Shown here piece after piece: positions 1 to 64,000 of a DNA stretch of 64,000 nucleotides; the first letter of the stretch is position 1, and every line of letters starts with the position of its first letter. The position numbers and the translations under genes are program-made. Origin of the DNA: Streptomyces sp. NBC_01233 (lineage in GTDB: Bacteria; Actinomycetota; Actinomycetes; Streptomycetales; Streptomycetaceae); the NCBI RefSeq assembly GCF_035989305.1, contig NZ_CP108514.1, positions 4,937,501-5,001,500 on the forward strand, read 5' to 3'. The notes beneath the pieces were generated by a model. It was not told the origin of the DNA. It saw only the letters and a list, made by a program, of their open reading frames with translations, and did no database searches.

Positions 1-2
1 TC

Positions 3-833
3 ACGACGCCCGAGGCCGCCACGCCCAGCGGCTGGCGTGCAGTGATCGGAGACCGGACGGGAATCGAGTCCCACGGCTCGGAAGCGGCGGTGTGCCTGGT
101 GCTGGACCCGGCTGCCCCACCGTGCTGGTCGACCGACGGCCGTGCCCACCCGGACCTGCCCGCCCGCCACTACCTGGCGCTAGAGCGCCGCCTCGGCATC
201 CGTCTGCCCGGCACGGCACCCTTCGCTCCCACCTTCGCGACCGGTCCGACCAACCTCGTGGAGGAACTGCGCTCGGTGGGCTGGCTGGGCGGCCTGACCA
301 TCGGGGCCATCACCGCCACCAGTTGGCCGGAGCGCAAGGACTACACGACCCAGCGCTACGTCGAGCTCGCCAAGCACATCGCCGAGGCCCAGCAGACCCA
401 GGCCCGGCTGCTGCTCATCGGCGGTAACCCGGGCGAGGGCCTCCGCATCACCGCAGAGGCCCCTCGACGCCATGTGCAGGTCCTCCGCCTAGACGGGATG
501 CCGGCCGACCACCTCGCCGACCTCTTCCCGCACTGCCACCTCATCGTCGGCAACGACACCGGTCTCACCCACCTCGCTGCGATGGCGCGCGGCAGGGAGT
601 ACAGCGGCCGGCCGGTCATCGGTCTGTACGCGCGCCACAGCCACAGCAAGTGGCGCGCCGGCCTGCCGCACCACCACGCCGTCGCTACTGACTTGTCCGA
701 CCGCATGCACCAGGGCGACCTCTGCCCCGTCCGCGACTCCATCGCCCCGGACACGGACGTGCACATGGACGCCTTCCCGCCCACAGCGCTGGCCCAGATC
801 GGCCTGGAACTCCTCGACGGGGTAAGGCCATGA
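3..833 (+). CDS. Glycosyltransferase family 9-like protein, 5' end cut by window
   Basis: The frame is open from base 3, so the true start may lie upstream; the first in-window start is GTG at 42. The C-terminal half carries VGNDTGLTHLAA (about 542-577), the signature loop of GT9 (heptosyltransferase-like) nucleotide-sugar binding sites. GT9 enzymes move a sugar from a nucleotide donor to an acceptor in the cytoplasm. LPS heptosylation is not expected in a Gram-positive, so the acceptor is unknown. The stop overlaps the next start by 4 bp, indicating translational coupling with the phosphotransferase-like gene. Family call is fairly firm; substrate is unknown. Confidence 0.7.
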   Translation, partial: TTPEAATPSGWRAVIGDRTGIESHGSEAAVCLVLDPAAPPCWSTDGRAHPDLPARHYLALERRLGIRLPGTAPFAPTFATGPTNLVEELRSVGWLGGLTIGAITATSWPERKDYTTQRYVELAKHIAEAQQTQARLLLIGGNPGEGLRITAEAPRRHVQVLRLDGMPADHLADLFPHCHLIVGNDTGLTHLAAMARGREYSGRPVIGLYARHSHSKWRAGLPHHHAVATDLSDRMHQGDLCPVRDSIAPDTDVHMDAFPPTALAQIGLELLDGVRP

Positions 834-1966
834 CCATCCGGCCTCTCCTTCGGTTCGGTCCGGTACGGCGCTTCACCCGCAACCTGCTCTGCCCCGTCGA
901 CCTCCTCGGCCGCCCGCTGCTCCTGAAGTACACCCGCGATGCGGCCGAAGCCCGCGAGGAGATCCGTGGCCACGCTCGTCTGGCCCGGCACTACCGCGTC
1001 CCCGCCTGCCACGCCCACCTGCGCGTGCCCGGCGGGCACCTCCTCGCGTACGAACGCCTGCCCGGCGGCACGGACCAGGGCCTCCTGCTCGACCTCCTCA
1101 ACGCGGACGAGCCGAGCAGCGACCTCCACACCTACATGGACCGGCTCACGGCCGCGTATCGCGAGGTCATCCTCGGGACGGCATGGCCGGCCGATCCGGT
1201 GCACGTCGTCCGCAAGCTGTACTGGGACCGTGCGGCCCCCGGCGGCCGACTCGACACGTACTACGCCGGCAAGGATTTCCTGATCGCCGATGGCCTCATC
1301 GACATCCCAGTCTCTCGCCTCGGCACCTACACCCTGACCATCAATGGCCTTCGGCACCACCTGGACTGGGCCGCCACCCTCCGCTGGCTCCGAGCCCACT
1401 TCGCCACGAGCGAGCCGGTCTGGGCGGCCCTCACCCAGGGCGACCCCACCGACGTCAACCTCGCCCACCCGCTCGCCTGGTTCGACTACGACACCGCCGG
1501 AATGAACAGCATCCCGGGCGAGTTCGCCAACTTCCTCTGGTACGCCTCCGCCCTCGGCGGCTGGCTCGTACCCACGTACAACCCGACCGCCTTCGCCGAC
1601 CACCCCGCCGCCTTCGCCCACGTCCCGGCCAACACCCCCGAGATCCGACGAGCGGCCGTCGACCACACCACCAGCACCATCCACATCGACTACACCCCGC
1701 GCCTCTCGGCTCGCCGGCGAGCTGCCGTGACCGCGTACTGGAACCAGCTCGTACGGCCGGTCGCCGACCGCCTCTGGCCCGGCACGGATCTGGCGAACCT
1801 GCTCCGGCCCTACCTGGCCATGCGCATCCTCGGCGTCTACAACCTGGCCGACCTGGCACCCGAGGACCGGCTTGTCCTCTTCGCCCGGCTCGCCGAGGCC
1901 ATGAGCCCCACCTTCGACCCGACCACCTACTTCTACCCGCTGGAGTCGCCATGTCTGGCCCCCTGA
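830..1966 (+). CDS. Aminoglycoside-phosphotransferase-fold kinase-like protein
   Basis: This 378-aa protein has features of the APH/choline-kinase fold. LLKYTRD near residue 30 could be the nucleotide-binding Lys strand. QGDPTDVNL at about 203-211 is a Brenner-like catalytic loop (GDxxxxN), and WFDYDTAG at about 217-224 is the metal-binding Asp segment. Such proteins phosphorylate small hydroxylated metabolites with ATP. It starts inside the stop of the GT9-like gene and ends 16 bp inside the SDR gene, so it belongs to the same operon. Together the four genes suggest synthesis or tailoring of a sugar-containing metabolite, which is inference. The substrate cannot be read from sequence. Confidence 0.65.
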   Translation: MTIRPLLRFGPVRRFTRNLLCPVDLLGRPLLLKYTRDAAEAREEIRGHARLARHYRVPACHAHLRVPGGHLLAYERLPGGTDQGLLLDLLNADEPSSDLHTYMDRLTAAYREVILGTAWPADPVHVVRKLYWDRAAPGGRLDTYYAGKDFLIADGLIDIPVSRLGTYTLTINGLRHHLDWAATLRWLRAHFATSEPVWAALTQGDPTDVNLAHPLAWFDYDTAGMNSIPGEFANFLWYASALGGWLVPTYNPTAFADHPAAFAHVPANTPEIRRAAVDHTTSTIHIDYTPRLSARRRAAVTAYWNQLVRPVADRLWPGTDLANLLRPYLAMRILGVYNLADLAPEDRLVLFARLAEAMSPTFDPTTYFYPLESPCLAP

Positions 1967-2712
1967 ACGGCCGTACCGCCCTCGTCACTGGAGCCACCGG
2001 CGGCCTCGGCTCGGCCATCGTCCGCCGACTCGCCGCCGACGGCGCCACCGTCGCCCTCGCTCACCTCCACGACGACAAGGCCGCAGCCGAGCTCGCCACC
2101 CACATCACCGACGGCGGCGGCACCGCGATCCCCCTGGCAGCCGACGTCCGCAACGCCGAGGCCGTGCGTACCCTCTCCCACCAGGCCCACGACCGGCTCG
2201 GCCCGATCGACATCCTGGTCAGCAATGCCGGCGCCTACCCCCGCCAGCCGTGGATGGAGACGACACCGGCCCACTGGGACGAGGCCCTGGCCACCAACCT
2301 GACCAGCCACTACCTCCTCACCCACGAGCTCACCCCCGCCATGACGGCCGCCGGCTGGGGCCGGATCATCACGATCGGTTCCGTCCTCTCCGCGGCGGGC
2401 CGCCATGACCTCGCCGGCTACATCAGCGCCAAGGCCGGCCTCGAAGGACTCACCCGCGCCCTCTCCCGCGAACTCGGCCCCGTCGGCATCACAGCGAACT
2501 GCGTCGCCCCCGGCTCCATCCGCGTCCCCGCCGAGGACACCGTCGTCGACGACGCGGAGGCCATGACCGTCCGACAGCTCGCCCGCCAGTGCGTCAAGCG
2601 CCGGGGCCGCCCGGACGACGTCGCCGCGGCCGTCGCCTTCCTCGCCACCGACGACGCCGGTTTCATCACCGGCCAGACCCTACGCATCGACGGAGGCTGG
2701 ATCCTTGGCTGA
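1951..2712 (+). CDS. Short-chain dehydrogenase/reductase (classical SDR)
   Basis: The 253-aa length is typical of classical SDRs. The cofactor loop TGATGGLG spans residues 13-20, SNAG follows the fourth strand near residue 90, and the catalytic set is Ser144, Tyr157 (YISAK) and Lys161. The C-terminal TGQTLRIDGGW is the usual end of FabG-like members. It should reduce a ketone or oxidise an alcohol with NAD(P)H in the cytoplasm. ATG at 1951 is chosen because it aligns with the usual N-terminus; it overlaps the previous gene by 16 bp. The next gene begins 8 bp before its stop. The substrate is unknown. Confidence 0.85.
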   Translation: MSGPLNGRTALVTGATGGLGSAIVRRLAADGATVALAHLHDDKAAAELATHITDGGGTAIPLAADVRNAEAVRTLSHQAHDRLGPIDILVSNAGAYPRQPWMETTPAHWDEALATNLTSHYLLTHELTPAMTAAGWGRIITIGSVLSAAGRHDLAGYISAKAGLEGLTRALSRELGPVGITANCVAPGSIRVPAEDTVVDDAEAMTVRQLARQCVKRRGRPDDVAAAVAFLATDDAGFITGQTLRIDGGWILG

Positions 2713-3298
2713 CATCTGGCTCATGCGCCACGGCACCTACGAAGGCCACCGCCCCGGCTACCATGCCCCGCACGAGGCCGCCCTCACGCAGGAGGGCCGC
2801 GAGCAGGTACGCCGGTCCCTCCCCCTCCCCGAGGGCATTACCGCGATCGTCACCAGCCCGATCCCCCGTGCCCGCCAGACCGCCACCCTCGTCTCGCACC
2901 TCACGGGCCTGCCCATCGTCGCCACCTCCGGCCTCCTCGCCGAATGGCGCGCGCCCAGCATCGTCCTCGGCCGCACCGCCGAGACCTACCCGCCCGCTTA
3001 CCGCGCCTGGCGAGCCCGGCGCCTTGCAAACCCCTTCCTACGCTGCGAAGACGGCGAAAGCCTCACCGACCTCCACACCCGCGCCCGCCACTGCGCCGCA
3101 TTCCTCCACCACACCGCCAGCCGCCACGGCCCCCTCCTGGCCGTCTCCCACACCCTCCTCCTGGGCGTCCTCACACACCTCCCAGATGGCCCCGCTGCCT
3201 TCACCACCGCCGCGAAGACGCCCTGGCACTTCGCCGAACTCCGCCTTCTGCCCGCCCATCAACGAGCCGCACCCGGCCTTCAGCGGCCTGCCCAGTAA
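2705..3298 (+). CDS. Histidine phosphatase family protein (phosphoglycerate-mutase-like)
   Basis: The RHG catalytic motif lies at residues 8-10 (LMRHGTYEG), followed by TSPIPRARQTA and a late SHTLLLGV with the second catalytic His. These are hallmarks of branch-2 histidine phosphatases, which remove phosphate through a phospho-His intermediate. A TTG start at 2705 is preferred because ATG at 2723 would remove the first beta strand. It overlaps the SDR stop by 8 bp and is the last gene of the four-gene operon. A phosphatase beside a kinase-fold protein fits a pathway that protects an intermediate by phosphorylation, but that is inference. It converges on the Mrr-like gene 39 bp away. Confidence 0.8.
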   Translation: MADIWLMRHGTYEGHRPGYHAPHEAALTQEGREQVRRSLPLPEGITAIVTSPIPRARQTATLVSHLTGLPIVATSGLLAEWRAPSIVLGRTAETYPPAYRAWRARRLANPFLRCEDGESLTDLHTRARHCAAFLHHTASRHGPLLAVSHTLLLGVLTHLPDGPAAFTTAAKTPWHFAELRLLPAHQRAAPGLQRPAQ

Positions 3299-3337
3299 GT
3301 GGCTGCCCCCCGCCACTACGCCTGCCGGGAGGCCCTC

Positions 3338-4042
3338 CTATTCGTACGTCTCCTTCCAGCGCGCCCGATGCTGTCGATCCCCTTGCCCTAGCCCGTTCAC
3401 CGCGCCGAGCGACAGCAACGAGGCGCCGTTGTTCCACAGCCCGAGGTGATCGCGATGGACGGCGAGGATGTCGTTCTCCGTGGCGAACTTCTCAGCGGGC
3501 CCGCTGAAGTACGTGGTGGCTACGAAGATCGCCACGTCGACCTTGAAGTGCACCTTCGCACCGAGCAGGTCCCGGACCTCCCGGCTGGGGATCTTGCTCT
3601 TGGGGGTGTACCGCTTGCACTGGATCACCATGCTCCGCCCATCGGGAAGGATCCCCAGGACGTCAGCCCCGTTGTCGTGAGAGCCGCCGACCTTCCGCAC
3701 GTCCGTGCATCCATCGCGCCGGCACAGCTCCACGACGAAGTGCTCGAACTCCGTCCCTGTCATCGCGTCGACCTCGGCAAGCGTCCGGTGCCCTGCCTTC
3801 ACAGCCTCGTCATGCCGCCACTGCCGATCCCCGCCCCTGATGAACCGATCGGTGCGCCACAACCACCACCCACTGCCGGCAACGCCTCCGAGAACGAGCG
3901 CACTCACGAGGTAGGGCCAGATCACGCTCCAGAAGGCCACCAGCACAACGCCGCCTACGACCCCGGCGATGACACCGACCCGGAGTCGCCTCTCTCGACG
4001 CTTCCGAGCCGCTGCTCCTCGCCGCTTCCGTGCCGCTGCCAT
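3338..4042 (-). CDS. Membrane-anchored Mrr-type restriction endonuclease-like protein
   Basis: This 234-aa protein begins with a basic stretch (MAAARKRRG...), has two hydrophobic segments at about 22-40 and 42-60, and then an Mrr_cat domain. The PD-(D/E)xK core is visible as GTEFEHFV (96-103), NGADVLG with Asp127, and QCKRY with Gln141 and Lys143. ATG at 4042 is chosen over the longer open frame because GGAGGAGG lies just upstream on the minus strand. Mrr-type enzymes cut modified foreign DNA; a two-TM anchor before the nuclease is a recurrent architecture in actinobacteria. A second copy's C-terminus survives as a fragment at 7808-7930. Confidence 0.8.
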   Translation of the reverse strand: MAAARKRRGAAARKRRERRLRVGVIAGVVGGVVLVAFWSVIWPYLVSALVLGGVAGSGWWLWRTDRFIRGGDRQWRHDEAVKAGHRTLAEVDAMTGTEFEHFVVELCRRDGCTDVRKVGGSHDNGADVLGILPDGRSMVIQCKRYTPKSKIPSREVRDLLGAKVHFKVDVAIFVATTYFSGPAEKFATENDILAVHRDHLGLWNNGASLLSLGAVNGLGQGDRQHRARWKETYE

Positions 4043-4223
4043 GGCGCCCCTTCCTCCTCCAAAGCAGCAGTCTCGGAAAGGGCGAGGTATCCGAGTAGGG
4101 CGCAGTTCGGCCAATGGCCGGTCTCGTTGCCTGGGCTCCCAATCGGTGGATACCGCATAGCGCTCTGACTGGGGCACAGCACAATCGGTTCTTACGCCCA
4201 CCGGGCCGCCAAGGGGGAACACC

Positions 4224-4937
4224 ATGAACCTGCTGCCGACCGCCACAAGCACCGATGTCCAGGAGCTACAGCCCCGCGTCGCCGTGCTCCCAGTCGGCTC
4301 CTTCGAGCAGCACGGCACATACCTCCCGTTGATCACTGACACAGCGATCGCGTGCGTCATCGCCCAGGAGATCGCCGCCGCCTACCCCGTCCACCTGCTC
4401 CCGCCCATCACCATCTCCTGCAGCCACGAGCACGCGGCCTTCCCCGGAACCGTCAGCATCAGCGCCCGGACCCTCTACGCCGTGATCGACGACATCCGCA
4501 CCTCCCTCGCCCGATCCGGCATCCACAAGCTGGTGATCGTCAACGGCCACGGCGGGAACTACGTTCTGTCGAACGTAGTTCAGGAAGCAAACGTCAACGG
4601 CCCTGCAGCATCCCTCTTCCCCCTCGGCCTCGACTGGGACCGAGCCCGTGAGTACGGCGGCCTGGAATCCGACAGGCACGCGGACATGCACGCTGGCGAG
4701 ATCGAGACGTCGATCCTGCTCCATGCCGCTCCCGATCTTGTCCGTGAGGGATATAGCGACGCGGACCACGACGGCGGAGGACGTCCCTTTCTCCTCGTGC
4801 ACGGGACGAGCAACTACACGGAGACAGGTGTGATCGGATTCCCTTCGCTTGCTTCTGCGGACAAGGGCAAAGCCGTCCTGGAGAGCCTTCGCGAGAGCTT
4901 CGCGAACCACCTCGGCGTGCTCCACGCGTCTGATTGA
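4224..4937 (+). CDS. Creatininase family protein (MftE-like amidohydrolase)
   Basis: The 237-aa protein shows the metal-binding pattern of the creatininase fold. GSFEQHG supplies Glu28 and His30, ITDT supplies Asp39, NGHGGN lies at 107-112, and HAGEIETS supplies Glu159. Members hydrolyse C-N bonds in cyclic amides or peptides; MftE does this in mycofactocin maturation. ATG at 4224 follows an AAGGGGGA ribosome-binding site and the gene is transcribed away from the Mrr-like gene. No radical-SAM partner is visible in the window, so a mycofactocin role is not supported. A link to the upstream operon is possible but unproven. Confidence 0.8.
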   Translation: MNLLPTATSTDVQELQPRVAVLPVGSFEQHGTYLPLITDTAIACVIAQEIAAAYPVHLLPPITISCSHEHAAFPGTVSISARTLYAVIDDIRTSLARSGIHKLVIVNGHGGNYVLSNVVQEANVNGPAASLFPLGLDWDRAREYGGLESDRHADMHAGEIETSILLHAAPDLVREGYSDADHDGGGRPFLLVHGTSNYTETGVIGFPSLASADKGKAVLESLRESFANHLGVLHASD

Positions 4938-5138
4938 ACCGACGCAGCCGGAGGTACTTTCGGGAGTCGGGCGTACGAGCAGCGCTACTGCCTTCGTCGG
5001 TCCGCACGGAAGACCTCAGTCACGCACGAAGGATTTCATCGATATTTCAGTTACTGCACCAAACACGTCGGTGCGTGATAGGCGTTGAGCAAGGGATGCC
5101 GTTCAAGGGCCGGCATCACGAAGCCTCAGGGGGCACGC

Positions 5139-5366
5139 ATGTCTAACGGGCCGAGCGATTTCCGAGCCTGGCTCATGCACCACGTCAGCGAGCAGTCGGC
5201 CATCGGCGACCTCGCCCGCGACGCACGAGACGACGACGGATGGCCCACGGGCGAACCGGAGTCGTTCGAGCTCTACAACGAGTATCTCGACTCCATGAAC
5301 GCTTCCGACGGTGCGCTGGATGCCCTTGAGAAGGCGTGGAACCACTACGACGAGATCCGGACGTGA
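5139..5366 (+). CDS. YozE-like SAM-fold small protein
   Basis: The 75-aa product contains FRAWLMHH near the N-terminus, then IGDLARDARDDDGWP and a helix with YNEYLDS. This matches the pattern of the YozE_SAM_like family (short helical proteins with FYxWL...IGDLAxDxxxD...YL). Members are better known from Firmicutes, where their role is unclear. ATG at 5139 is chosen because GGGGG precedes it and the N-terminus then fits the family; the open frame upstream has no support. The gene is followed by a strong hairpin and lies within the putative integrated element. Confidence 0.75.
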   Translation: MSNGPSDFRAWLMHHVSEQSAIGDLARDARDDDGWPTGEPESFELYNEYLDSMNASDGALDALEKAWNHYDEIRT

Positions 5367-5382
5367 ACCTCGGCGGGCTGAA

Positions 5383-5425
5383 GTCTTCCGTGCAGTGCCA
5401 TTTATCTGGGCCACCGCACGGAGAC
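5383..5425 (+). terminator. Hairpin after the YozE-like gene
   Basis: GTCTTCCGTGC and GCACGGAGAC form the outer arms, extended by GTG/CAC inside, around a loop of about 14 nt. It starts 17 bp after the stop codon. No T-run follows, as is common for streptomycete terminators. An 11-bp inverted copy of the left arm, GCACGGAAGAC, lies at 5004-5014 on the other side of the gene. Confidence 0.55.
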
Positions 5426-5466
5426 TCCAGCCACCCAAGTCACAGCCACGTTGACTGAAATCTCCG

Positions 5467-6309
5467 GTGCGATCCGACAACCTGCGTGAGGCCGAGAGGA
5501 GCCAGTTGAACTTGTCGCGCAACAGGGTGAATTCCCGGAAAGGGCAAGCCCACCAGGCCGAGGACGCGGCCACTCGCGCCCTGTCCAAGGCCCCCACCAA
5601 CCAGCGGCGACTTACGGATGGCCGCGACACGAAGACCGTCCTCCTCGGCATGATCCACGAGTGGGAGGAGATTCGTGGCGGCACATTCGAGTGCAGACTG
5701 GTCGGCAGTAGGTGGGCTCGTCTGTCCGACGACTCCCTGGCGATCGGCAACTACCGCCCGCTCGGTCTCAGCACAGATATGTGCGCCGTGAGCGACCATT
5801 CCACGGCACGCACCTTCGGATCTGGATACCGGGACTTCATCATCGGGAACGCCGCACCCGTGTCCTACTGGAGCGCGCTCACGACACTCGACGACATGGT
5901 TCCCGTCATGCTCGCTGTCCTCGACCGCGAGCTCACCGGCGGCATAGCGTGCCTCGACTGGTACCTGCAGACCTCATGCTCACCCAGGCTCTGCCGAGAG
6001 CATTCTGCCGAGGACGGCACGCCGTTCTGCGGCTCGATGAGCTGCGCAGGAGCATCACCGGGGGCACCATGCGACTGCTCTTGCGGAGGCGCGAACCACG
6101 GAATGGGTAAAGAGACCGTCCAGGCTCTTCGTCCCGAAGTGCCAGACTGGTCAACAGCACCGTCGCCGCTATGGCGCCCAGGCGCCGGCAGCGTGGAAGT
6201 CGATCGCGAACACCGCCGGATCGTGGGGCGGGACCCCTTCAGCAGGCATGGTGCTCGCGTACGGCCGCCCTCGATGGCATGGACCTCAAGGACGAAACAT
6301 GGCGCATGA
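5467..6309 (+). CDS. Hypothetical protein with Cys/His cluster (CDCSCGGANHG)
   Basis: I do not recognise a named family. The 280-aa frame has strong G/C at third positions through most of its length. Between about residues 170 and 212 it carries many cysteines ending in CDCSCGGANHG, a likely metal-binding knuckle resembling one often seen in phage and plasmid proteins (recollection, not checked). The start is uncertain: GTG at 5467 has a weak ribosome-binding site and ATG at 5650 (before IHEWEE) is an alternative. The last residues look low in information, and the stop overlaps the next gene by 11 bp. Context suggests a gene of the integrated element. Confidence 0.55.
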   Translation: MRSDNLREAERSQLNLSRNRVNSRKGQAHQAEDAATRALSKAPTNQRRLTDGRDTKTVLLGMIHEWEEIRGGTFECRLVGSRWARLSDDSLAIGNYRPLGLSTDMCAVSDHSTARTFGSGYRDFIIGNAAPVSYWSALTTLDDMVPVMLAVLDRELTGGIACLDWYLQTSCSPRLCREHSAEDGTPFCGSMSCAGASPGAPCDCSCGGANHGMGKETVQALRPEVPDWSTAPSPLWRPGAGSVEVDREHRRIVGRDPFSRHGARVRPPSMAWTSRTKHGA

Positions 6310-6724
6310 ACTGATCGCCATCTGCGACGAATGCAAGCAAGCCGTCGCCGACGGTGAGGGAAGCCTCTGGGTTGACATGGCGGAGGTTGACCAGCACACG
6401 ATCAACGTCCGCGCATGGAAGCAGCTGGAGGCCAAGCCAGCGACAGACAGGCTGCAGACCTACTCCTTTTCAAGCCTCCTCTCATACCCAGAACCAGCTC
6501 CCTGGCGTGTTCACCATGCTGCCTGCGACCCGGCGCCCGACGCCAACGCGTACGCGATCGAGGTCCACCGCTGCCGTAGCTGGGCAGACCTCGTCGTCTG
6601 GACCTCGCACCTCATGGGCAAGTCGTGGCTAGCGCACACGGACTGGAGCAAGGTGCTTGAGGGCGCCGGTGAGTCCCTCGGCAGGCGAATCGTGCCGACC
6701 GTACCCCCAACGTTGCACCGCTAG
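6299..6724 (+). CDS. Hypothetical protein with N-terminal CxxC
   Basis: The 141-aa product starts MAHELIAICDECKQAV, giving a CxxC pair at residues 9 and 12. HHAACDP and EVHRCRSW further on could complete a metal site. ATG at 6299 is preferred over the longer frame because the upstream residues (MVLAYGRPRWHG) overlap the previous gene and lack coherence. It overlaps the preceding cysteine-rich gene by 11 bp, so the two are probably co-expressed. The function is unknown; the small zinc-ribbon-like appearance and the neighbouring directionality factor fit an element-encoded regulatory or DNA-binding role, which is inference. Confidence 0.6.
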   Translation: MAHELIAICDECKQAVADGEGSLWVDMAEVDQHTINVRAWKQLEAKPATDRLQTYSFSSLLSYPEPAPWRVHHAACDPAPDANAYAIEVHRCRSWADLVVWTSHLMGKSWLAHTDWSKVLEGAGESLGRRIVPTVPPTLHR

Positions 6725-6800
6725 AGAGCGCCCGGGTGCCCTCACTACCCCCGTCCGTCCCGGCTGCCGTGTCCACACTCCGCTCCACCGAGGAACCCGA

Positions 6801-7757
6801 ATGACGCAGAGCACAACCGTCCCAGTCGGTAGCTTCCGTACAGGACGTCTGGCTGAGGGTCGCCCTCAGGCCCTGGACGCCTGGCGTGTCACGACCGACG
6901 ACGCAGAGGTGGCCGCCCGCATCGCCAACCTTCTGGGCGGTCAGCCTCAGCCAAACGAGGGGGGAGGAAATCTTGCCCACGAAGTCCTGACAAAGGTTGA
7001 GACAGTACGCGTACTCATTGATGGGCCTGACGCAGTGGCGGCTCACATGATCCTCTGGGGCAGTAAGGGGATCACCCACCAATGTGACGGCTTGGAGTTC
7101 CTGTCGCCAGAAGAGAAGAAGGGCCAGCCATGCGGCTGCCCTCCAGTATTCGAGGATCGGAAGGTGGCCGCGAAAGAGGGCCGCGGCCCGACGCCGTCCA
7201 TCAGCCTCACCTTCCGGATCGCGGCAGAACCCGCGCTCGGCGAGTTCCACTTCATGACCAGCTCATGGCAGATGGCCGCGCAGCTCTCCGACCTGACAGA
7301 CGCGCTGAAGCGAGTCAACGGCCCGGCCATCTGCGACCTCACGCTGGAGCTCGTCGTCTACACCACCAAGATGGGTAGAGGTGTCTGCTATCGAAAGCCG
7401 GTGGTCACAGTGCTCGGCAGCCCCGATACGGTGATGATCGAACCCCCGCAGGTGGCCGAACTCACGCCCACTCCGGCGCCACCCCCACTCCGCCGCAAGG
7501 CCAGGCCGGCCCCTGAGCCCACCATCCCGTCCGCGATGGAGTCGAGCCACTCGGTCAGCGTGAGCGCCGCTCTGCTCCGCCAGGCCGCCGAGGTGCTCGG
7601 CACCACCGTTCACGAGGAAACGGTCATCGCCGCCCTGTCCGAGATCGTGGCGGGACGGCAGCAGACCGCAGAACTCTTCCGGCTGCGAGAGCAGGTCGGA
7701 CAGATCGCCGCCATCGCGGGGCGAGCACTCCAAGGCAGGGATTCGGCACTCACCTGA
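6801..7757 (+). CDS. Gp3-like recombination directionality factor (actinophage family)
   Basis: The 318-aa protein closely follows the pattern of Gp3-like directionality factors of streptomycete phages and integrated elements. It has GSFRTGRLAEGRPQALDAWR near the N-terminus, a central IDGPDAVAAHMILWGSKG, a CDG...PCGCP cysteine segment, DLTLELVVYTTKMGR, and a helical C-terminus. In phiC31, gp3 binds the integrase and switches it from integration to excision. ATG at 6801 follows GAGGAA. No integrase lies in this part of the window, so its partner is presumably outside or lost. Family assignment rests on pattern recall and should be confirmed. Confidence 0.75.
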   Translation: MTQSTTVPVGSFRTGRLAEGRPQALDAWRVTTDDAEVAARIANLLGGQPQPNEGGGNLAHEVLTKVETVRVLIDGPDAVAAHMILWGSKGITHQCDGLEFLSPEEKKGQPCGCPPVFEDRKVAAKEGRGPTPSISLTFRIAAEPALGEFHFMTSSWQMAAQLSDLTDALKRVNGPAICDLTLELVVYTTKMGRGVCYRKPVVTVLGSPDTVMIEPPQVAELTPTPAPPPLRRKARPAPEPTIPSAMESSHSVSVSAALLRQAAEVLGTTVHEETVIAALSEIVAGRQQTAELFRLREQVGQIAAIAGRALQGRDSALT

Positions 7758-7807
7758 TCGGCCCCGACCGTCTCGCAGTGATCAACAGCAGCTGGCACAG
7801 GCTGGTC

Positions 7808-7930
7808 TCAAGACGGCCGCTGGCCAGCCGCTAAGTCCACCGGGAGGCACCCTGACTCGTAGGTCTCCGTCCAACGCTCCCGATGCCGCTGATTGCCCTT
7901 CCCCAGGCCGTTCACCGCGCCGAGTGACAG
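7808..7930 (-). pseudogene. C-terminal fragment of a second Mrr-like gene
   Basis: Read on the minus strand this segment gives LSLGAVNGLGKGNQ, then RHRERWTETYE. The intact Mrr-like protein at 3338-4042 ends LSLGAVNGLGQGDRQ and RARWKETYE. The similarity covers only the last 25 or so residues and no upstream part is visible before the directionality-factor gene, so this is a relic of a paralogue. It marks a past rearrangement within the element. Confidence 0.65.
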
Positions 7931-7982
7931 GCGAAGTGGACGCAAAAACTGGCTTTCCCCGATCCGAGTCGGCCATCAGCGG

Positions 7983-8721
7983 TCAGGTGCTCGCTGGCCT
8001 ATTCGCGTCCGAGCTGGTGGAGAGACGAAGGATCTTGTCCCAGGTGACCACTAGCCCCGCCGCGGCGGCCGTGGCCAGGGCGACGCCCACAGCTGACGAA
8101 GCCAGGGCAAAGACGATGCCGGCGAGACACAAGGTGAACGCAGATCCCCGCAGCACCTGCTGCCGCCATGCTCTGCGCTCGCGGTGACTGTGCAACAGCC
8201 CGTCGGCGGATACGTCCCCAGGTGCGAGATCTTGCAGCCGGCCGCTGGCGAGCACTTTCAGGATTCGCTCCACTTCGAGCAGAGCACGCTTCGCACCGTC
8301 GATCCGATCAAGCTCAACCCCGTCCCGGAGTTCACGCACGAGGGCAGCGGCTGCTGCGAACCGAGCCACGACCTGGGGCATGGGGTTACGGCCATCAGGA
8401 AGCGCACGTTGCACGGCATACCTCTCCAGCGCGATGGCGAAGTCTTCCAACGCTTGCACTGCCGCAACGTGCGGAGAGTTGAAGGGCGATGCCGTCGGAG
8501 GCTCCTTCCCCGTTACCTCCAGAGGCTGGAGAAGTGCCTCATAGGCCCTACGCACCGTGACCGTCATGGCCTCGGTTGTCCACCGTTGCATGCCTTGGTT
8601 CGCGACAAGCGAGGCGATCACAGCAGTGATCAACATGGGCGTCACCAAGACCCCCATGGCGACGGCGTCGCGCCAGACGTGCCAGCTTGTGTGTTGGATG
8701 GCTGCGGCAAGGGCGCCACCT
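7983..8721 (-). pseudogene. 3' part of a membrane-protein gene split by IS110
   Basis: This part encodes a hydrophobic segment (GVLVTPMLITAVIASLVA), a long helical region, and a second hydrophobic hairpin near the C-terminus (FTLCLAGIVFALASSAVGVA). The frame runs into the IS110 end. Joining it to 10164-10473 at the shared CT dinucleotide restores one frame of 349 codons reading ...MSVSGGALAAAIQHTSW.... The intact protein would have had an N-terminal anchor and at least three further hydrophobic segments. No family is recognised. Confidence 0.75.
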
Positions 8722-8734
8722 CCTAATGAGGTTG

Positions 8735-9925
8735 TCAAGCGGCAGCAGGAGCGGAGAGTCCATGCTCGTAGCACCGTCCGTCACGGATCAAGGCCCAGAG
8801 GACGTTGACCCGTCGCCTCGCCAACGCGAGGACGGCCTGGGTGTGCCGTTTGCCTTCGCCGCGCTTGCGTTCGTAGAAGCGCCGCGACGCGTCGCAGTTG
8901 CGGATGCTGATGAGCGCGGAGGTGTAGAAGACGCGTTGCAGGCCGCGGTGGTAACGCCGGGGCCGGTGCAGGTTGCCGCTGACGTTGCCGGAATCGCGTG
9001 GGACCGGAGCGACCCCGGCCAGGCTGGCCAGACGGCCGGAGTCTGCGTAGCGGCTCATGTCGCCGCCCGTGGCGGCCAGGAACTCGGCACCCAGCAAGGG
9101 GCCGATGCCGGGCATGCTCTCGATCACTTCGGCCAGGTCGTGTTCGCGAAACCGGGCCGCAATGAGCTTGTCGATCTCGGCGATCTGCTCATTGAGGCTC
9201 ATCACCTCCTTCGCCAGGGTGTGGATCACCTGCGAGGCGATCTTCTCCCCGGGGACGGCGGTGGCCTGGCGCTCGGCAGCCTCCAGAGCGGCTGCGGCAA
9301 GGGTTTCGGGGCTGCGGACCTTGCGATTGCGCAGCCAGGTCTCCAGCCGTTTGCGGCCGACGCGCCGCAGGGCAGCCGGGGTCTGGTAGCCGGTCAGCAG
9401 GATCAGCGGGCCGACGTTGCCCAGATCAAGGACGCGTTCCAATGCCGGGAAGATGGTGTTGAGTTGACCACGCAGACGGTTGATCCGGCGGGTGCGGTCG
9501 GCGTTCAGGTCGGCTCGCCGGTTGGTGAGTATCTTCAGCTCGATGGTGAGTTCGTCTTCCGACCGCAGGACAGCCAGGTCCCTGCGCATTCGGGCCTGGT
9601 CGGCGATAACGGTGGCGTCCTTGGCGTCGGTCTTGCCCATGCCCCGGTAGCCGGCGGACGCACGGTTGACCGCGAGGCCCGGAATGTAGACGAGCCGCTG
9701 GCCGTGGTTGAGCAGCACGCTGATCCACAAAGCGGCCGTGCTGTCGGCGACATCGACGGCCCAGACCACGTCTTCGTCCAGAGCCAGGACGTCCCCGAGG
9801 AGAGAGAGAAGCTCCGGCTCGTCGTTCAGCACGCGCCGCGACAGCAGTCGCTCGCCTTCGGCGTTCAGGACCACGCAATGGTGGTGGCTCTTGCCGATGT
9901 CCGTTCCTGCCCAGATCCGGGCCAC
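8735..9925 (-). CDS. IS110-family transposase (DEDD/RuvC-like plus C-terminal Ser domain)
   Basis: The 396-aa protein has the DEDD RuvC-like domain first: Asp9 in AGTDIGK, Asp58 in AVDVADS at the position of the usual Glu, and Asp100/Asp103 in GKTDAKDA. A helical coiled-coil stretch follows at about 200-265, then the Tnp domain with MPGIGPLLGAEFLAATGG and Ser312 in PRDSGN, the expected catalytic serine. These recombinases act with a bridge RNA that pairs to donor and target DNA. ATG at 9925 is preceded by GGAGGAACCC. Length and motifs are complete, so the gene looks functional. A long open frame on the opposite strand is a shadow. Confidence 0.95.
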   Translation of the reverse strand: MARIWAGTDIGKSHHHCVVLNAEGERLLSRRVLNDEPELLSLLGDVLALDEDVVWAVDVADSTAALWISVLLNHGQRLVYIPGLAVNRASAGYRGMGKTDAKDATVIADQARMRRDLAVLRSEDELTIELKILTNRRADLNADRTRRINRLRGQLNTIFPALERVLDLGNVGPLILLTGYQTPAALRRVGRKRLETWLRNRKVRSPETLAAAALEAAERQATAVPGEKIASQVIHTLAKEVMSLNEQIAEIDKLIAARFREHDLAEVIESMPGIGPLLGAEFLAATGGDMSRYADSGRLASLAGVAPVPRDSGNVSGNLHRPRRYHRGLQRVFYTSALISIRNCDASRRFYERKRGEGKRHTQAVLALARRRVNVLWALIRDGRCYEHGLSAPAAA

Positions 9926-9959
9926 GGGTTCCTCCGGTCGCTCGATGTGCGCTTATGGT

Positions 9960-10110
9960 CCGGACGACCTCGCCAGCGTGGTCCTACTGAGCGATGCCCC
10001 GCAGGGCTCGCAGCTCCTAATCAGCGGCCGAGTCGTCGTGAGACGCCGGGCGGCCAGGTGGCGGTAACCATCGAGTGCAACCCGCTGAAAGCCATACCCG
10101 GCGTCTCTGG
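9960..10110 (-). ncRNA. Candidate bridge (seek) RNA of the IS110 element
   Basis: Read on the minus strand, a 10-bp stem AGACGCCGGG/CCCGGCGTCT (10106-10097 with 10050-10041) closes a 46-nt loop. In it, CGCCACCU (10063-10056) is complementary to the right target with its core, and UUUCAG (10090-10085) pairs with the left target CTGAGA with one U-G wobble. A second imperfect stem (10037-10026 with 9974-9963) closes another loop. This holds AUUAGGAG (10021-10014), identical to the element end plus core, and GUAGGACCaCGCU (9987-9975), complementary to the other element end with one bulged A. The order matches target-binding and donor-binding loops of known bridge RNAs. RNA ends are not determined. 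Confidence 0.8.
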
Positions 10111-10163
10111 ATCTCTGGACCTTACGACTGGCCCGTCCAACCCGCACAACAACGTAGGACCCG

Positions 10164-10473
10164 CTGAGACGGACATGGCGACGGGGACGACCATCTTGAG
10201 GGCGAGTGCCCTCCGGGACGCCTGATACAGGACGTCTTCGCGCTGCAAGTAGTCCAGCGTCGGACGGTCTGGACGCGTCGCCAAGGAGCTGTCGCGAACC
10301 TGGCGCACTAGGTGAGCGCGGCGCCGTCTCGCGTGTGCCCGCGCGTGAGCCCAGCAGATCCGTTCCAGGAGCGTTCTGCTACGTCGGCGCTGCGACGTTG
10401 CCGTCATGGTCAGGGCCCATATCGACATTGTCCAAGCGGCGAAGATGAGCGCCCCAAACTCGGCTTTCGACAC
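10164..10473 (-). pseudogene. 5' part of the membrane-protein gene split by IS110
   Basis: A GTG start at 10473 has GGAGGGGGAGG just upstream. The N-terminus MSKAEFGALIFAAWTMSIWA is a likely signal anchor, followed by a basic Arg/His-rich stretch (AHARAHARRRR) and a second hydrophobic run (MVVPVAMSVS) that breaks off at the IS110 end. The frame continues at 7983-8721 after removal of the element. The displaced tail inside the IS is meaningless. Confidence 0.75.
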
Positions 10474-10774
10474 GTCCTCCCCCTCCGGAACATCGAGGGG
10501 CTCAGCCCCATCACAAGTCCCTATGCCCTGGGGAGGTTCACCAACGCCTCACTGTCAGTACGAAACCCTGTGCGAGCCGAGTACCGTCGATCTGGCCACC
10601 GCAGGCCCCTGACCAGCTACAGGATCGGGCTGCCGACCTGACAGACGACCCAGCTTCGTGGTCTCAGTTCTGGTCTCATTCACCGCCGTTCGGCCCCGTC
10701 CGGACGAGGCCATCCCGAACACTCCGCACCAGGTCAGGACGGGCGCGACCCCCGCCGGACCCCCGTACGAACAT
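10474..10774. other. Non-coding stretch before the tRNA fragment
   Basis: No supported gene is seen. It holds two close copies of GGTCTCA (near 10662 and 10675). GGTCTC/GGTCTCA recurs at about 10891 and 10911 on the other side of the tRNA fragment. These could be arm-type integrase binding sites flanking an attachment site, but the motif is short and the idea is unproven. Confidence 0.4.
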
Positions 10775-10827
10775 TTGGAAAGCGTGTTGGGGGCAACCCC
10801 TCACGAGTTCGAGTCTCGTATCCTCCG
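10775..10827 (+). other. 3' fragment of tRNA-Ser(GGA): attachment-site scar
   Basis: The segment starts in the anticodon loop (TTGGAAA, anticodon GGA) and continues with the 3' anticodon-stem strand GCGTG. The class II variable arm GGGGGCAACCCC follows, then the T arm ACGAG-TTCGAGT-CTCGT, the 3' acceptor strand ATCCTCC and discriminator G. CCA is not encoded. The upstream bases do not form the D arm, 5' acceptor strand or 5' anticodon strand, so this cannot be a working tRNA. A 3' tRNA duplicate is the typical product of integration by a tyrosine integrase. It marks the right boundary of an element whose intact tRNA end must lie left of the window. Confidence 0.85.
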
Positions 10828-10850
10828 CCTTTTCCTAGCAACGCAGTTGA

Positions 10851-10883
10851 AGGCCCCGACCGGTTCCTGGTCGGGGCCCTCTT
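10851..10883 (+). terminator. Rho-independent terminator of the former tRNA-Ser gene
   Basis: GGCCCCGACC (10852-10861) pairs perfectly with GGTCGGGGCC (10869-10878) around a 7-nt loop, followed by CTCTT. It lies 24 bp after the tRNA 3' end, so the original chromosomal sequence downstream of the tRNA appears preserved. Confidence 0.75.
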
Positions 10884-10913
10884 CGTCGCGTGGTCTCGGG
10901 CTCAAACGCGGTC

Positions 10914-12545
10914 TCAGCCGTAGAACTTCGAATGGGTGCGCTGCAGCCGGCGGTTCATCAACGTGTGGCGTGCATCGCTCAAGGCGCTCATCGTCTGCGC
11001 GTTGAGCGCCGGGATGAGTCGAGTGAGCGCCTCGTCGGTAGCTTCGATCAGGGCCTCCGGGTCATCAGAGGCGCGGGAAATCTTATCGAGCTTCGCCAGC
11101 TCGGAAGCAGCGCCGGGGACGATCGGAACCTGCAGCGCGTTGACCTCGCTGGGCACGAGCTCGAGAACGCCGCCGCCGAAGCTTCGCCCCTCGACTTCCG
11201 CAGAGAGCATCGTGAGCGAATTGTGGAACGCCGCGGTGAAGTCGTCTGCCGTGATCGGCGAACCCGCGAGGATCTGCCCCTTATAGATGGTGTCGGTCGT
11301 CACGACCTTCGCGTGGTTGGAGATCACGCGTGGGTAGCGGTTGGACCGCTTGGACAGCAGCAGGTCGCCGGCTGGCACAACCGGGACCCTGTACCAGGGC
11401 GCGCGCACGCGGCACTTGAAACGTTGGTCGATCTCCAGGCGAACGCCGCCGTCGAGGTACTGCTGCGCCAGCTCGTGAGCCTCCGGCGAGGACTTGGTCG
11501 CTGCGAAGCTCAGGAGCCAGGCAGGCTGGCTGGCGTCGGCCAGAGCTTGCTGCTCCTCGCTGGTGTAGACCAGACCCCCCGCGTGGCGCGACCGCGGCAG
11601 CAGCGGGATCGCCCACTCCTCAAGATCGTACTCCTTGACCTTCGCGGAATCGACGCAGAAGTAGCCGTTCGCGCCCGTGACGGTCGAGACACTGAACCGT
11701 GCGACGCTGCTGAGCGACTTCACTGCGGAGATCGACTGGACGGCAGTCAGAGCGTCGTTCTGATCAGGCAATAGTAGGTAGTTGGTCCAGGTGCCTGCAG
11801 CCGGCGCAACCATGTGCGACCAGGATCGGGTGTCGCCGTTGTGGTCGTGGAACTGGATGGTCGAAGGAGCGGTGGCCCCCTTCGATGCACGGCCGCTGAG
11901 AATCAGGACCTCCTGCAGGACCGAGGGGAACGAGCCCGGCTCGAAGAGATCGATGGTGAGGTCGGTCGTGTTGGCCAGGAGCCAGTTGCGGACAGCGTTC
12001 GCCGAGATGCCGGTCAGGAACTCGGTCGGGAGAATGACGGAGAAGACGCCGCCGTCACGCAGCTTCGAGAGAGACAGAAGGAAGACGGGGATCCAGAGGT
12101 TCGATACGGATGTCCCCGCTGCGCCCAGCCCGGAGCTGATCTCCTTGGCGCGCTGCTTGTCCTCGTCCGAGATGAACTGGAACCGCACGTAGGGCGGATT
12201 GGCAAGTACCCAGTCGAAGTCGGAGTCTCGTCCCTGCGACCACTGGAGCACGTTCTGGTTGACCACTCGCCCCTGCATGCCTGTTGAATCCAACGCGTCG
12301 GCCGCCTTGGCGGCCTCCTCGGCGAAGATCTCGACGGCTTCGACCGTCTGGATGCGGCGAGCAATGTCGCTGCGCCCGATTCCCCGGAGGAAGGCACCGT
12401 CTCCAGCGGACGGCTCGAGCACTCGGAGATCCGATCGACCGTCGAGCAGTTCGGCGGACCGGCGAATGCAGAGCTCGACGAGGACATCAGGCGAGTAGAA
12501 CCCCCCACGCAGCTTGTCATCGCTTACTTCGTCCCGTGTCCGCAT
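10914..12545 (-). CDS. N6-adenine-specific DNA methyltransferase
   Basis: The 543-aa protein has the AdoMet motif LEPSAGDGAFL (43-53) and the catalytic motif NPPY (116-119) in that order, as in gamma-class N6-adenine methyltransferases. A long C-terminal half is suited to target recognition. It methylates adenine in a specific sequence, presumably protecting host DNA from the nuclease encoded divergently 90 bp away. ATG at 12545 is the natural start. G+C is visibly lower than in the chromosomal backbone to the right, consistent with transfer. It ends about 30 bp beyond the tRNA-linked terminator. The recognition sequence cannot be predicted from this sequence alone. Confidence 0.9.
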   Translation of the reverse strand: MRTRDEVSDDKLRGGFYSPDVLVELCIRRSAELLDGRSDLRVLEPSAGDGAFLRGIGRSDIARRIQTVEAVEIFAEEAAKAADALDSTGMQGRVVNQNVLQWSQGRDSDFDWVLANPPYVRFQFISDEDKQRAKEISSGLGAAGTSVSNLWIPVFLLSLSKLRDGGVFSVILPTEFLTGISANAVRNWLLANTTDLTIDLFEPGSFPSVLQEVLILSGRASKGATAPSTIQFHDHNGDTRSWSHMVAPAAGTWTNYLLLPDQNDALTAVQSISAVKSLSSVARFSVSTVTGANGYFCVDSAKVKEYDLEEWAIPLLPRSRHAGGLVYTSEEQQALADASQPAWLLSFAATKSSPEAHELAQQYLDGGVRLEIDQRFKCRVRAPWYRVPVVPAGDLLLSKRSNRYPRVISNHAKVVTTDTIYKGQILAGSPITADDFTAAFHNSLTMLSAEVEGRSFGGGVLELVPSEVNALQVPIVPGAASELAKLDKISRASDDPEALIEATDEALTRLIPALNAQTMSALSDARHTLMNRRLQRTHSKFYG

Positions 12546-12559
12546 CGAATCTTCTTTCG

Positions 12560-12578
12560 CTTCAGTTACTGAAGTAAC
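12560..12578. promoter_or_regulatory. Nested palindrome between methyltransferase and nuclease genes
   Basis: CTTCAG-TTA-CTGAAG (12560-12574) overlaps GTTACT-GA-AGTAAC (12565-12578); both have perfect 6-bp arms. It sits 15 bp from the methyltransferase start and 57 bp from the nuclease start, in unusually A+T-rich DNA. It may be an operator governing both genes, or a site recognised by the methyltransferase itself. No separate controller gene is seen. Confidence 0.55.
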
Positions 12579-12634
12579 AAGTCTACCTTACCGTTTCCGC
12601 GTCGCGCAGTACCCCTTGTGGAATCCTCAAAGGC

Positions 12635-13891
12635 ATGAAACTTCGCTTCGCCGGCCAGCCCTTCGCCGACCACCCAAACCTTGTCGACTTCATCGAGCAC
12701 GCGAGGGACGACGGGTTCGACGAGCTCAAGATCGCGGTGGCCTGGGCCAAACGGTCCGGCCTCGGGCGCGTCTGGGACGTGCTCGAGGAGTTCCGGGCCC
12801 AGGGCGGCAAGGTGCTGTTGATCCTGGGAGTCAGCGAGGGCGGCGCCACCAGGGAGGGACTGGAGCTCGCCCTCCAGGTCGCCGACGAGGGTTACGTCTT
12901 CCACGACCCGCGACGAACCTTCCACCCCAAGGTCTACTTCGCCTGCTCGTCTGGCCAGCGCTCGCTGCTCGTCGGTTCGAGCAACCTCACGGCTGGCGGA
13001 CTCAGCTGGAACTACGAGGCTTCGATGTGGGTGGACTGGGACGCTGGCGAAGGCGAGGACGTGACGGACGAGGTGTCGGCATGGTTCGACAGCCTCATCG
13101 CCAAGACGGAGTCATGCAGTCCCCTGACGGCGGAGCTCATCACGGACCTGGAGAAGAGCGGGGACATCGTCATCGGTTCCGAGTCCCGAGCACGGCGCGT
13201 TCAGAAGAAGAAGTCGGACACACCGGAAGACAACGACAGCGCGATCGTGGCGACAATCAGCGGCCTGTTCAAGCCAGTGCTGGCCGGCCTGAGGAAGCTG
13301 CCGGGCCTGAGCTCCAAGATCGCCCCGATCACATCCGCTCCCGGAACAACAGTCACGAAGAAGCCTGCAATCAAGGCGACAGGCGCATCCGGGACGCCCG
13401 CGACGGTGAAGAAGCCGGCACTGGCGGGACCCGCTCCCTTCCCGACCGCAGACGTTCATCGGCGTTGGTTCAAGCATCTCGACAACACCGCGGCGCAGCA
13501 GGTGAAGTCCGCGGCGAGTAATCCGACCGGCAATCTGCGCCTGAGCCAGGAGGACGCTTCCATAGACCACAAGCACTACTTCCGCGACGACTTCTTCGGC
13601 GGCCTGCCGTGGACGCCGACCGAGGGCAAGGACACGGAGCAGGAGGTCGTCGTCGGGTTCCGCACGTGGATCGACGGCACGGACCTCGGAATCCAAGAGC
13701 TCAGGCTCAGCCACGACCCGAAAAGGATCTCCGGGCAAGGAAACGTGCCCACGGTGCTCCATTGGGGCGCGCTGGCATCGGAGATGCGGGAGACCAACTA
13801 CGTCGGGCTGTACATAAGCCTCGAATGCACGACCGGCGGCGAGTACAACCTGGTGATCTCGCAAGCGCCTCGCGGGGACTACCAGATCTGA
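12635..13891 (+). CDS. PLD-type restriction endonuclease (BfiI/NgoFVII-like)
   Basis: In this 418-aa protein the N-terminal half carries one phospholipase-D active site: His97 and Lys99 in FHPKVYF, then Asn117 in GSSNLTAGGL and Glu128. Single-HxK PLD nucleases dimerise to cut DNA without metal, as in BfiI. A Lys/Ala/Thr/Pro-rich linker follows (about 195-275), then a C-terminal domain (about 280-418) resembling the B3-like recognition domain of the NgoFVII/BfiI group. ATG at 12635 has only a weak ribosome-binding site. Transcribed divergently from the methyltransferase, it forms a two-gene restriction-modification system. The C-terminal domain is by pattern only. Confidence 0.8.
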   Translation: MKLRFAGQPFADHPNLVDFIEHARDDGFDELKIAVAWAKRSGLGRVWDVLEEFRAQGGKVLLILGVSEGGATREGLELALQVADEGYVFHDPRRTFHPKVYFACSSGQRSLLVGSSNLTAGGLSWNYEASMWVDWDAGEGEDVTDEVSAWFDSLIAKTESCSPLTAELITDLEKSGDIVIGSESRARRVQKKKSDTPEDNDSAIVATISGLFKPVLAGLRKLPGLSSKIAPITSAPGTTVTKKPAIKATGASGTPATVKKPALAGPAPFPTADVHRRWFKHLDNTAAQQVKSAASNPTGNLRLSQEDASIDHKHYFRDDFFGGLPWTPTEGKDTEQEVVVGFRTWIDGTDLGIQELRLSHDPKRISGQGNVPTVLHWGALASEMRETNYVGLYISLECTTGGEYNLVISQAPRGDYQI

Positions 13892-14061
13892 TCAGCCTGG
13901 AGCACCCGGCACCGAGGTACCCCGGCGCCCGGAATCCGTAACGCTCCCACTTGGGAGAACCCTGGGAGGAGATCTTCTCCCGGGGCCCCAGACCACGCCA
14001 GACCAACCGACACCAATCGCCTGATCTGCACAGATGCCGACCGGACCAGGAGGGCTTGAGT

Positions 14062-15231
14062 TCAGGATGCCAAGCGCTGCAGGCGGCTGATGGCCTCATG
14101 GAGGACGTCGTCCCTCTTGCAGAACGTGAAGCGGACCTGGCTGCGGCCGGCGTCGGGGTCGTCGTAGAAGACGGAGTTGGGGATGGCGACGACCCCGCAG
14201 CGTTCGGGGAGGGCGCGGCAGAAGGCGTAGGCGTCCTTCTCACCGAAAGGGGTGATGTCGGTGGTGATGAAGTACGTGCCCTGGGGTTGGTAGACCTCGA
14301 ACCCGGCCGCGCGCAGGCCGTCGCCGAGCAGGTCGCGCTTGCGTTGCAGGTCGGTGCGGAAGGCGTCGAAGTACGCGTCCGGCAGGCGGAGCGCCTCGGC
14401 GATCGCGTACTGGAACGGGCCGGCGCTGACGTACGTCAGGTACTGCTTGGCGGTCCGGACCGCGGAGACGAGCGGGCCGTCCGCCATGACCCAGCCAACC
14501 TTCCATCCGGTGAAGGAGAAGGTCTTGCCGGCGGAGGAGATGGAGACGGTGCGCTCGCGCATGCCGGGGAACGTCGCCATCGGGACGTGGGTGGCTCCGT
14601 CGAAGGCCAGGTGCTCGTACACCTCGTCGGTGACGACGAGTAGGTCGTGTTCGACGGCGAGCGCGGCGATGGCGCTCTGCTCCTCGGCGGTGAGGACCAT
14701 CCCGGTGGGGTTGTGCGGGGTGTTGAGGAGAAGGAGGCGGGTCTGCGGGGTGATCTTGGACCGCAGCTCGTCCAGGTCGGGGCGGAAGGACGGGGCGCGC
14801 AAGGTGAGCGGTACGCGCTTCGCGCCGGCCATGGCGATGCAGGCGGCGTAGGAGTCATAGAAGGGTTCGAAGGCGATCACCTCGTCACCGGGCTCCAACA
14901 ACGCGAGCATGGTCGCCGCGATCGCCTCCGTCGCCCCCGCGGTGACCAGGACCTCCGTGTCCGGGTCAAGGCTCAGGCCGTAGAAGCGGCTCTGGTGATC
15001 GGCGATCGCCTGGCGGAGCTCCGGGATGCCGGGGCCCGGCGGGTACTGGTTGCCGCGGCCGTCGCGCAGCGCTCGTACGGCGGCCTCACGCACTGATTCC
15101 GGGCCGTCCGTGTCCGGGAAGCCCTGGCCCAGGTTGATCGCGCCCGTCGCTGTCGCCAGTGCCGACATCTCCGCGAAGATCGTCGTCCCGAGCCCGTCCA
15201 GCCTGCGGTTCAGCAGCGGCCTGCCGCTCAT
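14062..15231 (-). CDS. PLP-dependent aminotransferase, fold type I (full-length copy)
   Basis: The 389-aa product has all class I/II motifs: PHNPTG with Asn174, TDEVYEH with Asp202 and Tyr205, and SSAGKTFSFTGWK with the PLP Lys236. Relatives act on methionine, glutamine, aspartate or N-succinyl-diaminopimelate; the substrate cannot be fixed here. ATG at 15231 follows GGTGGAGAG, so the longer open frame is rejected. A truncated paralogue lies immediately upstream in the same direction, 71 bp away, showing a tandem duplication. This copy retains the complete C-terminal domain and is presumably the working enzyme. Confidence 0.9.
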   Translation of the reverse strand: MSGRPLLNRRLDGLGTTIFAEMSALATATGAINLGQGFPDTDGPESVREAAVRALRDGRGNQYPPGPGIPELRQAIADHQSRFYGLSLDPDTEVLVTAGATEAIAATMLALLEPGDEVIAFEPFYDSYAACIAMAGAKRVPLTLRAPSFRPDLDELRSKITPQTRLLLLNTPHNPTGMVLTAEEQSAIAALAVEHDLLVVTDEVYEHLAFDGATHVPMATFPGMRERTVSISSAGKTFSFTGWKVGWVMADGPLVSAVRTAKQYLTYVSAGPFQYAIAEALRLPDAYFDAFRTDLQRKRDLLGDGLRAAGFEVYQPQGTYFITTDITPFGEKDAYAFCRALPERCGVVAIPNSVFYDDPDAGRSQVRFTFCKRDDVLHEAISRLQRLAS

Positions 15232-15302
15232 CTCTCCACCGTCCTCACTCGTGTGTCTGTCGATGCTTCGAGCGCCATCCTGGCCGATGCCCGGGCGGGC
15301 GG

Positions 15303-16112
15303 TCACGAGGCCAGGACCCAATAGGTGGGCGAATAGGGATTGACCCAGCCGACCTTCCAGCCCGTGAAGGAGAAGGTCTTGCCCGCCGAGGAGATGGTGA
15401 CCGTGCGCTCGCGCATGCCCGGGAGGCCCGCCAGGGGGATGTGCGCGCCCTCGAAGACCAGGTGCTCGTACACCTCGTCCGTGACGACCAGGAGGTCGCG
15501 CTCGACCGCCAGCTCGGCGATCGCGGCGAGCTCGGCCGCGGTGAGGACGGTGCCCGTCGGGTTGTGCGGCGTGTTCAGCAGGAGCAGCCGGGTGCGCGGG
15601 GTGACGGCGGCACGCAGTTCGTCCAGGTCGAGGGCGAAGGCGCCGGCGTGCGGGCGCAGGGTGACCGGGACGCGTACCGCGCCGGCCATCGCGATGCAGG
15701 CCGCGTACGAGTCGTAGTACGGCTCCAGGGCGATGACCTCGTCCCCCGGCTCCAGCAGGGCGAGGAGGGAGGCCGCGATGGCCTCCGTGGCGCCCGCCGT
15801 GACCAGGACCTCGGTGTCGGGGTCGTAGGACAGGCCGTAGAAGCGCTGCTGGTGCGCGGCGATCGCCGAGCGCAGCTCCGGGACGCCGGGGCCCGGCGGG
15901 TACTGGTTGCCCCGGCCCGTGAGGACCGCGCGGGAGGCCGCCTCGGCGATCTCCGCCGGGCCGTCGGTGTCGGGGAAGCCCTGGCCGAGGTTGATCGAAC
16001 CGGTGCGGGCGGCCAGCGCCGACATCTCCGCGAAGATCGTCGTGCCGAAGGCCGCCAGACGGCGGTTCAGGAAGGGGCGGTCGCTGCTCACGGGTGCGCT
16101 CATGGGCGTCAT
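15303..16112 (-). pseudogene. Truncated tandem copy of the aminotransferase
   Basis: The 269-aa frame is very similar to the neighbouring aminotransferase from its N-terminus through the PLP-lysine segment and GWKVGWV. It then ends in an unrelated 12-residue tail (NPYSPTYWVLAS). About 140 residues are missing, including the small domain and the C-terminal arginine region, so activity is unlikely. The break falls at a stretch nearly identical between the copies, suggesting recombination after duplication. The start is taken at ATG 16112; ATG 16103 (MSAPVSS) is equally possible. It may still be translated because the frame is intact. Confidence 0.8.
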
Positions 16113-16239
16113 CCTGGGGTCAACCTCTGGACTTCCTCAAGTGTGCTTTGGGCCGTGCGGCCCGGGGGCATCCCCCCTTCACGCGGGACGCGGGGATCCC
16201 GCTCCCCGGGCAGACCGGGGTGAGAGAAGGGCGGACCGC

Positions 16240-16464
16240 ATGTTCGTCTTCATCGTTATCGCCATCATGGTCGTCGCTTTCGTCGTGACGATCGCAGCCC
16301 GTTCGTCCAGGAGCGGGCGGCACACCAGCGGCCGTCGCAAGCGCAGCAGCTGGTGGGTGGACGGGGGTGACGGGGGCGGCTCGTCCTCGTCCTGTGGTTC
16401 GTCTTCGTCCTGCGGCTCGTCGTCTTCGTGCGGCGGCGGGGGCGGGTGCGGCGGTTCCAGCTGA
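16240..16464 (+). CDS. Small membrane protein with Ser/Cys/Gly repeat tail
   Basis: This 74-aa protein has one N-terminal hydrophobic helix (MFVFIVIAIMVVAFVVTIAA), a basic linker (RSSRSGRHTSGRRKR), WWVDGG, and then three SSSSCG repeats followed by GGGGGCGG. GAGAGAAGGG precedes the ATG. The four regularly spaced cysteines lie after the membrane segment; whether they face in or out is unclear, although the basic linker favours the cytoplasm. I do not recognise a family. It may be a metal-binding or disulfide-forming tail, or a lipid-modified anchor. Confidence 0.6.
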   Translation: MFVFIVIAIMVVAFVVTIAARSSRSGRHTSGRRKRSSWWVDGGDGGGSSSSCGSSSSCGSSSSCGGGGGCGGSS

Positions 16465-16487
16465 CACGGGGCAGCGGGCACCGTGTG

Positions 16488-16531
16488 GACGAGGGCGCCC
16501 GGCGGTCGTTTTTCGGTCGGGCGTCCTCGTC
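16488..16531 (+). terminator. Strong hairpin downstream of the Ser/Cys-rich gene
   Basis: GACGAGGGCGCCCG (16488-16501) pairs with CGGGCGTCCTCGTC (16518-16531) over 14 positions with a single G-T wobble. The loop is 16 nt and contains a T5 run. It begins 24 bp after the stop. The rest of the 345-bp gap to 16810 shows no gene. Confidence 0.7.
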
Positions 16532-16809
16532 GTTCGTCCCTGCGTGACGACTCGTTCGCCGATGCATGACGACGCGCGGGACGCAACTCGTTGAACACGT
16601 GAACTGTGGAGCCCCCGGGGGGATGTAAACCCCTTCAAGTTGGGTAAAAACGCTGTGAGTGCCGTGCCTTTCATGATTCCCTCGGTTGAGTAGACCAGTC
16701 CTCGGACCTCCCTGGACTTCCTGTGGACCCGTGCCGGTGTCCCCCCACCCGTTGACTACCGCTGGCGGGCCCCCGGCCCATCTCCCTCGCGCGTTTGCGG
16801 AGCCGACTC

Positions 16810-17358
16810 ATGCTCACGACCCTCCAGACCTCTTACACCGACACGCGTGCCGCCGATCTCGCCTGGGCCCTGGGTCGGGACCGGCTGCCCGCCCTGGCCG
16901 TACTGAACCTCGAACTGTCGGGCGCCAAGGTGGAGTTGCGCCTGCTCGGGGCCTCCCATCAGGTTCTTCTGGAGGAGGCCGAGGTGCTCTGCTCGGAGAC
17001 GGTCGCCTGCATGCCCGGCAGCAGTACGCCGCTGCCGCTCGGCGTGGCCAAGCGGGTGGGCGACTGGGAGTACGAGTTCGCCGCGCGGGTCGAGACCCTG
17101 TCCCGCGGGTCCTTCGCGGGGCGGGCACAGGAGCTGCTCGCACTGGTGGCTGACCACCCGAACGGGCTAGCGGGGACCTTTCCCGGAAGTCCGCACGCCT
17201 TCACCGCCATGCTCGCGCAGCACTACGAGGGCCAGGTGCGCTGGCGGACCTGGCACGCGTACCCGCAGGAGGGGCAGCTGGTGGCCACCCGGACCCGGGT
17301 GGGCGTACGGACGGGGGCCCCGGCCGCCGCGGCGCCGGAATCGCCCGCGCTGCTGTAG
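16810..17358 (+). CDS. DUF2617 family protein
   Basis: The 182-aa product starts MLTTLQTSYTDTRAADLAWA, which I recall as the conserved N-terminus of DUF2617, an actinobacterial family of unknown function. ELRLLGASHQVLLE and HPNGLAGTFPGSPHAFTAM are further conserved stretches. ATG at 16810 is chosen to fit this; an in-frame ATG 15 bp upstream is less likely. It has no signal peptide or membrane helix. In this window it is followed 161 bp later, in the same direction, by a spermidine-synthase-like membrane protein. Confidence 0.75.
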   Translation: MLTTLQTSYTDTRAADLAWALGRDRLPALAVLNLELSGAKVELRLLGASHQVLLEEAEVLCSETVACMPGSSTPLPLGVAKRVGDWEYEFAARVETLSRGSFAGRAQELLALVADHPNGLAGTFPGSPHAFTAMLAQHYEGQVRWRTWHAYPQEGQLVATRTRVGVRTGAPAAAAPESPALL

Positions 17359-17519
17359 CGGGCGGCGGGCGGCGGGAGGCGTGGATCGGGCGCGGGGTCG
17401 GCGGGCGCCTCCGGGGTGCGGACGGCCCGCCGCCGTTACGCCAACTGGCTGGATCGATGCGCCACTTGCACCCATGTGGGTGACCGGATGTAGGTGGGTG
17501 GTGACGTACGGTTCGCTTC

Positions 17520-19163
17520 ATGATCGACCGTTCCGTCCCGCGCCGTGTGCTCCCGGCTCCGGAGCCGCGGGGCGCCGCGACCGTCCCGGCCGCCCTGCCC
17601 GTACGGCCCCGGACCGGCCGACTCCTCGTCCTGGCCACCGTGTTCGTCTGCGCCGCCTGCGGGCTCGTGTACGAACTGGAGCTGCTCGCCCTGGGCAGCT
17701 ACCTCGTCGGCGACTCCGTCACCCAGGCGTCGGTCGTGCTGTCCGTCATGGTCTTCGCCATGGGCGTCGGCTCCCTGCTCGCCAAGCGCCTGCGCCACCG
17801 GCCCGCCTTCGGCTTCGGCGCCATCGAGGCCGGGCTCGCCCTCCTCGGCGGGCTCTCGGCCATGGCGCTCTACGCGAGCTTCGCCTGGCTGGGGGAGTCC
17901 CGCCCCGCCCTCGTCGCCTTCTCCTTCGTCATCGGGGTGCTCATCGGCGCGGAGATCCCGCTGCTGATGGTCCTCATCCAGCGCATCCGCAGACAGGACG
18001 CGGGCGGAGCCGTCGCCGACCTGTTCGCCGCCGACTACGTGGGCGCCCTCGTCGGCGGCCTCGCCTTCCCGTTCCTGCTGCTCCCGAGGCTCGGCCAGCT
18101 CACCGGCGCCATGCTCACCGGCACCGTCAACGCGGCCGTCGGCGGCGGGCTGGTCCTGTGGCTGTTCCGCCGCGACCTGAGCCGGCGCTGCCGCTGGCTG
18201 CTGATCGCCGCGAACGTGACCGTGCTGGCCGTGCTCGCCTCGGCGACCGTCCTCGCCGACGACTTCGAGCGGGTCGCCCGGCGCGCCGTCTACGGTGCGG
18301 AGGTGCGGGTCGCCGTCCGGACCGGCGTGCAGGAACTGGTGCTCACCGGCCCCCCGACCGGCTCTCCGCGCTCCCTCGACCTGTACCTCGACGGGCGGCT
18401 GCGGGTCAGCGGCTACGACGAGTACCGCTACCACGAGGCCCTGGTCCACCCCGCGATGACCGGCCCGCACGCCAGCGTCCTGGTCCTCGGCGGCGGCGAC
18501 GGTCTCGCCGCCCGCGAGGTCCTCCGATACCGGGACGTCGCTTCGGTCACCGTCGTCGAGCTCGACCCCGGCGTGGTCGGGCTCGCCCGCACCGATCCGA
18601 TGCTCTCCGCACTCAACGCCCGGGCGTACGAGGACCCGCGCACGGCCGTCGTGACGCAGGACGCCTTCCGCTGGCTGCGGGGGCCGGCCGCCACCGGCCG
18701 GTTCGACGTCATCGTCTCCGACCTCCCGGACCCGGGCATCACCCCCAGCACGAAGCTGTACTCGCAGGAGTTCTACGGGCTGGCCGCGCGGGCCCTGCGC
18801 CCCGGGGGCCGGATCGCCGTGCACGCCGGGCCGCTTGCCACGCGCCCGCGGACGTACTGGACCGTCGACTCCACCCTCCGCGCGGCCGGCCTGCTGACCT
18901 CCCCCTACAGCGCGGGCGGCCGCCTCTCGGGCTTCGCCGCCGGACCCGACCGCACCCCCCTCGGTGTCGCCGGCGCACCGCCGCAGGACTGGGGCTTCGT
19001 CCTGGCCGCCCGCGACGGGGTCCCCCCGCTGCACGTGGACCGCGACACGCCCGCCCTGCACTCGCTGTCGACCCGCTCGCTGCAGGACGCCGCGCGCGAC
19101 GCGGAACGCACCCGGGTGCCCGGACTCCCGCCGTCGACCCTGCCGCACCCGCGGTATTCGTGA
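17520..19163 (+). CDS. Polyamine aminopropyltransferase-like protein with N-terminal membrane domain
   Basis: The first 230 or so residues form about seven hydrophobic segments (for example [20 protein letters not shown] and [20 protein letters not shown]). A spermidine-synthase domain follows: [13 protein letters not shown] near residue 323 binds the aminopropyl donor, VVELDPG is the next acidic motif, and SDLPDPGI supplies the catalytic Asp region. Fused membrane/spermidine synthases are common in actinobacteria; the substrate and the side on which they act are not established. The start at ATG 17520 gives the expected N-terminus. A 161-bp upstream gap may hold its promoter. Confidence 0.85.
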
Positions 19164-19195
19164 CCCGGTGCGCTGTCATCGGTAGGCTCGACCGC

Positions 19196-20008
19196 ATGGA
19201 GCATCAGGTGTTCGTCCCGGTACCGGCAGACGATCTCCGCGCCGTGCTGCGCGACCCCGCCCGGGTGGCCCGGTGCGTACCGGGACTCCAGCAGGACGCC
19301 GGCACCGAGGCCGGGCCGGTCGCCGGCCGGCTGAAGGTCCGCGTCGGCGGGAGCACCGTCACCTACCGGGGAGCCCTGGCCGTCATCGAGCGGGACCCCG
19401 GACACTTCACCTTCGAGGGTGAGGGCACGGAGGTCCGCGGCAGCGGGACCGTGAAGTTCTCCGTGGACCTGCGGCTGTCCCCGGCCGAGGACGGCACCCG
19501 GCTGGACTTCACCGCCGGGGCCACCGCCGACGGGCGCGCCGCCGCGTTCACCCCCGAGGCCGCGGCCGCCGCCGTACAGCGACTGCTGGACCGGGCCGCC
19601 GGCCAGCTGACCGCCGGGTCCGCCCTCGGCGACCCCGTGGCCGAGGCCGAGGAGGCGGAGGAGACCGGCGACACCGGCTCCGGGGTCCTCGGGGACGACG
19701 TCACCGAGGTCACCGCCTCCCTCTTCGACACCGAGGTGCCGCCCCCGTCGCTGGACCCGTTCCTGGCCGGCGGGTTCGAGGAGCTCGACGGGGCCCCGCG
19801 GCCTCCGGCCGAGGCCGCCCACGCCCGCCGCACCATGATCGGCCGCAGCGCGGAGGAGGTGGACCACGCGCCTCCGCGCGGCCGGTACGCTCCGGTCCCC
19901 GCGCCCGCCACCACCGCCGGCGACAGCCTGCGCTGGATCGCCCCGGCCGCCGCCCTCGCGCTGGCCTCGGCGGTCGTCATCGGCCGGGCCCTGCGCCGCC
20001 GTCGCTGA
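19196..20008 (+). CDS. SRPBCC (CoxG-like) protein with C-terminal membrane anchor
   Basis: In this 270-aa product, residues 1-145 follow the CoxG/SRPBCC pattern (FVPVPADDLRAVLRDPARVA, then VKFSVDLRLSPAEDGTRLDF). These form a helix-grip fold that binds hydrophobic ligands; CoxG proteins tether CO dehydrogenase to the membrane. The remainder is an acidic and Pro/Ala-rich linker, ending in a hydrophobic helix (WIAPAAALALASAVVIG) and RALRRRR, a tail anchor with its terminus inside. No CO dehydrogenase genes are nearby, so the role is open. ATG at 19196 lies 32 bp after the previous stop. Confidence 0.8.
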   Translation: MEHQVFVPVPADDLRAVLRDPARVARCVPGLQQDAGTEAGPVAGRLKVRVGGSTVTYRGALAVIERDPGHFTFEGEGTEVRGSGTVKFSVDLRLSPAEDGTRLDFTAGATADGRAAAFTPEAAAAAVQRLLDRAAGQLTAGSALGDPVAEAEEAEETGDTGSGVLGDDVTEVTASLFDTEVPPPSLDPFLAGGFEELDGAPRPPAEAAHARRTMIGRSAEEVDHAPPRGRYAPVPAPATTAGDSLRWIAPAAALALASAVVIGRALRRRR

Positions 20009-20041
20009 CCTGCGGTTCGCGGCCCCATTAGGGTCGGCGGC

Positions 20042-20830
20042 ATGAGTACGCAACTGAGCGCCGGCGGCGCCGAGGTGACGGTCGACCAGGAGAACGGCTG
20101 CCGCATCAGCAGCCTGCGCATCGACGGGACGGAGCTGCTGCGCCAGGGCCCGAAGTACGGGGTGTTCCCGATGGTCCCGTGGTGCGGCCGGATCGAGGAC
20201 GGCCGGTTCCGCGACGGCGGCACCGTCCACCAGATGCCGGTCAACCACCCGCCGCACGCGCTCCACGGCTTCGGCCGCGACGCCCCCTGGCGCCCGGCGG
20301 GAGCCACCGCCACCGAGGCGGCGTTCACCTACGACCTCGGCGAGCCGTGGCCGTACCCGGGCCGGGTGACCCAGGTGTTCGCGCTCACCGAGGACGCGCT
20401 GACCCTCACCATGGGCGTCGAGACGTACGGGGACTCCTTCCCGGCCCAGGCCGGCTGGCACCCCTGGTTCCGGCGCGACCTCGGGACCGGCGGCGGGGCG
20501 GCGGAGCTCTCCTTCGAGCCCGCCTGGCAGGAGGAGCGCGGCGCCGACCACCTCCCGACCGGCCACCGCATCGACCCGAAGCCCGGCCCCTGGGACGACT
20601 GCTTCGGGATGCCGCACGGGGTCGACGTCACCCTCACCTGGCCCGGCGCCCTGGAGCTGCGGCTCACCAGCCGGGCCGAATGGGTGGTCGTCTACGACGA
20701 GGAGTCCGAGGCCGTCTGCGTGGAGCCGCAGACCGGTCCGCCGAACGGGCTGAACACCCTGCCGCGCCTGGTCACCCCCGTGGACCCGCTGGAGGTCTCC
20801 ACGACGTGGACGTGGCGGCGGCTGCGCTAG
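20042..20830 (+). CDS. Aldose 1-epimerase family protein
   Basis: The 262-aa protein shows the galactose mutarotase pattern. NHPPHALHGFGR contains the first catalytic His (His75) and AGWHPWFRRD the second (His140). VEPQTGPPNG near the C-terminus carries the catalytic Glu region. It would interconvert alpha and beta anomers of a hexose or hexose phosphate in the cytoplasm. It begins 34 bp after the CoxG-like gene and ends 21 bp before pyrE, so these genes may be co-transcribed. Confidence 0.9.
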   Translation: MSTQLSAGGAEVTVDQENGCRISSLRIDGTELLRQGPKYGVFPMVPWCGRIEDGRFRDGGTVHQMPVNHPPHALHGFGRDAPWRPAGATATEAAFTYDLGEPWPYPGRVTQVFALTEDALTLTMGVETYGDSFPAQAGWHPWFRRDLGTGGGAAELSFEPAWQEERGADHLPTGHRIDPKPGPWDDCFGMPHGVDVTLTWPGALELRLTSRAEWVVVYDEESEAVCVEPQTGPPNGLNTLPRLVTPVDPLEVSTTWTWRRLR

Positions 20831-20851
20831 GGCGCAATTAAGCTCAGGGCC

Positions 20852-21391
20852 ATGAGTGACGTACGGGATGCGCTTCTGCAGCAGATCAAGGACAAGGCCG
20901 TCGTGCACGGCAAGGTGATCCTTTCCTCCGGCCGGGAGGCCGACTACTACATCGACCTCCGCCGGATCACCCTCGACGGCGAGGCGGCCCCGCTGGTCGG
21001 TCAGGTCATGCTCGACCTGACCGCCGAGCTCGAATTCGACTGCGTCGGCGGTCTGACCCTGGGCGCCGACCCGGTCGCGACCTCGATGCTGCACGCCTCC
21101 GCCGCGCGCGGCCAGCGTCTCGACGCCTTCGTGGTCCGCAAGGCGCAGAAGGCCCACGGCATGCAGCGCCGCATCGAGGGCACCGACGTGAAGGGCAAGC
21201 GCTGCCTGGTCGTCGAGGACACCTCGACCACCGGCGGTTCCCCGCTGACCGCCGTCGAGGCGGTCCGCGAGGCCGGCGGCGAGGTCGTCGCCGTCGCCAC
21301 GATCGTCGACCGCGGTGCGGCCGAGGCCATTGCCGAGGCGGGTCTCCCGTACCTCACCGGCTACCACCTCGAGGACCTGGGCCTGTCCTAG
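20852..21391 (+). CDS. pyrE: Orotate phosphoribosyltransferase
   Basis: The 179-aa length is normal for PyrE. The PRPP-binding signature appears as CLVVEDTSTTGGS, with an upstream SSGREADYYIDLRRIT loop and KAQKAHGMQRRIEG carrying the flexible-loop lysines and arginine. The enzyme forms orotidine 5'-phosphate from orotate and PRPP in pyrimidine synthesis. It is separated from the following fbaA by 345 bp that contain a parS site. Confidence 0.95.
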   Translation: MSDVRDALLQQIKDKAVVHGKVILSSGREADYYIDLRRITLDGEAAPLVGQVMLDLTAELEFDCVGGLTLGADPVATSMLHASAARGQRLDAFVVRKAQKAHGMQRRIEGTDVKGKRCLVVEDTSTTGGSPLTAVEAVREAGGEVVAVATIVDRGAAEAIAEAGLPYLTGYHLEDLGLS

Positions 21392-21581
21392 GTCGTCCAC
21401 CAGGGCTGTCCCAGGGTCTGCCTTGCGGCCCTGCCCCGTGCTTCCGGGTCTCTTTCCCGGTCTCCTTCCGGGTCTCCTTTAGGGGCCCGGGGTGCCGGAC
21501 CGGCCACCGCGACAACTGGTGACGAAGGTCCTCGGTGACGCCTGAGGCGGCTCTGACCTGCCCTTTCGTTGGAGCCCGGGG

Positions 21582-21597
21582 TGTTTCACGTGAAACA
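21582..21597. promoter_or_regulatory. parS site (ParB-binding centromere element)
   Basis: TGTTTCACGTGAAACA is a perfect 16-bp match to the bacterial parS consensus. It is extended by outer GCCCGGG and CCCGGGC arms into a 34-bp near-palindrome. ParB spreads from such sites to organise origin-proximal DNA; Streptomyces has many, clustered around oriC. It lies in the otherwise gene-free 345-bp pyrE-fbaA interval. The outer arms may also serve as the pyrE terminator. Confidence 0.9.
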
Positions 21598-21736
21598 TCC
21601 CGGGCCGTTAGCCCAGCACGTGAGACCGGCAGGCTGGACCCCCGCGCTGAGTCTGGAAAGATAGGCGCGACGATGACGTCGCCCCCAGGTCAGGGCCCGC
21701 AATAAGCACACTCCCGCACATCCAAGGAGCCGGCAG

Positions 21737-22759
21737 ATGCCCATCGCAACCCCCGAGGTCTACAACGAGATGCTCGACCGGGCGAAGGCAGGCAAGTTCG
21801 CCTACCCGGCCATCAACGTGACCTCCTCCCAGACCCTGCACGCTGCACTGCGCGGCTTCGCGGAGGCCGAGAGCGACGGCATCATCCAGATCTCCACCGG
21901 TGGTGCGGAGTTCCTGGGTGGCCAGTACAACAAGGACATGGTCACCGGCGCGGTCGCCCTGGCCGAGTTCGCGCACATCGTGGCCGCCAAGTACGACATC
22001 ACGGTGGCCCTGCACACGGACCACTGCCCGAAGGACAAGCTGGACGGCTACGTACGTCCGCTGCTCGACATCTCCGCCGAGCGCGTGGCCCGCGGTCTGA
22101 ACCCGCTCTTCCAGTCGCACATGTGGGACGGCTCCGCCGAGACCCTGGCCGACAACCTGGCCATCGGCCAGGAGCTGCTCGCCAAGGCCGTCGCCGCCAA
22201 GATCATCCTTGAGGTCGAGATCACCCCGACCGGCGGTGAGGAGGACGGCGTCAGCCACGAGATCAACGACGAGCTGTACACCACCGTCGACGACGCGATC
22301 CGCACCGCCGAGGCCCTCGGCCTGGGCGAGAAGGGCCGCTACCTGCTGGCCGCCTCCTTCGGCAACGTCCACGGCGTCTACAAGCCGGGCAACGTCGTCC
22401 TGCGCCCCGAGCTCCTCAAGGACCTCCAGGCCGGTGTCGCCGAGAAGTACGGCAAGGCCTCGCCGTTCGACTTCGTCTTCCACGGCGGCTCGGGCTCCAC
22501 GGCCGAGGAGATCGCCACCGCGCTGGAGAACGGCGTCGTGAAGATGAACCTCGACACCGACACCCAGTACGCCTTCACCCGCCCGGTCGTGGACCACATG
22601 TTCAGCAACTACGCCGGTGTGCTGAAGGTCGACGGCGAGGTCGGCACGAAGTCCAAGTACGACCCCCGCACCTGGGGCAAGGCCGCCGAGGCCGGTATGG
22701 CCGCGCGTGTCGCCGAGGCGTGCGCGAACCTGCGCTCCACCGGTACCAAGCTGAAGTAG
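21737..22759 (+). CDS. fbaA: Class II fructose-bisphosphate aldolase
   Basis: The 340-aa protein carries the class II zinc site in LHTDHC (His93, Asp95, His96), the GNVHGVYKPG zinc-ligand and phosphate loop, and HGGSGS. It cleaves fructose 1,6-bisphosphate to glyceraldehyde 3-phosphate and dihydroxyacetone phosphate in glycolysis and runs in reverse in gluconeogenesis. AAGGAGCCGGCAG precedes ATG at 21737. It is monocistronic in appearance, with a strong terminator 45 bp after the stop. Confidence 0.97.
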   Translation: MPIATPEVYNEMLDRAKAGKFAYPAINVTSSQTLHAALRGFAEAESDGIIQISTGGAEFLGGQYNKDMVTGAVALAEFAHIVAAKYDITVALHTDHCPKDKLDGYVRPLLDISAERVARGLNPLFQSHMWDGSAETLADNLAIGQELLAKAVAAKIILEVEITPTGGEEDGVSHEINDELYTTVDDAIRTAEALGLGEKGRYLLAASFGNVHGVYKPGNVVLRPELLKDLQAGVAEKYGKASPFDFVFHGGSGSTAEEIATALENGVVKMNLDTDTQYAFTRPVVDHMFSNYAGVLKVDGEVGTKSKYDPRTWGKAAEAGMAARVAEACANLRSTGTKLK

Positions 22760-22803
22760 TCGGCCCAGCCGGCCACACCGCTTCACCGCTCCACCGCTTC
22801 ACC

Positions 22804-22845
22804 GAAGGGCCCGGTCCCCGTCCCCTGACGGAGACCGGGCCCTTC
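22804..22845 (+). terminator. Rho-independent terminator of fbaA
   Basis: GAAGGGCCCGGTC (22804-22816) and GACCGGGCCCTTC (22833-22845) form a perfect 13-bp stem with a 16-nt loop. The remaining 220 bp before the DUF3151 gene show no gene. Confidence 0.85.
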
Positions 22846-23067
22846 GTGCACGTGCCCGGACGCTGCAGGGCCCGAACGAGGCGGACCTGTGCGACTGTCC
22901 GAGCGCGTCGGCCCCCGCCCCGGCCGGGCGGTGGCAGTCGGGTGCCGGACGCCATGGCGTGCATCGCCGACGCCGGGGGCGGGCGCGGACCGCGGATCCG
23001 CAACTCCCGCACCGGAGCACGGCCACCACTGCTCGGCCCGGCGGCAGCGGCCCGGCAGACTGGGGGC

Positions 23068-23481
23068 ATGTCCATTCACCAGAACCTGCTCGGGGGCCCC
23101 GCCCCCACCCACCTTCCCGACGAGCCGGGCCGCGAGGCCATCGCCGCCGGCACCCCCGCCGTCGAGGTGGCCGCCGCGCACCCGACGTCCTCCCTCGCCT
23201 GGGCGGTCCTCGCCGACGAGGCCTTCGCCGCCGGCAGCACCGTCGAGTCGTACGCCTACGCCCGCACGGGCTACCACCGCGGCCTCGACGCCCTGCGCCG
23301 CGCCGGCTGGAAGGGCCACGGCCCGGTCCCGTGGGAGCACGAGCCGAACCGCGGTTTCCTGCGGGCCCTGCACGCCCTGGCCCGCGCGGCCGAGGCGATC
23401 GGCGAGAAGGAGGAGTACGAGCGCTGCTCGACCTTCCTGCGCGACTCGTCCCCGACGGCGGCGGACACGCTGAGCGCCTGA
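23068..23481 (+). CDS. DUF3151 family protein
   Basis: The 137-aa product begins MSIHQNLLGGPAPTHLP and contains SSLAWAVLADEAF, YAYARTGYHRGLDALRRAGW and PWEHEPNRGFLRALHALARA, the pattern I recall for DUF3151, a small actinobacterial helical family. Its function is unknown. Many members lie beside fructose-bisphosphate aldolase, as here. ATG at 23068 is chosen because the upstream part of the open frame covers the fbaA terminator. Confidence 0.8.
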   Translation: MSIHQNLLGGPAPTHLPDEPGREAIAAGTPAVEVAAAHPTSSLAWAVLADEAFAAGSTVESYAYARTGYHRGLDALRRAGWKGHGPVPWEHEPNRGFLRALHALARAAEAIGEKEEYERCSTFLRDSSPTAADTLSA

Positions 23482-23494
23482 GGCCGTACAGCGC

Positions 23495-23534
23495 GGAGTG
23501 ACGCACACCCCATTTGTGTGGTCTGCGTCACTCC
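23495..23534. promoter_or_regulatory. 11-bp perfect inverted repeat upstream of kynA
   Basis: GGAGTGACGCA (23495-23505) and TGCGTCACTCC (23524-23534) flank an 18-bp centre that itself contains CACA and TGTG arms. It lies 13 bp after the DUF3151 stop and 114 bp before kynA. It could be the DUF3151 terminator, although no T-run follows, or an operator for the tryptophan-degradation genes. Confidence 0.5.
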
Positions 23535-23647
23535 CCGCTGGAGCGCCGGCGCGCCGGTGTCCTATGCTGCGGGCAGGGGACCGGGGCTCCACTCACCTCA
23601 CGGAAGGAGCGGACCGCTACCCGGAAGCACGTGTCGAGGAGACAGAA

Positions 23648-24496
23648 ATGTCGAACAACCTTGATGCCTCCGGAGTCGGCGGGTCGGACACCCCGAACCT
23701 CGACTTCGACGGCACCACCCCGTACGAGGACTACGTCCAGGCGGACGTTCTCACCCACCTCCAGCACCTCCGCTCGGACGACCCCGGCGAGATGGTCTTC
23801 CTGGTCACGACCCAGGTCATGGAGCTGTGGTTCACGGTCATCGTCTACGAGTGGGAAACCGCCGCGAAGGCCCTGCGCGAGGACCGCATCCCGGTCGCGA
23901 TGGATGCGCTGAAACGTTCCCTCCGCGAACTCGAAGCCCTCAACGCCTCCTGGCGCCCGCTCGCCCAGCTCACCCCGGGACAGTTCAACGCCTACCGCTC
24001 CGCGCTCGGCGAAGGTTCCGGTTTCCAGTCCGCGATGTACCGCCGGATGGAGTTCCTGCTCGGCGAGAAGTCCTCCTCCATGCTCGTCCCGCACCGGGGC
24101 GCGCCCCGCGTCCACGCGGAGCTGGAGAAGGCCCTCCACGAGCCGAGCCTCTACGACGAGGTCCTGCGCCTCCTCGCCCGCCGGGGCTTCCCGGTCCCGG
24201 CCGCCGTCCTCGACCGCGACCTCTCGCTGCGCTACGAGCCCTCGGCCGAGGTGGAGGCCGTCTGGACCGGCCTCTACGCCACCCCGGACGAGCACCTGGA
24301 CCTCCACCGCCTCGGCGAGGTCCTCACCGACGTCGCCGAGCTCGTCTGGCGCTGGCGCAACGACCACCTGGTCGCCACCCGCCGTGCGATGGGCGCGAAG
24401 ACGGGCACGGGCGGCTCGGCCGGCGTGACCTGGCTGGAGAAGCGCGCCACGAAGAACGTCTTCCCGGAGCTCTGGACGGCCCGCAGCCATGTCTGA
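23648..24496 (+). CDS. kynA: Tryptophan 2,3-dioxygenase
   Basis: The 282-aa haem enzyme opens the indole ring of L-tryptophan to N-formylkynurenine, the first step of the kynurenine route. Recognisable stretches are TTPYEDYVQADVLTHLQHLR, MVFLVTTQVMELWF and SGFQSAMYRRMEFLLG, the last lining the substrate pocket in the family. ATG at 23648 follows a GGAG-containing leader; the open frame extends upstream without homology. It overlaps kynU by 8 bp, indicating coupled translation. Confidence 0.93.
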   Translation: MSNNLDASGVGGSDTPNLDFDGTTPYEDYVQADVLTHLQHLRSDDPGEMVFLVTTQVMELWFTVIVYEWETAAKALREDRIPVAMDALKRSLRELEALNASWRPLAQLTPGQFNAYRSALGEGSGFQSAMYRRMEFLLGEKSSSMLVPHRGAPRVHAELEKALHEPSLYDEVLRLLARRGFPVPAAVLDRDLSLRYEPSAEVEAVWTGLYATPDEHLDLHRLGEVLTDVAELVWRWRNDHLVATRRAMGAKTGTGGSAGVTWLEKRATKNVFPELWTARSHV

Positions 24497-25694
24497 GACC
24501 TCCAGCCCCGCCGATCTGGCGGCCCGCGCGGAATCCCTGGACGCCGCCGACGAGCTGGCCAAGCTCCGCGGTCGCTTCGTCCTCCCCGACGGAGTCGTCT
24601 ACCTGGACGGCAACTCCCTCGGCGCGCTCCCGGCCGGTGTCGCCGGCACCACCGCCGACGTCGTCTCCCGGCAGTGGGGCGAGCTCCTCATCCGCTCCTG
24701 GGAGGAGAGCGGCTGGTGGACCGCCCCCGAGCGGATCGGCGACAAGCTCGCCCCCCTCGTCGGCGCGGCCCCCGGCCAGGTCGTCGTGGGCGACTCCACC
24801 AGCGTCAACCTCTTCAAGGCCCTGGTCGGCGCCGCACGCCTCGCGGCCCCCGGCCGGACCCGGATGCTGGTCGACGCGGCCACCTTCCCGACCGACGGCT
24901 ACATAGCCGAGTCGGCGGCCCGGATGACGGGCCTGACCGTCACCCCGGTGGATCCCTCGCACGCGGCGGAGGCGATGGACGCGGACACCGCCGTGGTCCT
25001 CCTCAACCACGTCGACTACCGCACCGGGCGGCTCCACGACCTGCCCGCCCTCACCACGGCGGCCCGCGCCGCCGGGGCGATCACGGTCTGGGACCTGTGC
25101 CACTCCGCCGGGGCCCTCCCCGTCGGCCTCGACGAGCACGCCGTCGACCTCGCGGTCGGCTGCACGTACAAGTACCTCAACGGCGGCCCGGGCGCGCCCG
25201 CGTACCTGTACATCGCCGCACGCCACCAGGCCGGCTTCGACTCCCCGCTCCCCGGCTGGAACGGCCACGCGGATCCCTTCGCGATGACCCCGGCCTTCGA
25301 GGCGGCCCCGGGCGCGACCCGCGGCCGCGTCGGCACCCCGGACATCCTGTCCATGCTGGCCCTGGAGTCGGCGCTCGACGCCTGGGACGGGGTCTGCGTC
25401 GAGGCCGTACGGGCCAAGTCGCTCGCCCTGACCGACTTCTTCCTCGAATGCGTGGCGGCGTACGTCCCGCAGGGCCGCGTCGAGTCGGTCACCCCGGACG
25501 AGCACGAGCACCGCGGCAGCCAGATCTCGCTGCGCACCGAGAACGCCCGTGAGGTCATGCGGGAACTCGTCTCCCGGGGCGTCATCGGCGACTTCCGCGC
25601 ACCCGACGTCCTGCGCTTCGGCTTCACCCCGCTCTACGTCGGGTTCGCCGACGCCGAGCGCGCCGCGCGCACGCTGGGTCACATCTTCGGGTGA
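24489..25694 (+). CDS. kynU: Kynureninase
   Basis: In this 401-aa fold-type I PLP enzyme, Lys228 in GCTYKYLNGGPGAPA forms the Schiff base, and VWDLCHSAGALPV contains the cofactor-contacting Asp. It cleaves kynurenine to anthranilate and alanine. It starts inside kynA and is followed 171 bp later by a formamidase-like hydrolase, so the three-step route from tryptophan to anthranilate is encoded together. Confidence 0.93.
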   Translation: MSETSSPADLAARAESLDAADELAKLRGRFVLPDGVVYLDGNSLGALPAGVAGTTADVVSRQWGELLIRSWEESGWWTAPERIGDKLAPLVGAAPGQVVVGDSTSVNLFKALVGAARLAAPGRTRMLVDAATFPTDGYIAESAARMTGLTVTPVDPSHAAEAMDADTAVVLLNHVDYRTGRLHDLPALTTAARAAGAITVWDLCHSAGALPVGLDEHAVDLAVGCTYKYLNGGPGAPAYLYIAARHQAGFDSPLPGWNGHADPFAMTPAFEAAPGATRGRVGTPDILSMLALESALDAWDGVCVEAVRAKSLALTDFFLECVAAYVPQGRVESVTPDEHEHRGSQISLRTENAREVMRELVSRGVIGDFRAPDVLRFGFTPLYVGFADAERAARTLGHIFG

Positions 25695-25865
25695 CTTGGT
25701 AGCGAAACGTCACATCACCGGGCGGGCGGGGCTACGGCTCCGTCCGCCCGGTCACATCCCGGACCCCGCACGGAACCTCCCGTTCCAGACTGATACGGTC
25801 CCGCTCTGCCGGAACACCGGAACATCTGTCCCCGCTGTCCCACGCGTTACCGAGAGGTTGAGCCG

Positions 25866-26747
25866 ATGACGGACCCCGCCGCCGTGGAACGGGACGCCGC
25901 CGAGGCCGCCTCGGCCTTCTCCCATCCGGCCGTGGCGCCGGACGCGACCGCCGCGTACGGGGAACACCCCGACCATGTCGTCGACTTCTACGCCCCGCGC
26001 GCCGAGCCCCCGGGCGGCCCGGTCCCGCTGGTGGTCATCCTGCACGGCGGCGCGTGGCGGGCGCCGTACGACAGACAGCACATCACCCCGCTCGCGGACT
26101 TCCTGGCCCGGAGGGGTTTCGCCGTGGCGAACGTCGAGTACCGGCGCGGGAGTTCCCTCCCGCACCAGAACGCCGACGGGCCGGTCGCCGGCCGCTGGCC
26201 GGAGACCTTCGACGACGTCGCCGCCGCGATGGACGCCCTCCCGGGGCTGGCCGCCGCGGCGCTCCCGCAGGCCGACCTCCGCCGCGTGGTCGTCACCGGC
26301 CACTCGGCGGGCGGACACCTCGCGCTGTGGGCCGCGGCCCGGCACGTGCTCCCGCACGACTCCCCGTGGAGGCTGCCTTCCCCGCCGATGCTGCGCGGCG
26401 TGGTGGCACTGGCCCCGATCGCGGACTTCGCGGTGGCGGAGGAACTGGGCGTGTGCGGCGGCGCGAGCGCGCAGCTGCTGGGCGGCGAGGAGTACTTCGC
26501 GGACCGCCTCCCGTACGCGGACCCGGCGGCCCTGCTGCCGACGGGGATCGCCACGGCGGTGGTGCAGGGGCGGGACGACATCGTGGTCCCGCAGCAGGTG
26601 GCCGAGGCGTACGTGGCGGCGGCGGCGAAGGCGGGCGAGATGGTCGGTCTGACGCTCCTCGACGGCGTCGGCCACTTCCCGCTCATCGACCCGGCCGCGG
26701 ACGCCTGCGCGGTGGTCTCGGAGGAGATCGCGCAACTGGCCTGGTAG
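25866..26747 (+). CDS. Alpha/beta hydrolase, probable kynurenine formamidase
   Basis: The 293-aa protein has the oxyanion motif LHGGAWR and nucleophile Ser147 in GHSAGG, with late Asp (GRDDIVVP) and His (GVGHFPL) completing the triad. This is the carboxylesterase/arylformamidase pattern. Given kynA and kynU immediately upstream, deformylation of N-formylkynurenine is the most likely role (kynB-type); that step rests on context. ATG at 25866 follows GAGAGG. Confidence 0.8.
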   Translation: MTDPAAVERDAAEAASAFSHPAVAPDATAAYGEHPDHVVDFYAPRAEPPGGPVPLVVILHGGAWRAPYDRQHITPLADFLARRGFAVANVEYRRGSSLPHQNADGPVAGRWPETFDDVAAAMDALPGLAAAALPQADLRRVVVTGHSAGGHLALWAAARHVLPHDSPWRLPSPPMLRGVVALAPIADFAVAEELGVCGGASAQLLGGEEYFADRLPYADPAALLPTGIATAVVQGRDDIVVPQQVAEAYVAAAAKAGEMVGLTLLDGVGHFPLIDPAADACAVVSEEIAQLAW

Positions 26748-26881
26748 CGGCCGGTGTCCCGGCCGCCGACCGGGCCGGGGCGCCCGTCATGGCTGCTCCG
26801 ACGGTGTGCGAGGATCCGCGCACGGGCACCGGGGCCCCGTGGATCCCGGTGTCTCATCGAGCGGTTGGCGGGAGAGCGGAC

Positions 26882-26923
26882 ATGGGCAGCAGCACCCTGC
26901 GGTGGTTCGAGGGGCACGCGTAA
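26882..26923 (+). CDS. Possible 13-residue leader peptide overlapping the next start
   Basis: ATG at 26882 preceded by GGCGGGAGAG encodes MGSSTLRWFEGHA and stops in TAATG, where the A is shared with the start of the following gene. The layout fits translational coupling. The peptide has no repeated residue that would suggest attenuation. Confidence 0.35.
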   Translation: MGSSTLRWFEGHA

Positions 26924-27201
26924 TGGCCCGGTGGGGGTTGCTCGTCGAGCAGCACATGGGCAGCGGCGAGGGCCGGGAGTGGTCCATCAAGGTCCTCGGG
27001 CACGTCGACGGGACGCGCGAGGAGGCGGTCGCCGCACTGCGGGAACACGCCGAACAGTACAAGCCCCAGCATCCGTACAGGCCGAAGCGACGGGTCCTGT
27101 ACCGGGACGGCGATTCCTTCCTGCTGGTCCTGGACGGGCGCTGGCAGGCCTTCCACTGCCGGTTCACGGTGGCGGAGCAGCTCTCCGACAGCGCGGGCTG
27201 A
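26923..27201 (+). CDS. Small conserved-looking hypothetical protein
   Basis: The 92-aa product starts MARWGLLVEQHMGSGEGREW and continues with VLGHVDGTREEAVAALREHA and RRVLYRDGDSFLLVLDGRW. It has no signal peptide or membrane helix and looks like a compact alpha/beta protein. I do not recognise a family. ATG at 26923 is chosen because it overlaps the stop of a 13-residue upstream frame and because the longer frame is Gly/Arg-rich without structure. Confidence 0.6.
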   Translation: MARWGLLVEQHMGSGEGREWSIKVLGHVDGTREEAVAALREHAEQYKPQHPYRPKRRVLYRDGDSFLLVLDGRWQAFHCRFTVAEQLSDSAG

Positions 27202-27323
27202 GGCGCGGGGCAGAATCGCGCCAACTCCCCCTCCCTGCAGTGATATCGGCTGATCACGCGACGAGGATCTATGTACTGTGACCCCGACAGTTCCTGAGCG
27301 TGTTCAAAAAAATGGGGGGAACG

Positions 27324-29003
27324 GTGCGCAGTCGCCGTCTCGTAATTTCCGTTGCCGTCATCGCGGCCACGGTCGGTCTCGTCCCGGGGATGGCCCACGC
27401 GGCCGATCCGGTGGCTCCCGTCGCGCCGGTCGCTCCGAGCGCGCAGGGTGTGGCCGCTCCCGCCGTGGATCTGGGGAAGGCCGCGGCGCCGAACTTCAAG
27501 ACCTTCAAGAGCCCCGCCGAGCGCTCGGTCCGCAAGGGCCTGCCCGGCGGGAAGGCCGGGGCCGGCGCCTCGCAGGCCGCCGGGAACCCGGACCTGGCCA
27601 TCGTGCTGAACGCGGCGAGCACCTCCGCGCACGCGCTGGACCTGGAGACCACCGTCATCAGCGCGGACTCCACACTGAAGGTCACCGTCGACTGGGGCGA
27701 CGGGAACACCGACGGAATGGACGCCTACGGCTCGACCGTCCTCAAGAGCAGCCACACGTACGCTGAGCTCGGCGAGTACGCGGTCAAGGTCACCGTGACG
27801 GACCCGGCGAACCAGGCCGAGGTCGTCAACACGTTCCCGGTCATGACCGCGGGCTCGGACTTCGTCCCGTACGCGCCCACCCGCCTCCTGGACACCCGCG
27901 ACGGCACCGGCGCGGTCAAGGGCAAGGTCGCTCCGCTCGGCTCCACCCGCGTGAAGGTCGGCGGCAACGGGGCGATCCCGGCCGGGGTCACCGCCGTGGT
28001 CCTCAACCTGACCGTCACCAACGCCACCAGCGGTGGGCACATCACGGCCTTCGCCGAGGAAACCGAGCGTCCGACCACGTCGAACGTCAACTTCGAGGCG
28101 GGCCAGACCGTCCCGAACCTGGTGATCGTGCCGGTCGGCAAGAACGGCTACGTCGAGCTCGCCAACCGCGGCTCGGAGTCGGTCGACCTGATCGCGGACG
28201 TGACCGGCTACTTCACCCGGACCGAGGCGAGCGGCTACACGCCGATGACCCCGGCCCGTTTCGTCGACACCCGTGAGGGCCTCGGCGCGAACCGGGGCCG
28301 GCTCGGCGGCCGGAAGACCTTCTCCACCCAGATCGGCGGCCTGCGCGGCGTGCCCGAGGGCATCACCGCCGTCGCGCTGAACGTGACGGTCACCAACCCG
28401 AAGGAGGCCGGTCACCTGTCGGTCTTCCCGGGCGGCGGGGCCACCCCGACCGCGTCGAACCTGAACTTCACCCCCGGTCAGACGGTCGCCAACTCGGTGA
28501 TCGTGCCCGTCGGCGCGGACGGCAGGATCAGCGTCTTCAACGGCGCCTGGGCCGGGACCGACGTGATCGTCGACGTCGTCGGCTACTACAGCACCGACAG
28601 CAAGGCGTCCTTCATGCCGCTCAAGCCGGGCCGGATGATCGACACCCGTGACCCGCGCTGGCCCCACGGGCCGCTGCGGGCCCGTGGCTACATCTACAAC
28701 GGGATCTCGCCCGACGAGGCGGGCATCGCCGGGTACGTGCTGAACACCACCGTGACCAACACGACCGGCACCGGCTTCCTGTCGGTCGCGCCGGACCCGA
28801 ACTCGCTGCAGCAGTACAGGGACAAGACCGCGGTCTTCCCGGAGCGTCCCGCGTCCTCGACCCTGAACTGGACGGCCGGCAACACCGTCCCGAACCTGGT
28901 CCAGGCGAGCTCCGGCAAGAACGGCATCGTCGACTACTGGAACCAGGGCTGGGAAGACGTGGACCTCGTCGTCGACCTCTTCGGTTACTACGAGTCCAAG
29001 TGA
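27324..29003 (+). CDS. Secreted PKD-domain protein with three RLLDTRDGTG-type repeats
   Basis: A signal peptide (MRSRRLVISVAVIAATVGLVPGMAHA) precedes a Pro/Ala-rich stretch and a PKD domain with VDWGDGN and SHTYAELGEYAVKVTVTD. Three repeats of about 125 residues follow, each opening with a (R/M)xxDTR motif, with a middle like VVLNLTVTN, SNVNF and GQTVPNLV, and an end like DVTGYF. The repeats look like extracellular beta-domains; I know them from large actinobacterial secreted proteins but not a function. GTG at 27324 is chosen because GGGGGGA lies 3 nt upstream; ATG 27312 is possible. The same repeat ends the protein at 31213-35163. Confidence 0.8.
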   Translation: MRSRRLVISVAVIAATVGLVPGMAHAADPVAPVAPVAPSAQGVAAPAVDLGKAAAPNFKTFKSPAERSVRKGLPGGKAGAGASQAAGNPDLAIVLNAASTSAHALDLETTVISADSTLKVTVDWGDGNTDGMDAYGSTVLKSSHTYAELGEYAVKVTVTDPANQAEVVNTFPVMTAGSDFVPYAPTRLLDTRDGTGAVKGKVAPLGSTRVKVGGNGAIPAGVTAVVLNLTVTNATSGGHITAFAEETERPTTSNVNFEAGQTVPNLVIVPVGKNGYVELANRGSESVDLIADVTGYFTRTEASGYTPMTPARFVDTREGLGANRGRLGGRKTFSTQIGGLRGVPEGITAVALNVTVTNPKEAGHLSVFPGGGATPTASNLNFTPGQTVANSVIVPVGADGRISVFNGAWAGTDVIVDVVGYYSTDSKASFMPLKPGRMIDTRDPRWPHGPLRARGYIYNGISPDEAGIAGYVLNTTVTNTTGTGFLSVAPDPNSLQQYRDKTAVFPERPASSTLNWTAGNTVPNLVQASSGKNGIVDYWNQGWEDVDLVVDLFGYYESK

Positions 29004-29057
29004 TCCACCGCCGGGCGCCGCGGGGACGGTCCGCCGTCCCCGCGGCGCCCCGGCCGT

Positions 29058-30092
29058 CTAGCGCTCGGGTCTGCCCCGGGCGAGGTGTTCCACCAGTTCG
29101 GCCAGGTCCTCGCAGACCTGCTCGATCTTCAGGCGGACGTTGTTCTGCTCGGTGACCATCGCCGACAGCAGCAGCCCGGTCAGGGCCGCTGCCCCGTTGA
29201 GGGCCTGCAGGTTGATCATGATTTGCAGGAGGCTCTGCCCGTCGAACGGTCCGGCGCGGTCGCTCGCCGCCGAGATCGCGAGGACGGACACGAGCAGGGT
29301 GCACGGGGCGCTCCCGGCGAGCTGGAAGCGTACGGCCGCCCAGATGATCAGCGGGAAGACGAGGAACAGCAGGGACAGGGAGCTCCGGGTGGCCACGACG
29401 GTGACGACGACGGACGAGAGCGCCAGGGCCGTCACCTCGGCCACGCGGTAGCCGCCCGCCTCGGGGCGGCGGACCCGGCGCAGGACGAGCAGGACGGGCG
29501 TCACCACGAGCACGCCCATCGCGTCCCCGGCCCACCAGGCCGACCACACCGGCCAGAACCGGGACGCGGGCAGGTCGCCGCTGAGCACCAGCGTCCAGGT
29601 CCCGATGGTCGCGCTGATCAGCATCGGCAGCAGACCGCCCAGGAAGACCAGCGCCAGGGCGTCCCGCAGCCGGTCGACCTCGCTGCGGAAGCCCGCCTTG
29701 CGGAGCATCAGGTACGCGCACACGGGCGCCAGGGTGTTCCCCGCGACGATGCCGAGGCCGGAGAGGTTGAAGTCGCCGATCCGTTCGATGGCGAGGTACG
29801 TGCCGAGCGCGATCCCCGGCCATGCCCGCAGGCCCAGCCAGAGCAGGGCGGCGAGGGCGATGCCGGTGGGCGGCCACAGGGGCGTGACCTCGGCGCCGTT
29901 GACGACCACGGACTGGTGCAGGCCGATCCGTCCGCCCGCGTAGTAGGCGAGGGCGACGGCGAGGATCAGCAGGACAGCTGCGGGCAGACGTCGCCATTCC
30001 TCGGTGCGCACCACAGCATCAGACAACAGGCCCGCGTCCGGGCGGGGCGTGACGCGCCGCGTCGTGGGTGAGGACGAGTACTGCGGCGTCAT
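29058..30092 (-). CDS. MASE1 domain membrane protein
   Basis: The 344-aa protein has about eight hydrophobic segments, with TPLWPPTGIALAALLWLG near residue 70 and IVAGNTLAPVCAYLML, typical of MASE1 sensory membrane domains. The C-terminus ends in a short helix (NNVRLKIEQVCEDLAELVEH) without an enzymatic domain. MASE1 usually fronts kinases, cyclases or PP2C phosphatases, so a PP2C gene overlapping it by 74 bp is a natural partner. ATG at 30092 is the first start; GTG at 30014 or 30011 would remove the overlap and cannot be excluded. Confidence 0.75.
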   Translation of the reverse strand: MTPQYSSSPTTRRVTPRPDAGLLSDAVVRTEEWRRLPAAVLLILAVALAYYAGGRIGLHQSVVVNGAEVTPLWPPTGIALAALLWLGLRAWPGIALGTYLAIERIGDFNLSGLGIVAGNTLAPVCAYLMLRKAGFRSEVDRLRDALALVFLGGLLPMLISATIGTWTLVLSGDLPASRFWPVWSAWWAGDAMGVLVVTPVLLVLRRVRRPEAGGYRVAEVTALALSSVVVTVVATRSSLSLLFLVFPLIIWAAVRFQLAGSAPCTLLVSVLAISAASDRAGPFDGQSLLQIMINLQALNGAAALTGLLLSAMVTEQNNVRLKIEQVCEDLAELVEHLARGRPER

Positions 30093-30867
30093 CGGCGTGG
30101 CCGGTGGAGTCGGCCACCTTCATCACCGCGGCGGCCAGCTCGTCGGGATCGGTGCCCGCCGCTTCCCTGACGACGCGGGCGACGCGCTCCAGCCCCACCT
30201 CGATCGGGAACCTGGGGCCTTCGACCACGCCGTCGGTGAGCAGGACGATCGATCCGGCCTTCGTCAGCCGGCGCCGGGTCACGGCGTACCCCGATCCGGT
30301 CTGCAGGTTCAGCGGCAGCCCGCCGTCGTCGTCGGTGATGCCGTACTGGCCGTCGACGGTGGCCCAGATCGAGGGCACGTGGCCGGCCCGGGCGCTCTCC
30401 AGCTCCCACGTCTGCGGATCGAAGCGGAGCAGGCTGCAGGTCGCGAAGAGATCGCGGTCCATGGAGAGCAGCACCTCGTTGGCCCGGCCGAGCACCTCGC
30501 CCGGATCGGCGACGACGGCCGAGATGGCGCGCAGGCAGATCCGGATCTGTCCCATGAAGGCGGCCGCGTCCACGTCGTGTCCCTGGACGTCGCCGATGCA
30601 GAAGGCGAGGGCGCCCTCGGGCAGCTGGAAGCCGTCGTACCAGTCGCCGCCGATGTCCAGGCCGTGCCGGGCGGGCGCGTACCGGGCCGCGGCGCGCAGC
30701 CCCGGCAGCACGGGCAGTGAGGTGGGCAGCATCTCGCGCTGCAGTGCCTCGGCCAGCTCGACCCGGGCCTGCTGCAGCTCGACCCCTTGCCGCGCCTGGG
30801 CGGTGAGCCGTCCGAGCATGCTGAGCAGGTCGGCGCTCGCCACGCGCGGGGGGCGGCGCGGACTCAT
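30019..30867 (-). CDS. PP2C-family (SpoIIE/RsbU-like) serine phosphatase
   Basis: In this 282-aa product an N-terminal helix (about 20-50, ARQGVELQQARVELAEALQ) precedes the SpoIIE domain. Metal-binding acids lie in DIGGDWYDGF and IGDVQGHD and late in LLTDGVVE and HADDAAVLVL. Such enzymes dephosphorylate anti-anti-sigma factors and activate alternative sigma factors. ATG at 30867 with GGAG 6 nt upstream is chosen over the longer frame. The MASE1 gene follows and overlaps, suggesting a split sensor/phosphatase pair. Confidence 0.85.
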   Translation of the reverse strand: MSPRRPPRVASADLLSMLGRLTAQARQGVELQQARVELAEALQREMLPTSLPVLPGLRAAARYAPARHGLDIGGDWYDGFQLPEGALAFCIGDVQGHDVDAAAFMGQIRICLRAISAVVADPGEVLGRANEVLLSMDRDLFATCSLLRFDPQTWELESARAGHVPSIWATVDGQYGITDDDGGLPLNLQTGSGYAVTRRRLTKAGSIVLLTDGVVEGPRFPIEVGLERVARVVREAAGTDPDELAAAVMKVADSTGHADDAAVLVLTHDAARHAPPGRGPVV

Positions 30868-31156
30868 GGAACGCTCCGAGGTGCACCCATTCGTCCCTGC
30901 TTCCGCTCCGTTCGCGAGCCCGTGCACATCATATTTCCGGCCACCCGGAACGCGCCCCCCGAGACGGCCCCGGCCCGGCCGATCTGCACCGGAACGCATC
31001 TTCACATCAGCTCGCACATTCGTTCGAGTTTCGGTCCCCCTGCTCGTCGGCCGGCGAGGCGACCGACCCGGAGCTTGCCGATGACGGCCAGGGCGATGAA
31101 GAAGTCGATCTGGCCGATCGCGGTGGTGAGGGTGGCCTCCTTTCCCCGAAAACGCG
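30868..31156. other. Intergenic stretch between PP2C gene and the large secreted protein
   Basis: This should contain the PP2C/MASE1 promoter. A minus-strand frame (31002-31205) gives IGQIDFFIALAVIGKLRVGR, which reads like a coding relic but has no start, domain or neighbour to support it. Confidence 0.35.
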
Positions 31157-31194
31157 GAGGGCCCCGCCCGATCTCCCGATCGGACAGGACCCTC
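31157..31194 (-). terminator. Terminator of the large secreted protein gene
   Basis: On the minus strand GAGGGTCCTGTCCGATC and GATCGGGCGGGGCCCTC pair over 17 positions with three G-U wobbles around GGGA. They are followed by CGCGTTTTCG. It starts 19 bp after the stop codon. Confidence 0.85.
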
Positions 31195-31212
31195 GCTCGC
31201 GTCACCGGGACG

Positions 31213-34200
31213 TCAGGACGTGAAGTAGCCGCTCAGATCGGCGATCACGTCCACGGAGCCCGTGTTGTTGAAGAACGTCACCCGTCCGTCCACGACCGGG
31301 ACGACCACCAGGTTGGCGACCGTCTGCCCGGCGGTGTAGTTGAGGTTCGACACGTTGGGACGTGCGACCCCGTGCGGGTGGACGATCAGGTGACCGGCCT
31401 CGGTGGGATTGGTGACCGTGACGTTCAGGACGACGGCGGTCACCCCCTGCGCGGGCACTCCCGCGACCCCGGCCACCTGGAGGCTCACGAGGCTGCCCCC
31501 ACCCACGGCGCCCGCCCGGGCGCCGGTGCCGTCACGGGTGTCGAGCAGCCGGACCGGACCCGCCGCGGAGAAGGCGGAACCGGTGGCCGCGTAGTAGCCG
31601 GTCACGTCGGCGATGAGGTCCACCGATCCGGCGTTGTTGCGCAGGTCGACCTTGCCGTTGACGACGGGCACGGTCACCAGGTTGGGCACGATCTGCCCGG
31701 CCGTGAAGTTGAGGTTCGACACGTCCGGCGCCGCCTGCCCGTTGGGGTAGACGGTGACGTGCCCGGCCTGGGTCGGGTACACGGCGGTCACGTTCATGAC
31801 GACCGCGGTCACCCCGGTGGCCGGGACCCCCTTCACGCCGGTGACCTGGAGGGTGACGACCCCGCCGGGACCGACGCGCTCCTTCTTGGCACCGGTGCCG
31901 TCCCGCGTGTCCAGGAACCGCGAGGGCGTGATCGAGTTCAGCGCGGAGCCGGCCCCGGCCTTGTCGGTGTAGTAGCCGGTGACGTCGGCGATGAGGTCCA
32001 CCGATCCGGCGTTGTTGCGCAGGTCGACCTTGCCGTTGACGACGGGCACGGTCACCAGGTTGGGCACGATCTGCCCGGGCGCGAAGTTGAGGTTCGACAC
32101 CGTGGGTGTGGCCTGCCCGTTCGGGTAGACCATCACGTGTCCGGCCTCGGTCGGGTCGACGGCGGTCACGTTCATGACCACGGCCGTGACGCCCGTCGCC
32201 GGGATGCCCTTCACGCCGGCGACCTGGAGGGTGACGACCCCGCCGGGACCGACGCGCTCCTTCTTGGCACCGGTGCCGTCCCGCGTGTCCAGGAACCGTG
32301 ACGGCCCGGCCGGCACGAACCGGCTGCCCGTCGGGACGGGCGCGGGGGCCGTGACGGTGTACGCCTTGGTGATCCGGTGCCCCCCGATGTAGGGCCCGAC
32401 GTCGTACAGGCCCGGCTTGAGGCCGTTGGTGTCGACGAGCACCTTCATCGACGTGCCGTCAGGGCTGACGGAGAGCGGCTTCAGGGCGGTGCCCTCCGCG
32501 AACGGGTCGTCGCTGGGCATCAGCCGGAGCTCGGTGCTCAGGCGCAGTCCGACGCCGTGGACGACGGCCTGGTTGCGTGTACCGGCGGGGCCGGTCGCCG
32601 GGCTGATCCCACTGATCCAGGAACCGGGCAGGGACTTGCAGCCGGCGGCGCAGGCCCCCTGCATGCTGTACTCGACGGGTGTGGCGGCCTTCCCGGCGGT
32701 CAGCAGCAGCACGGCGTCGCCGGGTTCGGCGGTGCTGGAAGCCGAGCAGACGTCCGGGCACCCGTATCCGGATTCGGCGGCGGACTTGGTCCAGCCGGGG
32801 CCGTTGTGCAGGCTCACGTCCACGGACCCGGTCTCCTCGCGCAGGTCGCCCGCCGTGGTGGGCAGGCTGAGCCCGAAGGAGTGGGAGGGCTTCATGGCCA
32901 CCACGGCGCAGCGGGCCGTGGACTGCTCGGTGAGCACACCGCTCCGGATGACCGAAGGGTCGTCCGACACGCGGTCGGCCGTGCACTCCGGCACCCATCC
33001 CGCCGCCGTACCGACCTTCCAGGAGTCCACGGAGGTGCGCAGGGGCTTGCCCTGGTACCGGGAGACGCTCACGACGGCGACGTACGAGGTCGAGCCGGAG
33101 GCCCGGCACGAGGGCCCCTGCTCCTGCCGGCAGGCGATCTTGCCGGCGGCGTCGACGGCCGTCACCGTGGTGACGGCCGGGGTGTAGCGGTCGACGGGCG
33201 TCCGCGCACCGAACCACAGCTTGTCCGTGGCGGCGGCGCCGACCCGGACGCAGCGGGCGTCCAGGGCGGACGTGAGGTCGAAGGACAGCGACGGTCCGCC
33301 GACCTTGGTCGAGGCCGGAGCCGCGCAGGTCGCACTCGGCGAGACGTCACGCCGGACCAGGTCGTACGTTTCCGCACGGTGTCCGACCACCATCGCCGTG
33401 TACGGCACCCCGGCGGAGAGCACGCAGGTGTCGGCCGCACACACGGCACCGGTGGGGTCGCTCAGGTAGACCGTCGTCACCGTGCCGGTCGAGAGGGCGG
33501 CCTGACCGATCATCTCCACGGTGGAGTGCTGGTCCGCGGGCACGCTCAGGCAGGCCTGGCGCACGGTCTCGGACACCGAGACCCTGGCGCCCGAGGTGCT
33601 GTCGAAGCCGGTCTGCCGCCAGGGGGCGCATCCCGCGGCTTCACCGGTCCGGTGGACCACCAGCCCGTACGCCTTGGCGGGCGTGCCGGTCAGGACGGCG
33701 CGGAACGGGGCGGTTCCGGTCAGCCGGCAGACGGGGTTCACGTACCCCTCGACCGTGCACTGCCGTGCTCCCGAGGCGTCGTAGACCGCTGCCACGACGT
33801 CGGTACCGCCGGCGGGCGGGCGGTTGAGCAGGTAGAGGCCCTTGCCGGTGGACGTCGGCAGGGTCAGGCAGAACTCCTGCCCCGCCCCGGAGAAGGTTCC
33901 GGTCGACGCGCCGGCCACCAGACCGTTGTCGTTGCCCGCGGTGCAGCCGCGGGTCTCCTTGGTGGAGCGGAAGGCGATGCCGAACGCGCCGGCGTCGACC
34001 ACGTCCCCGTTGACGACCCAGGTGTAGTCACCGGTAGCCAGGGCGCAGGGCCCGTTGCGGTACCAGCAGTTGCTCGGGGTGCCGTCCTGCAGGTACAGAC
34101 CACCGGGCAGGTTGGCGCCGGAGAAGGCCGGGGCGATGGTGTAGTCGCCGGCCTGCGGCACCCGCAGGGTGCGGCAGCGCGAAGAACCCGGCTCGGGGGA

Positions 34201-35163
34201 GGCTCCGTACGCCTGGGGCTCCACCACCGTGCAGCCCTCGGGCCTGGAGAGCTCCGCCAGAGTGAGGTCGTAGGCACCGTCCCCGTCCACCAGGGACGCG
34301 CGGAACGGCGCGGTGCCGGTGAGCTTGCAGTCGTTCGGTGCGTGCCTCTGGTTCAGCGAGGTGCAGACCTGCTTGCCGGTGGCGTCGTGGACCAGCCTCA
34401 GGGGCGGCCACGGCGATCCGTCCGAGACGACGTGGCTGCGCAGAACGTCGCCCGAAGCAAGGTCGAGCGTGAAGCAGGCGCCCGCGGAGGAGGCCGACAG
34501 CGAGCCGTGGAGCACGGTGGGTGCACCGAGCTTGTGATCGGCGGCGCCCACCGCCCTGCACGAGGTGGAGGAGAGCAGCGGAACGTACGAGACGCCGATG
34601 TCGGTCTGGCTTCCGTCGCTGCTCTTCACCTCCAGCGTGTACGTCCCCGCCTGACTGGTGGGGCACTGGAACGGCGGGTACTTCTCGGCGGCGCCGTAGA
34701 CGCTCTCGCACGCCACGGCGGCGCCACCCGGACCGACCAGCTTGTGGACGGTCTGGCCGGAGATCTCCAGCAGCACCACGTCCTTCTGCTGGGGCAGGGT
34801 GAGGGAGAAGGAAGCGGTCTTGTTCGCCTCGAGGGTGCAGCCGACCACGGTGTGCGGCGCCAGTGCCGCCGGGCAGGTGCCCGAAACCCCGGTCGCCTGC
34901 AGCGCTTGTACGGAGGCTTTCTGTGCCGCTTCGCGCGCGGCCTTCCGGTCCGGCGTCGGCGCGGCCTGCGGGTCCGCGGCCTTCGGCTGGGCCGTGACCG
35001 GGGTGGCCGTGGTGGTGACGGGCGGCGCGGGGGCCGCGGCGGCGGTGCCGCTCTGGCCTGCGAGTGAGGCCAGCAGTGCGAGCAGCAGGGTGCCCGAGGC
35101 GGCGATCGCGCCGCCCCGCCCCCGTCTGCTCCGTTCTCTTCTGCCGATAGGCAGCAAACTCAT
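31213..35163 (-). CDS. Large secreted repeat protein (1,316 aa)
   Basis: The N-terminus has a basic region and a hydrophobic core (MSLLPIGRRERSRR... AIAASGTLLLALLASLAGQ) ending near an Ala-rich cleavage site. A long middle region (about 90-930) contains Cys-bearing modules recurring as CxLTGTAPFRAxLxG...YxL. A Pro-rich stretch is followed by three C-terminal repeats opening RFLDTRDGTGA or RLLDTRDGTGA and ending ADVTGYY or ADLSGYF. It has no sortase signal or membrane anchor. ATG at 35163 has GGGGGG 3 nt upstream, the same layout as the related gene at 27324. A role in the cell envelope or in binding an extracellular polymer is inference. Confidence 0.8.
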   Translation of the reverse strand: MSLLPIGRRERSRRGRGGAIAASGTLLLALLASLAGQSGTAAAAPAPPVTTTATPVTAQPKAADPQAAPTPDRKAAREAAQKASVQALQATGVSGTCPAALAPHTVVGCTLEANKTASFSLTLPQQKDVVLLEISGQTVHKLVGPGGAAVACESVYGAAEKYPPFQCPTSQAGTYTLEVKSSDGSQTDIGVSYVPLLSSTSCRAVGAADHKLGAPTVLHGSLSASSAGACFTLDLASGDVLRSHVVSDGSPWPPLRLVHDATGKQVCTSLNQRHAPNDCKLTGTAPFRASLVDGDGAYDLTLAELSRPEGCTVVEPQAYGASPEPGSSRCRTLRVPQAGDYTIAPAFSGANLPGGLYLQDGTPSNCWYRNGPCALATGDYTWVVNGDVVDAGAFGIAFRSTKETRGCTAGNDNGLVAGASTGTFSGAGQEFCLTLPTSTGKGLYLLNRPPAGGTDVVAAVYDASGARQCTVEGYVNPVCRLTGTAPFRAVLTGTPAKAYGLVVHRTGEAAGCAPWRQTGFDSTSGARVSVSETVRQACLSVPADQHSTVEMIGQAALSTGTVTTVYLSDPTGAVCAADTCVLSAGVPYTAMVVGHRAETYDLVRRDVSPSATCAAPASTKVGGPSLSFDLTSALDARCVRVGAAATDKLWFGARTPVDRYTPAVTTVTAVDAAGKIACRQEQGPSCRASGSTSYVAVVSVSRYQGKPLRTSVDSWKVGTAAGWVPECTADRVSDDPSVIRSGVLTEQSTARCAVVAMKPSHSFGLSLPTTAGDLREETGSVDVSLHNGPGWTKSAAESGYGCPDVCSASSTAEPGDAVLLLTAGKAATPVEYSMQGACAAGCKSLPGSWISGISPATGPAGTRNQAVVHGVGLRLSTELRLMPSDDPFAEGTALKPLSVSPDGTSMKVLVDTNGLKPGLYDVGPYIGGHRITKAYTVTAPAPVPTGSRFVPAGPSRFLDTRDGTGAKKERVGPGGVVTLQVAGVKGIPATGVTAVVMNVTAVDPTEAGHVMVYPNGQATPTVSNLNFAPGQIVPNLVTVPVVNGKVDLRNNAGSVDLIADVTGYYTDKAGAGSALNSITPSRFLDTRDGTGAKKERVGPGGVVTLQVTGVKGVPATGVTAVVMNVTAVYPTQAGHVTVYPNGQAAPDVSNLNFTAGQIVPNLVTVPVVNGKVDLRNNAGSVDLIADVTGYYAATGSAFSAAGPVRLLDTRDGTGARAGAVGGGSLVSLQVAGVAGVPAQGVTAVVLNVTVTNPTEAGHLIVHPHGVARPNVSNLNYTAGQTVANLVVVPVVDGRVTFFNNTGSVDVIADLSGYFTS
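31591..31924 (-). repeat. Near-identical internal DNA repeat, copy A
   Basis: This encodes part of the second C-terminal RLLDTRDGTG-type repeat. Its sequence is almost the same as 31969-32302, offset 378 bp (126 codons). Long runs are identical, for example around the segments encoding NNAGSVDLIADVTGYY and KKERVGPGGVVTLQV. This indicates recent duplication or gene conversion. Confidence 0.8.
31969..32302 (-). repeat. Near-identical internal DNA repeat, copy B
   Basis: Partner of 31591-31924. The few differences alter single residues (for example IPATG against VPATG, and DPTEAGH against YPTQAGH). Such direct repeats are prone to unequal recombination that would change the repeat number. Confidence 0.8.
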
Positions 35164-35303
35164 GAACCCCCCAGTTCGGATGGGCCCGACCTCCGTGAGC
35201 TGCTCCGGAGTTCTGGGCAGCCGGAGTGTAGCGCCCGCCCCGGACAGCCCGAAGGGCGGGACGCCGTACGCGCGTTCCGCCCTTCCGGTGGTGCCTCTCC
35301 TGC

Positions 35304-36587
35304 TTACAGGAAGGAGTTGATCTCGATCGTCTCGGTGCGGCCGGGGCCGACGCCGATCGCGGAGATCGGGGCGCCCGACATCTCCTCCAGGGCCTTGACG
35401 TACGCCTGCGCGTTCGCCGGCAGGTCCTCGAAGGTCTTGGCCTTGGTGATGTCCTCGGACCAGCCGGGGAGGTATTCGTAGATCGGCTTCGCGTGGTGGA
35501 AGTCGCTCTGCGAGTAGGGGAGCTCCTCGACGCGCTTGCCGTCGATCTCGTACGCGACGCACACCGGGATCTGCTCCCAGCCGGTCAGCACGTCCAGCTT
35601 GGTGAGGAAGAAGTCGGTGAGGCCGTTCACCCGGGTGGCGTACCGTGCGATCGGCGCGTCGAACCAGCCGCAGCGACGGTCACGGCCGGTGGTCACACCG
35701 CGCTCGCCGCCGATGCGGCGCAGGTCCTCGCCGTCCTGGTCGAACAGCTCGGTCGGGAACGGGCCCGCGCCGACGCGGGTCGTGTAGGCCTTGAGGATGC
35801 CGATGACGCGGCTGATCTTCGTCGGGCCCACGCCGGTGCCGGTGCAGGCGCCGCCCGCGGTCGGGTTCGACGAGGTGACGAAGGGGTAGGTGCCGTGGTC
35901 GACGTCGAGCAGGGTGCCCTGACCGCCCTCGAAGAGCACGACCTTGTCCTCGTCCAGCGCGTTGTTGAGGATCAGGGTGGTGTCGGCGACGTACGGCTTG
36001 ATCTGCTCCGCGTACTGGAGCATCTCTTCGACGATCTGCGCGGCGTCGATCGCCCGGCGGTTGTAGAGCTTCGCCAGGAGCTGGTTCTTGCCCTCCAGCG
36101 CCGCTTCGACCTTCTGGGTGAGGATCGACTCGTCGTAGAGGTCCTGGACCCGGATGCCGATGCGGTTGATCTTGTCCGCGTACGTCGGGCCGATGCCGCG
36201 ACCGGTGGTACCGATCTTGCGCTTGCCGAGGAAGCGCTCGCCGACCTTGTCGAGGGTGACGTTGTACGGCGTGATCAGGTGCGCGTTGCCGCTGAGGAGC
36301 AGCTTGGAGGTGTCGATGCCGCGCTCGTTCAGGCCGCGCAGCTCGGAGAGCAGGACGGCCGGGTCGACGACGACGCCGTTACCGATGACCGGGGTGCATC
36401 CGGGGGAGAGGATGCCGGAGGGGAGAAGGTGCAGCGCGTACTTCTGGTCGCCTACGACGACCGTGTGGCCGGCGTTGTTGCCACCCTGGTAGCGCACTAC
36501 ATAGTCAACGGATCCACCGAGCAGGTCGGTGGCCTTTCCCTTGCCCTCGTCACCCCACTGAGCTCCGAGCAGCACAAGAGCGGGCAC
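35304..36587 (-). CDS. purA: Adenylosuccinate synthase
   Basis: The 427-aa protein has the P-loop [14 protein letters not shown] at the N-terminus, [11 protein letters not shown] with the catalytic His, and [10 protein letters not shown]. It joins IMP and aspartate with GTP in AMP synthesis. GTG at 36587 follows GAGGTG on the minus strand. It is divergent from the diacylglycerol-kinase-like gene. Confidence 0.97.
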
Positions 36588-36686
36588 AGGCGTACACCTC
36601 TTCCGGATGGGGCATGTCCAAGGTCAGGGGGGCGTACGACGATGTACGCAGACTGAGCCGTCGGACCGGTACCCCGGAATAGACGA

Positions 36687-36714
36687 AGGCCCTGGCGCAA
36701 TAGCGCAAGGGCCT
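36687..36714. promoter_or_regulatory. Terminator-like hairpin in the divergent purA/kinase region
   Basis: AGGCCCT and AGGGCCT (36687-36693, 36708-36714) are the outer arms, and GCGC-AATA-GCGC the inner stem, separated by one G/A mismatch. Both flanking genes point away, so an ordinary gene terminator is not expected here. It may lie in the leader of the kinase-like gene or end a short transcript. Confidence 0.45.
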
Positions 36715-36748
36715 CTTGCACAAAGATGCTACCCGAGGAAGGACCGAG

Positions 36749-37612
36749 GTGTCGGCTCCAGAGCCCACCATGAGCCAAGCGGGCGCGCCGGTAGGCGGCC
36801 TGCTCGTGCTCGTCGACCCGGTCGCCCGCCGTCTTGACGGCGAGTCCGTGCGGATTGCGAAGGATGTGTTGTCAGCGGGCGCGGCAGCGAAAATCTGCCT
36901 CCCGGATTCACAGGAGGAATTTGCGCGGGCTCTTGCCCGCCGCGGTCATCGGCAGCCGGTGATCGTGGGCGACGACCGGGCCCTGGTCCGGGCCGTGGGG
37001 CTGCTGTACCGGGAGCGGGCGCTGGGCGAGGGCGCCCTGGCGCTGGTCCCGGTGGGGCCTGTGGGGTCCCTCGGTCTGGCGGGTTCCCTCGGGGTTCCGC
37101 TTTCGGCCGTTTCCGCGGCCCGGGCGGTGCTCGACGGGGCGGCGCGGATGTGCGACCTGCTGGTCGACGACAGCGACGGGGTGGTGCTGGGTGCGCTGCG
37201 GATCCCGCCGGTGCGGGGGATTCCGCGGCCGGCCGGGCCGTCGGTGTGGAGCGCGTACCGCTCGCTGGTCCGGACGCTGGTCCGCCCGGTGGCGGCGGAC
37301 GTCGGCGGTGGCGCGGGCGGGAGCGGTGGTCACCACCGGCTGCGGGTCGAGGCCGACGGGGTGCTGTTGGCGGACGTGGACCAGCCCGTGGAGGACGTCT
37401 CGGTGCGCACGTGCGACGACGGAGGTCCGGCCGAGGTCGTGGTCCGCACGAGTGGCGGCCCGGCGGGCTCCACGGTGACGGCCCGGGCCAAGACGGTGAC
37501 GGTGTCGGGCGCGGACTTCCGCTACCGGGCCGACGCGGCGATGACCGGGCCGGTCCGCCGCCGTACGTGGACCCTGCGGCCCGGGGCATGGACGCTCACG
37601 CTGCCCCGGTGA
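36749..37612 (+). CDS. Diacylglycerol-kinase-like protein, divergent catalytic motif
   Basis: The 287-aa length and layout resemble bacterial DAG/lipid kinases (LLVLVDPVARRLDGESVR at the start, two-domain body). The normal GGDGT nucleotide-binding motif is absent; the equivalent place reads VIVGDDRALV. It may therefore be a non-catalytic or strongly divergent member. GTG at 36749 is chosen because GAGGAAGGA lies 5 nt upstream, although ATG at 36770 is also in frame. The stop overlaps the next gene by 4 bp. Confidence 0.6.
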   Translation: MSAPEPTMSQAGAPVGGLLVLVDPVARRLDGESVRIAKDVLSAGAAAKICLPDSQEEFARALARRGHRQPVIVGDDRALVRAVGLLYRERALGEGALALVPVGPVGSLGLAGSLGVPLSAVSAARAVLDGAARMCDLLVDDSDGVVLGALRIPPVRGIPRPAGPSVWSAYRSLVRTLVRPVAADVGGGAGGSGGHHRLRVEADGVLLADVDQPVEDVSVRTCDDGGPAEVVVRTSGGPAGSTVTARAKTVTVSGADFRYRADAAMTGPVRRRTWTLRPGAWTLTLPR

Positions 37613-38160
37613 CGGAGGCGGTGGACGATGCGCTGGGCGACTGGCGTCGGGACGGGCTGCTGCTCTGCCTGCTGCCGGTGTTCTGGTGGCCGGCGGTGGT
37701 CGCGGCCGTGCTCACCCGGCCGCTGGTGCTGGTGGTGCTGCTGAGCCCGGTGGTGCTGGGGGCGCGGGAGCTGTACGCCGTCCGGCGGGCCCGGCGCGCG
37801 CTGCGGGACCCGGCGGTGCGCTGGACCCCGTACGAGGCCGTGGTGGTCCGGGGGCGATGGCGCCCGCCGGTGCTGGTCCTGGCGGACGGACGGCACGCGC
37901 TGACCCTGGGCCTGCTGGGCCGGCGGGTGCTGCCGCCGCGCCCGTGGCCCCGTACGGCGCCGGGCGCGCCGTCCTCGCCGTCCCCGCCGGCCGCGTCGGG
38001 GGATGTGCTGCCGGTGGTGCCGGCGGTGCAGGTGGTGCAGCTCGCGGGGGACCCGGTTGTGGGCGGAGTGCTGTGGGCCCCGTACGCCGGCGGTCTGGGC
38101 CGGGCCCGGCCCGCGCGCCGCGTCCGGCCCGTCCGCCGCGCCGCGCCGGGGTCGCGCTAG
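37609..38160 (+). CDS. Membrane protein of unknown function
   Basis: The 183-aa product has a hydrophobic hairpin near residues 17-50 (LLLCLLPVFWWPAVVAAVL, then LVLVVLLSPVVLGA). A basic, probably cytoplasmic, region follows, with a Pro/Ser/Ala-rich linker and a hydrophobic VVPAVQVVQL stretch. GTG at 37609 overlaps the previous TGA (GTGA), the standard coupled arrangement. It ends 4 bp into the convergent regulator gene. No family is recognised. Confidence 0.6.
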   Translation: MTEAVDDALGDWRRDGLLLCLLPVFWWPAVVAAVLTRPLVLVVLLSPVVLGARELYAVRRARRALRDPAVRWTPYEAVVVRGRWRPPVLVLADGRHALTLGLLGRRVLPPRPWPRTAPGAPSSPSPPAASGDVLPVVPAVQVVQLAGDPVVGGVLWAPYAGGLGRARPARRVRPVRRAAPGSR

Positions 38161-38681
38161 CCGAGGCCCAGCTTCTTCCGGTGGTCCCGCCAGCGGTCCA
38201 TCATGGCCAGCGTCTCGCCCTGCAGGAACTCGAAGAAGGCCGCCGTCTCCGCGACCCGCTCGCCGGCCGGCGAGCCGGTGCCGAGGGTGGCGGCGCCCTC
38301 GCGCAGGGTCTTCTCCCACAGGCTCAGGACCTGGTCGCGCCGGGTGAAGGTCTCGTACCAGAGCTCGTTGTGCAGGACGTACCGGTCGCGCCGTGAGCCC
38401 GGCTCGCGTTCGCGGCTGACCATGTTGACCTGGGTCAGGTAGGACACGGCCCCCGACACCGCCGCCGGGCTGATCTGCAGCGCCTCGCCCAGCTCGGCCG
38501 AGGTCATCGCGCCCCCGTCGCTCGCCAGCAGCTGCGCGAAGACCCGCGCGGCCATCCGCTGCATACCCGCGTCGGTGAGCTGCGCGGCGAACCGCTCCAC
38601 GAAGCGCGAGACCGCTTCGCCGTCCCTCTCGTCCAGCCGGTCCCGCTCGTCCGTGCCCGCGTCCAAGCCCGTGTCCACCAT
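38157..38681 (-). CDS. GbsR/MarR-type transcriptional regulator of the ABC exporter
   Basis: The 174-aa product has a winged helix-turn-helix in the first half (ASDGGAMTSAELGEALQISP, then AAVSGAVSYLTQVNMV) and a dimerising helical C-terminus (FFEFLQGETLAMMDRW). This is the GbsR-like pattern common next to multidrug or antibiotic ABC transporters. It is divergent from the ABC genes with 84 bp between starts, so it probably represses them. The intergenic AGATTCCCAATCTTCACAAT is A+T-rich and a likely promoter/operator area. The start is taken at ATG 38681; GTG at 38693 is possible. Confidence 0.8.
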   Translation of the reverse strand: MVDTGLDAGTDERDRLDERDGEAVSRFVERFAAQLTDAGMQRMAARVFAQLLASDGGAMTSAELGEALQISPAAVSGAVSYLTQVNMVSREREPGSRRDRYVLHNELWYETFTRRDQVLSLWEKTLREGAATLGTGSPAGERVAETAAFFEFLQGETLAMMDRWRDHRKKLGLG

Positions 38682-38765
38682 GTCGTCCGCCACCTGCTCG
38701 ACTTTACGCGATTCTTGAGATTCCCAATCTTCACAATTTTGTGAAAGTCGCGTACGTTCGGAAGT

Positions 38766-39662
38766 ATGACGAAGGCAATCAGCGTCGCCGGGCTCCACAA
38801 GGCGTTCGGCCGCACCCGCGCACTGGACGGACTCGACCTCTCGGTCACCACTGGCGAGGTCCACGGCTTCCTCGGCCCCAACGGAGCCGGCAAGTCCACC
38901 ACCATCCGGGTCCTGCTGGGCCTGCTGCGCGCCGACTCCGGCGCCACCGAACTGCTCGGCGGCGACCCGTGGGCCGACGCGGTCTCCCTGCACCGCCGGG
39001 TCGCCTACGTCCCCGGAGACGTCACCCTGTGGCGCAACCTCTCCGGCGGCGAGGTCATCGACCTCTACGGGCGGCTGCGCGGCGGCCTCGACCGGGCCCG
39101 CCGCGCCGAGCTCCTCGAGCGCTTCGAGCTCGACCCCACCAAGAAGGGGCGCACGTACTCCAAGGGCAACCGGCAGAAGGTCGCGCTCGTCGCCGCCTTC
39201 GCCTCCGACGTCGAACTGCTCATCCTCGACGAGCCCACCTCCGGCCTCGACCCGCTGATGGAGGAGGTCTTCCAGAGCTGCGTCGCCGAGGCCCGCGCGG
39301 CCGGACGCACCATCCTGCTCAGCTCGCACATCCTGAGCGAGGTCGAGGCCCTCTGCGACCGGGTCAGCATCATCCGCAAGGGCCGCACCGTGGAGACGGG
39401 CACCCTCGCCGAACTCCGCCACCTCACCCGCACGTCGATCAGCGCCGAGCTCGCCGGACCGCCGAACGGGATCGCCCACCTGCCGGGTGTCCACGACGTG
39501 GAGGTGCAGGGCCTCAAGGTCCGGCTGCAGGCCGACACCGACCGGCTGGACGCCGTACTGCGCTCCCTCGCCGCATCGGGGGTGCGGTCGCTGACCTCGA
39601 CACCGCCCACCCTCGAAGAGCTCTTCCTGCGCCACTACACGGGCGAGGCGAACGGCCGATGA
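38766..39662 (+). CDS. ABC transporter ATP-binding protein
   Basis: In this 298-aa product, Walker A is GPNGAGKST, the signature loop reads YSKGNRQKV in place of LSGGQ, Walker B is [12 protein letters not shown], and the switch His is in LLSSHIL. The variant signature is usual in the antibiotic-exporter (DrrA/TnrB-like) group. It energises efflux with the permease whose start overlaps by 4 bp. Confidence 0.95.
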
Positions 39663-41263
39663 AGCGACGACTGGCGGGCACCGGCGCCCTGCTCCGGCTG
39701 GCCCTGCGCCGCGACCGCGTGACGATGCCGGTCTGGATCCTGGTCACCTCGCTCCTGGTCGTGAGCATGCCCGGCTCGCTGGCCGGCGTGTACGGCACCG
39801 CGGCCGAACGCGCCCGGACCGCCGCCTCGATGAACGCCAACAGCTCGATGCGCGCCCTGTACGGGCCCGTCTTCAGCGACTCCCTCGGTGGCCTGACCGC
39901 CTGGCGGGCCGGCGTCTACGGCGCCGTGCTCGCGGCCGTGATGAGCCTGGTCATCGTCATCCGGCACACCCGCGAGGAGGAGGAAACGGGCCGTCAGGAA
40001 CTGCTCTCCGCCGGGGTGGTGGGGCGGCGCGCCCCGCTGACGGCCGCTCTGCTGGCCGCCCTCGTGGCCAACGCGTGCGTCGCCCTGCTCGTCGCGGGCG
40101 GCCTCGCGGGGCAGGGCGCGCCGGGAGCGCTCGCCCTGGGCCTGGCCATGGCCGGCAGCGGCATGTTCTTCGCCTCCCTGGCGGCCATCGCCGCCCAGCT
40201 CACCGAGAGCGCCCGCGCCGCCAAGGGGATCGCGGCCGCGGCGCTCGGCGCAGCCTTCGTCCTGAAGGCCGCGGGCGACTCCGGGTCTGCCGGGGGTACC
40301 TCCCGGGCCGGAGGCCCAGGGGGCGGGAGTTCGGCCCTGACCTGGGCCTCGCCGCTCGGCTGGGTCGAGAACGTACGGGCCTTCGCCGCCGAACGCTGGT
40401 GGGTGCTCCTCCTGTTCGCCGCCGCCGTCGCAGTGCAGGCGGGCGCGGCGTACGCCCTCGCCGGACGGCGTGACCTGGGCATGAGCTTCCTGCCGTCCCG
40501 GCCGGGGCCGGCCGAGGGGCGCCTGGGCACGGCGGGCGCGCTGGCCTGGCGGCTGCAGCGCGGCAGCGTGGCCGGCTGGAGCGCCGGATTCCTGCTCGCC
40601 GGTGTCGTCTTCGGCGGGATGGCGGACGGCGCCGCGGACCTGGTCGGCGGCAACGAGAAGACCCGCGAGATCATCGAGCGGATGGGCGGTCAGAGCGGGC
40701 TCACCGACGCCTTCCTCGCCACCCTGGCCGGGATGTTCGGCCTGATCGCCGCCCTGTACGTGGTCTCGTCGGTGCTGCGCCAGGCCGGTGAGGAGGCGGG
40801 GCAGCGCGCGGAGCCGCTGCTCGCGAACGCGGTCGGCCGGCTGCGCTGGGCCGGCGGCCACCTGGCCGTGGCCTTCGGCGGCTCGGCGCTGATCCTGCTG
40901 CTGGCGGGGCTGGGCCTCGGCATCGGGCACGGCCGCGAGGTGGGGGCGGCGATCGGCGCCACGCTCGCGCAGCTCCCGGCGGTGTGGCTGATCGGGGCGC
41001 TGGCGGCGCTGCTGTACGGCGCGGCCCCCAGGTACGCGACGGCCGCCTGGGCGGTGGCCGGGACCGCGCTGGCCCTGGGCTGGGTCGGCCCGGCGCTGAA
41101 CCTCCCGCAGGCCGTCCTGGACCTCTCGCCCTTCGCCCACCTGCCCAAGCTCCCGGGCGCGCAGGCATGGGCCTGGTCCCCGCTGCTGACCCTGACCGCC
41201 CTGGCGGCGGCCCTGACCGCAGCCGGCCTCGCAGCCCTGCGCCGCCGCGACATGACCGCATGA
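39659..41263 (+). CDS. ABC transporter permease (polyketide-antibiotic exporter type)
   Basis: The 534-aa product has about twelve hydrophobic segments in two halves separated by a Gly/Ser-rich loop ([20 protein letters not shown]). This is the double-length permease typical of actinobacterial antibiotic exporters. [20 protein letters not shown] and its echo [20 protein letters not shown] in the second half mark the conserved cytoplasmic EExG loops. ATG at 39659 overlaps the ATPase stop. The cargo is unknown; no biosynthetic genes adjoin. Confidence 0.9.
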
Positions 41264-41272
41264 GCGGCGCTC

Positions 41273-42487
41273 TCAGGGCTGGAACTCCACGAGCAGCCGC
41301 TCCAGCCCCCGGATGACGTACCCGTCCCGCCACCGCGGCTCCTCGACGAGCCGCAGTGGCGGGACTCCGTCCGCCAGCAGCGCCCCGAACGAGGCCTCCA
41401 GCTCCCGCCGCGCCAGCGGAGCCCCCAGGCAGTAGTGGATGCCCGCCCCGAAGCTCAGGTGCGGATTGTCGGCCCGTACGAGGTCCAGCGCGTCGGGCTC
41501 CTCGAAGCGCGCGGGGTCCCGGTTCGCGGACCCGAAGAGCAGCGCGACCTCGGCTCCGCGCGGGATCTCGGTGTCCCCGATCCGGATGTCGTCGAGCACC
41601 CAGCGCTCGAACATCTGCAGGGGAGTGTCGTACCGCATGAGTTCATCCACAGCTGTGGACAACTTTTCGGGATCGCGGCTTCCGCGGAGCGCGGCGAGCT
41701 GCGCGGGGTTGCGGAAGAGCGCTCACCACCCGTTCACGGTGGTGTTGACGGTGGCCTCGTGTCCGGCATTCAGCAGGAGCACACAGGTGGAGATCATCTC
41801 CTGCTCGCCGAGCCGGCCCTCCTCGTCGTGGGCGGCGATCAGGCCGGAGATCAGATCCTCGCCGGGGCGGGTGCGGCGCTCGGCGATCAGCCCCCGCAGG
41901 TAGGTGCTGAACTCGACGCTCGCCCGCACCGCGCGCCGCGCCGTCTCCTCGTCCGGCCGGAGCTCGAACATCCCGCAGATGTCCGCCGACCACGGCCGCA
42001 GGAGGCCCCGGTCCGACTCCGGCACGCCCAGCAGCTCCGCGATCACGGCCACTGGCAGCGGTTCGGCGACGGTCGCGAGCAGATCCCCGCCCCCCTCCGC
42101 GAGCAGCTGCTCCACCAGCCCGCGGGCCAGCCGCTGCACGGCGGGCACGAGCCGCTCCACCGTGCGGGGGGTGAAGGCCTTCGCCACCAGCCTGCGCACC
42201 CGCGCGTGCGCGGGATCCTCCAGGTCCAGTAGGCCGTTGCCGTTGAGCACGTGGAAGGGCTCGTGCTCCGGCGGCGGCGCCTCGCGCCCGAACTCCTCGT
42301 GCGAGAACCGGTGCAGGTAGGTCCGCCCAAGCCGCCGGTCCCGCAGCAGCGCGCTCACATCGGCGTAATGCGGCACCAGCCACTGCCCGGTGGCCTCCCA
42401 CCACACGGCCCGCCCCTGCTCCCGCAACTCCCGGTACGCCGGATACGGATCGGCGACGAACGCGGCATCCCACGGATCAAAGCCCAT
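41273..42487 (-). pseudogene. Cytochrome P450 interrupted by one in-frame TGA
   Basis: The frame from ATG 42487 reads MGFDPWDAAFVADPYPAYRE and runs to TTVNGW, where TGA (41725-41723) interrupts. The same frame continues as ALFRNPAQLAALRGS to a natural stop. I-helix AGHEAT, ExxR in DELMRY and the haem loop FGAGIHYCLG are all present, so the only lesion is that codon. It would read GWWALFRNP if TGG. Total length would be 404 residues, normal for a soluble P450. Either a recent nonsense mutation or a sequencing error; no ferredoxin gene adjoins. Confidence 0.85.
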
Positions 42488-42540
42488 CCCCGCACCCTAG
42501 GCCTTCTCCGCACCCCAGGGCCTGCCTTCCGGATCAGGCC

Positions 42541-43200
42541 CTACCCCGGTGTCACCAACCGGGTCTCGTAGGCGAACACCGCTGCCTGCGTGCGGTCGCG
42601 CAGGCCCAGCTTCACCAGGATCCGGCTCACATGGGTCTTGATCGTGGACTCCGCGACGATCAGTTGGGCCGCTATCTCCGCATTGGACAGCCCCTGAGCG
42701 ATCAGCACCAGCACCTCCGTCTCCCGCTCCGTCAGCTCACCCACTCCCGCCGGATCCGCGAGCTTGCGCGTCTCGGAGATCTTCGAGAACTCCGCGATCA
42801 GCCGCTTGGTCACCGAAGGCGCCAAGAGGGCCTCCCCGGCCGCCACCACCCGGACCCCGTCCGCCAGCTGACGGGCCGACGCGTCCTTGAGCAGGAACCC
42901 GGAGGCCCCGGCCCGCAGCGCCTGGTACACGTACTCGTCGAGGTCGAAGGTCGTCAGGACCAGCACCTTCGCGTCCGTGTCCGCGGCGACGATCTCCCGC
43001 GTCGCCTCCAGCCCGTTCATCTGCGGCATCCGGATGTCCATCAGCACCACATCCGGCCGCAGCGCCGCCACCTGCGCGATGGCCTCCCGGCCATCGACCG
43101 CCTCGCCCACCACCTCGATGCCGTCCATGGCGTTCAGCAGGACGGAGAACCCCTCCCGCACCATCATCTGGTCGTCGACGATCAGCACTCTGATCGTCAT
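42541..43200 (-). CDS. NarL/FixJ-type response regulator (system 1)
   Basis: The 219-aa protein has a receiver domain with acidic pair DD near residue 9, phospho-acceptor Asp in VVLMDIRMPQ and Lys in FLLKDAS. A LuxR-type helix-turn-helix follows (LTERETEVLVLIAQGLSNAE, then STIKTHVSRILVKLGLRDR). It overlaps the sensor kinase by 4 bp. It closely resembles the regulator at 44641-45312. Confidence 0.93.
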   Translation of the reverse strand: MTIRVLIVDDQMMVREGFSVLLNAMDGIEVVGEAVDGREAIAQVAALRPDVVLMDIRMPQMNGLEATREIVAADTDAKVLVLTTFDLDEYVYQALRAGASGFLLKDASARQLADGVRVVAAGEALLAPSVTKRLIAEFSKISETRKLADPAGVGELTERETEVLVLIAQGLSNAEIAAQLIVAESTIKTHVSRILVKLGLRDRTQAAVFAYETRLVTPG

Positions 43201-44534
43201 ATGGTCTCCGCCTCCAGCACCGGATCCGGCTCCTGGCGATTGCGCACCGGTATGAACACCGCCACCTCGTACCCGCCGGCGGCCGTCTGTCCGGCGGTCA
43301 TCTCCCCCTCCAGCATGGCCACCCGCTCCCGCATTCCGGTGATCCCGTGCCCGGCCCCCGCCGAAGGCCGCGCATCCGCGGTCGCCGCCTGATTGACGAT
43401 CTGTATCCCCAGACCACCCAGCACGTACGAGACCTCCACCTCGGCCGCCGCTCCCGGCGCGTGCCGCAGCGTGTTGCTCAGGGCCTCCTGGATGATCCGG
43501 TACGCCGACAGCTCCACGCCCTGCGGCAGCTCCCGCACCGCGCCCGTGATCGTCTTCTCCACGTTCAGCCCGGCCTCCCGCACGTTGGCCAGCAGCACGT
43601 CCAGCGAGGCCAGCGTCGGCTGCGGGGCGTCCGGAGCCTCGTAGTCGGAGGAGCGCACCACACCCAGCACCCGCCGCAGCTCCGTCAGGGCCGCCACCGC
43701 GTTCTCCCGGATGGTGACGAACGCCGCCTCCAGCTCCGGCGGCGGGTTCTTCACCCGGTACGGCGCGGCCTCCGCCTGGATCGCCACCACCGACATGTGG
43801 TGCGCCACCACGTCGTGCAGCTCCCGCGCGATCGTCGTCCGCTCCTCCAGCAGCGTCCGCTTGTCCCGCTCGACGGCCGTGACCTCCTGCTGCGCCGTGA
43901 CCTCCTGCTGCGCCTCCTTGCGGGTGTTGCGGACGGTGACCGCGAGGAGGGAGACCGCGCACAGGAAGGCCATCGGTCCGGGCTCGAGGGGCCGGCCTAT
44001 CGCCGAGGGCAGCAACGACCCGATCGCCACGGTGATCAGCCACAACCACCCGGCCACCCGTGGCCGGCTCCGCAACGCCACGATGGTGACCACGACGAGG
44101 TGGGCGAAGAACGTGCCCGGAGACCACGGCCAGGTCATGCTCGTGCTCGTGCTCTCCACCATGGCCAGCGGGAGGGTCACGCCGAGCAGCACCCACACGG
44201 CCCCCACCGGCCGCACCAGCGTCATCAGCACCGGCGTCGCGGCCATCAGCCCCATCAGCAGCGACAGCCCGGAATGGAGCGTCCTGTTGTTGACGACGGT
44301 GACGAGCACCGTGACCAGGGACAGCAGGACCACCACGGAATGCGGCAGGAACGCCGCCCTGGGGCGCAGCGCCCGCGGAACCAACCGGGCGAGCCGCCCG
44401 TCCGTGCGGATCGGAGGCAGCGGCCGGAAGGCGAACGCATCGGTGATCAGGTCGTCGCGGAGGCTCCGGAACAGGCCCGAAGCGAGTCGGAACTCAGGTG
44501 GCCGGGCTGTCCCCCCGGTGGTCGTCTCGGTCAT
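43197..44534 (-). CDS. Sensor histidine kinase (system 1)
   Basis: In this 445-aa product, hydrophobic segments between about 50 and 185 form the sensor. HisKA_3 follows with the phosphorylated His in IARELHDVVAHHMSV, and a C-terminal ATPase with NTLRHAPGA and GHGITGMRERV. This is the NarX/DesK-like class paired with NarL-type regulators. The linker before the dimerisation helix contains VTAQQEVTAQQEVTA, a perfect tandem repeat of QQEVTA. The signal is unknown. Confidence 0.93.
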   Translation of the reverse strand: MTETTTGGTARPPEFRLASGLFRSLRDDLITDAFAFRPLPPIRTDGRLARLVPRALRPRAAFLPHSVVVLLSLVTVLVTVVNNRTLHSGLSLLMGLMAATPVLMTLVRPVGAVWVLLGVTLPLAMVESTSTSMTWPWSPGTFFAHLVVVTIVALRSRPRVAGWLWLITVAIGSLLPSAIGRPLEPGPMAFLCAVSLLAVTVRNTRKEAQQEVTAQQEVTAVERDKRTLLEERTTIARELHDVVAHHMSVVAIQAEAAPYRVKNPPPELEAAFVTIRENAVAALTELRRVLGVVRSSDYEAPDAPQPTLASLDVLLANVREAGLNVEKTITGAVRELPQGVELSAYRIIQEALSNTLRHAPGAAAEVEVSYVLGGLGIQIVNQAATADARPSAGAGHGITGMRERVAMLEGEMTAGQTAAGGYEVAVFIPVRNRQEPDPVLEAETI

Positions 44535-44640
44535 ACCCCCACCGTAGGGTGGCGCGCCCGTCGTCCGCGTCGCCGTTGAAGGGGATATCCCGGCATCCCC
44601 CTCAAGTACTACGAGGGCCGCGAGGACCTCCCGGGCCGCC

Positions 44641-45312
44641 TCAGTATCCGGCCGGCCGGACCAGCCCCGTCTCGTACGCGAACACCGCCGCCTGCGTGCG
44701 GTCCCGCAGGCCCAGCTTCACCAGGATCCGTCCGACATGCGTCTTCACCGTCTGCTCGGCCACCGTCAGGTGGGCCGCGATCTCCGCATTCGACAGGCCC
44801 TGCGCCACGAGCGACAGCACCTCGGTCTCCCGCTCGGTCAGTTCGTCGATCCGGGCCCGCGACGGCGCCCGCGGCGCCCCCATCCGGGAGAACTCCGTGA
44901 TCAGCCGCTTCGTGATGTTCGGCGAGAGCAGCGCCTCGCCGGCCGCCACCACCCTCACCGCCTCGGCGAGCTGGTCGGCCGAGGCGTCCTTGAGCAGGAA
45001 CCCGGAGGCCCCGGCCCGCAGCGCCTCGTACACGTACTCGTCGAGATCGAAGGTGGTCAGCACCAGCACCTTCACGGTGGCATCGGGAACCCCGGTGATG
45101 ACGGACGTGGCCTCGATGCCACCCATCCCCGGCATGCGGATGTCCATCAGCACCACGTCCGGGGCCAGCTCGGCGACCTTCGCCACGGCGTCGGCCCCGT
45201 CCACCGCCTGTCCCACGACCTCTATGTCGGGCTGCGCGTTGAGAAGCACGGTGAAGCCCTGCCGCACCATCATCTGGTCGTCGGCGATCAACACCTTGAT
45301 CGGGGTGCTCAT
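44641..45312 (-). CDS. NarL/FixJ-type response regulator (system 2)
   Basis: In this 223-aa product, receiver Asp is in VVLMDIRMPG, Lys in FLLKDAS, and the LuxR-type helix-turn-helix is LTERETEVLSLVAQGLSNAE, then QTVKTHVGRILVKLGL. Much of the receiver output face (TTFDLDEYVYEALRAGASGF) is the same as in system 1, pointing to duplication and possible cross-talk. It overlaps its kinase by 4 bp. Confidence 0.93.
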   Translation of the reverse strand: MSTPIKVLIADDQMMVRQGFTVLLNAQPDIEVVGQAVDGADAVAKVAELAPDVVLMDIRMPGMGGIEATSVITGVPDATVKVLVLTTFDLDEYVYEALRAGASGFLLKDASADQLAEAVRVVAAGEALLSPNITKRLITEFSRMGAPRAPSRARIDELTERETEVLSLVAQGLSNAEIAAHLTVAEQTVKTHVGRILVKLGLRDRTQAAVFAYETGLVRPAGY

Positions 45313-46661
45313 GGGGCCTTCTTCGTCTCGGGGGCGGTGCCGGCGGGCGGGTCCTGAGGGTCCATCGGCAGTACGGCGCTGACCTCGTACCCGCCGTCGG
45401 GGCGCGGGCCGGCGGCCAGTTCGCCTCCCAGCATGCCTGCCCGCTCGCGCATCCCCAGCAGCCCGTGCCCCGCCCCTTGGGAGGGCGGGGCGGGGCGGGC
45501 CGGCACGGTGTTGGCGATGCACAGGTGCAGCTCGCGCGGCCCGTACGCGATGCCGACCTCCACCTGCGAACCGGGCGCATGCCGCAGGCAGTTGCTCAGT
45601 GCCTCCTGCACGATCCGGTACGCGGTGAGCTCAACGCCGGGCGTCAGCGGCCGGCGTATCCCGGCGATCGCGGTGGTGACGTCCAGCCCGGCCCCCCGGA
45701 CGTTGTCGACGAGGCCGTCCAGCTCGGCGAGGGTCGGCTGCGGATGGTGCGGGTTCGCCGGATCGTCGGGGTTCTCGGAGCGCAGCACTCCCAGGACGCG
45801 TCGCAGCTCGGTCAGGGCCTCCAACGCGTTCTCCCGGATGCCCGCCAGGTTCTCCTTGAGCTCCTCGGACGGGTTCTCCACGAGGTGCGGGGCGACCTGC
45901 GCCTGGATGGAGATCACCGACATGTGGTGCGCGACCACGTCGTGCAGCTCGCGGGCTATCCGGCTGCGCTCCTCCAGCAGCGTGCGCCGGGCCCGCTCCT
46001 CCTCGGTGAGCGACTCCTGCTCGACGAGTTTGCCGCGGGCCAGGCGCGTCGCGCGGAGCGCGTAGCCGAGGATTCCCACGAACGCGAAGAGGATGGCCAC
46101 GCCGGCGGTGATCGTCTGGCTCTGGGGCGGTCTGAGGACGGCGTCGGCCAGTCCGGAGAGGGCGAGCGTGATGCCGATGACCCAGACGGTCACCCGGGGC
46201 GGCACCCGCAGGGCGACCATCAGGATGAGGGGCGCGAACGTGAACGGCCCGGCGGCCGTCCAGTGCCAGGACTGTCCCGGACCGACGTGGTCGTGGATGA
46301 CCCAGGCGATGAGAGCCGTCGTGACGAGGCCGAGCCACCAGGCGGCGATCGGCCGGAACATGCTGAGCAGGACGGACGCGGACGTCAGCAGCGACAGCCC
46401 CAGCACGGCGGCGCCGAAGACCCCGTAGTGGTCGTTCAGCTGCATTCCCGTCAGGACGCCGCAGGGAATGGCCGCGTAGCCGAGGACCACATGCGGCAGC
46501 CAGGCCAGCCAGCGCGGCCGGGACATCTTCGGGAGGGGGTCCCGCCTCAGGGTGAACAGCTCCCGGGCCAGGCCGCGCGGTGCGGTACGGCCGCTACGGA
46601 TTCTGCGGGCGTCGGGTACCGGGGACTCGCTCGGATTGATCACGGGCTCAAGCCTAGGCAT
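45309..46661 (-). CDS. Sensor histidine kinase (system 2)
   Basis: In this 450-aa product, membrane segments lie at about 55-200, followed by HisKA_3 with His in IARELHDVVAHHMSVISIQA and an ATPase domain with NCLRHAPGS and GHGLLGMRERA. Architecture matches system 1. ATG at 46661 is used; MSRPRWLAWLPH about 45 residues later is an alternative closer to the first membrane helix. It overlaps the acyltransferase gene by 8 bp, so hydrolase, acyltransferase, kinase and regulator probably form one operon. Confidence 0.92.
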   Translation of the reverse strand: MPRLEPVINPSESPVPDARRIRSGRTAPRGLARELFTLRRDPLPKMSRPRWLAWLPHVVLGYAAIPCGVLTGMQLNDHYGVFGAAVLGLSLLTSASVLLSMFRPIAAWWLGLVTTALIAWVIHDHVGPGQSWHWTAAGPFTFAPLILMVALRVPPRVTVWVIGITLALSGLADAVLRPPQSQTITAGVAILFAFVGILGYALRATRLARGKLVEQESLTEEERARRTLLEERSRIARELHDVVAHHMSVISIQAQVAPHLVENPSEELKENLAGIRENALEALTELRRVLGVLRSENPDDPANPHHPQPTLAELDGLVDNVRGAGLDVTTAIAGIRRPLTPGVELTAYRIVQEALSNCLRHAPGSQVEVGIAYGPRELHLCIANTVPARPAPPSQGAGHGLLGMRERAGMLGGELAAGPRPDGGYEVSAVLPMDPQDPPAGTAPETKKAP

Positions 46662-47850
46662 GGGTGATTTCCTTGTCGGGGGCCGTCGCCCGGTGGGAGC
46701 CGACGACGCGAGTGGGGCCCTCCGGCTTCGGACGGCCGCCCCGCTCGTACGCGCGGAACGCTGCCCAACACACCGTCAGGGCGGCGGCGAACACCGGCAG
46801 CCACAGCAGCCGGGCTGCTATCCAGTCCACCGAGTCGGGCACGGTGTGCAGACCGGGCAGATCGGCCGACAGCAGCAGCCCGAGAGCGGTGACGGCCATC
46901 ATGGCGGTCTGGTGCCACAGGAAGACCGTCATGGCGGAGAGGTTCACCAGGGCCACCTTCGCCCAGGCCGAAGGCCGACGCATCGCCCGGGCCAGAGGTT
47001 CGCGCACCAGCAGGGCCAGCCCGCACTGGGCCAGTCCGAACGCGGCCGCGGCGAGCGTCGGCGGGTTCAGATTCGACACCGCGGCTCCGGGGACGCCCAC
47101 CATGGACGCCGGGTACCCGCCCCACAGGACCAGCGCGACCGTGCCCACGGTCCCCGCCCCGAGCAGGAGCAGCGCTGCCCGGCGCCGGGCGAACGCCCCG
47201 CGGGACCAGGCGGCGCCCAGGGTGAAGGGGACGAGCCAGCCGGCGGCCACATTGACCCAGCCGATCCACTCCGGCCCGCCGAGGCCGAAGCGCCACACGT
47301 CGACGCCGGCCACCACGGCCAGCGGCCACAGCGGGTTGATCCGGGCCACGAGCGGGGTCGCGGCGGTCAGCACGGCGAACACCAACAGGAACCACAGCGG
47401 TGACAACACCAGCTTGACCAGCGTCTGGACGGTGTCCAGCTCCGCCCCGCCGACCAGCATCCCGCCCGCCACGACGGTCCACAGGACGAGCACCGCGGCG
47501 ACCGGCCGGAACAGCCGGCCCAGCCGCTGCCCGACCCACGTGCCGTACGAGACCTGCCGCTCGCGCGCCGCGGCGTACCCGCGGGCGGCGACGTGGCCCC
47601 CGACGAGGAAGAAGACGGCCAGGGTCTGGAACACCCAGGAGACCGGTGCCAGCCAGGGCATGTGCGCCAGCGGGCTGGTGGTGCTCAGCCGGCCGTCGGT
47701 GGCGGTGAGGGCGGTGACCAGCCAATGCCCGAGGACCACACCGAGGATCGCGAAGGCGCGCAGCGCGTCCACGCTCCGGTCCCGGCCGGCCGGGGTGGCC
47801 GCGTCGATGCCCGTGGCGAGGGCGGACCAGCGGGCGCGGAGCTTATGCAT
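46654..47850 (-). CDS. Acyltransferase 3 family membrane protein
   Basis: The 398-aa protein has about ten hydrophobic segments. The N-terminal RDRSVDALRAFAILGVVLGHWL carries the conserved Arg/His of acyltransferase 3 proteins, and VFFLVGGHVAARGY follows. Such enzymes transfer acyl groups to extracellular sugars, antibiotics or envelope polymers. It overlaps the DUF1023 hydrolase by 8 bp upstream and the sensor kinase by 8 bp downstream. Confidence 0.88.
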   Translation of the reverse strand: MHKLRARWSALATGIDAATPAGRDRSVDALRAFAILGVVLGHWLVTALTATDGRLSTTSPLAHMPWLAPVSWVFQTLAVFFLVGGHVAARGYAAARERQVSYGTWVGQRLGRLFRPVAAVLVLWTVVAGGMLVGGAELDTVQTLVKLVLSPLWFLLVFAVLTAATPLVARINPLWPLAVVAGVDVWRFGLGGPEWIGWVNVAAGWLVPFTLGAAWSRGAFARRRAALLLLGAGTVGTVALVLWGGYPASMVGVPGAAVSNLNPPTLAAAAFGLAQCGLALLVREPLARAMRRPSAWAKVALVNLSAMTVFLWHQTAMMAVTALGLLLSADLPGLHTVPDSVDWIAARLLWLPVFAAALTVCWAAFRAYERGGRPKPEGPTRVVGSHRATAPDKEITHA

Positions 47851-48865
47851 GGGGTGCCTCCGAGGCGGGGGTGGTGCCGAGGGCGATGGCGGCCAGGCTC
47901 TCCAGGGACTCGGTGCCCGGCTTGAGGTAGTCGCTGTGGCCGGCGGCGCCGGCGGTGAAGGCCCGTGCTCCGAAGGCGGGGTCGACGGGGTCGGTGCCGA
48001 AGCCGAGCCCGCCGAGCCGGACGTGCGGGACGTGCCCCACCCAGTCGCCGCTGCCCCGCCCGGCCCAGACCCGGGCGCCGGTCGGAAGGCCCCGGGCGGC
48101 CGCGGCCCCCGTGCCCGGACTGCCGAAGAGAGCCATGTCGCCGACCGCGGGCCCGGTCGAGGTCCGGGCGCAGACCACGGAACCGTAGGAGTGGCAGAGC
48201 AGGGAGAGCCGGGCGCCCGGAGCCGCCAGATCTGCCAACCGGTCGAGGAAGGGCGCCAGTTCGGTCGCGGCCACGTCGGCGCGGGCGGCGGTCAGGACGG
48301 TGGTGCTGACCGTGCCGGGGGTGTCGTACCCGAGCCAGGCGACCACGGCGGAGCGCGGATGCTCGGCCTGGAGGCGCTGCTGGAGGGCGACGGCCCCGGC
48401 ACGGAACCTTTCGTAGGTGTCGAGCGTGGTGTCGGAGCCGGGCACGAGGACGGTGACCCGGTCTGCGGTCTCCAGCTCGCCGAACACCTCGACCGCCCGG
48501 CCCTTGCCGCGCCCGTCGAAGGCGAGGAACTGTGTGGCTCCGGCCGCGTCCATGGCGCGAAGCCTGGCTGCCCGCCCGGTGCGGTCGCCTTCCTGGGCCA
48601 TACGGGCCGCCTCGGCGAGATTGGCGCGGTTGGCGGCGTACCGGATCCGGGGCGCGGCGTCCTGCGCGAACGAGGCGGGCGCGGGGGCGGGGGCATCGGC
48701 GGAGGCGGCCGCGGATACGGGGAACACCACGGCCGCCGCGACCAGGGCGGCCAGCAGGGTGCGGCGCATCCGGCCGCCCGAGGCCCCCGCCCCGGCCGCC
48801 CCGGTGGCGAGAGCCGTCCCCGCCACCCCGGTCGTACCCGCAGTGTCCGCAGTCCCCGTCGCCAT
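47843..48865 (-). CDS. DUF1023 alpha/beta hydrolase, exported
   Basis: The 340-aa protein has an N-terminal hydrophobic helix (RRTLLAALVAAAVVFPVSAAASA) that is probably a signal peptide, preceded by an unusually long Ala/Gly/Thr-rich leader of about 32 residues. The DUF1023 core shows VTVLVPGSDTTLDTY, nucleophile Ser in LLCHSYGSVV, and HVRLGGLGFGTDPVDPAFG. Methionine at residue 33 (MRRTLLAAL) may be the true start. It is first in the apparent operon with the acyltransferase and two-component system 2. Confidence 0.82.
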   Translation of the reverse strand: MATGTADTAGTTGVAGTALATGAAGAGASGGRMRRTLLAALVAAAVVFPVSAAASADAPAPAPASFAQDAAPRIRYAANRANLAEAARMAQEGDRTGRAARLRAMDAAGATQFLAFDGRGKGRAVEVFGELETADRVTVLVPGSDTTLDTYERFRAGAVALQQRLQAEHPRSAVVAWLGYDTPGTVSTTVLTAARADVAATELAPFLDRLADLAAPGARLSLLCHSYGSVVCARTSTGPAVGDMALFGSPGTGAAAARGLPTGARVWAGRGSGDWVGHVPHVRLGGLGFGTDPVDPAFGARAFTAGAAGHSDYLKPGTESLESLAAIALGTTPASEAPHA

Positions 48866-49056
48866 GGTGTGCCCCCCGGTCGTCCGGAAGAGCCGTCAGC
48901 GCTCTTCTCTGCTACCGAAGTTAGAAATCCAAGCCCGTGGTCGGCGTCCCGCTGGGGAGCCGTCTCCGCACGTAGCTCTCAGGTATGACAGGGGCTACTT
49001 GAGAGCCATGGAGAACGGCGAACACCCGTGAAAAGGCGTACCGTTAGGGTTCAGGC

Positions 49057-49537
49057 GTGATCGACAACGACTGGCGAAACGACCGCATCGGCAGCGCGCA
49101 CCGGGGGGGCGAACCCCACCGTCCTGCGCCGCCTCGACTCCGGCTTCGCCGTCATCGGCGACCGGCAGTTCCTGCCCGGGTACTCGGTGCTCCTGACCGA
49201 CGACCCGGCCGTGACCCGGCTCTCCGACCTGCCCCGGGCGCGCAGGGCCGCGTACCTCGGCGACCTGGAGCGGCTCGCCGAGGCCGTCGAGCGGGCCTGC
49301 GCGCGGCTCGACCCGGCCTTCCGCCGCGTGAACATCGAGATCCTCGGCAACACCGACCCGTATCTCCACGCCCACATCTGGCCCCGCTACGACTGGGAGC
49401 CCGCCGACCGCGTCCGGCTGCCCGTGTGGCTGTACGAGGGGGAGTGCTGGCGCGGCGAACAGCACGAGCTGGGCCCCCGCCACGACGTCCTGCGGGCTGC
49501 CATCGGGGCGGAGCTGGACCGGCTGGGAGAGGCCTGA
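49057..49537 (+). pseudogene. HIT-like protein with a frameshift at a G7 tract
   Basis: The first frame gives MIDNDWRNDRIGSAHRG, which matches the start of streptomycete HIT-family proteins, then degenerates after the G7 run at 49103-49109. Removing one G continues as NPTVLRRLDSGFAVIGDRQF and LPGYSVLLTDDP to HAHIWPRYDWEP, the HxHxW/P active-site region. Total length would be about 159 residues. The lesion is a single extra G in a homopolymer, so sequencing error or slippage is as likely as true inactivation. Confidence 0.8.
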
Positions 49538-49614
49538 GGGCTTCCCTTCACCAGTCACCCCTAACCGCTCACCCCACACCCCTCACCCCTCGCCCGCACC
49601 GGTGAAAGGGGCGC

Positions 49615-49753
49615 TCAGTCGGCGGCCAGGGGTTCGACGTAGCCCGCCCGCCAGCGTGGCGCGGGGTCCTGGCCGGGGCTGGTCCAGTACTCCCTCGCCT
49701 CCACGATCTCGCCGTCGCGCACGGTCCACAGGGAGACGGCCCGGTAGACGACT
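49615..49753 (-). pseudogene. 3' part of a SnoaL-like gene cut by the recombinase element
   Basis: This encodes the C-terminal half VVYRAVSLWTVRDGEIVEAR, then EYWTSPGQDPAPRWRAGYVE, the end of an NTF2/SnoaL-like fold. Its frame joins exactly with 55442-55698 after removal of 5,691 bp, giving PQDHEVVYRAVSL across the junction and a 130-residue protein. Confidence 0.85.
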
Positions 49754-49936
49754 GTGCAACAAGCCTGATGTTCGTTCCCGGGGTACTCCTCCCGGAGGTG
49801 TTGCTCCAGGGGCTGGCCAGGGTGTTCCTCACCCGATCGTGTGGAGGTGGGCCGGATGAGGGCTCTTCGGGATTCATGAAGCTGTTTCATTCCCTCGTGC
49901 CGTCGTTCAGCGGCGCTGAAGTGGGGGAGGTGCAGG

Positions 49937-51004
49937 TTGGCCCTAGCTGTTGTCCAAGCCCTCCGGCAGGCGCGCGGTGTGCCGACACCGGAGGAGCTGG
50001 AGGACTTCGAGACCGACGTGTTGGCGGGCTTCGTCCTGGCTCGTGCGTCAGCCGGTCTGACCGACGGGACGGTCCAGGGTGACATCGGGCACCTGGAGAA
50101 GGTGCGCGACTGGTTTGGCCGGCCGCTGTGGGAGATGGAGCCTCCAGACGCCGACGCGTATTTCGGCAAGGTGATTCGCGCCGCGTCCCCCTCGCTCCGG
50201 GCGGGCCGGGCCGGAGCCATCAGTGTCTTCTTCGACTTCCTGGAGATGCGGCACCGCGCGGCACTCCACCAGCTGACGGGGCGGCTGGTGGAGTGCCCGC
50301 TCGACGAGATGAGCCGCCCGCGGGCGACCGTCACGCCGCAGCTGCGGATTCCGCCCAGCGGCGATGAGATCGAGCAGCTCTTCACCGGGTGGCGCGACGA
50401 TCTCGCGACCTGCCGCAAGTTCGCTCCCGTCGCCCGCAACTACACCGTTGCCCGCCTGTCCGCCGATGTCGGGCTGCGGATCAACGAGGCCCGGATGCTC
50501 GACCTAGACGATGTCCGCTGGGACCTGGGGCGGTTCGGGAAGCTGAACGTGCGCTTCGGCAAGGGCTCACGCCGTTCTGGCCCGAAGCAGCGGATGGTGC
50601 CACTGATCAACAGCGCGGACCGCAGCCTACGTTGGTACGTCGAGGACGTCTGGGGCCAGTTCGGTGCCGACCCCATGATTCCGGGGGCGGCGCTGTTCCC
50701 GTCCGAGCGGCGCACGGGCTCCGGCCGCGCGGGCGCCGAGGTGTTCCGCACCGCGCTGGCAGAAGCGACCGCCCGCCATCTTCCGGCCTGGGCCGGGAAG
50801 CTCACTCCGCACGTCCTGCGGCACTTTTGTGCCTCCCAGCTCTACCTGTCCGGGATGGATCTGATCGCTGTGCAGGAGTTGTTGGGACACACCTGGATCG
50901 CCACGACGATGCGCTACATCCACGTGCACCGCACGCACATCGAAGACACCTGGACGGCCGCCCACCAGCGCGCCGAGTCCCGGTGGAAGGGACTGACCCG
51001 ATGA
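49937..51004 (+). CDS. Tyrosine recombinase (integrase/XerC-like)
   Basis: In this 355-aa product, a SAM-like N-terminal binding domain (about 15-130) precedes the catalytic domain. This has Arg in GLRINEARMLDLDDV, HxxR in HVLRHFCAS, LLGHTWIATTMRY and nucleophile Tyr327. A TTG start at 49937 has GGGGGAGG upstream. It overlaps the helix-turn-helix gene by 4 bp. It should carry out strand exchange for the surrounding element. Confidence 0.92.
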   Translation: MALAVVQALRQARGVPTPEELEDFETDVLAGFVLARASAGLTDGTVQGDIGHLEKVRDWFGRPLWEMEPPDADAYFGKVIRAASPSLRAGRAGAISVFFDFLEMRHRAALHQLTGRLVECPLDEMSRPRATVTPQLRIPPSGDEIEQLFTGWRDDLATCRKFAPVARNYTVARLSADVGLRINEARMLDLDDVRWDLGRFGKLNVRFGKGSRRSGPKQRMVPLINSADRSLRWYVEDVWGQFGADPMIPGAALFPSERRTGSGRAGAEVFRTALAEATARHLPAWAGKLTPHVLRHFCASQLYLSGMDLIAVQELLGHTWIATTMRYIHVHRTHIEDTWTAAHQRAESRWKGLTR

Positions 51005-51333
51005 AGTGGAACCTGCGACTGGCCGCGGCCCACCGCGGGATCTGGAAGGCGAGCGAGATTCAGCGACTCCTCGCCGAACACGGCCTGGTGATCAGCGCGG
51101 GAAAGATGTCCGGCTTGTGGTCGAGCACCCCGGCCAGCATCAAACTGTCCGACCTCGAAGTCATCTGCGTGGCCCTGGGCTGCGAGATCACCGAGATCAT
51201 GACCCCCGAGCCGGAGAACGTCACCCGCAGCACGGCGACCGAGACGCCGGTCGGCAAGGCCGCCGGACACTCGGCGCCGTCCCCGGCAGTCGTCCCGCGC
51301 TCGCGCGGCGCCCGATCCCTGCCGCCGCGATGA
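51001..51333 (+). CDS. XRE-type helix-turn-helix protein of the recombinase trio
   Basis: In this 110-aa product, residues 1-75 form a compact helical domain: MKWNLRLAAAHRGIWKASEI, LLAEHGLVISAGKMSGLWSS, then KLSDLEVICVALGCEITEIM. This is the XRE/Cro-C1 pattern. The tail is Thr/Pro/Arg-rich. ATG at 51001 and the stop at 51333 both overlap the flanking genes by 4 bp, so it is made in step with both recombinase proteins. Confidence 0.8.
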   Translation: MKWNLRLAAAHRGIWKASEIQRLLAEHGLVISAGKMSGLWSSTPASIKLSDLEVICVALGCEITEIMTPEPENVTRSTATETPVGKAAGHSAPSPAVVPRSRGARSLPPR

Positions 51334-52643
51334 CCTGCCCGGTCTGCGCGGAGCCGGTCCCGGTCCGCCCCGGACCCAGACGCCAGCGCGTCTACTGTTT
51401 GGGAGCGTGCAGGAGCCGGGCCTACCGGCAGCGCCACCCCGGGAGGTCTCGGTCCCAGCAACGCCCGACCGAGTTGAAGATCCCCAGGCCCACAGGGGAG
51501 GGGGTGTTGGGCACTGCCCGGAAGTACGCCATCAGGCTCGGTGAAGAGCGGGGCTGGACGGTCTACTTGCACCGCCAGGTCCACAAGGCCCTGGGCCGCC
51601 TCCTGACCGGCCTGCCGGATGGCGGGCGCATCAGCCACACTGCACTGCGCCAGCAACTCGCCGGGACGAACCTGCCGATGCGCCGCACCGCCGAGATCCT
51701 CGCCGCTCTGGACCTGCTGGACGAGGACCGTGCATCGGCCGCCCGGGAGTGGATCGAGCGCCGCACCGCCGAACTACCCGACGGCTTCGCTGCGGACGTT
51801 CGGGGCTGGCTGCTGTGGCTTCTGGACGGCGACGCCCGCACCCGGCCCCGGGCCCTGGGCACCCTGCACTCCTACTTCGGCTCCGTCCGCCCCATCGTGG
51901 AGAAATGGGCCGAGCACCGGACCCAACTGCGGGAGATCACCCGCCAGGACGTCACCGACGCGATCGCCGACCTCCGCGGCAGCCAGTACACCGCAGCCCT
52001 CGCGTCCCTGCGGTCCCTCTTCCGCTACGCCAAGAGGAACAGGCGGATCTTCATCAACCCCCTGCGGGGCATCCGTGTCGGCCGCCGCCCGCCGGGCCCG
52101 GTCATGCCGATGAGCGACGACGGGATCAGTCGCATCCAGACGATCGCCCAGGCGCCGGCCGCCTGCTTGGCCGTCGCCCTGGCCGCCGTCCACGCCGCCC
52201 GAGGCGAGGCGATCCGGGCTCTCCTGCTGGACGACCTGGACTTCCACCAGGACCGCATCACCATCGACGGCAATCTCCAGCCGATGGGTGACCTCACCCG
52301 CGCCGCACTCCGGACCTGGCTCGCCGAGCGGCAAACCCGCTGGCCCCGCACCCTCAACCGGCACGTTCTGGTCTCCCGACAGACCGCCAACGGCACCGAC
52401 CCGGTCAGCGCCTACTTCCTCAAGCGGCAGCTCACGCTGCACGGCGTCAGCCTGGACCGTGTTCGCGTCGACCGTGTCCTGGGCGAGGCCCTCGCCACCG
52501 GAGCCGACCCTCTGCGCCTGACCGCGATCTTCAACCTCTCCGAGACGACCGCCGTGAAGTACGCAACCCTCGCCCGCCGCCTCCTCACCCCCGCCAACCA
52601 CGAAGCCGAACCCAAGGACCGACCCCCTCGCAGCCAGCGGTAA
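51330..52643 (+). CDS. Zinc-ribbon protein with degenerate tyrosine-recombinase domain
   Basis: In this 437-aa product, the N-terminus MTCPVCAEPV and VYCLGACRSRAYRQRHPGR provide four cysteines of a zinc ribbon. The body has a core-binding-like helical region (ITRQDVTDAIADLRGSQYTA) and AARGEAIRALLLDDLDF, which aligns with the catalytic-Arg segment of active recombinases. The HxxR box is missing, but a Tyr at about 411 (AVKYATLARRLL) sits where the nucleophile would be. It probably acts with the first recombinase as a DNA-binding or inactive partner. Confidence 0.75.
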   Translation: MTCPVCAEPVPVRPGPRRQRVYCLGACRSRAYRQRHPGRSRSQQRPTELKIPRPTGEGVLGTARKYAIRLGEERGWTVYLHRQVHKALGRLLTGLPDGGRISHTALRQQLAGTNLPMRRTAEILAALDLLDEDRASAAREWIERRTAELPDGFAADVRGWLLWLLDGDARTRPRALGTLHSYFGSVRPIVEKWAEHRTQLREITRQDVTDAIADLRGSQYTAALASLRSLFRYAKRNRRIFINPLRGIRVGRRPPGPVMPMSDDGISRIQTIAQAPAACLAVALAAVHAARGEAIRALLLDDLDFHQDRITIDGNLQPMGDLTRAALRTWLAERQTRWPRTLNRHVLVSRQTANGTDPVSAYFLKRQLTLHGVSLDRVRVDRVLGEALATGADPLRLTAIFNLSETTAVKYATLARRLLTPANHEAEPKDRPPRSQR

Positions 52644-52666
52644 CTGTCGTCTGCCACGAGAACGCC
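52643..52666 (+). repeat. Element end-repeat, copy next to the recombinase trio
   Basis: The sequence starting ACTGTCGTCTGCCACGAGAA lies directly at the stop of the third gene. An inverted copy with 2 mismatches in 24 bp is at 55368-55391. The pair brackets the cargo operon. Confidence 0.75.
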
Positions 52667-52992
52667 AGGTCGGGCGTGCCGCGCCGATCTACCAGCCGTT
52701 GCCGTTGAGGTCACTACTGAGCGCGGTTAGAGTCCTGGCGGCGGCGCTGCTGGCCACCGTGATGATGCAGGACGGCAGGCGGGGCCCGCAGCGGACCATG
52801 GAGGGCAAGCCGGAGCTGGTCGCCTGATCCGCCCTGACCGTGTGGGACGACGGCTAGCACCCCGTGCGGGTGCCAGCCGCACACGGTTTCCGCGCGGTCG
52901 GCACTGCTGCGGGCCTGGGGACAACGGATCGGGGTCGGCAACTGGGGATGGGGCGAGGAGGTGTCCGTGCGAGGACTGGCACCGGGAAAGCT
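52667..52992. other. Non-coding stretch between recombinase trio and membrane operon
   Basis: No complete gene is seen. A plus-strand frame ending near 52827 reads VLAAALLATVMMQDGRRGPQ and may be a gene relic. GCACCC-CGTGC-GGGTGC (about 52856-52872) is a small hairpin, possibly the operon's terminator. Confidence 0.4.
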
Positions 52993-53325
52993 CTACGGAA
53001 GCACCAAGGTGGTCAGCACGACGACTGCGACAGCTATGAGGGTCACCCCAGTCACCAGGCTCACCGAGCCCTTGACGAGGTTGTTGTCCACCATGCCACC
53101 GGGCACGGTGAAGCACAGCCAGGAGCCCCAGTACATCTCCAGGGCACCGAACGCCAGCAGGCCGGAGGCCGCGGCTGCGGCGTCCCAGCTGCTGTTGAGT
53201 GCCGTCTCGTACGAGGGGTTTCGGGCGATCACCACGCCGATCTGCGGCAGGATGAGGCTGGCTATCCCGGCAATGGCCGTGAACAGCAGCCACCGCCGCA
53301 CCAGCGACAACAGGTGGTTCACCAA
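52993..53325 (-). CDS. Small membrane protein, third gene of the GTPase operon
   Basis: The 110-aa product has three to four hydrophobic segments (WLLFTAIAGIASLILPQIGV, WDAAAAASGLLAFGALEMYW, and GVTLIAVAVVVLTTLVLP at the C-terminus) with short loops. No catalytic motif is visible. The start overlaps the previous gene by 7 bp. A multi-helix partner next to a GTPase and another membrane protein suggests a membrane complex; that is inference. Confidence 0.7.
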   Translation of the reverse strand: MVNHLLSLVRRWLLFTAIAGIASLILPQIGVVIARNPSYETALNSSWDAAAAASGLLAFGALEMYWGSWLCFTVPGGMVDNNLVKGSVSLVTGVTLIAVAVVVLTTLVLP

Positions 53326-53801
53326 AGGCCTCCTCGTTCTTCGACGGAGAACCGGGTCAAGCGGCCACGGGCGTCTTGCACCCGGTGCGTCGGCCAGTGC
53401 TCCTTCTTCGACAGGTGGACGAGCACTTCTCTCAACTCGTCCACCAGCTCGGTGATCTCCGTCTGTTGCTGGTCGCGCCTCCGGGCGGCCGGACGTACCG
53501 CGTGCACCTCCGTCAGCAGGACGAGGACCGCCGCCGACACCAGGGCGACTACGACGGCGAGCGGTGCGCCAGCGGCGAGGAGCGTCAGCACCGGGGCCAG
53601 CGCGACCACGCCCTGGAAACCGCGCAGCATCAACCGGCGACGAAGGCCGCGGCCCAGGGCGTCCAACAGTGCCTCTGCCTGTTGGAGCAACATCTCGAAG
53701 TCCTGACCTGAATCGGCTGTGCGCCTACCGGAGGAAGAGTTCGTCGCAGGGGCTGGGACTTCGCTGTTCTCCTTCCGCCCACCTCGGAACAGCCACGTCA
53801 C
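53319..53801 (-). CDS. Two-helix membrane protein, second gene of the GTPase operon
   Basis: In this 160-aa product, a polar N-terminus is followed by an amphipathic helix (FEMLLQQAEALLDALGRGLR), a hydrophobic hairpin (about 65-100, VVALAPVLTLLAAGAPLAVV, then VALVSAAVLVLLTEV) and a second long charged helix (QQQTEITELVDELREVLVHL). The helix-TM-TM-helix layout recalls membrane proteins linked to GTPases or conflict systems, but I cannot name a family. It overlaps the GTPase stop by 4 bp. Confidence 0.7.
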   Translation of the reverse strand: MTWLFRGGRKENSEVPAPATNSSSGRRTADSGQDFEMLLQQAEALLDALGRGLRRRLMLRGFQGVVALAPVLTLLAAGAPLAVVVALVSAAVLVLLTEVHAVRPAARRRDQQQTEITELVDELREVLVHLSKKEHWPTHRVQDARGRLTRFSVEERGGLW

Positions 53802-54679
53802 AGCAACTCCTTCAGCGTTCGGTAGAAGTGTCCCAGTAGCGCCCCCACTCCTGTGCTGTCGAGCTGGCTGAACTCTGGGCGAAGGGAGTCGCTGAAGGTG
53901 TGCCGCAGTAGCTGCGAGCTGATTGGGACCACGGCGATCTGTATGCCGGTCTGGTCGGCCAGGTCCCGCAACGCCGTGCAGAAGCCGGACTCCCCGGCGG
54001 GCGGCTGCGTCGAGGCATCCGAGCCGGGAATGTAGTAGTCCCGGACCTCTTCGATGCGGTCCCAGTACAGGTCGGCCTTGGACACCGCGACGACCAACCA
54101 GCGCAGGCTCCGCTCCGCCGCGCGTGTTTCGTTGATGCGGTCACACAGCTGCTCGAAGTCGGCGAGTTCTTTCTCCAGGTGCCAGGCGCGGATGCTTTCC
54201 GGGGTGAGGGCACCGGAGCTGTCACGTGCCGCCCTCTCCAGCACGTTCTGATTCGAGCGGTTCCAGACCTTGTTGTGTCCCCAGCAGACAACATGGACGA
54301 TGCCCTTTGGCGACGTGTGCTCGCTCAGGATCCGGTTCATGGCGCGGTCGCGCTCCTGTGCCACCTGACCCGGCACCACCAGCGCGGACACCCGGATGCG
54401 CAGAGACCCGAGGATGAGGCTGCGGTGTCCTAACTCCGCGGTGAGGCTCTTCGTCGTCTCCTGGCCGCCCAGCCGGGCGCCGCCTTCGGACAGCGCCCCG
54501 AACAGCATCGTCTTACCCGCGCCGGACTCACCTGTGAACGCGAGGGTGTGCCGGACGAGCCCCGGCCCAGCCCTGCCCGCTTGGAACTCACCCGACGAGG
54601 AACGGCGCCGCCCCGTGGCGTCGGCCGCGCGGACCGCGGCGTCCCAACCGGCTCGCGCTTCATCCCAGTTGTCAGACAT
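53798..54679 (-). CDS. P-loop GTPase-like protein, first gene of an unassigned operon
   Basis: In this 293-aa product, Walker A is TGESGAGKT (49-57). The expected switch II region reads VVPGQVAQER (101-110), with Pro where the usual DxxG aspartate would be and a Gln after the Gly. SKAD (200-203) fits the G4 guanine-specificity motif, followed by a Ser-containing VPISSQ like G5. It is therefore a TRAFAC-like small GTPase with an altered G3. ATG at 54679 begins a three-gene overlapping operon with two membrane proteins on a mobile element. Phage defence or membrane stress response is a guess from context. Confidence 0.7.
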   Translation of the reverse strand: MSDNWDEARAGWDAAVRAADATGRRRSSSGEFQAGRAGPGLVRHTLAFTGESGAGKTMLFGALSEGGARLGGQETTKSLTAELGHRSLILGSLRIRVSALVVPGQVAQERDRAMNRILSEHTSPKGIVHVVCWGHNKVWNRSNQNVLERAARDSSGALTPESIRAWHLEKELADFEQLCDRINETRAAERSLRWLVVAVSKADLYWDRIEEVRDYYIPGSDASTQPPAGESGFCTALRDLADQTGIQIAVVPISSQLLRHTFSDSLRPEFSQLDSTGVGALLGHFYRTLKELL

Positions 54680-54718
54680 CTAATCCGCCCCCCGTGTGTT
54701 ACTACGCCTCCATCGTAG

Positions 54719-55322
54719 TGGCGGAGTCGATTCTCGCGGACGGAGTTTGACCGCACATCAGGTGCCGTCGTACAGACCTCTCCGCGCGACGTCCTCCTCG
54801 CCCATGCCGGTCGCCCGCTCAGCACGGACTTCCTCGCCGAGTCCATCGGCTGGGACACCGACCGCACCGTCGACGCCCTCGAACACGCCTGGGCCCACCC
54901 CAAGCTCGGCGGCCCCTACGCCCTGCGCCGGGCCGCCCCCGCCGACTTCACGCTCGGCCCGTGTGGCTTTGTACGCCAGAAACCCGTTCTCGCGTACAAA
55001 GCCAGCCCGTGCCTGGACGTTCTCACCGACCGGCAGATGAACCGGCTCCATCCCGTCGACCACACCGACCTGTGGCGCCGCCCCGAAGACCCCGACCGCC
55101 GGCCGCTCCAACGCGATGTCCTCAGCGAGGCCGACGCCCGCGTGCTCTACGAGGCGTGCCGCGACGGTGAGGTTCTCTACACCGGCATCGAAGGCTCCAC
55201 CGTCGTCGGGCTCATCGACGCCGGGCTCCTGATCCGCGTCGGCGACGACGCTGCCACCCTGGCCCCCCGACGTTCAGTACGGTCTCCGGGCCACCGAGCC
55301 CGACCACACCTCTGGCTACTGA
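54719..55322 (+). pseudogene. Decayed gene with winged-helix-like segment
   Basis: One open frame from 54719 reads RDVLLAHAGRPLSTDFLAES, then IGWDTDRTVDALEHAWAHP, later VLSEADARVLYEACRDGEVL and GLIDAGLLIRVGDD. It has no start codon in frame, so the 5' end is lost. After a C6 run (55263-55268) the natural end DVQYGLRATEPDHTSGY appears in another frame. The parts resemble a regulator with tandem winged helices, which is a weak guess. A 12-bp inverted repeat interrupts the reading near 54965-55003. Confidence 0.6.
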
Positions 55323-55328
55323 CACGTC

Positions 55329-55391
55329 TCATGGCAGAACCACTGACGTCCAGTGGCAGAACCCACTGACGTTCTCATGGCAGACGACAGT
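55329..55391. repeat. Three tandem motif copies at the right end of the element
   Basis: Units at about 55329-55350, 55351-55373 and 55374-55391 share TGGCAGA, the first two followed by ACCACTGACGT or ACCCACTGACGT. The last unit runs into the 24-bp end-repeat (55368-55391) that is inverted relative to 52643-52666. Regularly spaced copies suit recombinase binding sites. Confidence 0.65.
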
Positions 55392-55399
55392 AACAACCC

Positions 55400-55421
55400 A
55401 GGGTTCTCGCCGAAGAACCCT
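55400..55421. terminator. Short perfect hairpin near the right boundary
   Basis: AGGGTTCT and AGAACCCT are 8-bp perfect arms around CGCCGA, 21 bp inside the element's right boundary. It could insulate the element from the kinase side or be part of the end structure. Confidence 0.5.
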
Positions 55422-55441
55422 CAGAAATCTTGAACCCACGA

Positions 55442-55698
55442 ACTTCGTGGTCCTGAGGTATCTCCACCTCGTTGACGACGAGGTCGCCGTCGGCCAGGAT
55501 CCGCAGCAGTTCCACCGACCTCTCGTCCGCGTAGCCGTCGTCGCTGTTCACGGCTATGAAGTTGGCGCGCCCCACGATGCGTTCACCGCTCACGGGCCAT
55601 TCGATGACCGCGTCCTCGGCGATGAGTCCGGCCACACCGTCCCAGTCGCGTGCCTCGATCCGCTCCCACAGTTGTGCCACTACCGTCAACGGCTCCAT
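55442..55698 (-). pseudogene. 5' part of a SnoaL-like gene cut by the recombinase element
   Basis: ATG at 55698 begins MEPLTVVAQLWERIEARDWD and the frame runs through AEDAVIEWPVSGERIVGRAN to EVEIPQDHEV at the element boundary. With 49615-49753 it gives a 130-residue NTF2-like protein of the SnoaL type (polyketide cyclase or ester-isomerase fold). The gene is downstream of and in line with the Ser/Thr kinase. Confidence 0.85.
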
Positions 55699-55732
55699 GC
55701 GCCGCAGTGTCCGACAGCCCCGTTATGCGCAA

Positions 55733-55745
55733 CAAGCTTTGCTTG
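55733..55745. promoter_or_regulatory. Inverted repeat upstream of the split SnoaL-like gene
   Basis: CAAGC-TTT-GCTTG is a perfect inverted repeat 35 bp upstream of the SnoaL-like start, flanked by TGCGCAA and GCAGGCTTATT. MarR-type operators in streptomycetes often have similar arms. The cut gene may therefore have had its own regulated promoter. Confidence 0.4.
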
Positions 55746-55780
55746 CAGGCTTATTGACCTCGACACAATCGGCTGTTCCG

Positions 55781-57337
55781 TCACTGCCTGCGGTAACCGA
55801 GCGGTGGGTTGTCGCTGCCCACCAGCTCCCGCCGCAGGGTCCCGTCGGGCAGCAGCCGGAGCCGGCTCCAGCCGCCCGGGGTGCAGGTCGTCGGGGTGCC
55901 GGAGGTGACGGTGGAGGCGTCGAGCTCCACGGGATCAGGGGCGTGGCGCAGGGGCGCAGTCCAGGCGCAGGCGAGGCCGGGGGCCTCGACGGCGAGGGAC
56001 ATCACCGGGTCGCCGACCGCGCCGCGGGTGAGGGTGAGCCGCCAGGTCTGGCTGCCGTGGGTGGCGTGCCAGGTCCCGAGGTACGCCTCGGGCAGTCCGG
56101 CGGCCGAGGCGACGGAGCCGGAGCCGGAAGCGGAAGTGGATGTGGAGCCGGAGGGGGACGCGGGCAACGGCGCGGGCGGCGTACGGGTGCCGGCGACGGG
56201 CGGTCGGGGATCCTCTGCCCCGCTCATCACCGCGTACACCGTGCCTGCGGACAGGGCGGCGACGACCGTGGCCACCGCCAGGAGCAGGGCGGTCGAGGCG
56301 GTCCGGGGGCGGGACGCCGGCTCCGCCCCCGCCGGTGCGTACGAGGAGTACGCGGACGGCATGGGCATCGGCGCAGGGGCGGCGGCGGGCGGCCGGTCCG
56401 GACCGGCGTCCTCGCGGTCCAGCAGCCGTACGGCGTGCCGCCCGAGCCGGGCCACCAGGGGGGCCGGAAGCCAGGGCTCCAGGGCCCTCCCGTCGGCCAC
56501 GGTGTCACCCGCGCCGACCCGCGCCAGCACCTCGGCCGGCCCCGGCCGCGCGGCGGGATCCCGGTGCAGGCAGTCCCGTACGAGGTCGTGCAGCTCGGTC
56601 GGTACGCCGGCCAGGTCCGGCTGCGACTCCGTGCTGCGGAGCAGGAGTCCCGCCAGGCCGCCGGGCTGCTCCGCGTCGCCGAAGGGCAGCCGGCCGGTGG
56701 CCGCGTACACCAGGACCACGCCGAGGCAGAAGATGTCGCAGGCGGCGGTCACGGGCTCGCCGCGGATCTGTTCGGGCGCCATGAAACCGGGGGAGTCGAT
56801 GAGTTCGCCGACGCGGGTCAGGCCGCCGCCGGCCTCGTCGCCGGGCTCCGCCGGGGCGCGGGCGATGCCGAAGTCGATGACGCGCGGGCCGTCGAGGGTG
56901 ATCAGGACGTTCGAGGGTTTCAGGTCGCGGTGGACGATGCCGGCCCGGTGGATGTCCTGGAGGGCGTACGCGAGGCCCGCGGCCAGGATCCGTACGGAAC
57001 GGCCGGGCAGCGGGCCGAAGTCGCGGGCCACGACCGCGCGCAGGCTCGGCCCGGCGACGTAACCGGTGGCCACCCAGGGGGTCGCGGCCTCGGTGTCGGC
57101 GTCGAGGACCGGGGCGGTCCATTCGCCACCGACCCGCCTGGCGGCGGCGACCTCGTGGCGGAAGCGGATGCGGAACTCCTCGCGGGTGGCGAGGTCGTGG
57201 TGGACCAGTTTCACGGCGACGGTGCGGCCGCGGTCGGAGCGGGCGAGGTAGACCTGGCCCATGCCGCCGGCGCCCAGGCGGGAGAGCAGGCGGTAGGGGC
57301 CGATGTGGTGGGGATCGTGCGGATGCAGATGTTCCAT
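55781..57337 (-). CDS. Ser/Thr protein kinase with one membrane helix and extracellular tail
   Basis: In this 518-aa product the kinase domain (about 12-280) shows GAGGMGQVY, VAVKLV, HRDLKPSN, DFGIA and SPGFMAPEQI. A Pro-rich juxtamembrane stretch precedes one helix (TALLLAVATVVAALSAGTVY). A Pro/Ser/Thr/Gly linker then leads to a small extracellular domain (YLGTWHATHGSQTWRLTLTR, LVGSDNPPLGY) in place of PASTA repeats. It should sense an external signal and phosphorylate cytoplasmic targets. ATG at 57337 is the natural start. Confidence 0.93.
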   Translation of the reverse strand: MEHLHPHDPHHIGPYRLLSRLGAGGMGQVYLARSDRGRTVAVKLVHHDLATREEFRIRFRHEVAAARRVGGEWTAPVLDADTEAATPWVATGYVAGPSLRAVVARDFGPLPGRSVRILAAGLAYALQDIHRAGIVHRDLKPSNVLITLDGPRVIDFGIARAPAEPGDEAGGGLTRVGELIDSPGFMAPEQIRGEPVTAACDIFCLGVVLVYAATGRLPFGDAEQPGGLAGLLLRSTESQPDLAGVPTELHDLVRDCLHRDPAARPGPAEVLARVGAGDTVADGRALEPWLPAPLVARLGRHAVRLLDREDAGPDRPPAAAPAPMPMPSAYSSYAPAGAEPASRPRTASTALLLAVATVVAALSAGTVYAVMSGAEDPRPPVAGTRTPPAPLPASPSGSTSTSASGSGSVASAAGLPEAYLGTWHATHGSQTWRLTLTRGAVGDPVMSLAVEAPGLACAWTAPLRHAPDPVELDASTVTSGTPTTCTPGGWSRLRLLPDGTLRRELVGSDNPPLGYRRQ

Positions 57338-57492
57338 GCCGGGGTCCCTCCCGTGCCGAGCACTGGCCGAACGGCTCCGCAGGGAAGGACGGTTGGGCGT
57401 GCCGGGCGGTTGCTCCCGGCGCGGCGCCGCCGCCTCTGGGGTCCGCCCCGGCGCCGCGGCCCGCGCCTCAGCCGGCTGGGCTCAAAGATCGG

Positions 57493-57535
57493 GGCTCCGC
57501 CCCGCGCCCCGCGCCTCAAACGCCGGCGGGGCTGG
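57493..57535. repeat. Dispersed G+C-rich intergenic repeat, copy 1
   Basis: This 43-bp element ends CCTCAAACGCCGGCGGGGCT; 40 of 43 positions agree with 63418-63460. The rest of the 57338-57606 gap is G+C-rich with no gene. Such REP-like intergenic elements are frequent in Streptomyces genomes. Confidence 0.7.
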
Positions 57536-57649
57536 TTTTGCCCGCGGCGGCGCTGGATGGTGTGGCGGGGTTGGAAGAGCGGGGCTCCGGCTTGGATTCC
57601 GGGCCCTAGTGCTGCTCCGCGGAAGTTCGTGGAGGGGTGTTGGGGTCGG

Positions 57650-57976
57650 TCAGGCGGGGGTGTCGAGGTAAAGGCCGCCGGCGCAGTCGAGGCAGTCTTC
57701 GGGACTGCCGATGGGCAACCCTGTGGGCAGGTAGTTGTCCTGGTATCCGCCGCGGCTGGCGAGGTAGAGGGCGAAGCCCCAGGTGTGCAGGACGCCGGTG
57801 AAGCGCAGGCGGCACAGGGGTAGTTCCTCCCCGTCCTTCAGCTCGGCTGCTACGCAGGCGAATCCGGCGCGGAAGCGGACGTGGACCCGGGCCAGCTGCG
57901 GCCAGCGGGCCTGGGCGTGGGTGTTCAGGCGCTGGCGCAGGTGGTGCTGCATCGATTCCGGGGGGTTCTTCGGCAC
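57650..57976 (-). CDS. Passenger hypothetical protein inside the IS630 element
   Basis: The 108-aa product contains HLRQRLNTHAQARWPQLARV, VRFRAGFACVAAELKDGEEL, PLCRLRFTGVLHTWGFALY and CLDCAGGLYLDTPA. It looks like a folded alpha/beta protein that I have seen as an unknown family in Streptomyces, but no function is known to me. GTG at 57976 is chosen for its position; ATG at 58012 or 57952 is possible. It is divergent from the transposase and its stop lies 8 bp from the left terminal repeat. Confidence 0.65.
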   Translation of the reverse strand: MPKNPPESMQHHLRQRLNTHAQARWPQLARVHVRFRAGFACVAAELKDGEELPLCRLRFTGVLHTWGFALYLASRGGYQDNYLPTGLPIGSPEDCLDCAGGLYLDTPA

Positions 57977-58023
57977 GGGCCCATCCTGCCGGGTGTGGCA
58001 CCGGTCCGCCATGATCGTCTGCC

Positions 58024-59103
58024 GTGCAGTGTGAAGGACGGGTGGGGACGGCGGTTGCGGTGGTGCTCGGGCCGGAGGTTCGTGAGCGGCTGGCACGAAC
58101 GGTCTGCTCGCCGAAGTCGCAGGTGCGGGCAGCGCTGCGGGCCAAGATCGTGCTCGCGGCGGCGGACGGGCGAGCCAACGGCGCGATAGCGCGGGAGCTG
58201 GAGGTCAGCGTGAACACGGTACGCAAGTGGCGGGGCCGGTTCGCCGCCAGCGGGCTGGACGGGCTGCGGGACGCCGGGCGGTCCGGACGGCCGAAGATCT
58301 ACGGGCCCCACGTGCGGGTGGCGATCGTGGCCACGGCGACCAGTGCTCCGCCGCACCCGGAGGCGACCTGGTCGCACCGGACCATCGCCGCACAGATTGC
58401 GGGCACCTGCTTCGCGCCGGTCTCCGCGTCGCAGGTCGGGCGGATCCTGGCGGACCTGGACCTGAAGCCGCACAAGGTCCGCGGCTGGCTCACCCGCCGC
58501 GACACCCCCGACTTCTGGGAACGCGCGGCGGACGTGTGCGCCCTCTACCTCGACCCGCCCGAGGGCGTGGTGGTGCTCTCGATCGACGAGAAGACCGCGA
58601 TCGCCGCCCGCTCGCGCCGGTATCCCGGGCGCCCCGCCGCTCCTGGCGAGTTCGCCCGCCAGGAGTTCGAGTACCGGCGCCACGGCACCGCTTCCCTGGT
58701 CGCCGCCTTGGAGGTGACCAGTGGCGAAGTGCTCACCGAGGTGATCGCCCGCAATGACGCGGCGACCTTCACCGCGTTCCTGGACCAGCTGGACCGGGCC
58801 ATTGCCCCCGACAAGGAGATCCACGTAGTGCTCGACAACGGCTCCTCCCACACCGCCAAGCACACCAAGGCATGGCTGGCCGCGCATCCGCGCTGGCACG
58901 TTCACTGGACCCCACCGCACGCCTCCTGGCTCAACCAGGCCGAGCTGTTCTTCTCCGCCCTGACCCGCCGGGTCCTGCGGAACGGCGACTTCGCCAGCCG
59001 CGACGACCTGATCAACAAGCTGGAGACCTACGTGATCAAGCACAACGACACGGCCAAGCCTTACCGCTGGACCTACGAGGGCACCCCACTCAAGGCGGCC
59101 TGA
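58024..59103 (+). CDS. IS630-family transposase
   Basis: In this 359-aa product, N-terminal helix-turn-helix segments (RAKIVLAAADGRANGAIARE, then SVNTVRKWRGRFAASGLDGL) bind the ends. The DDE catalytic core has Asp188 in LSIDEKTA, Asp271 in VLDNGSSH and Glu307 in NQAELFF. The start at 58024 could instead be a few codons later. No frameshift is seen, so the enzyme should be functional. Confidence 0.95.
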   Translation: MQCEGRVGTAVAVVLGPEVRERLARTVCSPKSQVRAALRAKIVLAAADGRANGAIARELEVSVNTVRKWRGRFAASGLDGLRDAGRSGRPKIYGPHVRVAIVATATSAPPHPEATWSHRTIAAQIAGTCFAPVSASQVGRILADLDLKPHKVRGWLTRRDTPDFWERAADVCALYLDPPEGVVVLSIDEKTAIAARSRRYPGRPAAPGEFARQEFEYRRHGTASLVAALEVTSGEVLTEVIARNDAATFTAFLDQLDRAIAPDKEIHVVLDNGSSHTAKHTKAWLAAHPRWHVHWTPPHASWLNQAELFFSALTRRVLRNGDFASRDDLINKLETYVIKHNDTAKPYRWTYEGTPLKAA

Positions 59104-59137
59104 TCAACACCCCTCCACGAACTTCCGCGGAGCAGCA

Positions 59138-59620
59138 CTAGTTGCTGTCCGGGGATGCGGACAGGGTGTCCAGGGCCCGGGTCAGGCGTTCCAGGACGTG
59201 GACCGTTTCCGCGAAGGCGGTGTCGCCCAGTTCTGCGGCGAGGCGGGTGGCCAGGGAGGCGTGGCCCGGGCCGATGCGGGCCACCGCCGCGTGTCCCTCC
59301 TGCGTCGGGCGGAGCAGCTTCGCCCGGCGGTGCGCGGGGTTCGGGGCGTATTCGGCCAGGCCCTTGGCGACCAGCAGGTCCGCGATGCGCTGCACGCTCT
59401 GCCGGGTGATCCCCATGGTCCGGGCGATGCCCGCGACGGACTGCGGCTCCCGCAGCACCGCCCCCAGTACCTGCCACCAGGCGGCCGTCAGCCCGGCCGG
59501 GCGGGCCAGCTCCTCCGAGACGGAGAGGAACTGGCCGTTCAGCCGGAACACCCCGAGCGCCGTGCGGCTCAGCAGGTCCTGGCGGGCCCGGGTGGAGCCG
59601 GGCGGCTGCGACTCAGGCAT
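59138..59620 (-). CDS. MarR-type transcriptional regulator
   Basis: The 160-aa winged helix-turn-helix protein contains SVAGIARTMGITRQSVQRIA and DLLVAKGLAEYAPNPAHRRA, the last being the wing. Its stop TAG includes the TA duplicated by the IS630 insertion, so the protein is unchanged but its downstream region is displaced. It overlaps the PfpI-like gene by 8 bp and is probably an autoregulator with it. Confidence 0.9.
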   Translation of the reverse strand: MPESQPPGSTRARQDLLSRTALGVFRLNGQFLSVSEELARPAGLTAAWWQVLGAVLREPQSVAGIARTMGITRQSVQRIADLLVAKGLAEYAPNPAHRRAKLLRPTQEGHAAVARIGPGHASLATRLAAELGDTAFAETVHVLERLTRALDTLSASPDSN

Positions 59621-60242
59621 CGCCGGCCTCCGCCGCCGCCATCAGGACCGGGAACGCGCTCGCGTCCGAGTCGTGGAAGAGCCGGTACCACGCGTCGAGG
59701 ACGTCCGGCTTGTAGGCGTCGAGGCGGGCGAAGACCTCGCGGGCGAAGGCCACCGGTTCCGTCGGCCCCGCCGTGATCAGGTCGCCGTCGGTCACCGCGT
59801 CGGCCTCGACGTAGTTCTCGGCGCCCCCGTAGCCCGGCTGCGGGGCCAGGTAGAAGGAGGCTCCGCTGGTGTGGGCCCGGCCGTCCAGCAAGCCGGCGCG
59901 GGCGAGGCCCGCGGTGGCTCCGCAGATGGCCGCGACCGGCACCCCGGCCGCCAGGAACTCCTTCGCCTTCGCCGCGAACGGCGCCAGCTCCTCGCTCGTG
60001 TCCCACAGCGAGGCGCCGGTGAGGATCAGCAGCGAGGAGTCCTCCGGCCGCAGGTCGGCCAGGGCCTGGTCGGGCAGGATGCGGACGCCGCCCATGGTGG
60101 TGACCGGCTGGTCGGCGGCGAGGCCGACCGTCTGGACGACGTGGCCGCGCTGGGTGAGGTGCGCGGTGGTGTGTCCGGTCTCCCAGTCCGCGTACGTGTC
60201 GTAGACCGCGAGGTGGACGGGCTTGCGCGGGGTCTCGCTCAT
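59613..60242 (-). CDS. DJ-1/PfpI family protein
   Basis: The 209-aa protein has the class I glutamine-amidotransferase-like fold with nucleophile Cys in AAICGATAGLA and an acidic residue in the early YDTYADWETGH segment. Members act as proteases, glyoxalases or redox sensors; this subtype is unassigned. ATG at 60242 is used. The MarR-type gene follows with an 8-bp overlap. Confidence 0.88.
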   Translation of the reverse strand: MSETPRKPVHLAVYDTYADWETGHTTAHLTQRGHVVQTVGLAADQPVTTMGGVRILPDQALADLRPEDSSLLILTGASLWDTSEELAPFAAKAKEFLAAGVPVAAICGATAGLARAGLLDGRAHTSGASFYLAPQPGYGGAENYVEADAVTDGDLITAGPTEPVAFAREVFARLDAYKPDVLDAWYRLFHDSDASAFPVLMAAAEAGDA

Positions 60243-60300
60243 GGTGGTCGCCTCCAGCGTCGAATCCGGCTGCTCTGTCGGGCTCGTCCGACGGGCCCTT

Positions 60301-60337
60301 ATGACAAGAGACTGTCATGTCGACAGAATGCTGTCAA
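60301..60337 (-). promoter_or_regulatory. Promoter/operator region of the PfpI-MarR operon
   Basis: On the minus strand TTGACA (60337-60332) is a perfect -35 hexamer. It overlaps two inverted repeats, GACAG-AATG-CTGTC (60322-60335) and ATGACA-AGAGAC-TGTCAT (60301-60318). Repeated TGTC half-sites over the promoter fit MarR-type autorepression; the -10 element is unclear. Confidence 0.6.
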
Positions 60338-60454
60338 TTGTTTCGCCGGCATGCCCGCGCGAGCGGGCGGGCCGACAGACTGCCGAGACCGGCCCCCCAC
60401 CCGCATACAGTCCGCCGATATCCCTCCCCACCTGCGCACTTCTAGCGTGACGCC

Positions 60455-61810
60455 ATGACCCCTCATGTCACCTCGCCCACCCTTGCCGCCGTGAAGGACG
60501 CAGACCGGAAGCACGTCTTCCATTCCTGGTCCGCCCAGGCCCTGATCGACCCGCTCGCCGTCGCCGGAGCCGAGGGGTCGCACTTCTGGGACTACGACGG
60601 CAAGCGCTTCCTCGACTTCTCCTCCCAGCTGGTCAACACCAACATCGGCCACCAGCACCCCAAGGTCGTCGCCGCGATCCAGGAACAGGCCGGCCGGCTC
60701 TGCACCCTCGCCCCCGGTTTCGCCGTCGACGTCCGCTCCGAGGCCGCACGCCTCATCGCCGAGCGGACCCCCGGCGACCTGGACAAGATCTTCTTCACCA
60801 ACGGCGGCGCCGAGGCCGTCGAGAACGCCGTCCGCATGGCCCGTCTGCACACGGGCCGGCAGAAGGTGCTGTCCACCTACCGCTCGTACCACGGGGCCAC
60901 CGCCGCCGCGATCAACCTGACCGGCGACCCGCGCCGCTGGCCCTCCGACACCGCCGCCGCCGGCGTCGTGCACTTCTGGGGCCCGTACCTCTACCGCTCC
61001 GCCTTCCACGCCACCACCGAGGCCGAGGAGTGCGCCCGCGCCCTCGCCCACCTCGCCGACACCATCGCCTTCGAGGGTCCGCAGACCATCGCGGCGATCA
61101 TCCTGGAGAGCGTGCCCGGCACCGCCGGGATCATGACCCCGCCGCCCGGCTACCTCGCGGGCGTGCGCGAGCTCTGCGACCGCCACGGCATCGTCTTCAT
61201 CCTGGACGAGGTGATGGCGGGCTTCGGCCGCACCGGCAAGTGGTTCGCGGCCGAGCACTGGGACGTCACCCCCGACCTGATCACCTTCGCCAAGGGCGTG
61301 AACAGCGGGTACGTGCCGCTCGGCGGAGTGGCCATCTCGGCCGCCATCGCCGAGACCTTCGCCACGCGCCCCTACCCGGGCGGACTGACGTACTCCGGCC
61401 ACCCCCTGGCCTGCGCCGCGGCCGTCGCGACGATCAACGTCATGGAGGAGGAGGGCATCGTCGAGCACGCCGCCCACCTCGGCGAGAACGTGATCGGACC
61501 GGCGCTCGCCGAGATCGCCGAGCGGCACCCCTCGGTCGGCGAGGTCCGCGGCCTGGGCGCCTTCTGGGCCCTGGAACTCGTACGGGACAAGGAGACCCGT
61601 GAGCCGCTCGTCCCGTACAACGCGGCAGGTGCGGACAACGCGCCGATGGCCGAATTCGCGGCGGCCTGCAAGGCGTCCGGCCTGTGGCCGTTCGTCAACA
61701 TGAACCGCACCCACGTCGTCCCCCCGTGCACCATCACGGAGGCGGAGGCGAAGGAGGGGCTGGCCCTGCTGGACGAGGCGCTGACGGTCGCCGACCGCCA
61801 CACCGTATAA
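60455..61810 (+). CDS. Class III PLP-dependent aminotransferase
   Basis: In this 451-aa omega-transaminase-like product, FTNGGAEAVENAVRMAR binds the cofactor phosphate, SYHGATAAAINLTG is the next motif, ILDEVMAGFGRTG has the cofactor Asp, and TFAKGVNSGYVPLGG has the Schiff-base Lys. Likely substrates are beta-alanine-, taurine- or pyruvate-linked amines; none is established. A divergent promoter is shared with the PfpI/MarR operon, and a GntR regulator follows 97 bp downstream. Confidence 0.9.
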   Translation: MTPHVTSPTLAAVKDADRKHVFHSWSAQALIDPLAVAGAEGSHFWDYDGKRFLDFSSQLVNTNIGHQHPKVVAAIQEQAGRLCTLAPGFAVDVRSEAARLIAERTPGDLDKIFFTNGGAEAVENAVRMARLHTGRQKVLSTYRSYHGATAAAINLTGDPRRWPSDTAAAGVVHFWGPYLYRSAFHATTEAEECARALAHLADTIAFEGPQTIAAIILESVPGTAGIMTPPPGYLAGVRELCDRHGIVFILDEVMAGFGRTGKWFAAEHWDVTPDLITFAKGVNSGYVPLGGVAISAAIAETFATRPYPGGLTYSGHPLACAAAVATINVMEEEGIVEHAAHLGENVIGPALAEIAERHPSVGEVRGLGAFWALELVRDKETREPLVPYNAAGADNAPMAEFAAACKASGLWPFVNMNRTHVVPPCTITEAEAKEGLALLDEALTVADRHTV

Positions 61811-61907
61811 CGGGTTGTAAATCCGCATACCGACCATCAACCGTTCGGTTTCGGCCGCGCTGTCTGGCCTATGGTGTCCGGAGTCCTACGACAGGAGACG
61901 GACCCCT

Positions 61908-62573
61908 ATGCCAGGCAGCGGAGCTGTCACCCGCAACACACTTCGCCAGCAGATCGCGGACGCGCTGCGTGACGAGGTGCTCGCGGGACGCCTGCCTCCG
62001 GGAACCGAGTTCACCGTCAAGCAGATAGCCGAGCAGTACGAGGTCTCCGCGACCCCGGTGCGCGAGGCGCTCGTGGACCTCTCGGCCCAGGGGCTGCTCG
62101 AACTGGTCCAGCACCGGGGCTTCCGGGTCCGGATCCTCACCGTGGACGACTTCAGGGGAATGATCGAGGCCCGCTCGCTGGTCGTGGACGGCATCTTCCG
62201 CCGGCTCGCCGAGCGCGGTACCGCGCCCGGCTCCGGCGAGATGCTGGTGTCGGTGCGCCGCCGGGGCGAGGAAGCGCGGCGGGCCGCGCAGAGCGGCTCG
62301 CTCGAAGTGCTGATCGGCTACGACCTGCGCTTCTGGAGGGAGCTCAGCGAGCTGGTCGCCAACACCTACATCTCCGAGTTCCTGCACCGCATCCGCGTGC
62401 AGTGCTGGGTCTTCGCCGTCCCCCACCTCCAGCGCGAGCCGCAGCTGCGGGAGGCGCTGTGGGACGGGCACGGCGATCTGGTGGACGCGGTGACGCTGGC
62501 GGACGCCGACGCCGTGCGCCGCATCGTGCAGGGCTACAACCAGCACGCGCTGGACTGGGCCGCCCGGATCTGA
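61908..62573 (+). CDS. GntR-family (FadR/FCD-like) transcriptional regulator
   Basis: The 221-aa product has an N-terminal winged helix-turn-helix (LRQQIADALRDEVLAGRLPP, then VSATPVREALVDLSAQGLL) followed by an all-helical FCD-type ligand domain with Asp/His metal-ligand candidates (YDLRFWRELSE, HGDLVDAV). CAGGAGACGG precedes ATG at 61908. It may control the upstream aminotransferase. Confidence 0.88.
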   Translation: MPGSGAVTRNTLRQQIADALRDEVLAGRLPPGTEFTVKQIAEQYEVSATPVREALVDLSAQGLLELVQHRGFRVRILTVDDFRGMIEARSLVVDGIFRRLAERGTAPGSGEMLVSVRRRGEEARRAAQSGSLEVLIGYDLRFWRELSELVANTYISEFLHRIRVQCWVFAVPHLQREPQLREALWDGHGDLVDAVTLADADAVRRIVQGYNQHALDWAARI

Positions 62574-62681
62574 GTGCGCGGAGGAGCCCGCACGTGCTCA
62601 CAGGTTCTGCGCACCCCTTCGCGGAGGGTGTTCGGCGCACTACGCTGACCGGATCGGCGGCAACGACTGATCGGAGGCCGT

Positions 62682-63332
62682 GTGGCCTGTGACCTGTGGC
62701 TGGTCCCCCTTGTCGACGTGCTGTGCCACAGCCCCGACAACCCCTTCGCGGAAGAGATCGCCTCGTACGACAAGGCGCTGGGCGAGGCCGGGCTGCCGTC
62801 CGTGCCCGTGTTCGCCTACATGCCGGGCCTGAGCGGGGACGTCGCCCCGGTCGCCGGCTTCGACTACGACGCCCTGCATTTCCTCAGGCGGGCGTACCTG
62901 CTCCAGCTCTGCGGGCTGCCGGTGACCCCGGTGGACGAACTGGGCGGGGACTACGAGCAGCTGCTGGAGATGTTCGAGCCCACGGCGCAGCAGTCGCACC
63001 TTGTGTGGCACTACGACCACGCGGGGGCGTACGTGCCGGTGGACTTCGCGGCTCCGCTGGCGAACGAGGAGCTGCTGGCCGGGGGTGGTCCGCTGGGGTC
63101 CGCGCAGGGGTTGCTGCGGGAGCTGGCGTTCGTGGCTCCCGCGATCGGGATAAACCCGGGGAACCCGCCCGCCGCGCCGGCTCCGCCAGGGCGGCCGACC
63201 TCGCTGGAGGAGCCGGCGGGGCCGATTCCGTACGACGACAGTCCCTTTGCGCGTGAGCGGCACGTGTGGCTCGGGTTGCACGCGGCGGCGACCCGCAGTC
63301 TGGGGCAGGGCTCGATGATCATCTTCAGCTGA
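62682..63332 (+). CDS. Conserved-looking hypothetical protein
   Basis: The 216-aa product starts MACDLWLVPLVDVLCHSPDN and includes VAGFDYDALHFLRRAYLLQL, HLVWHYDHAGAYVPVDFAAP and a Pro-rich stretch near 160-180. It has no signal peptide or membrane helix. GTG at 62682 is preceded by GGAGG. I do not recognise the family; composition and codon use are normal for the backbone. Confidence 0.7.
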   Translation: MACDLWLVPLVDVLCHSPDNPFAEEIASYDKALGEAGLPSVPVFAYMPGLSGDVAPVAGFDYDALHFLRRAYLLQLCGLPVTPVDELGGDYEQLLEMFEPTAQQSHLVWHYDHAGAYVPVDFAAPLANEELLAGGGPLGSAQGLLRELAFVAPAIGINPGNPPAAPAPPGRPTSLEEPAGPIPYDDSPFARERHVWLGLHAAATRSLGQGSMIIFS

Positions 63333-63417
63333 CGCCGGGCCGGGTCGGGCGGGTGGGGTGGGTGCGGGTGCCGCTGCGCGGAGCCGGTCCCCGCCCCGCC
63401 CTTTCTCCGTTTCTCGC

Positions 63418-63460
63418 GGCTCCGCCCCGAACCCCCCGCCTCAAACGCCGGCGGGGCTGG
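63418..63460. repeat. Dispersed G+C-rich intergenic repeat, copy 2
   Basis: Second copy of the 43-bp element at 57493-57535, again between genes and in the same orientation. It lies 12 bp from the stop of the SLATT-like gene, so it could help terminate that gene. Confidence 0.7.
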
Positions 63461-63472
63461 ATGGTGCGGTCC

Positions 63473-64000
63473 TCAGCGGGGTTGTTCCGGGGGGCGTTGG
63501 CGGGGCATGTTCGGGCGGGTGCCCGGCGGGAGGGGGAAGCGGGCCGGGGGGATGTTCGCGTCCGCGCGGGCCCCGGAGGCGCCCAGGGACTGCATCACCA
63601 GGGGAGCGGGGCCGGAGCTGAACTCGACCATCCACTCCGCCGTCTCGGAGCGGACCAGCTCCGTCACGTCCTCCGAGAACCGCCGCAGCACGGTCAAACA
63701 GCGCTCGGCGGCCTCGCTGGCCGTGCCCTCGGTGGGCCCGAGCACCTCGCGCACGTTCTCCGACGCCCAGTCGAACTGGAGGGTCTGGAGCCGGCGCTGC
63801 ACCGCCTGCGCCGTGGCCACGTCCCGCATCCAGCCGGACGTCAGTCCGAAGAACCGGTCGCAGGCCAGCGCGGCCGCGCCCAGCAGCAGCGCCAGGTACC
63901 CGTACGTCGAGGCGCCCGGCGCCGAGCCCGTCAGCTCCAGCAGAGGCATCGCGGCGCCGGTGACGGCGCCCACGGCCGCGCCGACGCGCAGCACCCGCGC
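63473..64000 (-). CDS. SLATT-like membrane protein, 5' end cut by window
   Basis: The frame is open to the right edge; GTG at 63994 is an internal candidate only. The visible part has a hydrophobic hairpin (VGAAVGAVTGAAMPLLELTG, then STYGYLALLLGAAALACDRF). A helical region follows (GWMRDVATAQAVQRRLQTLQ) and a Pro-rich tail (PPGTRPNMPRQRPPEQ). This resembles the two-TM SLATT proteins, some of which are membrane effectors in conflict systems, while streptomycete backbone members have no known role. The assignment rests on layout. Confidence 0.6.
   Translation of the reverse strand, partial: ARVLRVGAAVGAVTGAAMPLLELTGSAPGASTYGYLALLLGAAALACDRFFGLTSGWMRDVATAQAVQRRLQTLQFDWASENVREVLGPTEGTASEAAERCLTVLRRFSEDVTELVRSETAEWMVEFSSGPAPLVMQSLGASGARADANIPPARFPLPPGTRPNMPRQRPPEQPR

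Follow-up and report, generated by a model that had tools for sequence, protein, structure and literature searches.

The window analysed here, a stretch of 64,000 nt from Streptomyces sp. NBC_01233 (contig NZ_CP108514.1, positions 4,937,501 to 5,001,500), contains on the minus strand from 8720 to 10160 an intact insertion sequence of the IS110 group with a single gene (8735–9925, 396 aa), lying within a host gene for a hypothetical protein. The genome of 10.3 Mb has five full copies of the element, printed as 100% identical, and 46 related loci turned up elsewhere when one genome per species was scanned, mostly in Streptomyces and Kitasatospora, some of them fragments. The left end of ~235 nt holds a predicted bridge RNA and the right end is 15 nt from ORF to core, an arrangement of the IS110 rather than the IS1111 group. 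An earlier, sequence-only reading had already recognised an IS110 element, as is borne out by the Pfam matches below, and re-reading agrees with its 396-aa ORF and 240-nt leader. The main features, from the left end, are:

10161–10473, minus strand: 5' part of the interrupted host gene (hypothetical protein), from sequence reading and homologous proteins
8720–10160, minus strand: IS110-group element, 1,441 bp with one core copy counted, left end at the high coordinate; from the empty sites L085–L088 and the five copies in this genome
10151–10156, minus strand: TACGTT, putative -10 box of the circle-junction promoter, sharing 3 of 6 bases with TATAAT; TTGACA stands at a spacing of 17 bp in each of 17 distinct junctions from a set selected by pattern
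9960–10143, minus strand: predicted bridge RNA, ~184 nt, its probable ends placed by promoter position and family structure
10109–10143, minus strand: 5' stem-loop of the bridge RNA, made up of helices 1 and 2; the two pairs that show two-sided changes belong to helix 2
10040–10107, minus strand: target-binding loop with an 11-bp closing stem, in which 94.8% of cells pair and two-sided changes affect 4 of 11 pairs
9963–10037, minus strand: donor-binding loop; 98.1% of cells paired in helix 5, 1 of 9 pairs with a two-sided change
8735–9925, minus strand: 396-aa IS110 recombinase, DEDD/RuvC domain (PF01548, 2.1e-47) and Transposase_20 domain (PF02371, 1.6e-19)
8733–8738, minus strand: putative -35 box TTGACA in the right end, from the alignment of leaders and ends and the circle-junction reconstruction
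7983–8719, minus strand: 3' part of the host gene, right core copy included, from homologous loci and proteins

The boundaries of the element are given by its empty sites. The 3' part of the host gene was matched in six of 392 genus genomes, the present one included, and five homologous loci were examined; L085 to L088 are uninterrupted and align without a gap against removal of 1,441 bp (35–40 bases shown on each side of the junction), and L089 falls short of the junction. The closest of them, L085, reads GTCTCAGCGGG|TGGTGCC. Homologous host proteins are likewise gap-free at the junction in 19 of the 19 aligned (28 found). As empty sites and aligned proteins are both gap-free there, the insert measures 1,441 bp, and its two junctions have GGT in common. 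The earlier reading had set it at 1,444 bp, a junction 3 bp shorter than these uninterrupted homologues, and it would turn SVSAGGALA, as read in the intact protein P0001, into SVSGGALA with the loss of one residue. It had itself named a host homologue unlike the removal of 1,444 bp at CT as the finding that would tell against it; empty sites and proteins are of just this kind, and they refute its boundary, not the bridge RNA mechanism. Its remark that removal restores the host reading frame stands, but 1,444 bp keeps the frame no better than 1,441 bp since the two proposals differ by 3 bp. The first four bases that it counted as element (AGCG) differ among relatives in the leader alignment, where ATGC, AGGT, AAGC, AGTC and others are found, and the variants are for the most part matched by the same change in loop 1 of the leader. 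As these bases co-vary with the guide they are target and not element, and with the empty sites this moves both of the boundaries first proposed.

Other copies add little on this point. The flanks of L005 and L001 have distant homologues only (66–79% identity in the empty-site search): at the L005 junction, L092 is gap-free right at the junction with gaps nearby and L091 has a 3-base gap, and of the three homologues for L001 L095 alone reaches across the junction and is gapped on either side of it. Being distant and gapped near the junctions, they decide nothing on the boundary. The flank of L002 had no match outside its own genome, where it is found in two places, among the 392 genomes searched.

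Within these boundaries the leader carries four predicted guides, the left target and left donor guides directed to the bottom strand and the right target and right donor guides to the top strand, together with a handshake guide. Guides and sites are:

10161–10167, minus strand: left target TCAGCGG, host DNA that the earlier reading had counted partly as element; from the empty site L085 and the agreement with left target guides across the family
10159–10160, minus strand: core GT, left copy, within the GGT of both junctions; from the copies in this genome, guide matches and the empty site
10154–10158, minus strand: right donor CCTAC, matching the right donor guide, with the same letters in most aligned leader rows
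10080–10088, minus strand: left target guide UCAGCGG with core GU, identical to 10159–10167
10058–10063, minus strand: right target guide CGCC with core AC, complement of the right target, pairing with GT-GGCG
10056–10057, minus strand: handshake guide CU, complementary to donor positions 6–7 (AG)
10014–10021, minus strand: left donor guide AUUAGGAG, identical to the right element end at 8720–8727
9980–9987, minus strand: right donor guide GUAGG with core AC and C, complement of GGTCCTAC at 10154–10161; GUAGG-AC (9981–9987) pairs with GT-CCTAC
8720–8726, minus strand: left donor TTAGGAG, matching the left donor guide
8718–8719, minus strand: core GT, right copy; from the copies in this genome and guide matches
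8714–8717, minus strand: right target GGCG, matching the right target guide

The choice of the four guide-bearing segments and of their strands goes back to the sequence-only reading and is supported here. The strings that it quoted, AGGTGGCG at 10056–10063, CTGAAA at 10085–10090, CTCCTAAT at 10014–10021 with its identity to 8720–8727, and AGCGTGGTCCTAC at 9975–9987, are all present on re-reading. The left target guide is not TTTCAG but TCAGCGG with GT, and the perfect match is one of nine nucleotides, TCAGCGGGT, found at 10080–10088 and 10159–10167 and so crossing the supposed end of the element. The right donor guide had been given an extra base because the match was extended into target bases; with the corrected core the bulge disappears, 9980–9987 matching 10154–10161 with no extra base. 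The AG on to which the loop 1 guide was said to run is indeed there, but by position it is a handshake guide CU of the published type. The left donor guide is mismatched at core position 8, the first base of the core (CU against GT).

The agreement between guides and flanks can be examined in the other copies, a check that the earlier reading had suggested. All five copies in this genome sit at TCAGCGG-GT-GGYG. L002 and L004 share 100 identical bp of left flank, followed by ~75% identity to 550 bp, and have different right flanks, so that the five insertions may not all be independent; both apparently lie upstream of similar short genes, which would suit either two paralogous targets with conversion or a rearrangement. 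The same genome has perfect unoccupied 13-mer sites (TCAGCGGGTGGYG), four of which are listed (G000:C1 160826, 1016628, 2319743 and 10026762) and could serve to follow new insertions. If one mismatch is tolerated, the genome has 151 places for the 13-mer and 128 for its reversed control, and near-matches to the target are thus common.

Across the family the comparison covers 37 of 51 loci (5 from this genome and 46 related), namely those that carry the guide anchor. The 14 without it are L010, L034–L040, L046–L050 and L053, the Rhodococcus and Saccharothrix loci among them; L010 was missed through one anchor base, and the leader alignment shows that it fits (TCATGCGG). The left flank is absent at contig edges in three of the 37 (L021–L023). 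For the 34 loci with a full left flank, guide and flank agree at 7 of 7 positions in 25, at 6 in five, at 5 in two, and at 4 and 2 in one each. On the right, 4 of 4 positions agree in 15 of 32 loci, 3 in 12, 2 in four and none in one. Among 17 distinct left pairs (32 rows; L043 and L052 are outside this permutation and inside the 34-locus counts) there are 105 identities of 119, where shuffled pairs average 66 and never exceed 92, and among 21 distinct right pairs (32 rows) 73 of 105, where they average 40 and never exceed 59; each was reached in 0 of 20,000 shuffles, which do not preserve relatedness. With one row per guide the left total is 87 (13 rows; shuffled maximum 81) and the right total 61 (18 rows; 52).

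The agreement has sharp limits on the left, being found in 26, 25, 26, 26, 25, 23 and 24 of 27 distinct rows at positions 1 to 7, of which position 7 adjoins the GT core; past position 1 it drops to 6, 4 and 7 of 27. It is less sharp on the right, with 20, 17, 12 and 17 of 22 at positions 10 to 13, 10 of 22 at position 14 and 4 of 22 beyond. Poor fits are L015 (left 2/7), L026 (left 5/7), L027 (right 0/5) and L031 (right 2/5). L052 scored 4/7 on the left at another site chosen by the script; the leader alignment shows TCGTAGG at its junction. In the window itself, 5,000 dinucleotide shuffles of the 225-nt leader gave the 9-mer of the left target guide in 0.1%, the 7-mer of the right target guide in 4.3%, and the 8-mers of the left and right donor guides in 0.14 and 0.54%. 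All four corrected strings together were found in 0 of 5,000, the strings being fixed beforehand, yet picked because they match.

The earlier proposal that the leader encodes a bridge RNA, with the target loop followed by the donor loop, is supported for the predicted RNA by the family alignment. In 23 leaders the family structure of 5' stem-loop, target loop and donor loop has 97.0% of its cells paired. Two-sided changes are found in 23 cells, against a shuffled mean of 5.3 and a number reached by 0 of 500 shuffles, and versions of the structure slid along the alignment are lower on each measure, an advantage favoured by the fact that the structure was drawn from the consensus and the window. 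Further pair types in the same leaders do not stand out: there are 19, the shuffles give 18.1, and 173 of 500 shuffles have as many. Most of the support comes from the target-loop stem, and the donor-loop stem varies little. The loop 1 stem, perfect as first described, is 11 and not 10 bp long (10097–10107 with 10040–10050). Folding of the leader, as the earlier reading had advised, places this stem in the minimum-energy fold (z -2.7 and -3.0) but not the closing stem of loop 2, which is absent from the single-sequence fold and rests on the family alignment. A scan of the whole window with Rfam at the gathering score gave 0 matches; as the coverage of bridge RNAs in Rfam 15 is uncertain, we make this no defining feature.

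In the predicted circle, right-end TTGACA and left-end TACGTT or TACCTT are spaced by 17 bp, and 17 of 17 distinct junctions agree in this. Their set (29 loci, of 47 tried) was chosen by a pattern with CTTGACA and a -10 region, so that only the spacing counts as independent. The leader alignment, which was not chosen by pattern, has CTTGACA in the right ends shown except that of L031, where the end is misplaced.

The recombinase has an N-terminal DEDD/RuvC and a C-terminal Transposase_20 domain, both above the Pfam cut-off, and the only solved structures that it matches are the transposases of ISCro4 (PDB 9t56, the best match, E 1.6e-13) and IS621 (E 4.6e-11, mainly in the C-terminal domain; 396 aa against a PDB chain of 328 residues). 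In this strong C-terminal stretch S312 aligns with the nucleophilic S241 of IS621, assuming a 2-residue offset of the PDB chain. D100 and D103 (KTDAKD) stand opposite D102 and D105 of IS621 in a stretch that scores poorly by itself (i-Evalue 25 for IS621 and 4.1 for ISCro4), and both are invariant among 14 aligned sequences. D58, by eye the likely counterpart of IS621 E60, the second acidic residue of the DEDD set, is an aspartate and likewise invariant in the 14.

The element is thus very probably an active or recently active IS110-group insertion sequence guided by its own bridge RNA. Excision would yield a circle in which the right-end TTGACA comes to lie 17 bp from the left-end TACGTT, forming a promoter that would transcribe a bridge RNA of ~184 nt. 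Loop 1 of this RNA, with UCAGCGG-GU and CGCC-AC as left and right target guides, would select the target TCAGCGG-GT-GGYG, and loop 2, with AUUAGGAG and GUAGG-AC as left and right donor guides, the donor TTAGGAG-GT-CCTAC. The DEDD/serine recombinase would then swap strands at the GT core, leaving the 1,441-bp insert with a copy of the core at both ends.

As GGT is found at both junctions, the window alone cannot separate GG, GT and GGT as the core, and the case for GT comes from the relatives. In L031 and L032 the ends have just GC in common, where GT would stand, and in both loci the left target, right target and right donor guides and both ends have all changed together, the donor AA being paired with a handshake guide UU; these GC-core loci may be a variant. 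With GT as core the left arm would be 7 and the right arm 4–5 positions, as in IS621. A core of GG, with all else as in the scheme above, would suit L041 and L044, whose right flanks start with GGC, a poor fit to a strict GT core, and share GG alone with their own left ends. Given L031, L032 and the 7-nt left arm, we consider it unlikely.

The version of the sequence-only reading, in which all four guides set the core at CT on the plus strand (AG on the minus strand) of a 1,444-bp element starting AGCGGGTCC, with UUUCAG as left target guide with one wobble and a bulged right donor guide, had in its favour that AG is present at both of its ends, that CTCCTAAT is exact and that the frame survives removal. 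It needs an empty site GTCTCAGGTGGCG, and the observed empty sites are 3 bp longer; its AGCG bases vary among relatives following the guide, and the left agreement between guide and flank ends at position 1. An AG/CT core, a bulged right donor guide and a left guide UUUCAG are rejected on empty sites and relatives, which place the core at GT within the shared GGT, and so little credence is left that this is the least probable of the readings weighed here. Hardly more probable is an agreement between guides and flanks that arose without any RNA guide, as a by-product of element ends duplicated from the flank. The leader is DNA of the same element, and shared ancestry could yield such a similarity. 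Against this, the copies in this genome, with one leader, lie at separate loci with little in common beyond the bases matched by the guide, the right-arm matches are reverse-complementary, as RNA pairing requires, and the stem of the target loop has compensatory changes. A GT core and an RNA guide remain the preferred explanation.

Among the relatives, Streptomyces sp. NBC_01549 has five copies with the left guide CCAAGCG, four of which sit in frame between KR and WI codons: L012, L014 and L016 inside IS5-type transposase genes (DUF4096 and DDE_Tnp_1), and L013 inside an acyl-CoA dehydrogenase gene. The fifth, L015, fits on the right side only. With copies placed between the KR and WI codons of IS5-type transposases, one guide at the least is directed to a conserved motif in a competing transposase. 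L008, L009, L010 and L030 have a similar site in common, and the flank of L010 matches DDE_Tnp_4 weakly, at 24.7 bits just under the cut-off of 24.8.

L026 (2740–2775) and L015 (2745–2770), both poor left fits, have the left-donor sequence ATTAGGAG at or next to the left junction, an 8-mer with two other occurrences in the 75.6 kb of left flanks; in L026 the whole donor site can be read there, and no TTGACA stands immediately upstream. Donor–donor recombination or a tandem remnant is possibly the cause. L018 has a short tandem duplication in its left end (2740–2775), and at L029 a second, inverted relative (769–2260, ~67% identical) directly adjoins the element, left ends facing.

It is an even question whether this actinobacterial clade of IS110 elements forms, more widely, a library of bridge RNAs re-aimed in nature. 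Many target guides would be carried on similar backbones, two related loci would have passed from a GT to a GC core through joint changes of three guide strands, the handshake guide and both ends of the DNA, and one guide would be aimed at the codons of the KR-WIVER motif of IS5-type transposases, with other transposases as landing pads. The natural pairs of guide and target on a shared backbone, with GT and GC cores, would be useful to test the tolerance of IS110 recombinases for core and arm length in GC-rich actinomycetes. Here a bridge RNA could be read from one genome and was then corrected by relatives, which is also a caution for the reading of raw sequence: four short matches agreeing on one core were convincing, yet a few bases off at each end.

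No title dealing with this element came up in the literature searched, whose scope took in neither ISfinder nor most subscription journals. Bridge RNAs are reported to be general in IS110 elements and have been predicted in 85.7% of the IS110 group, according to PMC11208160. The closest likeness is to IS621 of E. coli, whose layout, with the core at positions 8–9 and a tolerance for GT, is set out in PMC11208158 and PMC11208160, the latter also reporting a junction promoter of this type. As far as these accounts go, both elements have in the left end a (here predicted) bridge RNA with 5' stem-loop, target loop and donor loop, a left arm of 7, the core at positions 8–9, a short right arm and the same position of the handshake guide, as well as a junction promoter (putative here), a PF01548 domain and the aligned serine. 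They differ in their guides and in the core, which is CT in IS621 and GT here, or GC in two related loci. The ISCro4 transposase, the best solved-structure match yet a distant one, is likened by protein alone. ISEc21 and the seekRNA elements of the IS1111 group, described in PMC11187229, resemble the present one in that an RNA from a non-coding region selects the target, as predicted here, and the same paper reports natural redirection of guides for ISEc11 and ISXne4. Unlike IS1111 elements, with long subterminal repeats and a long right end, the element of this window has its predicted RNA in the left end.
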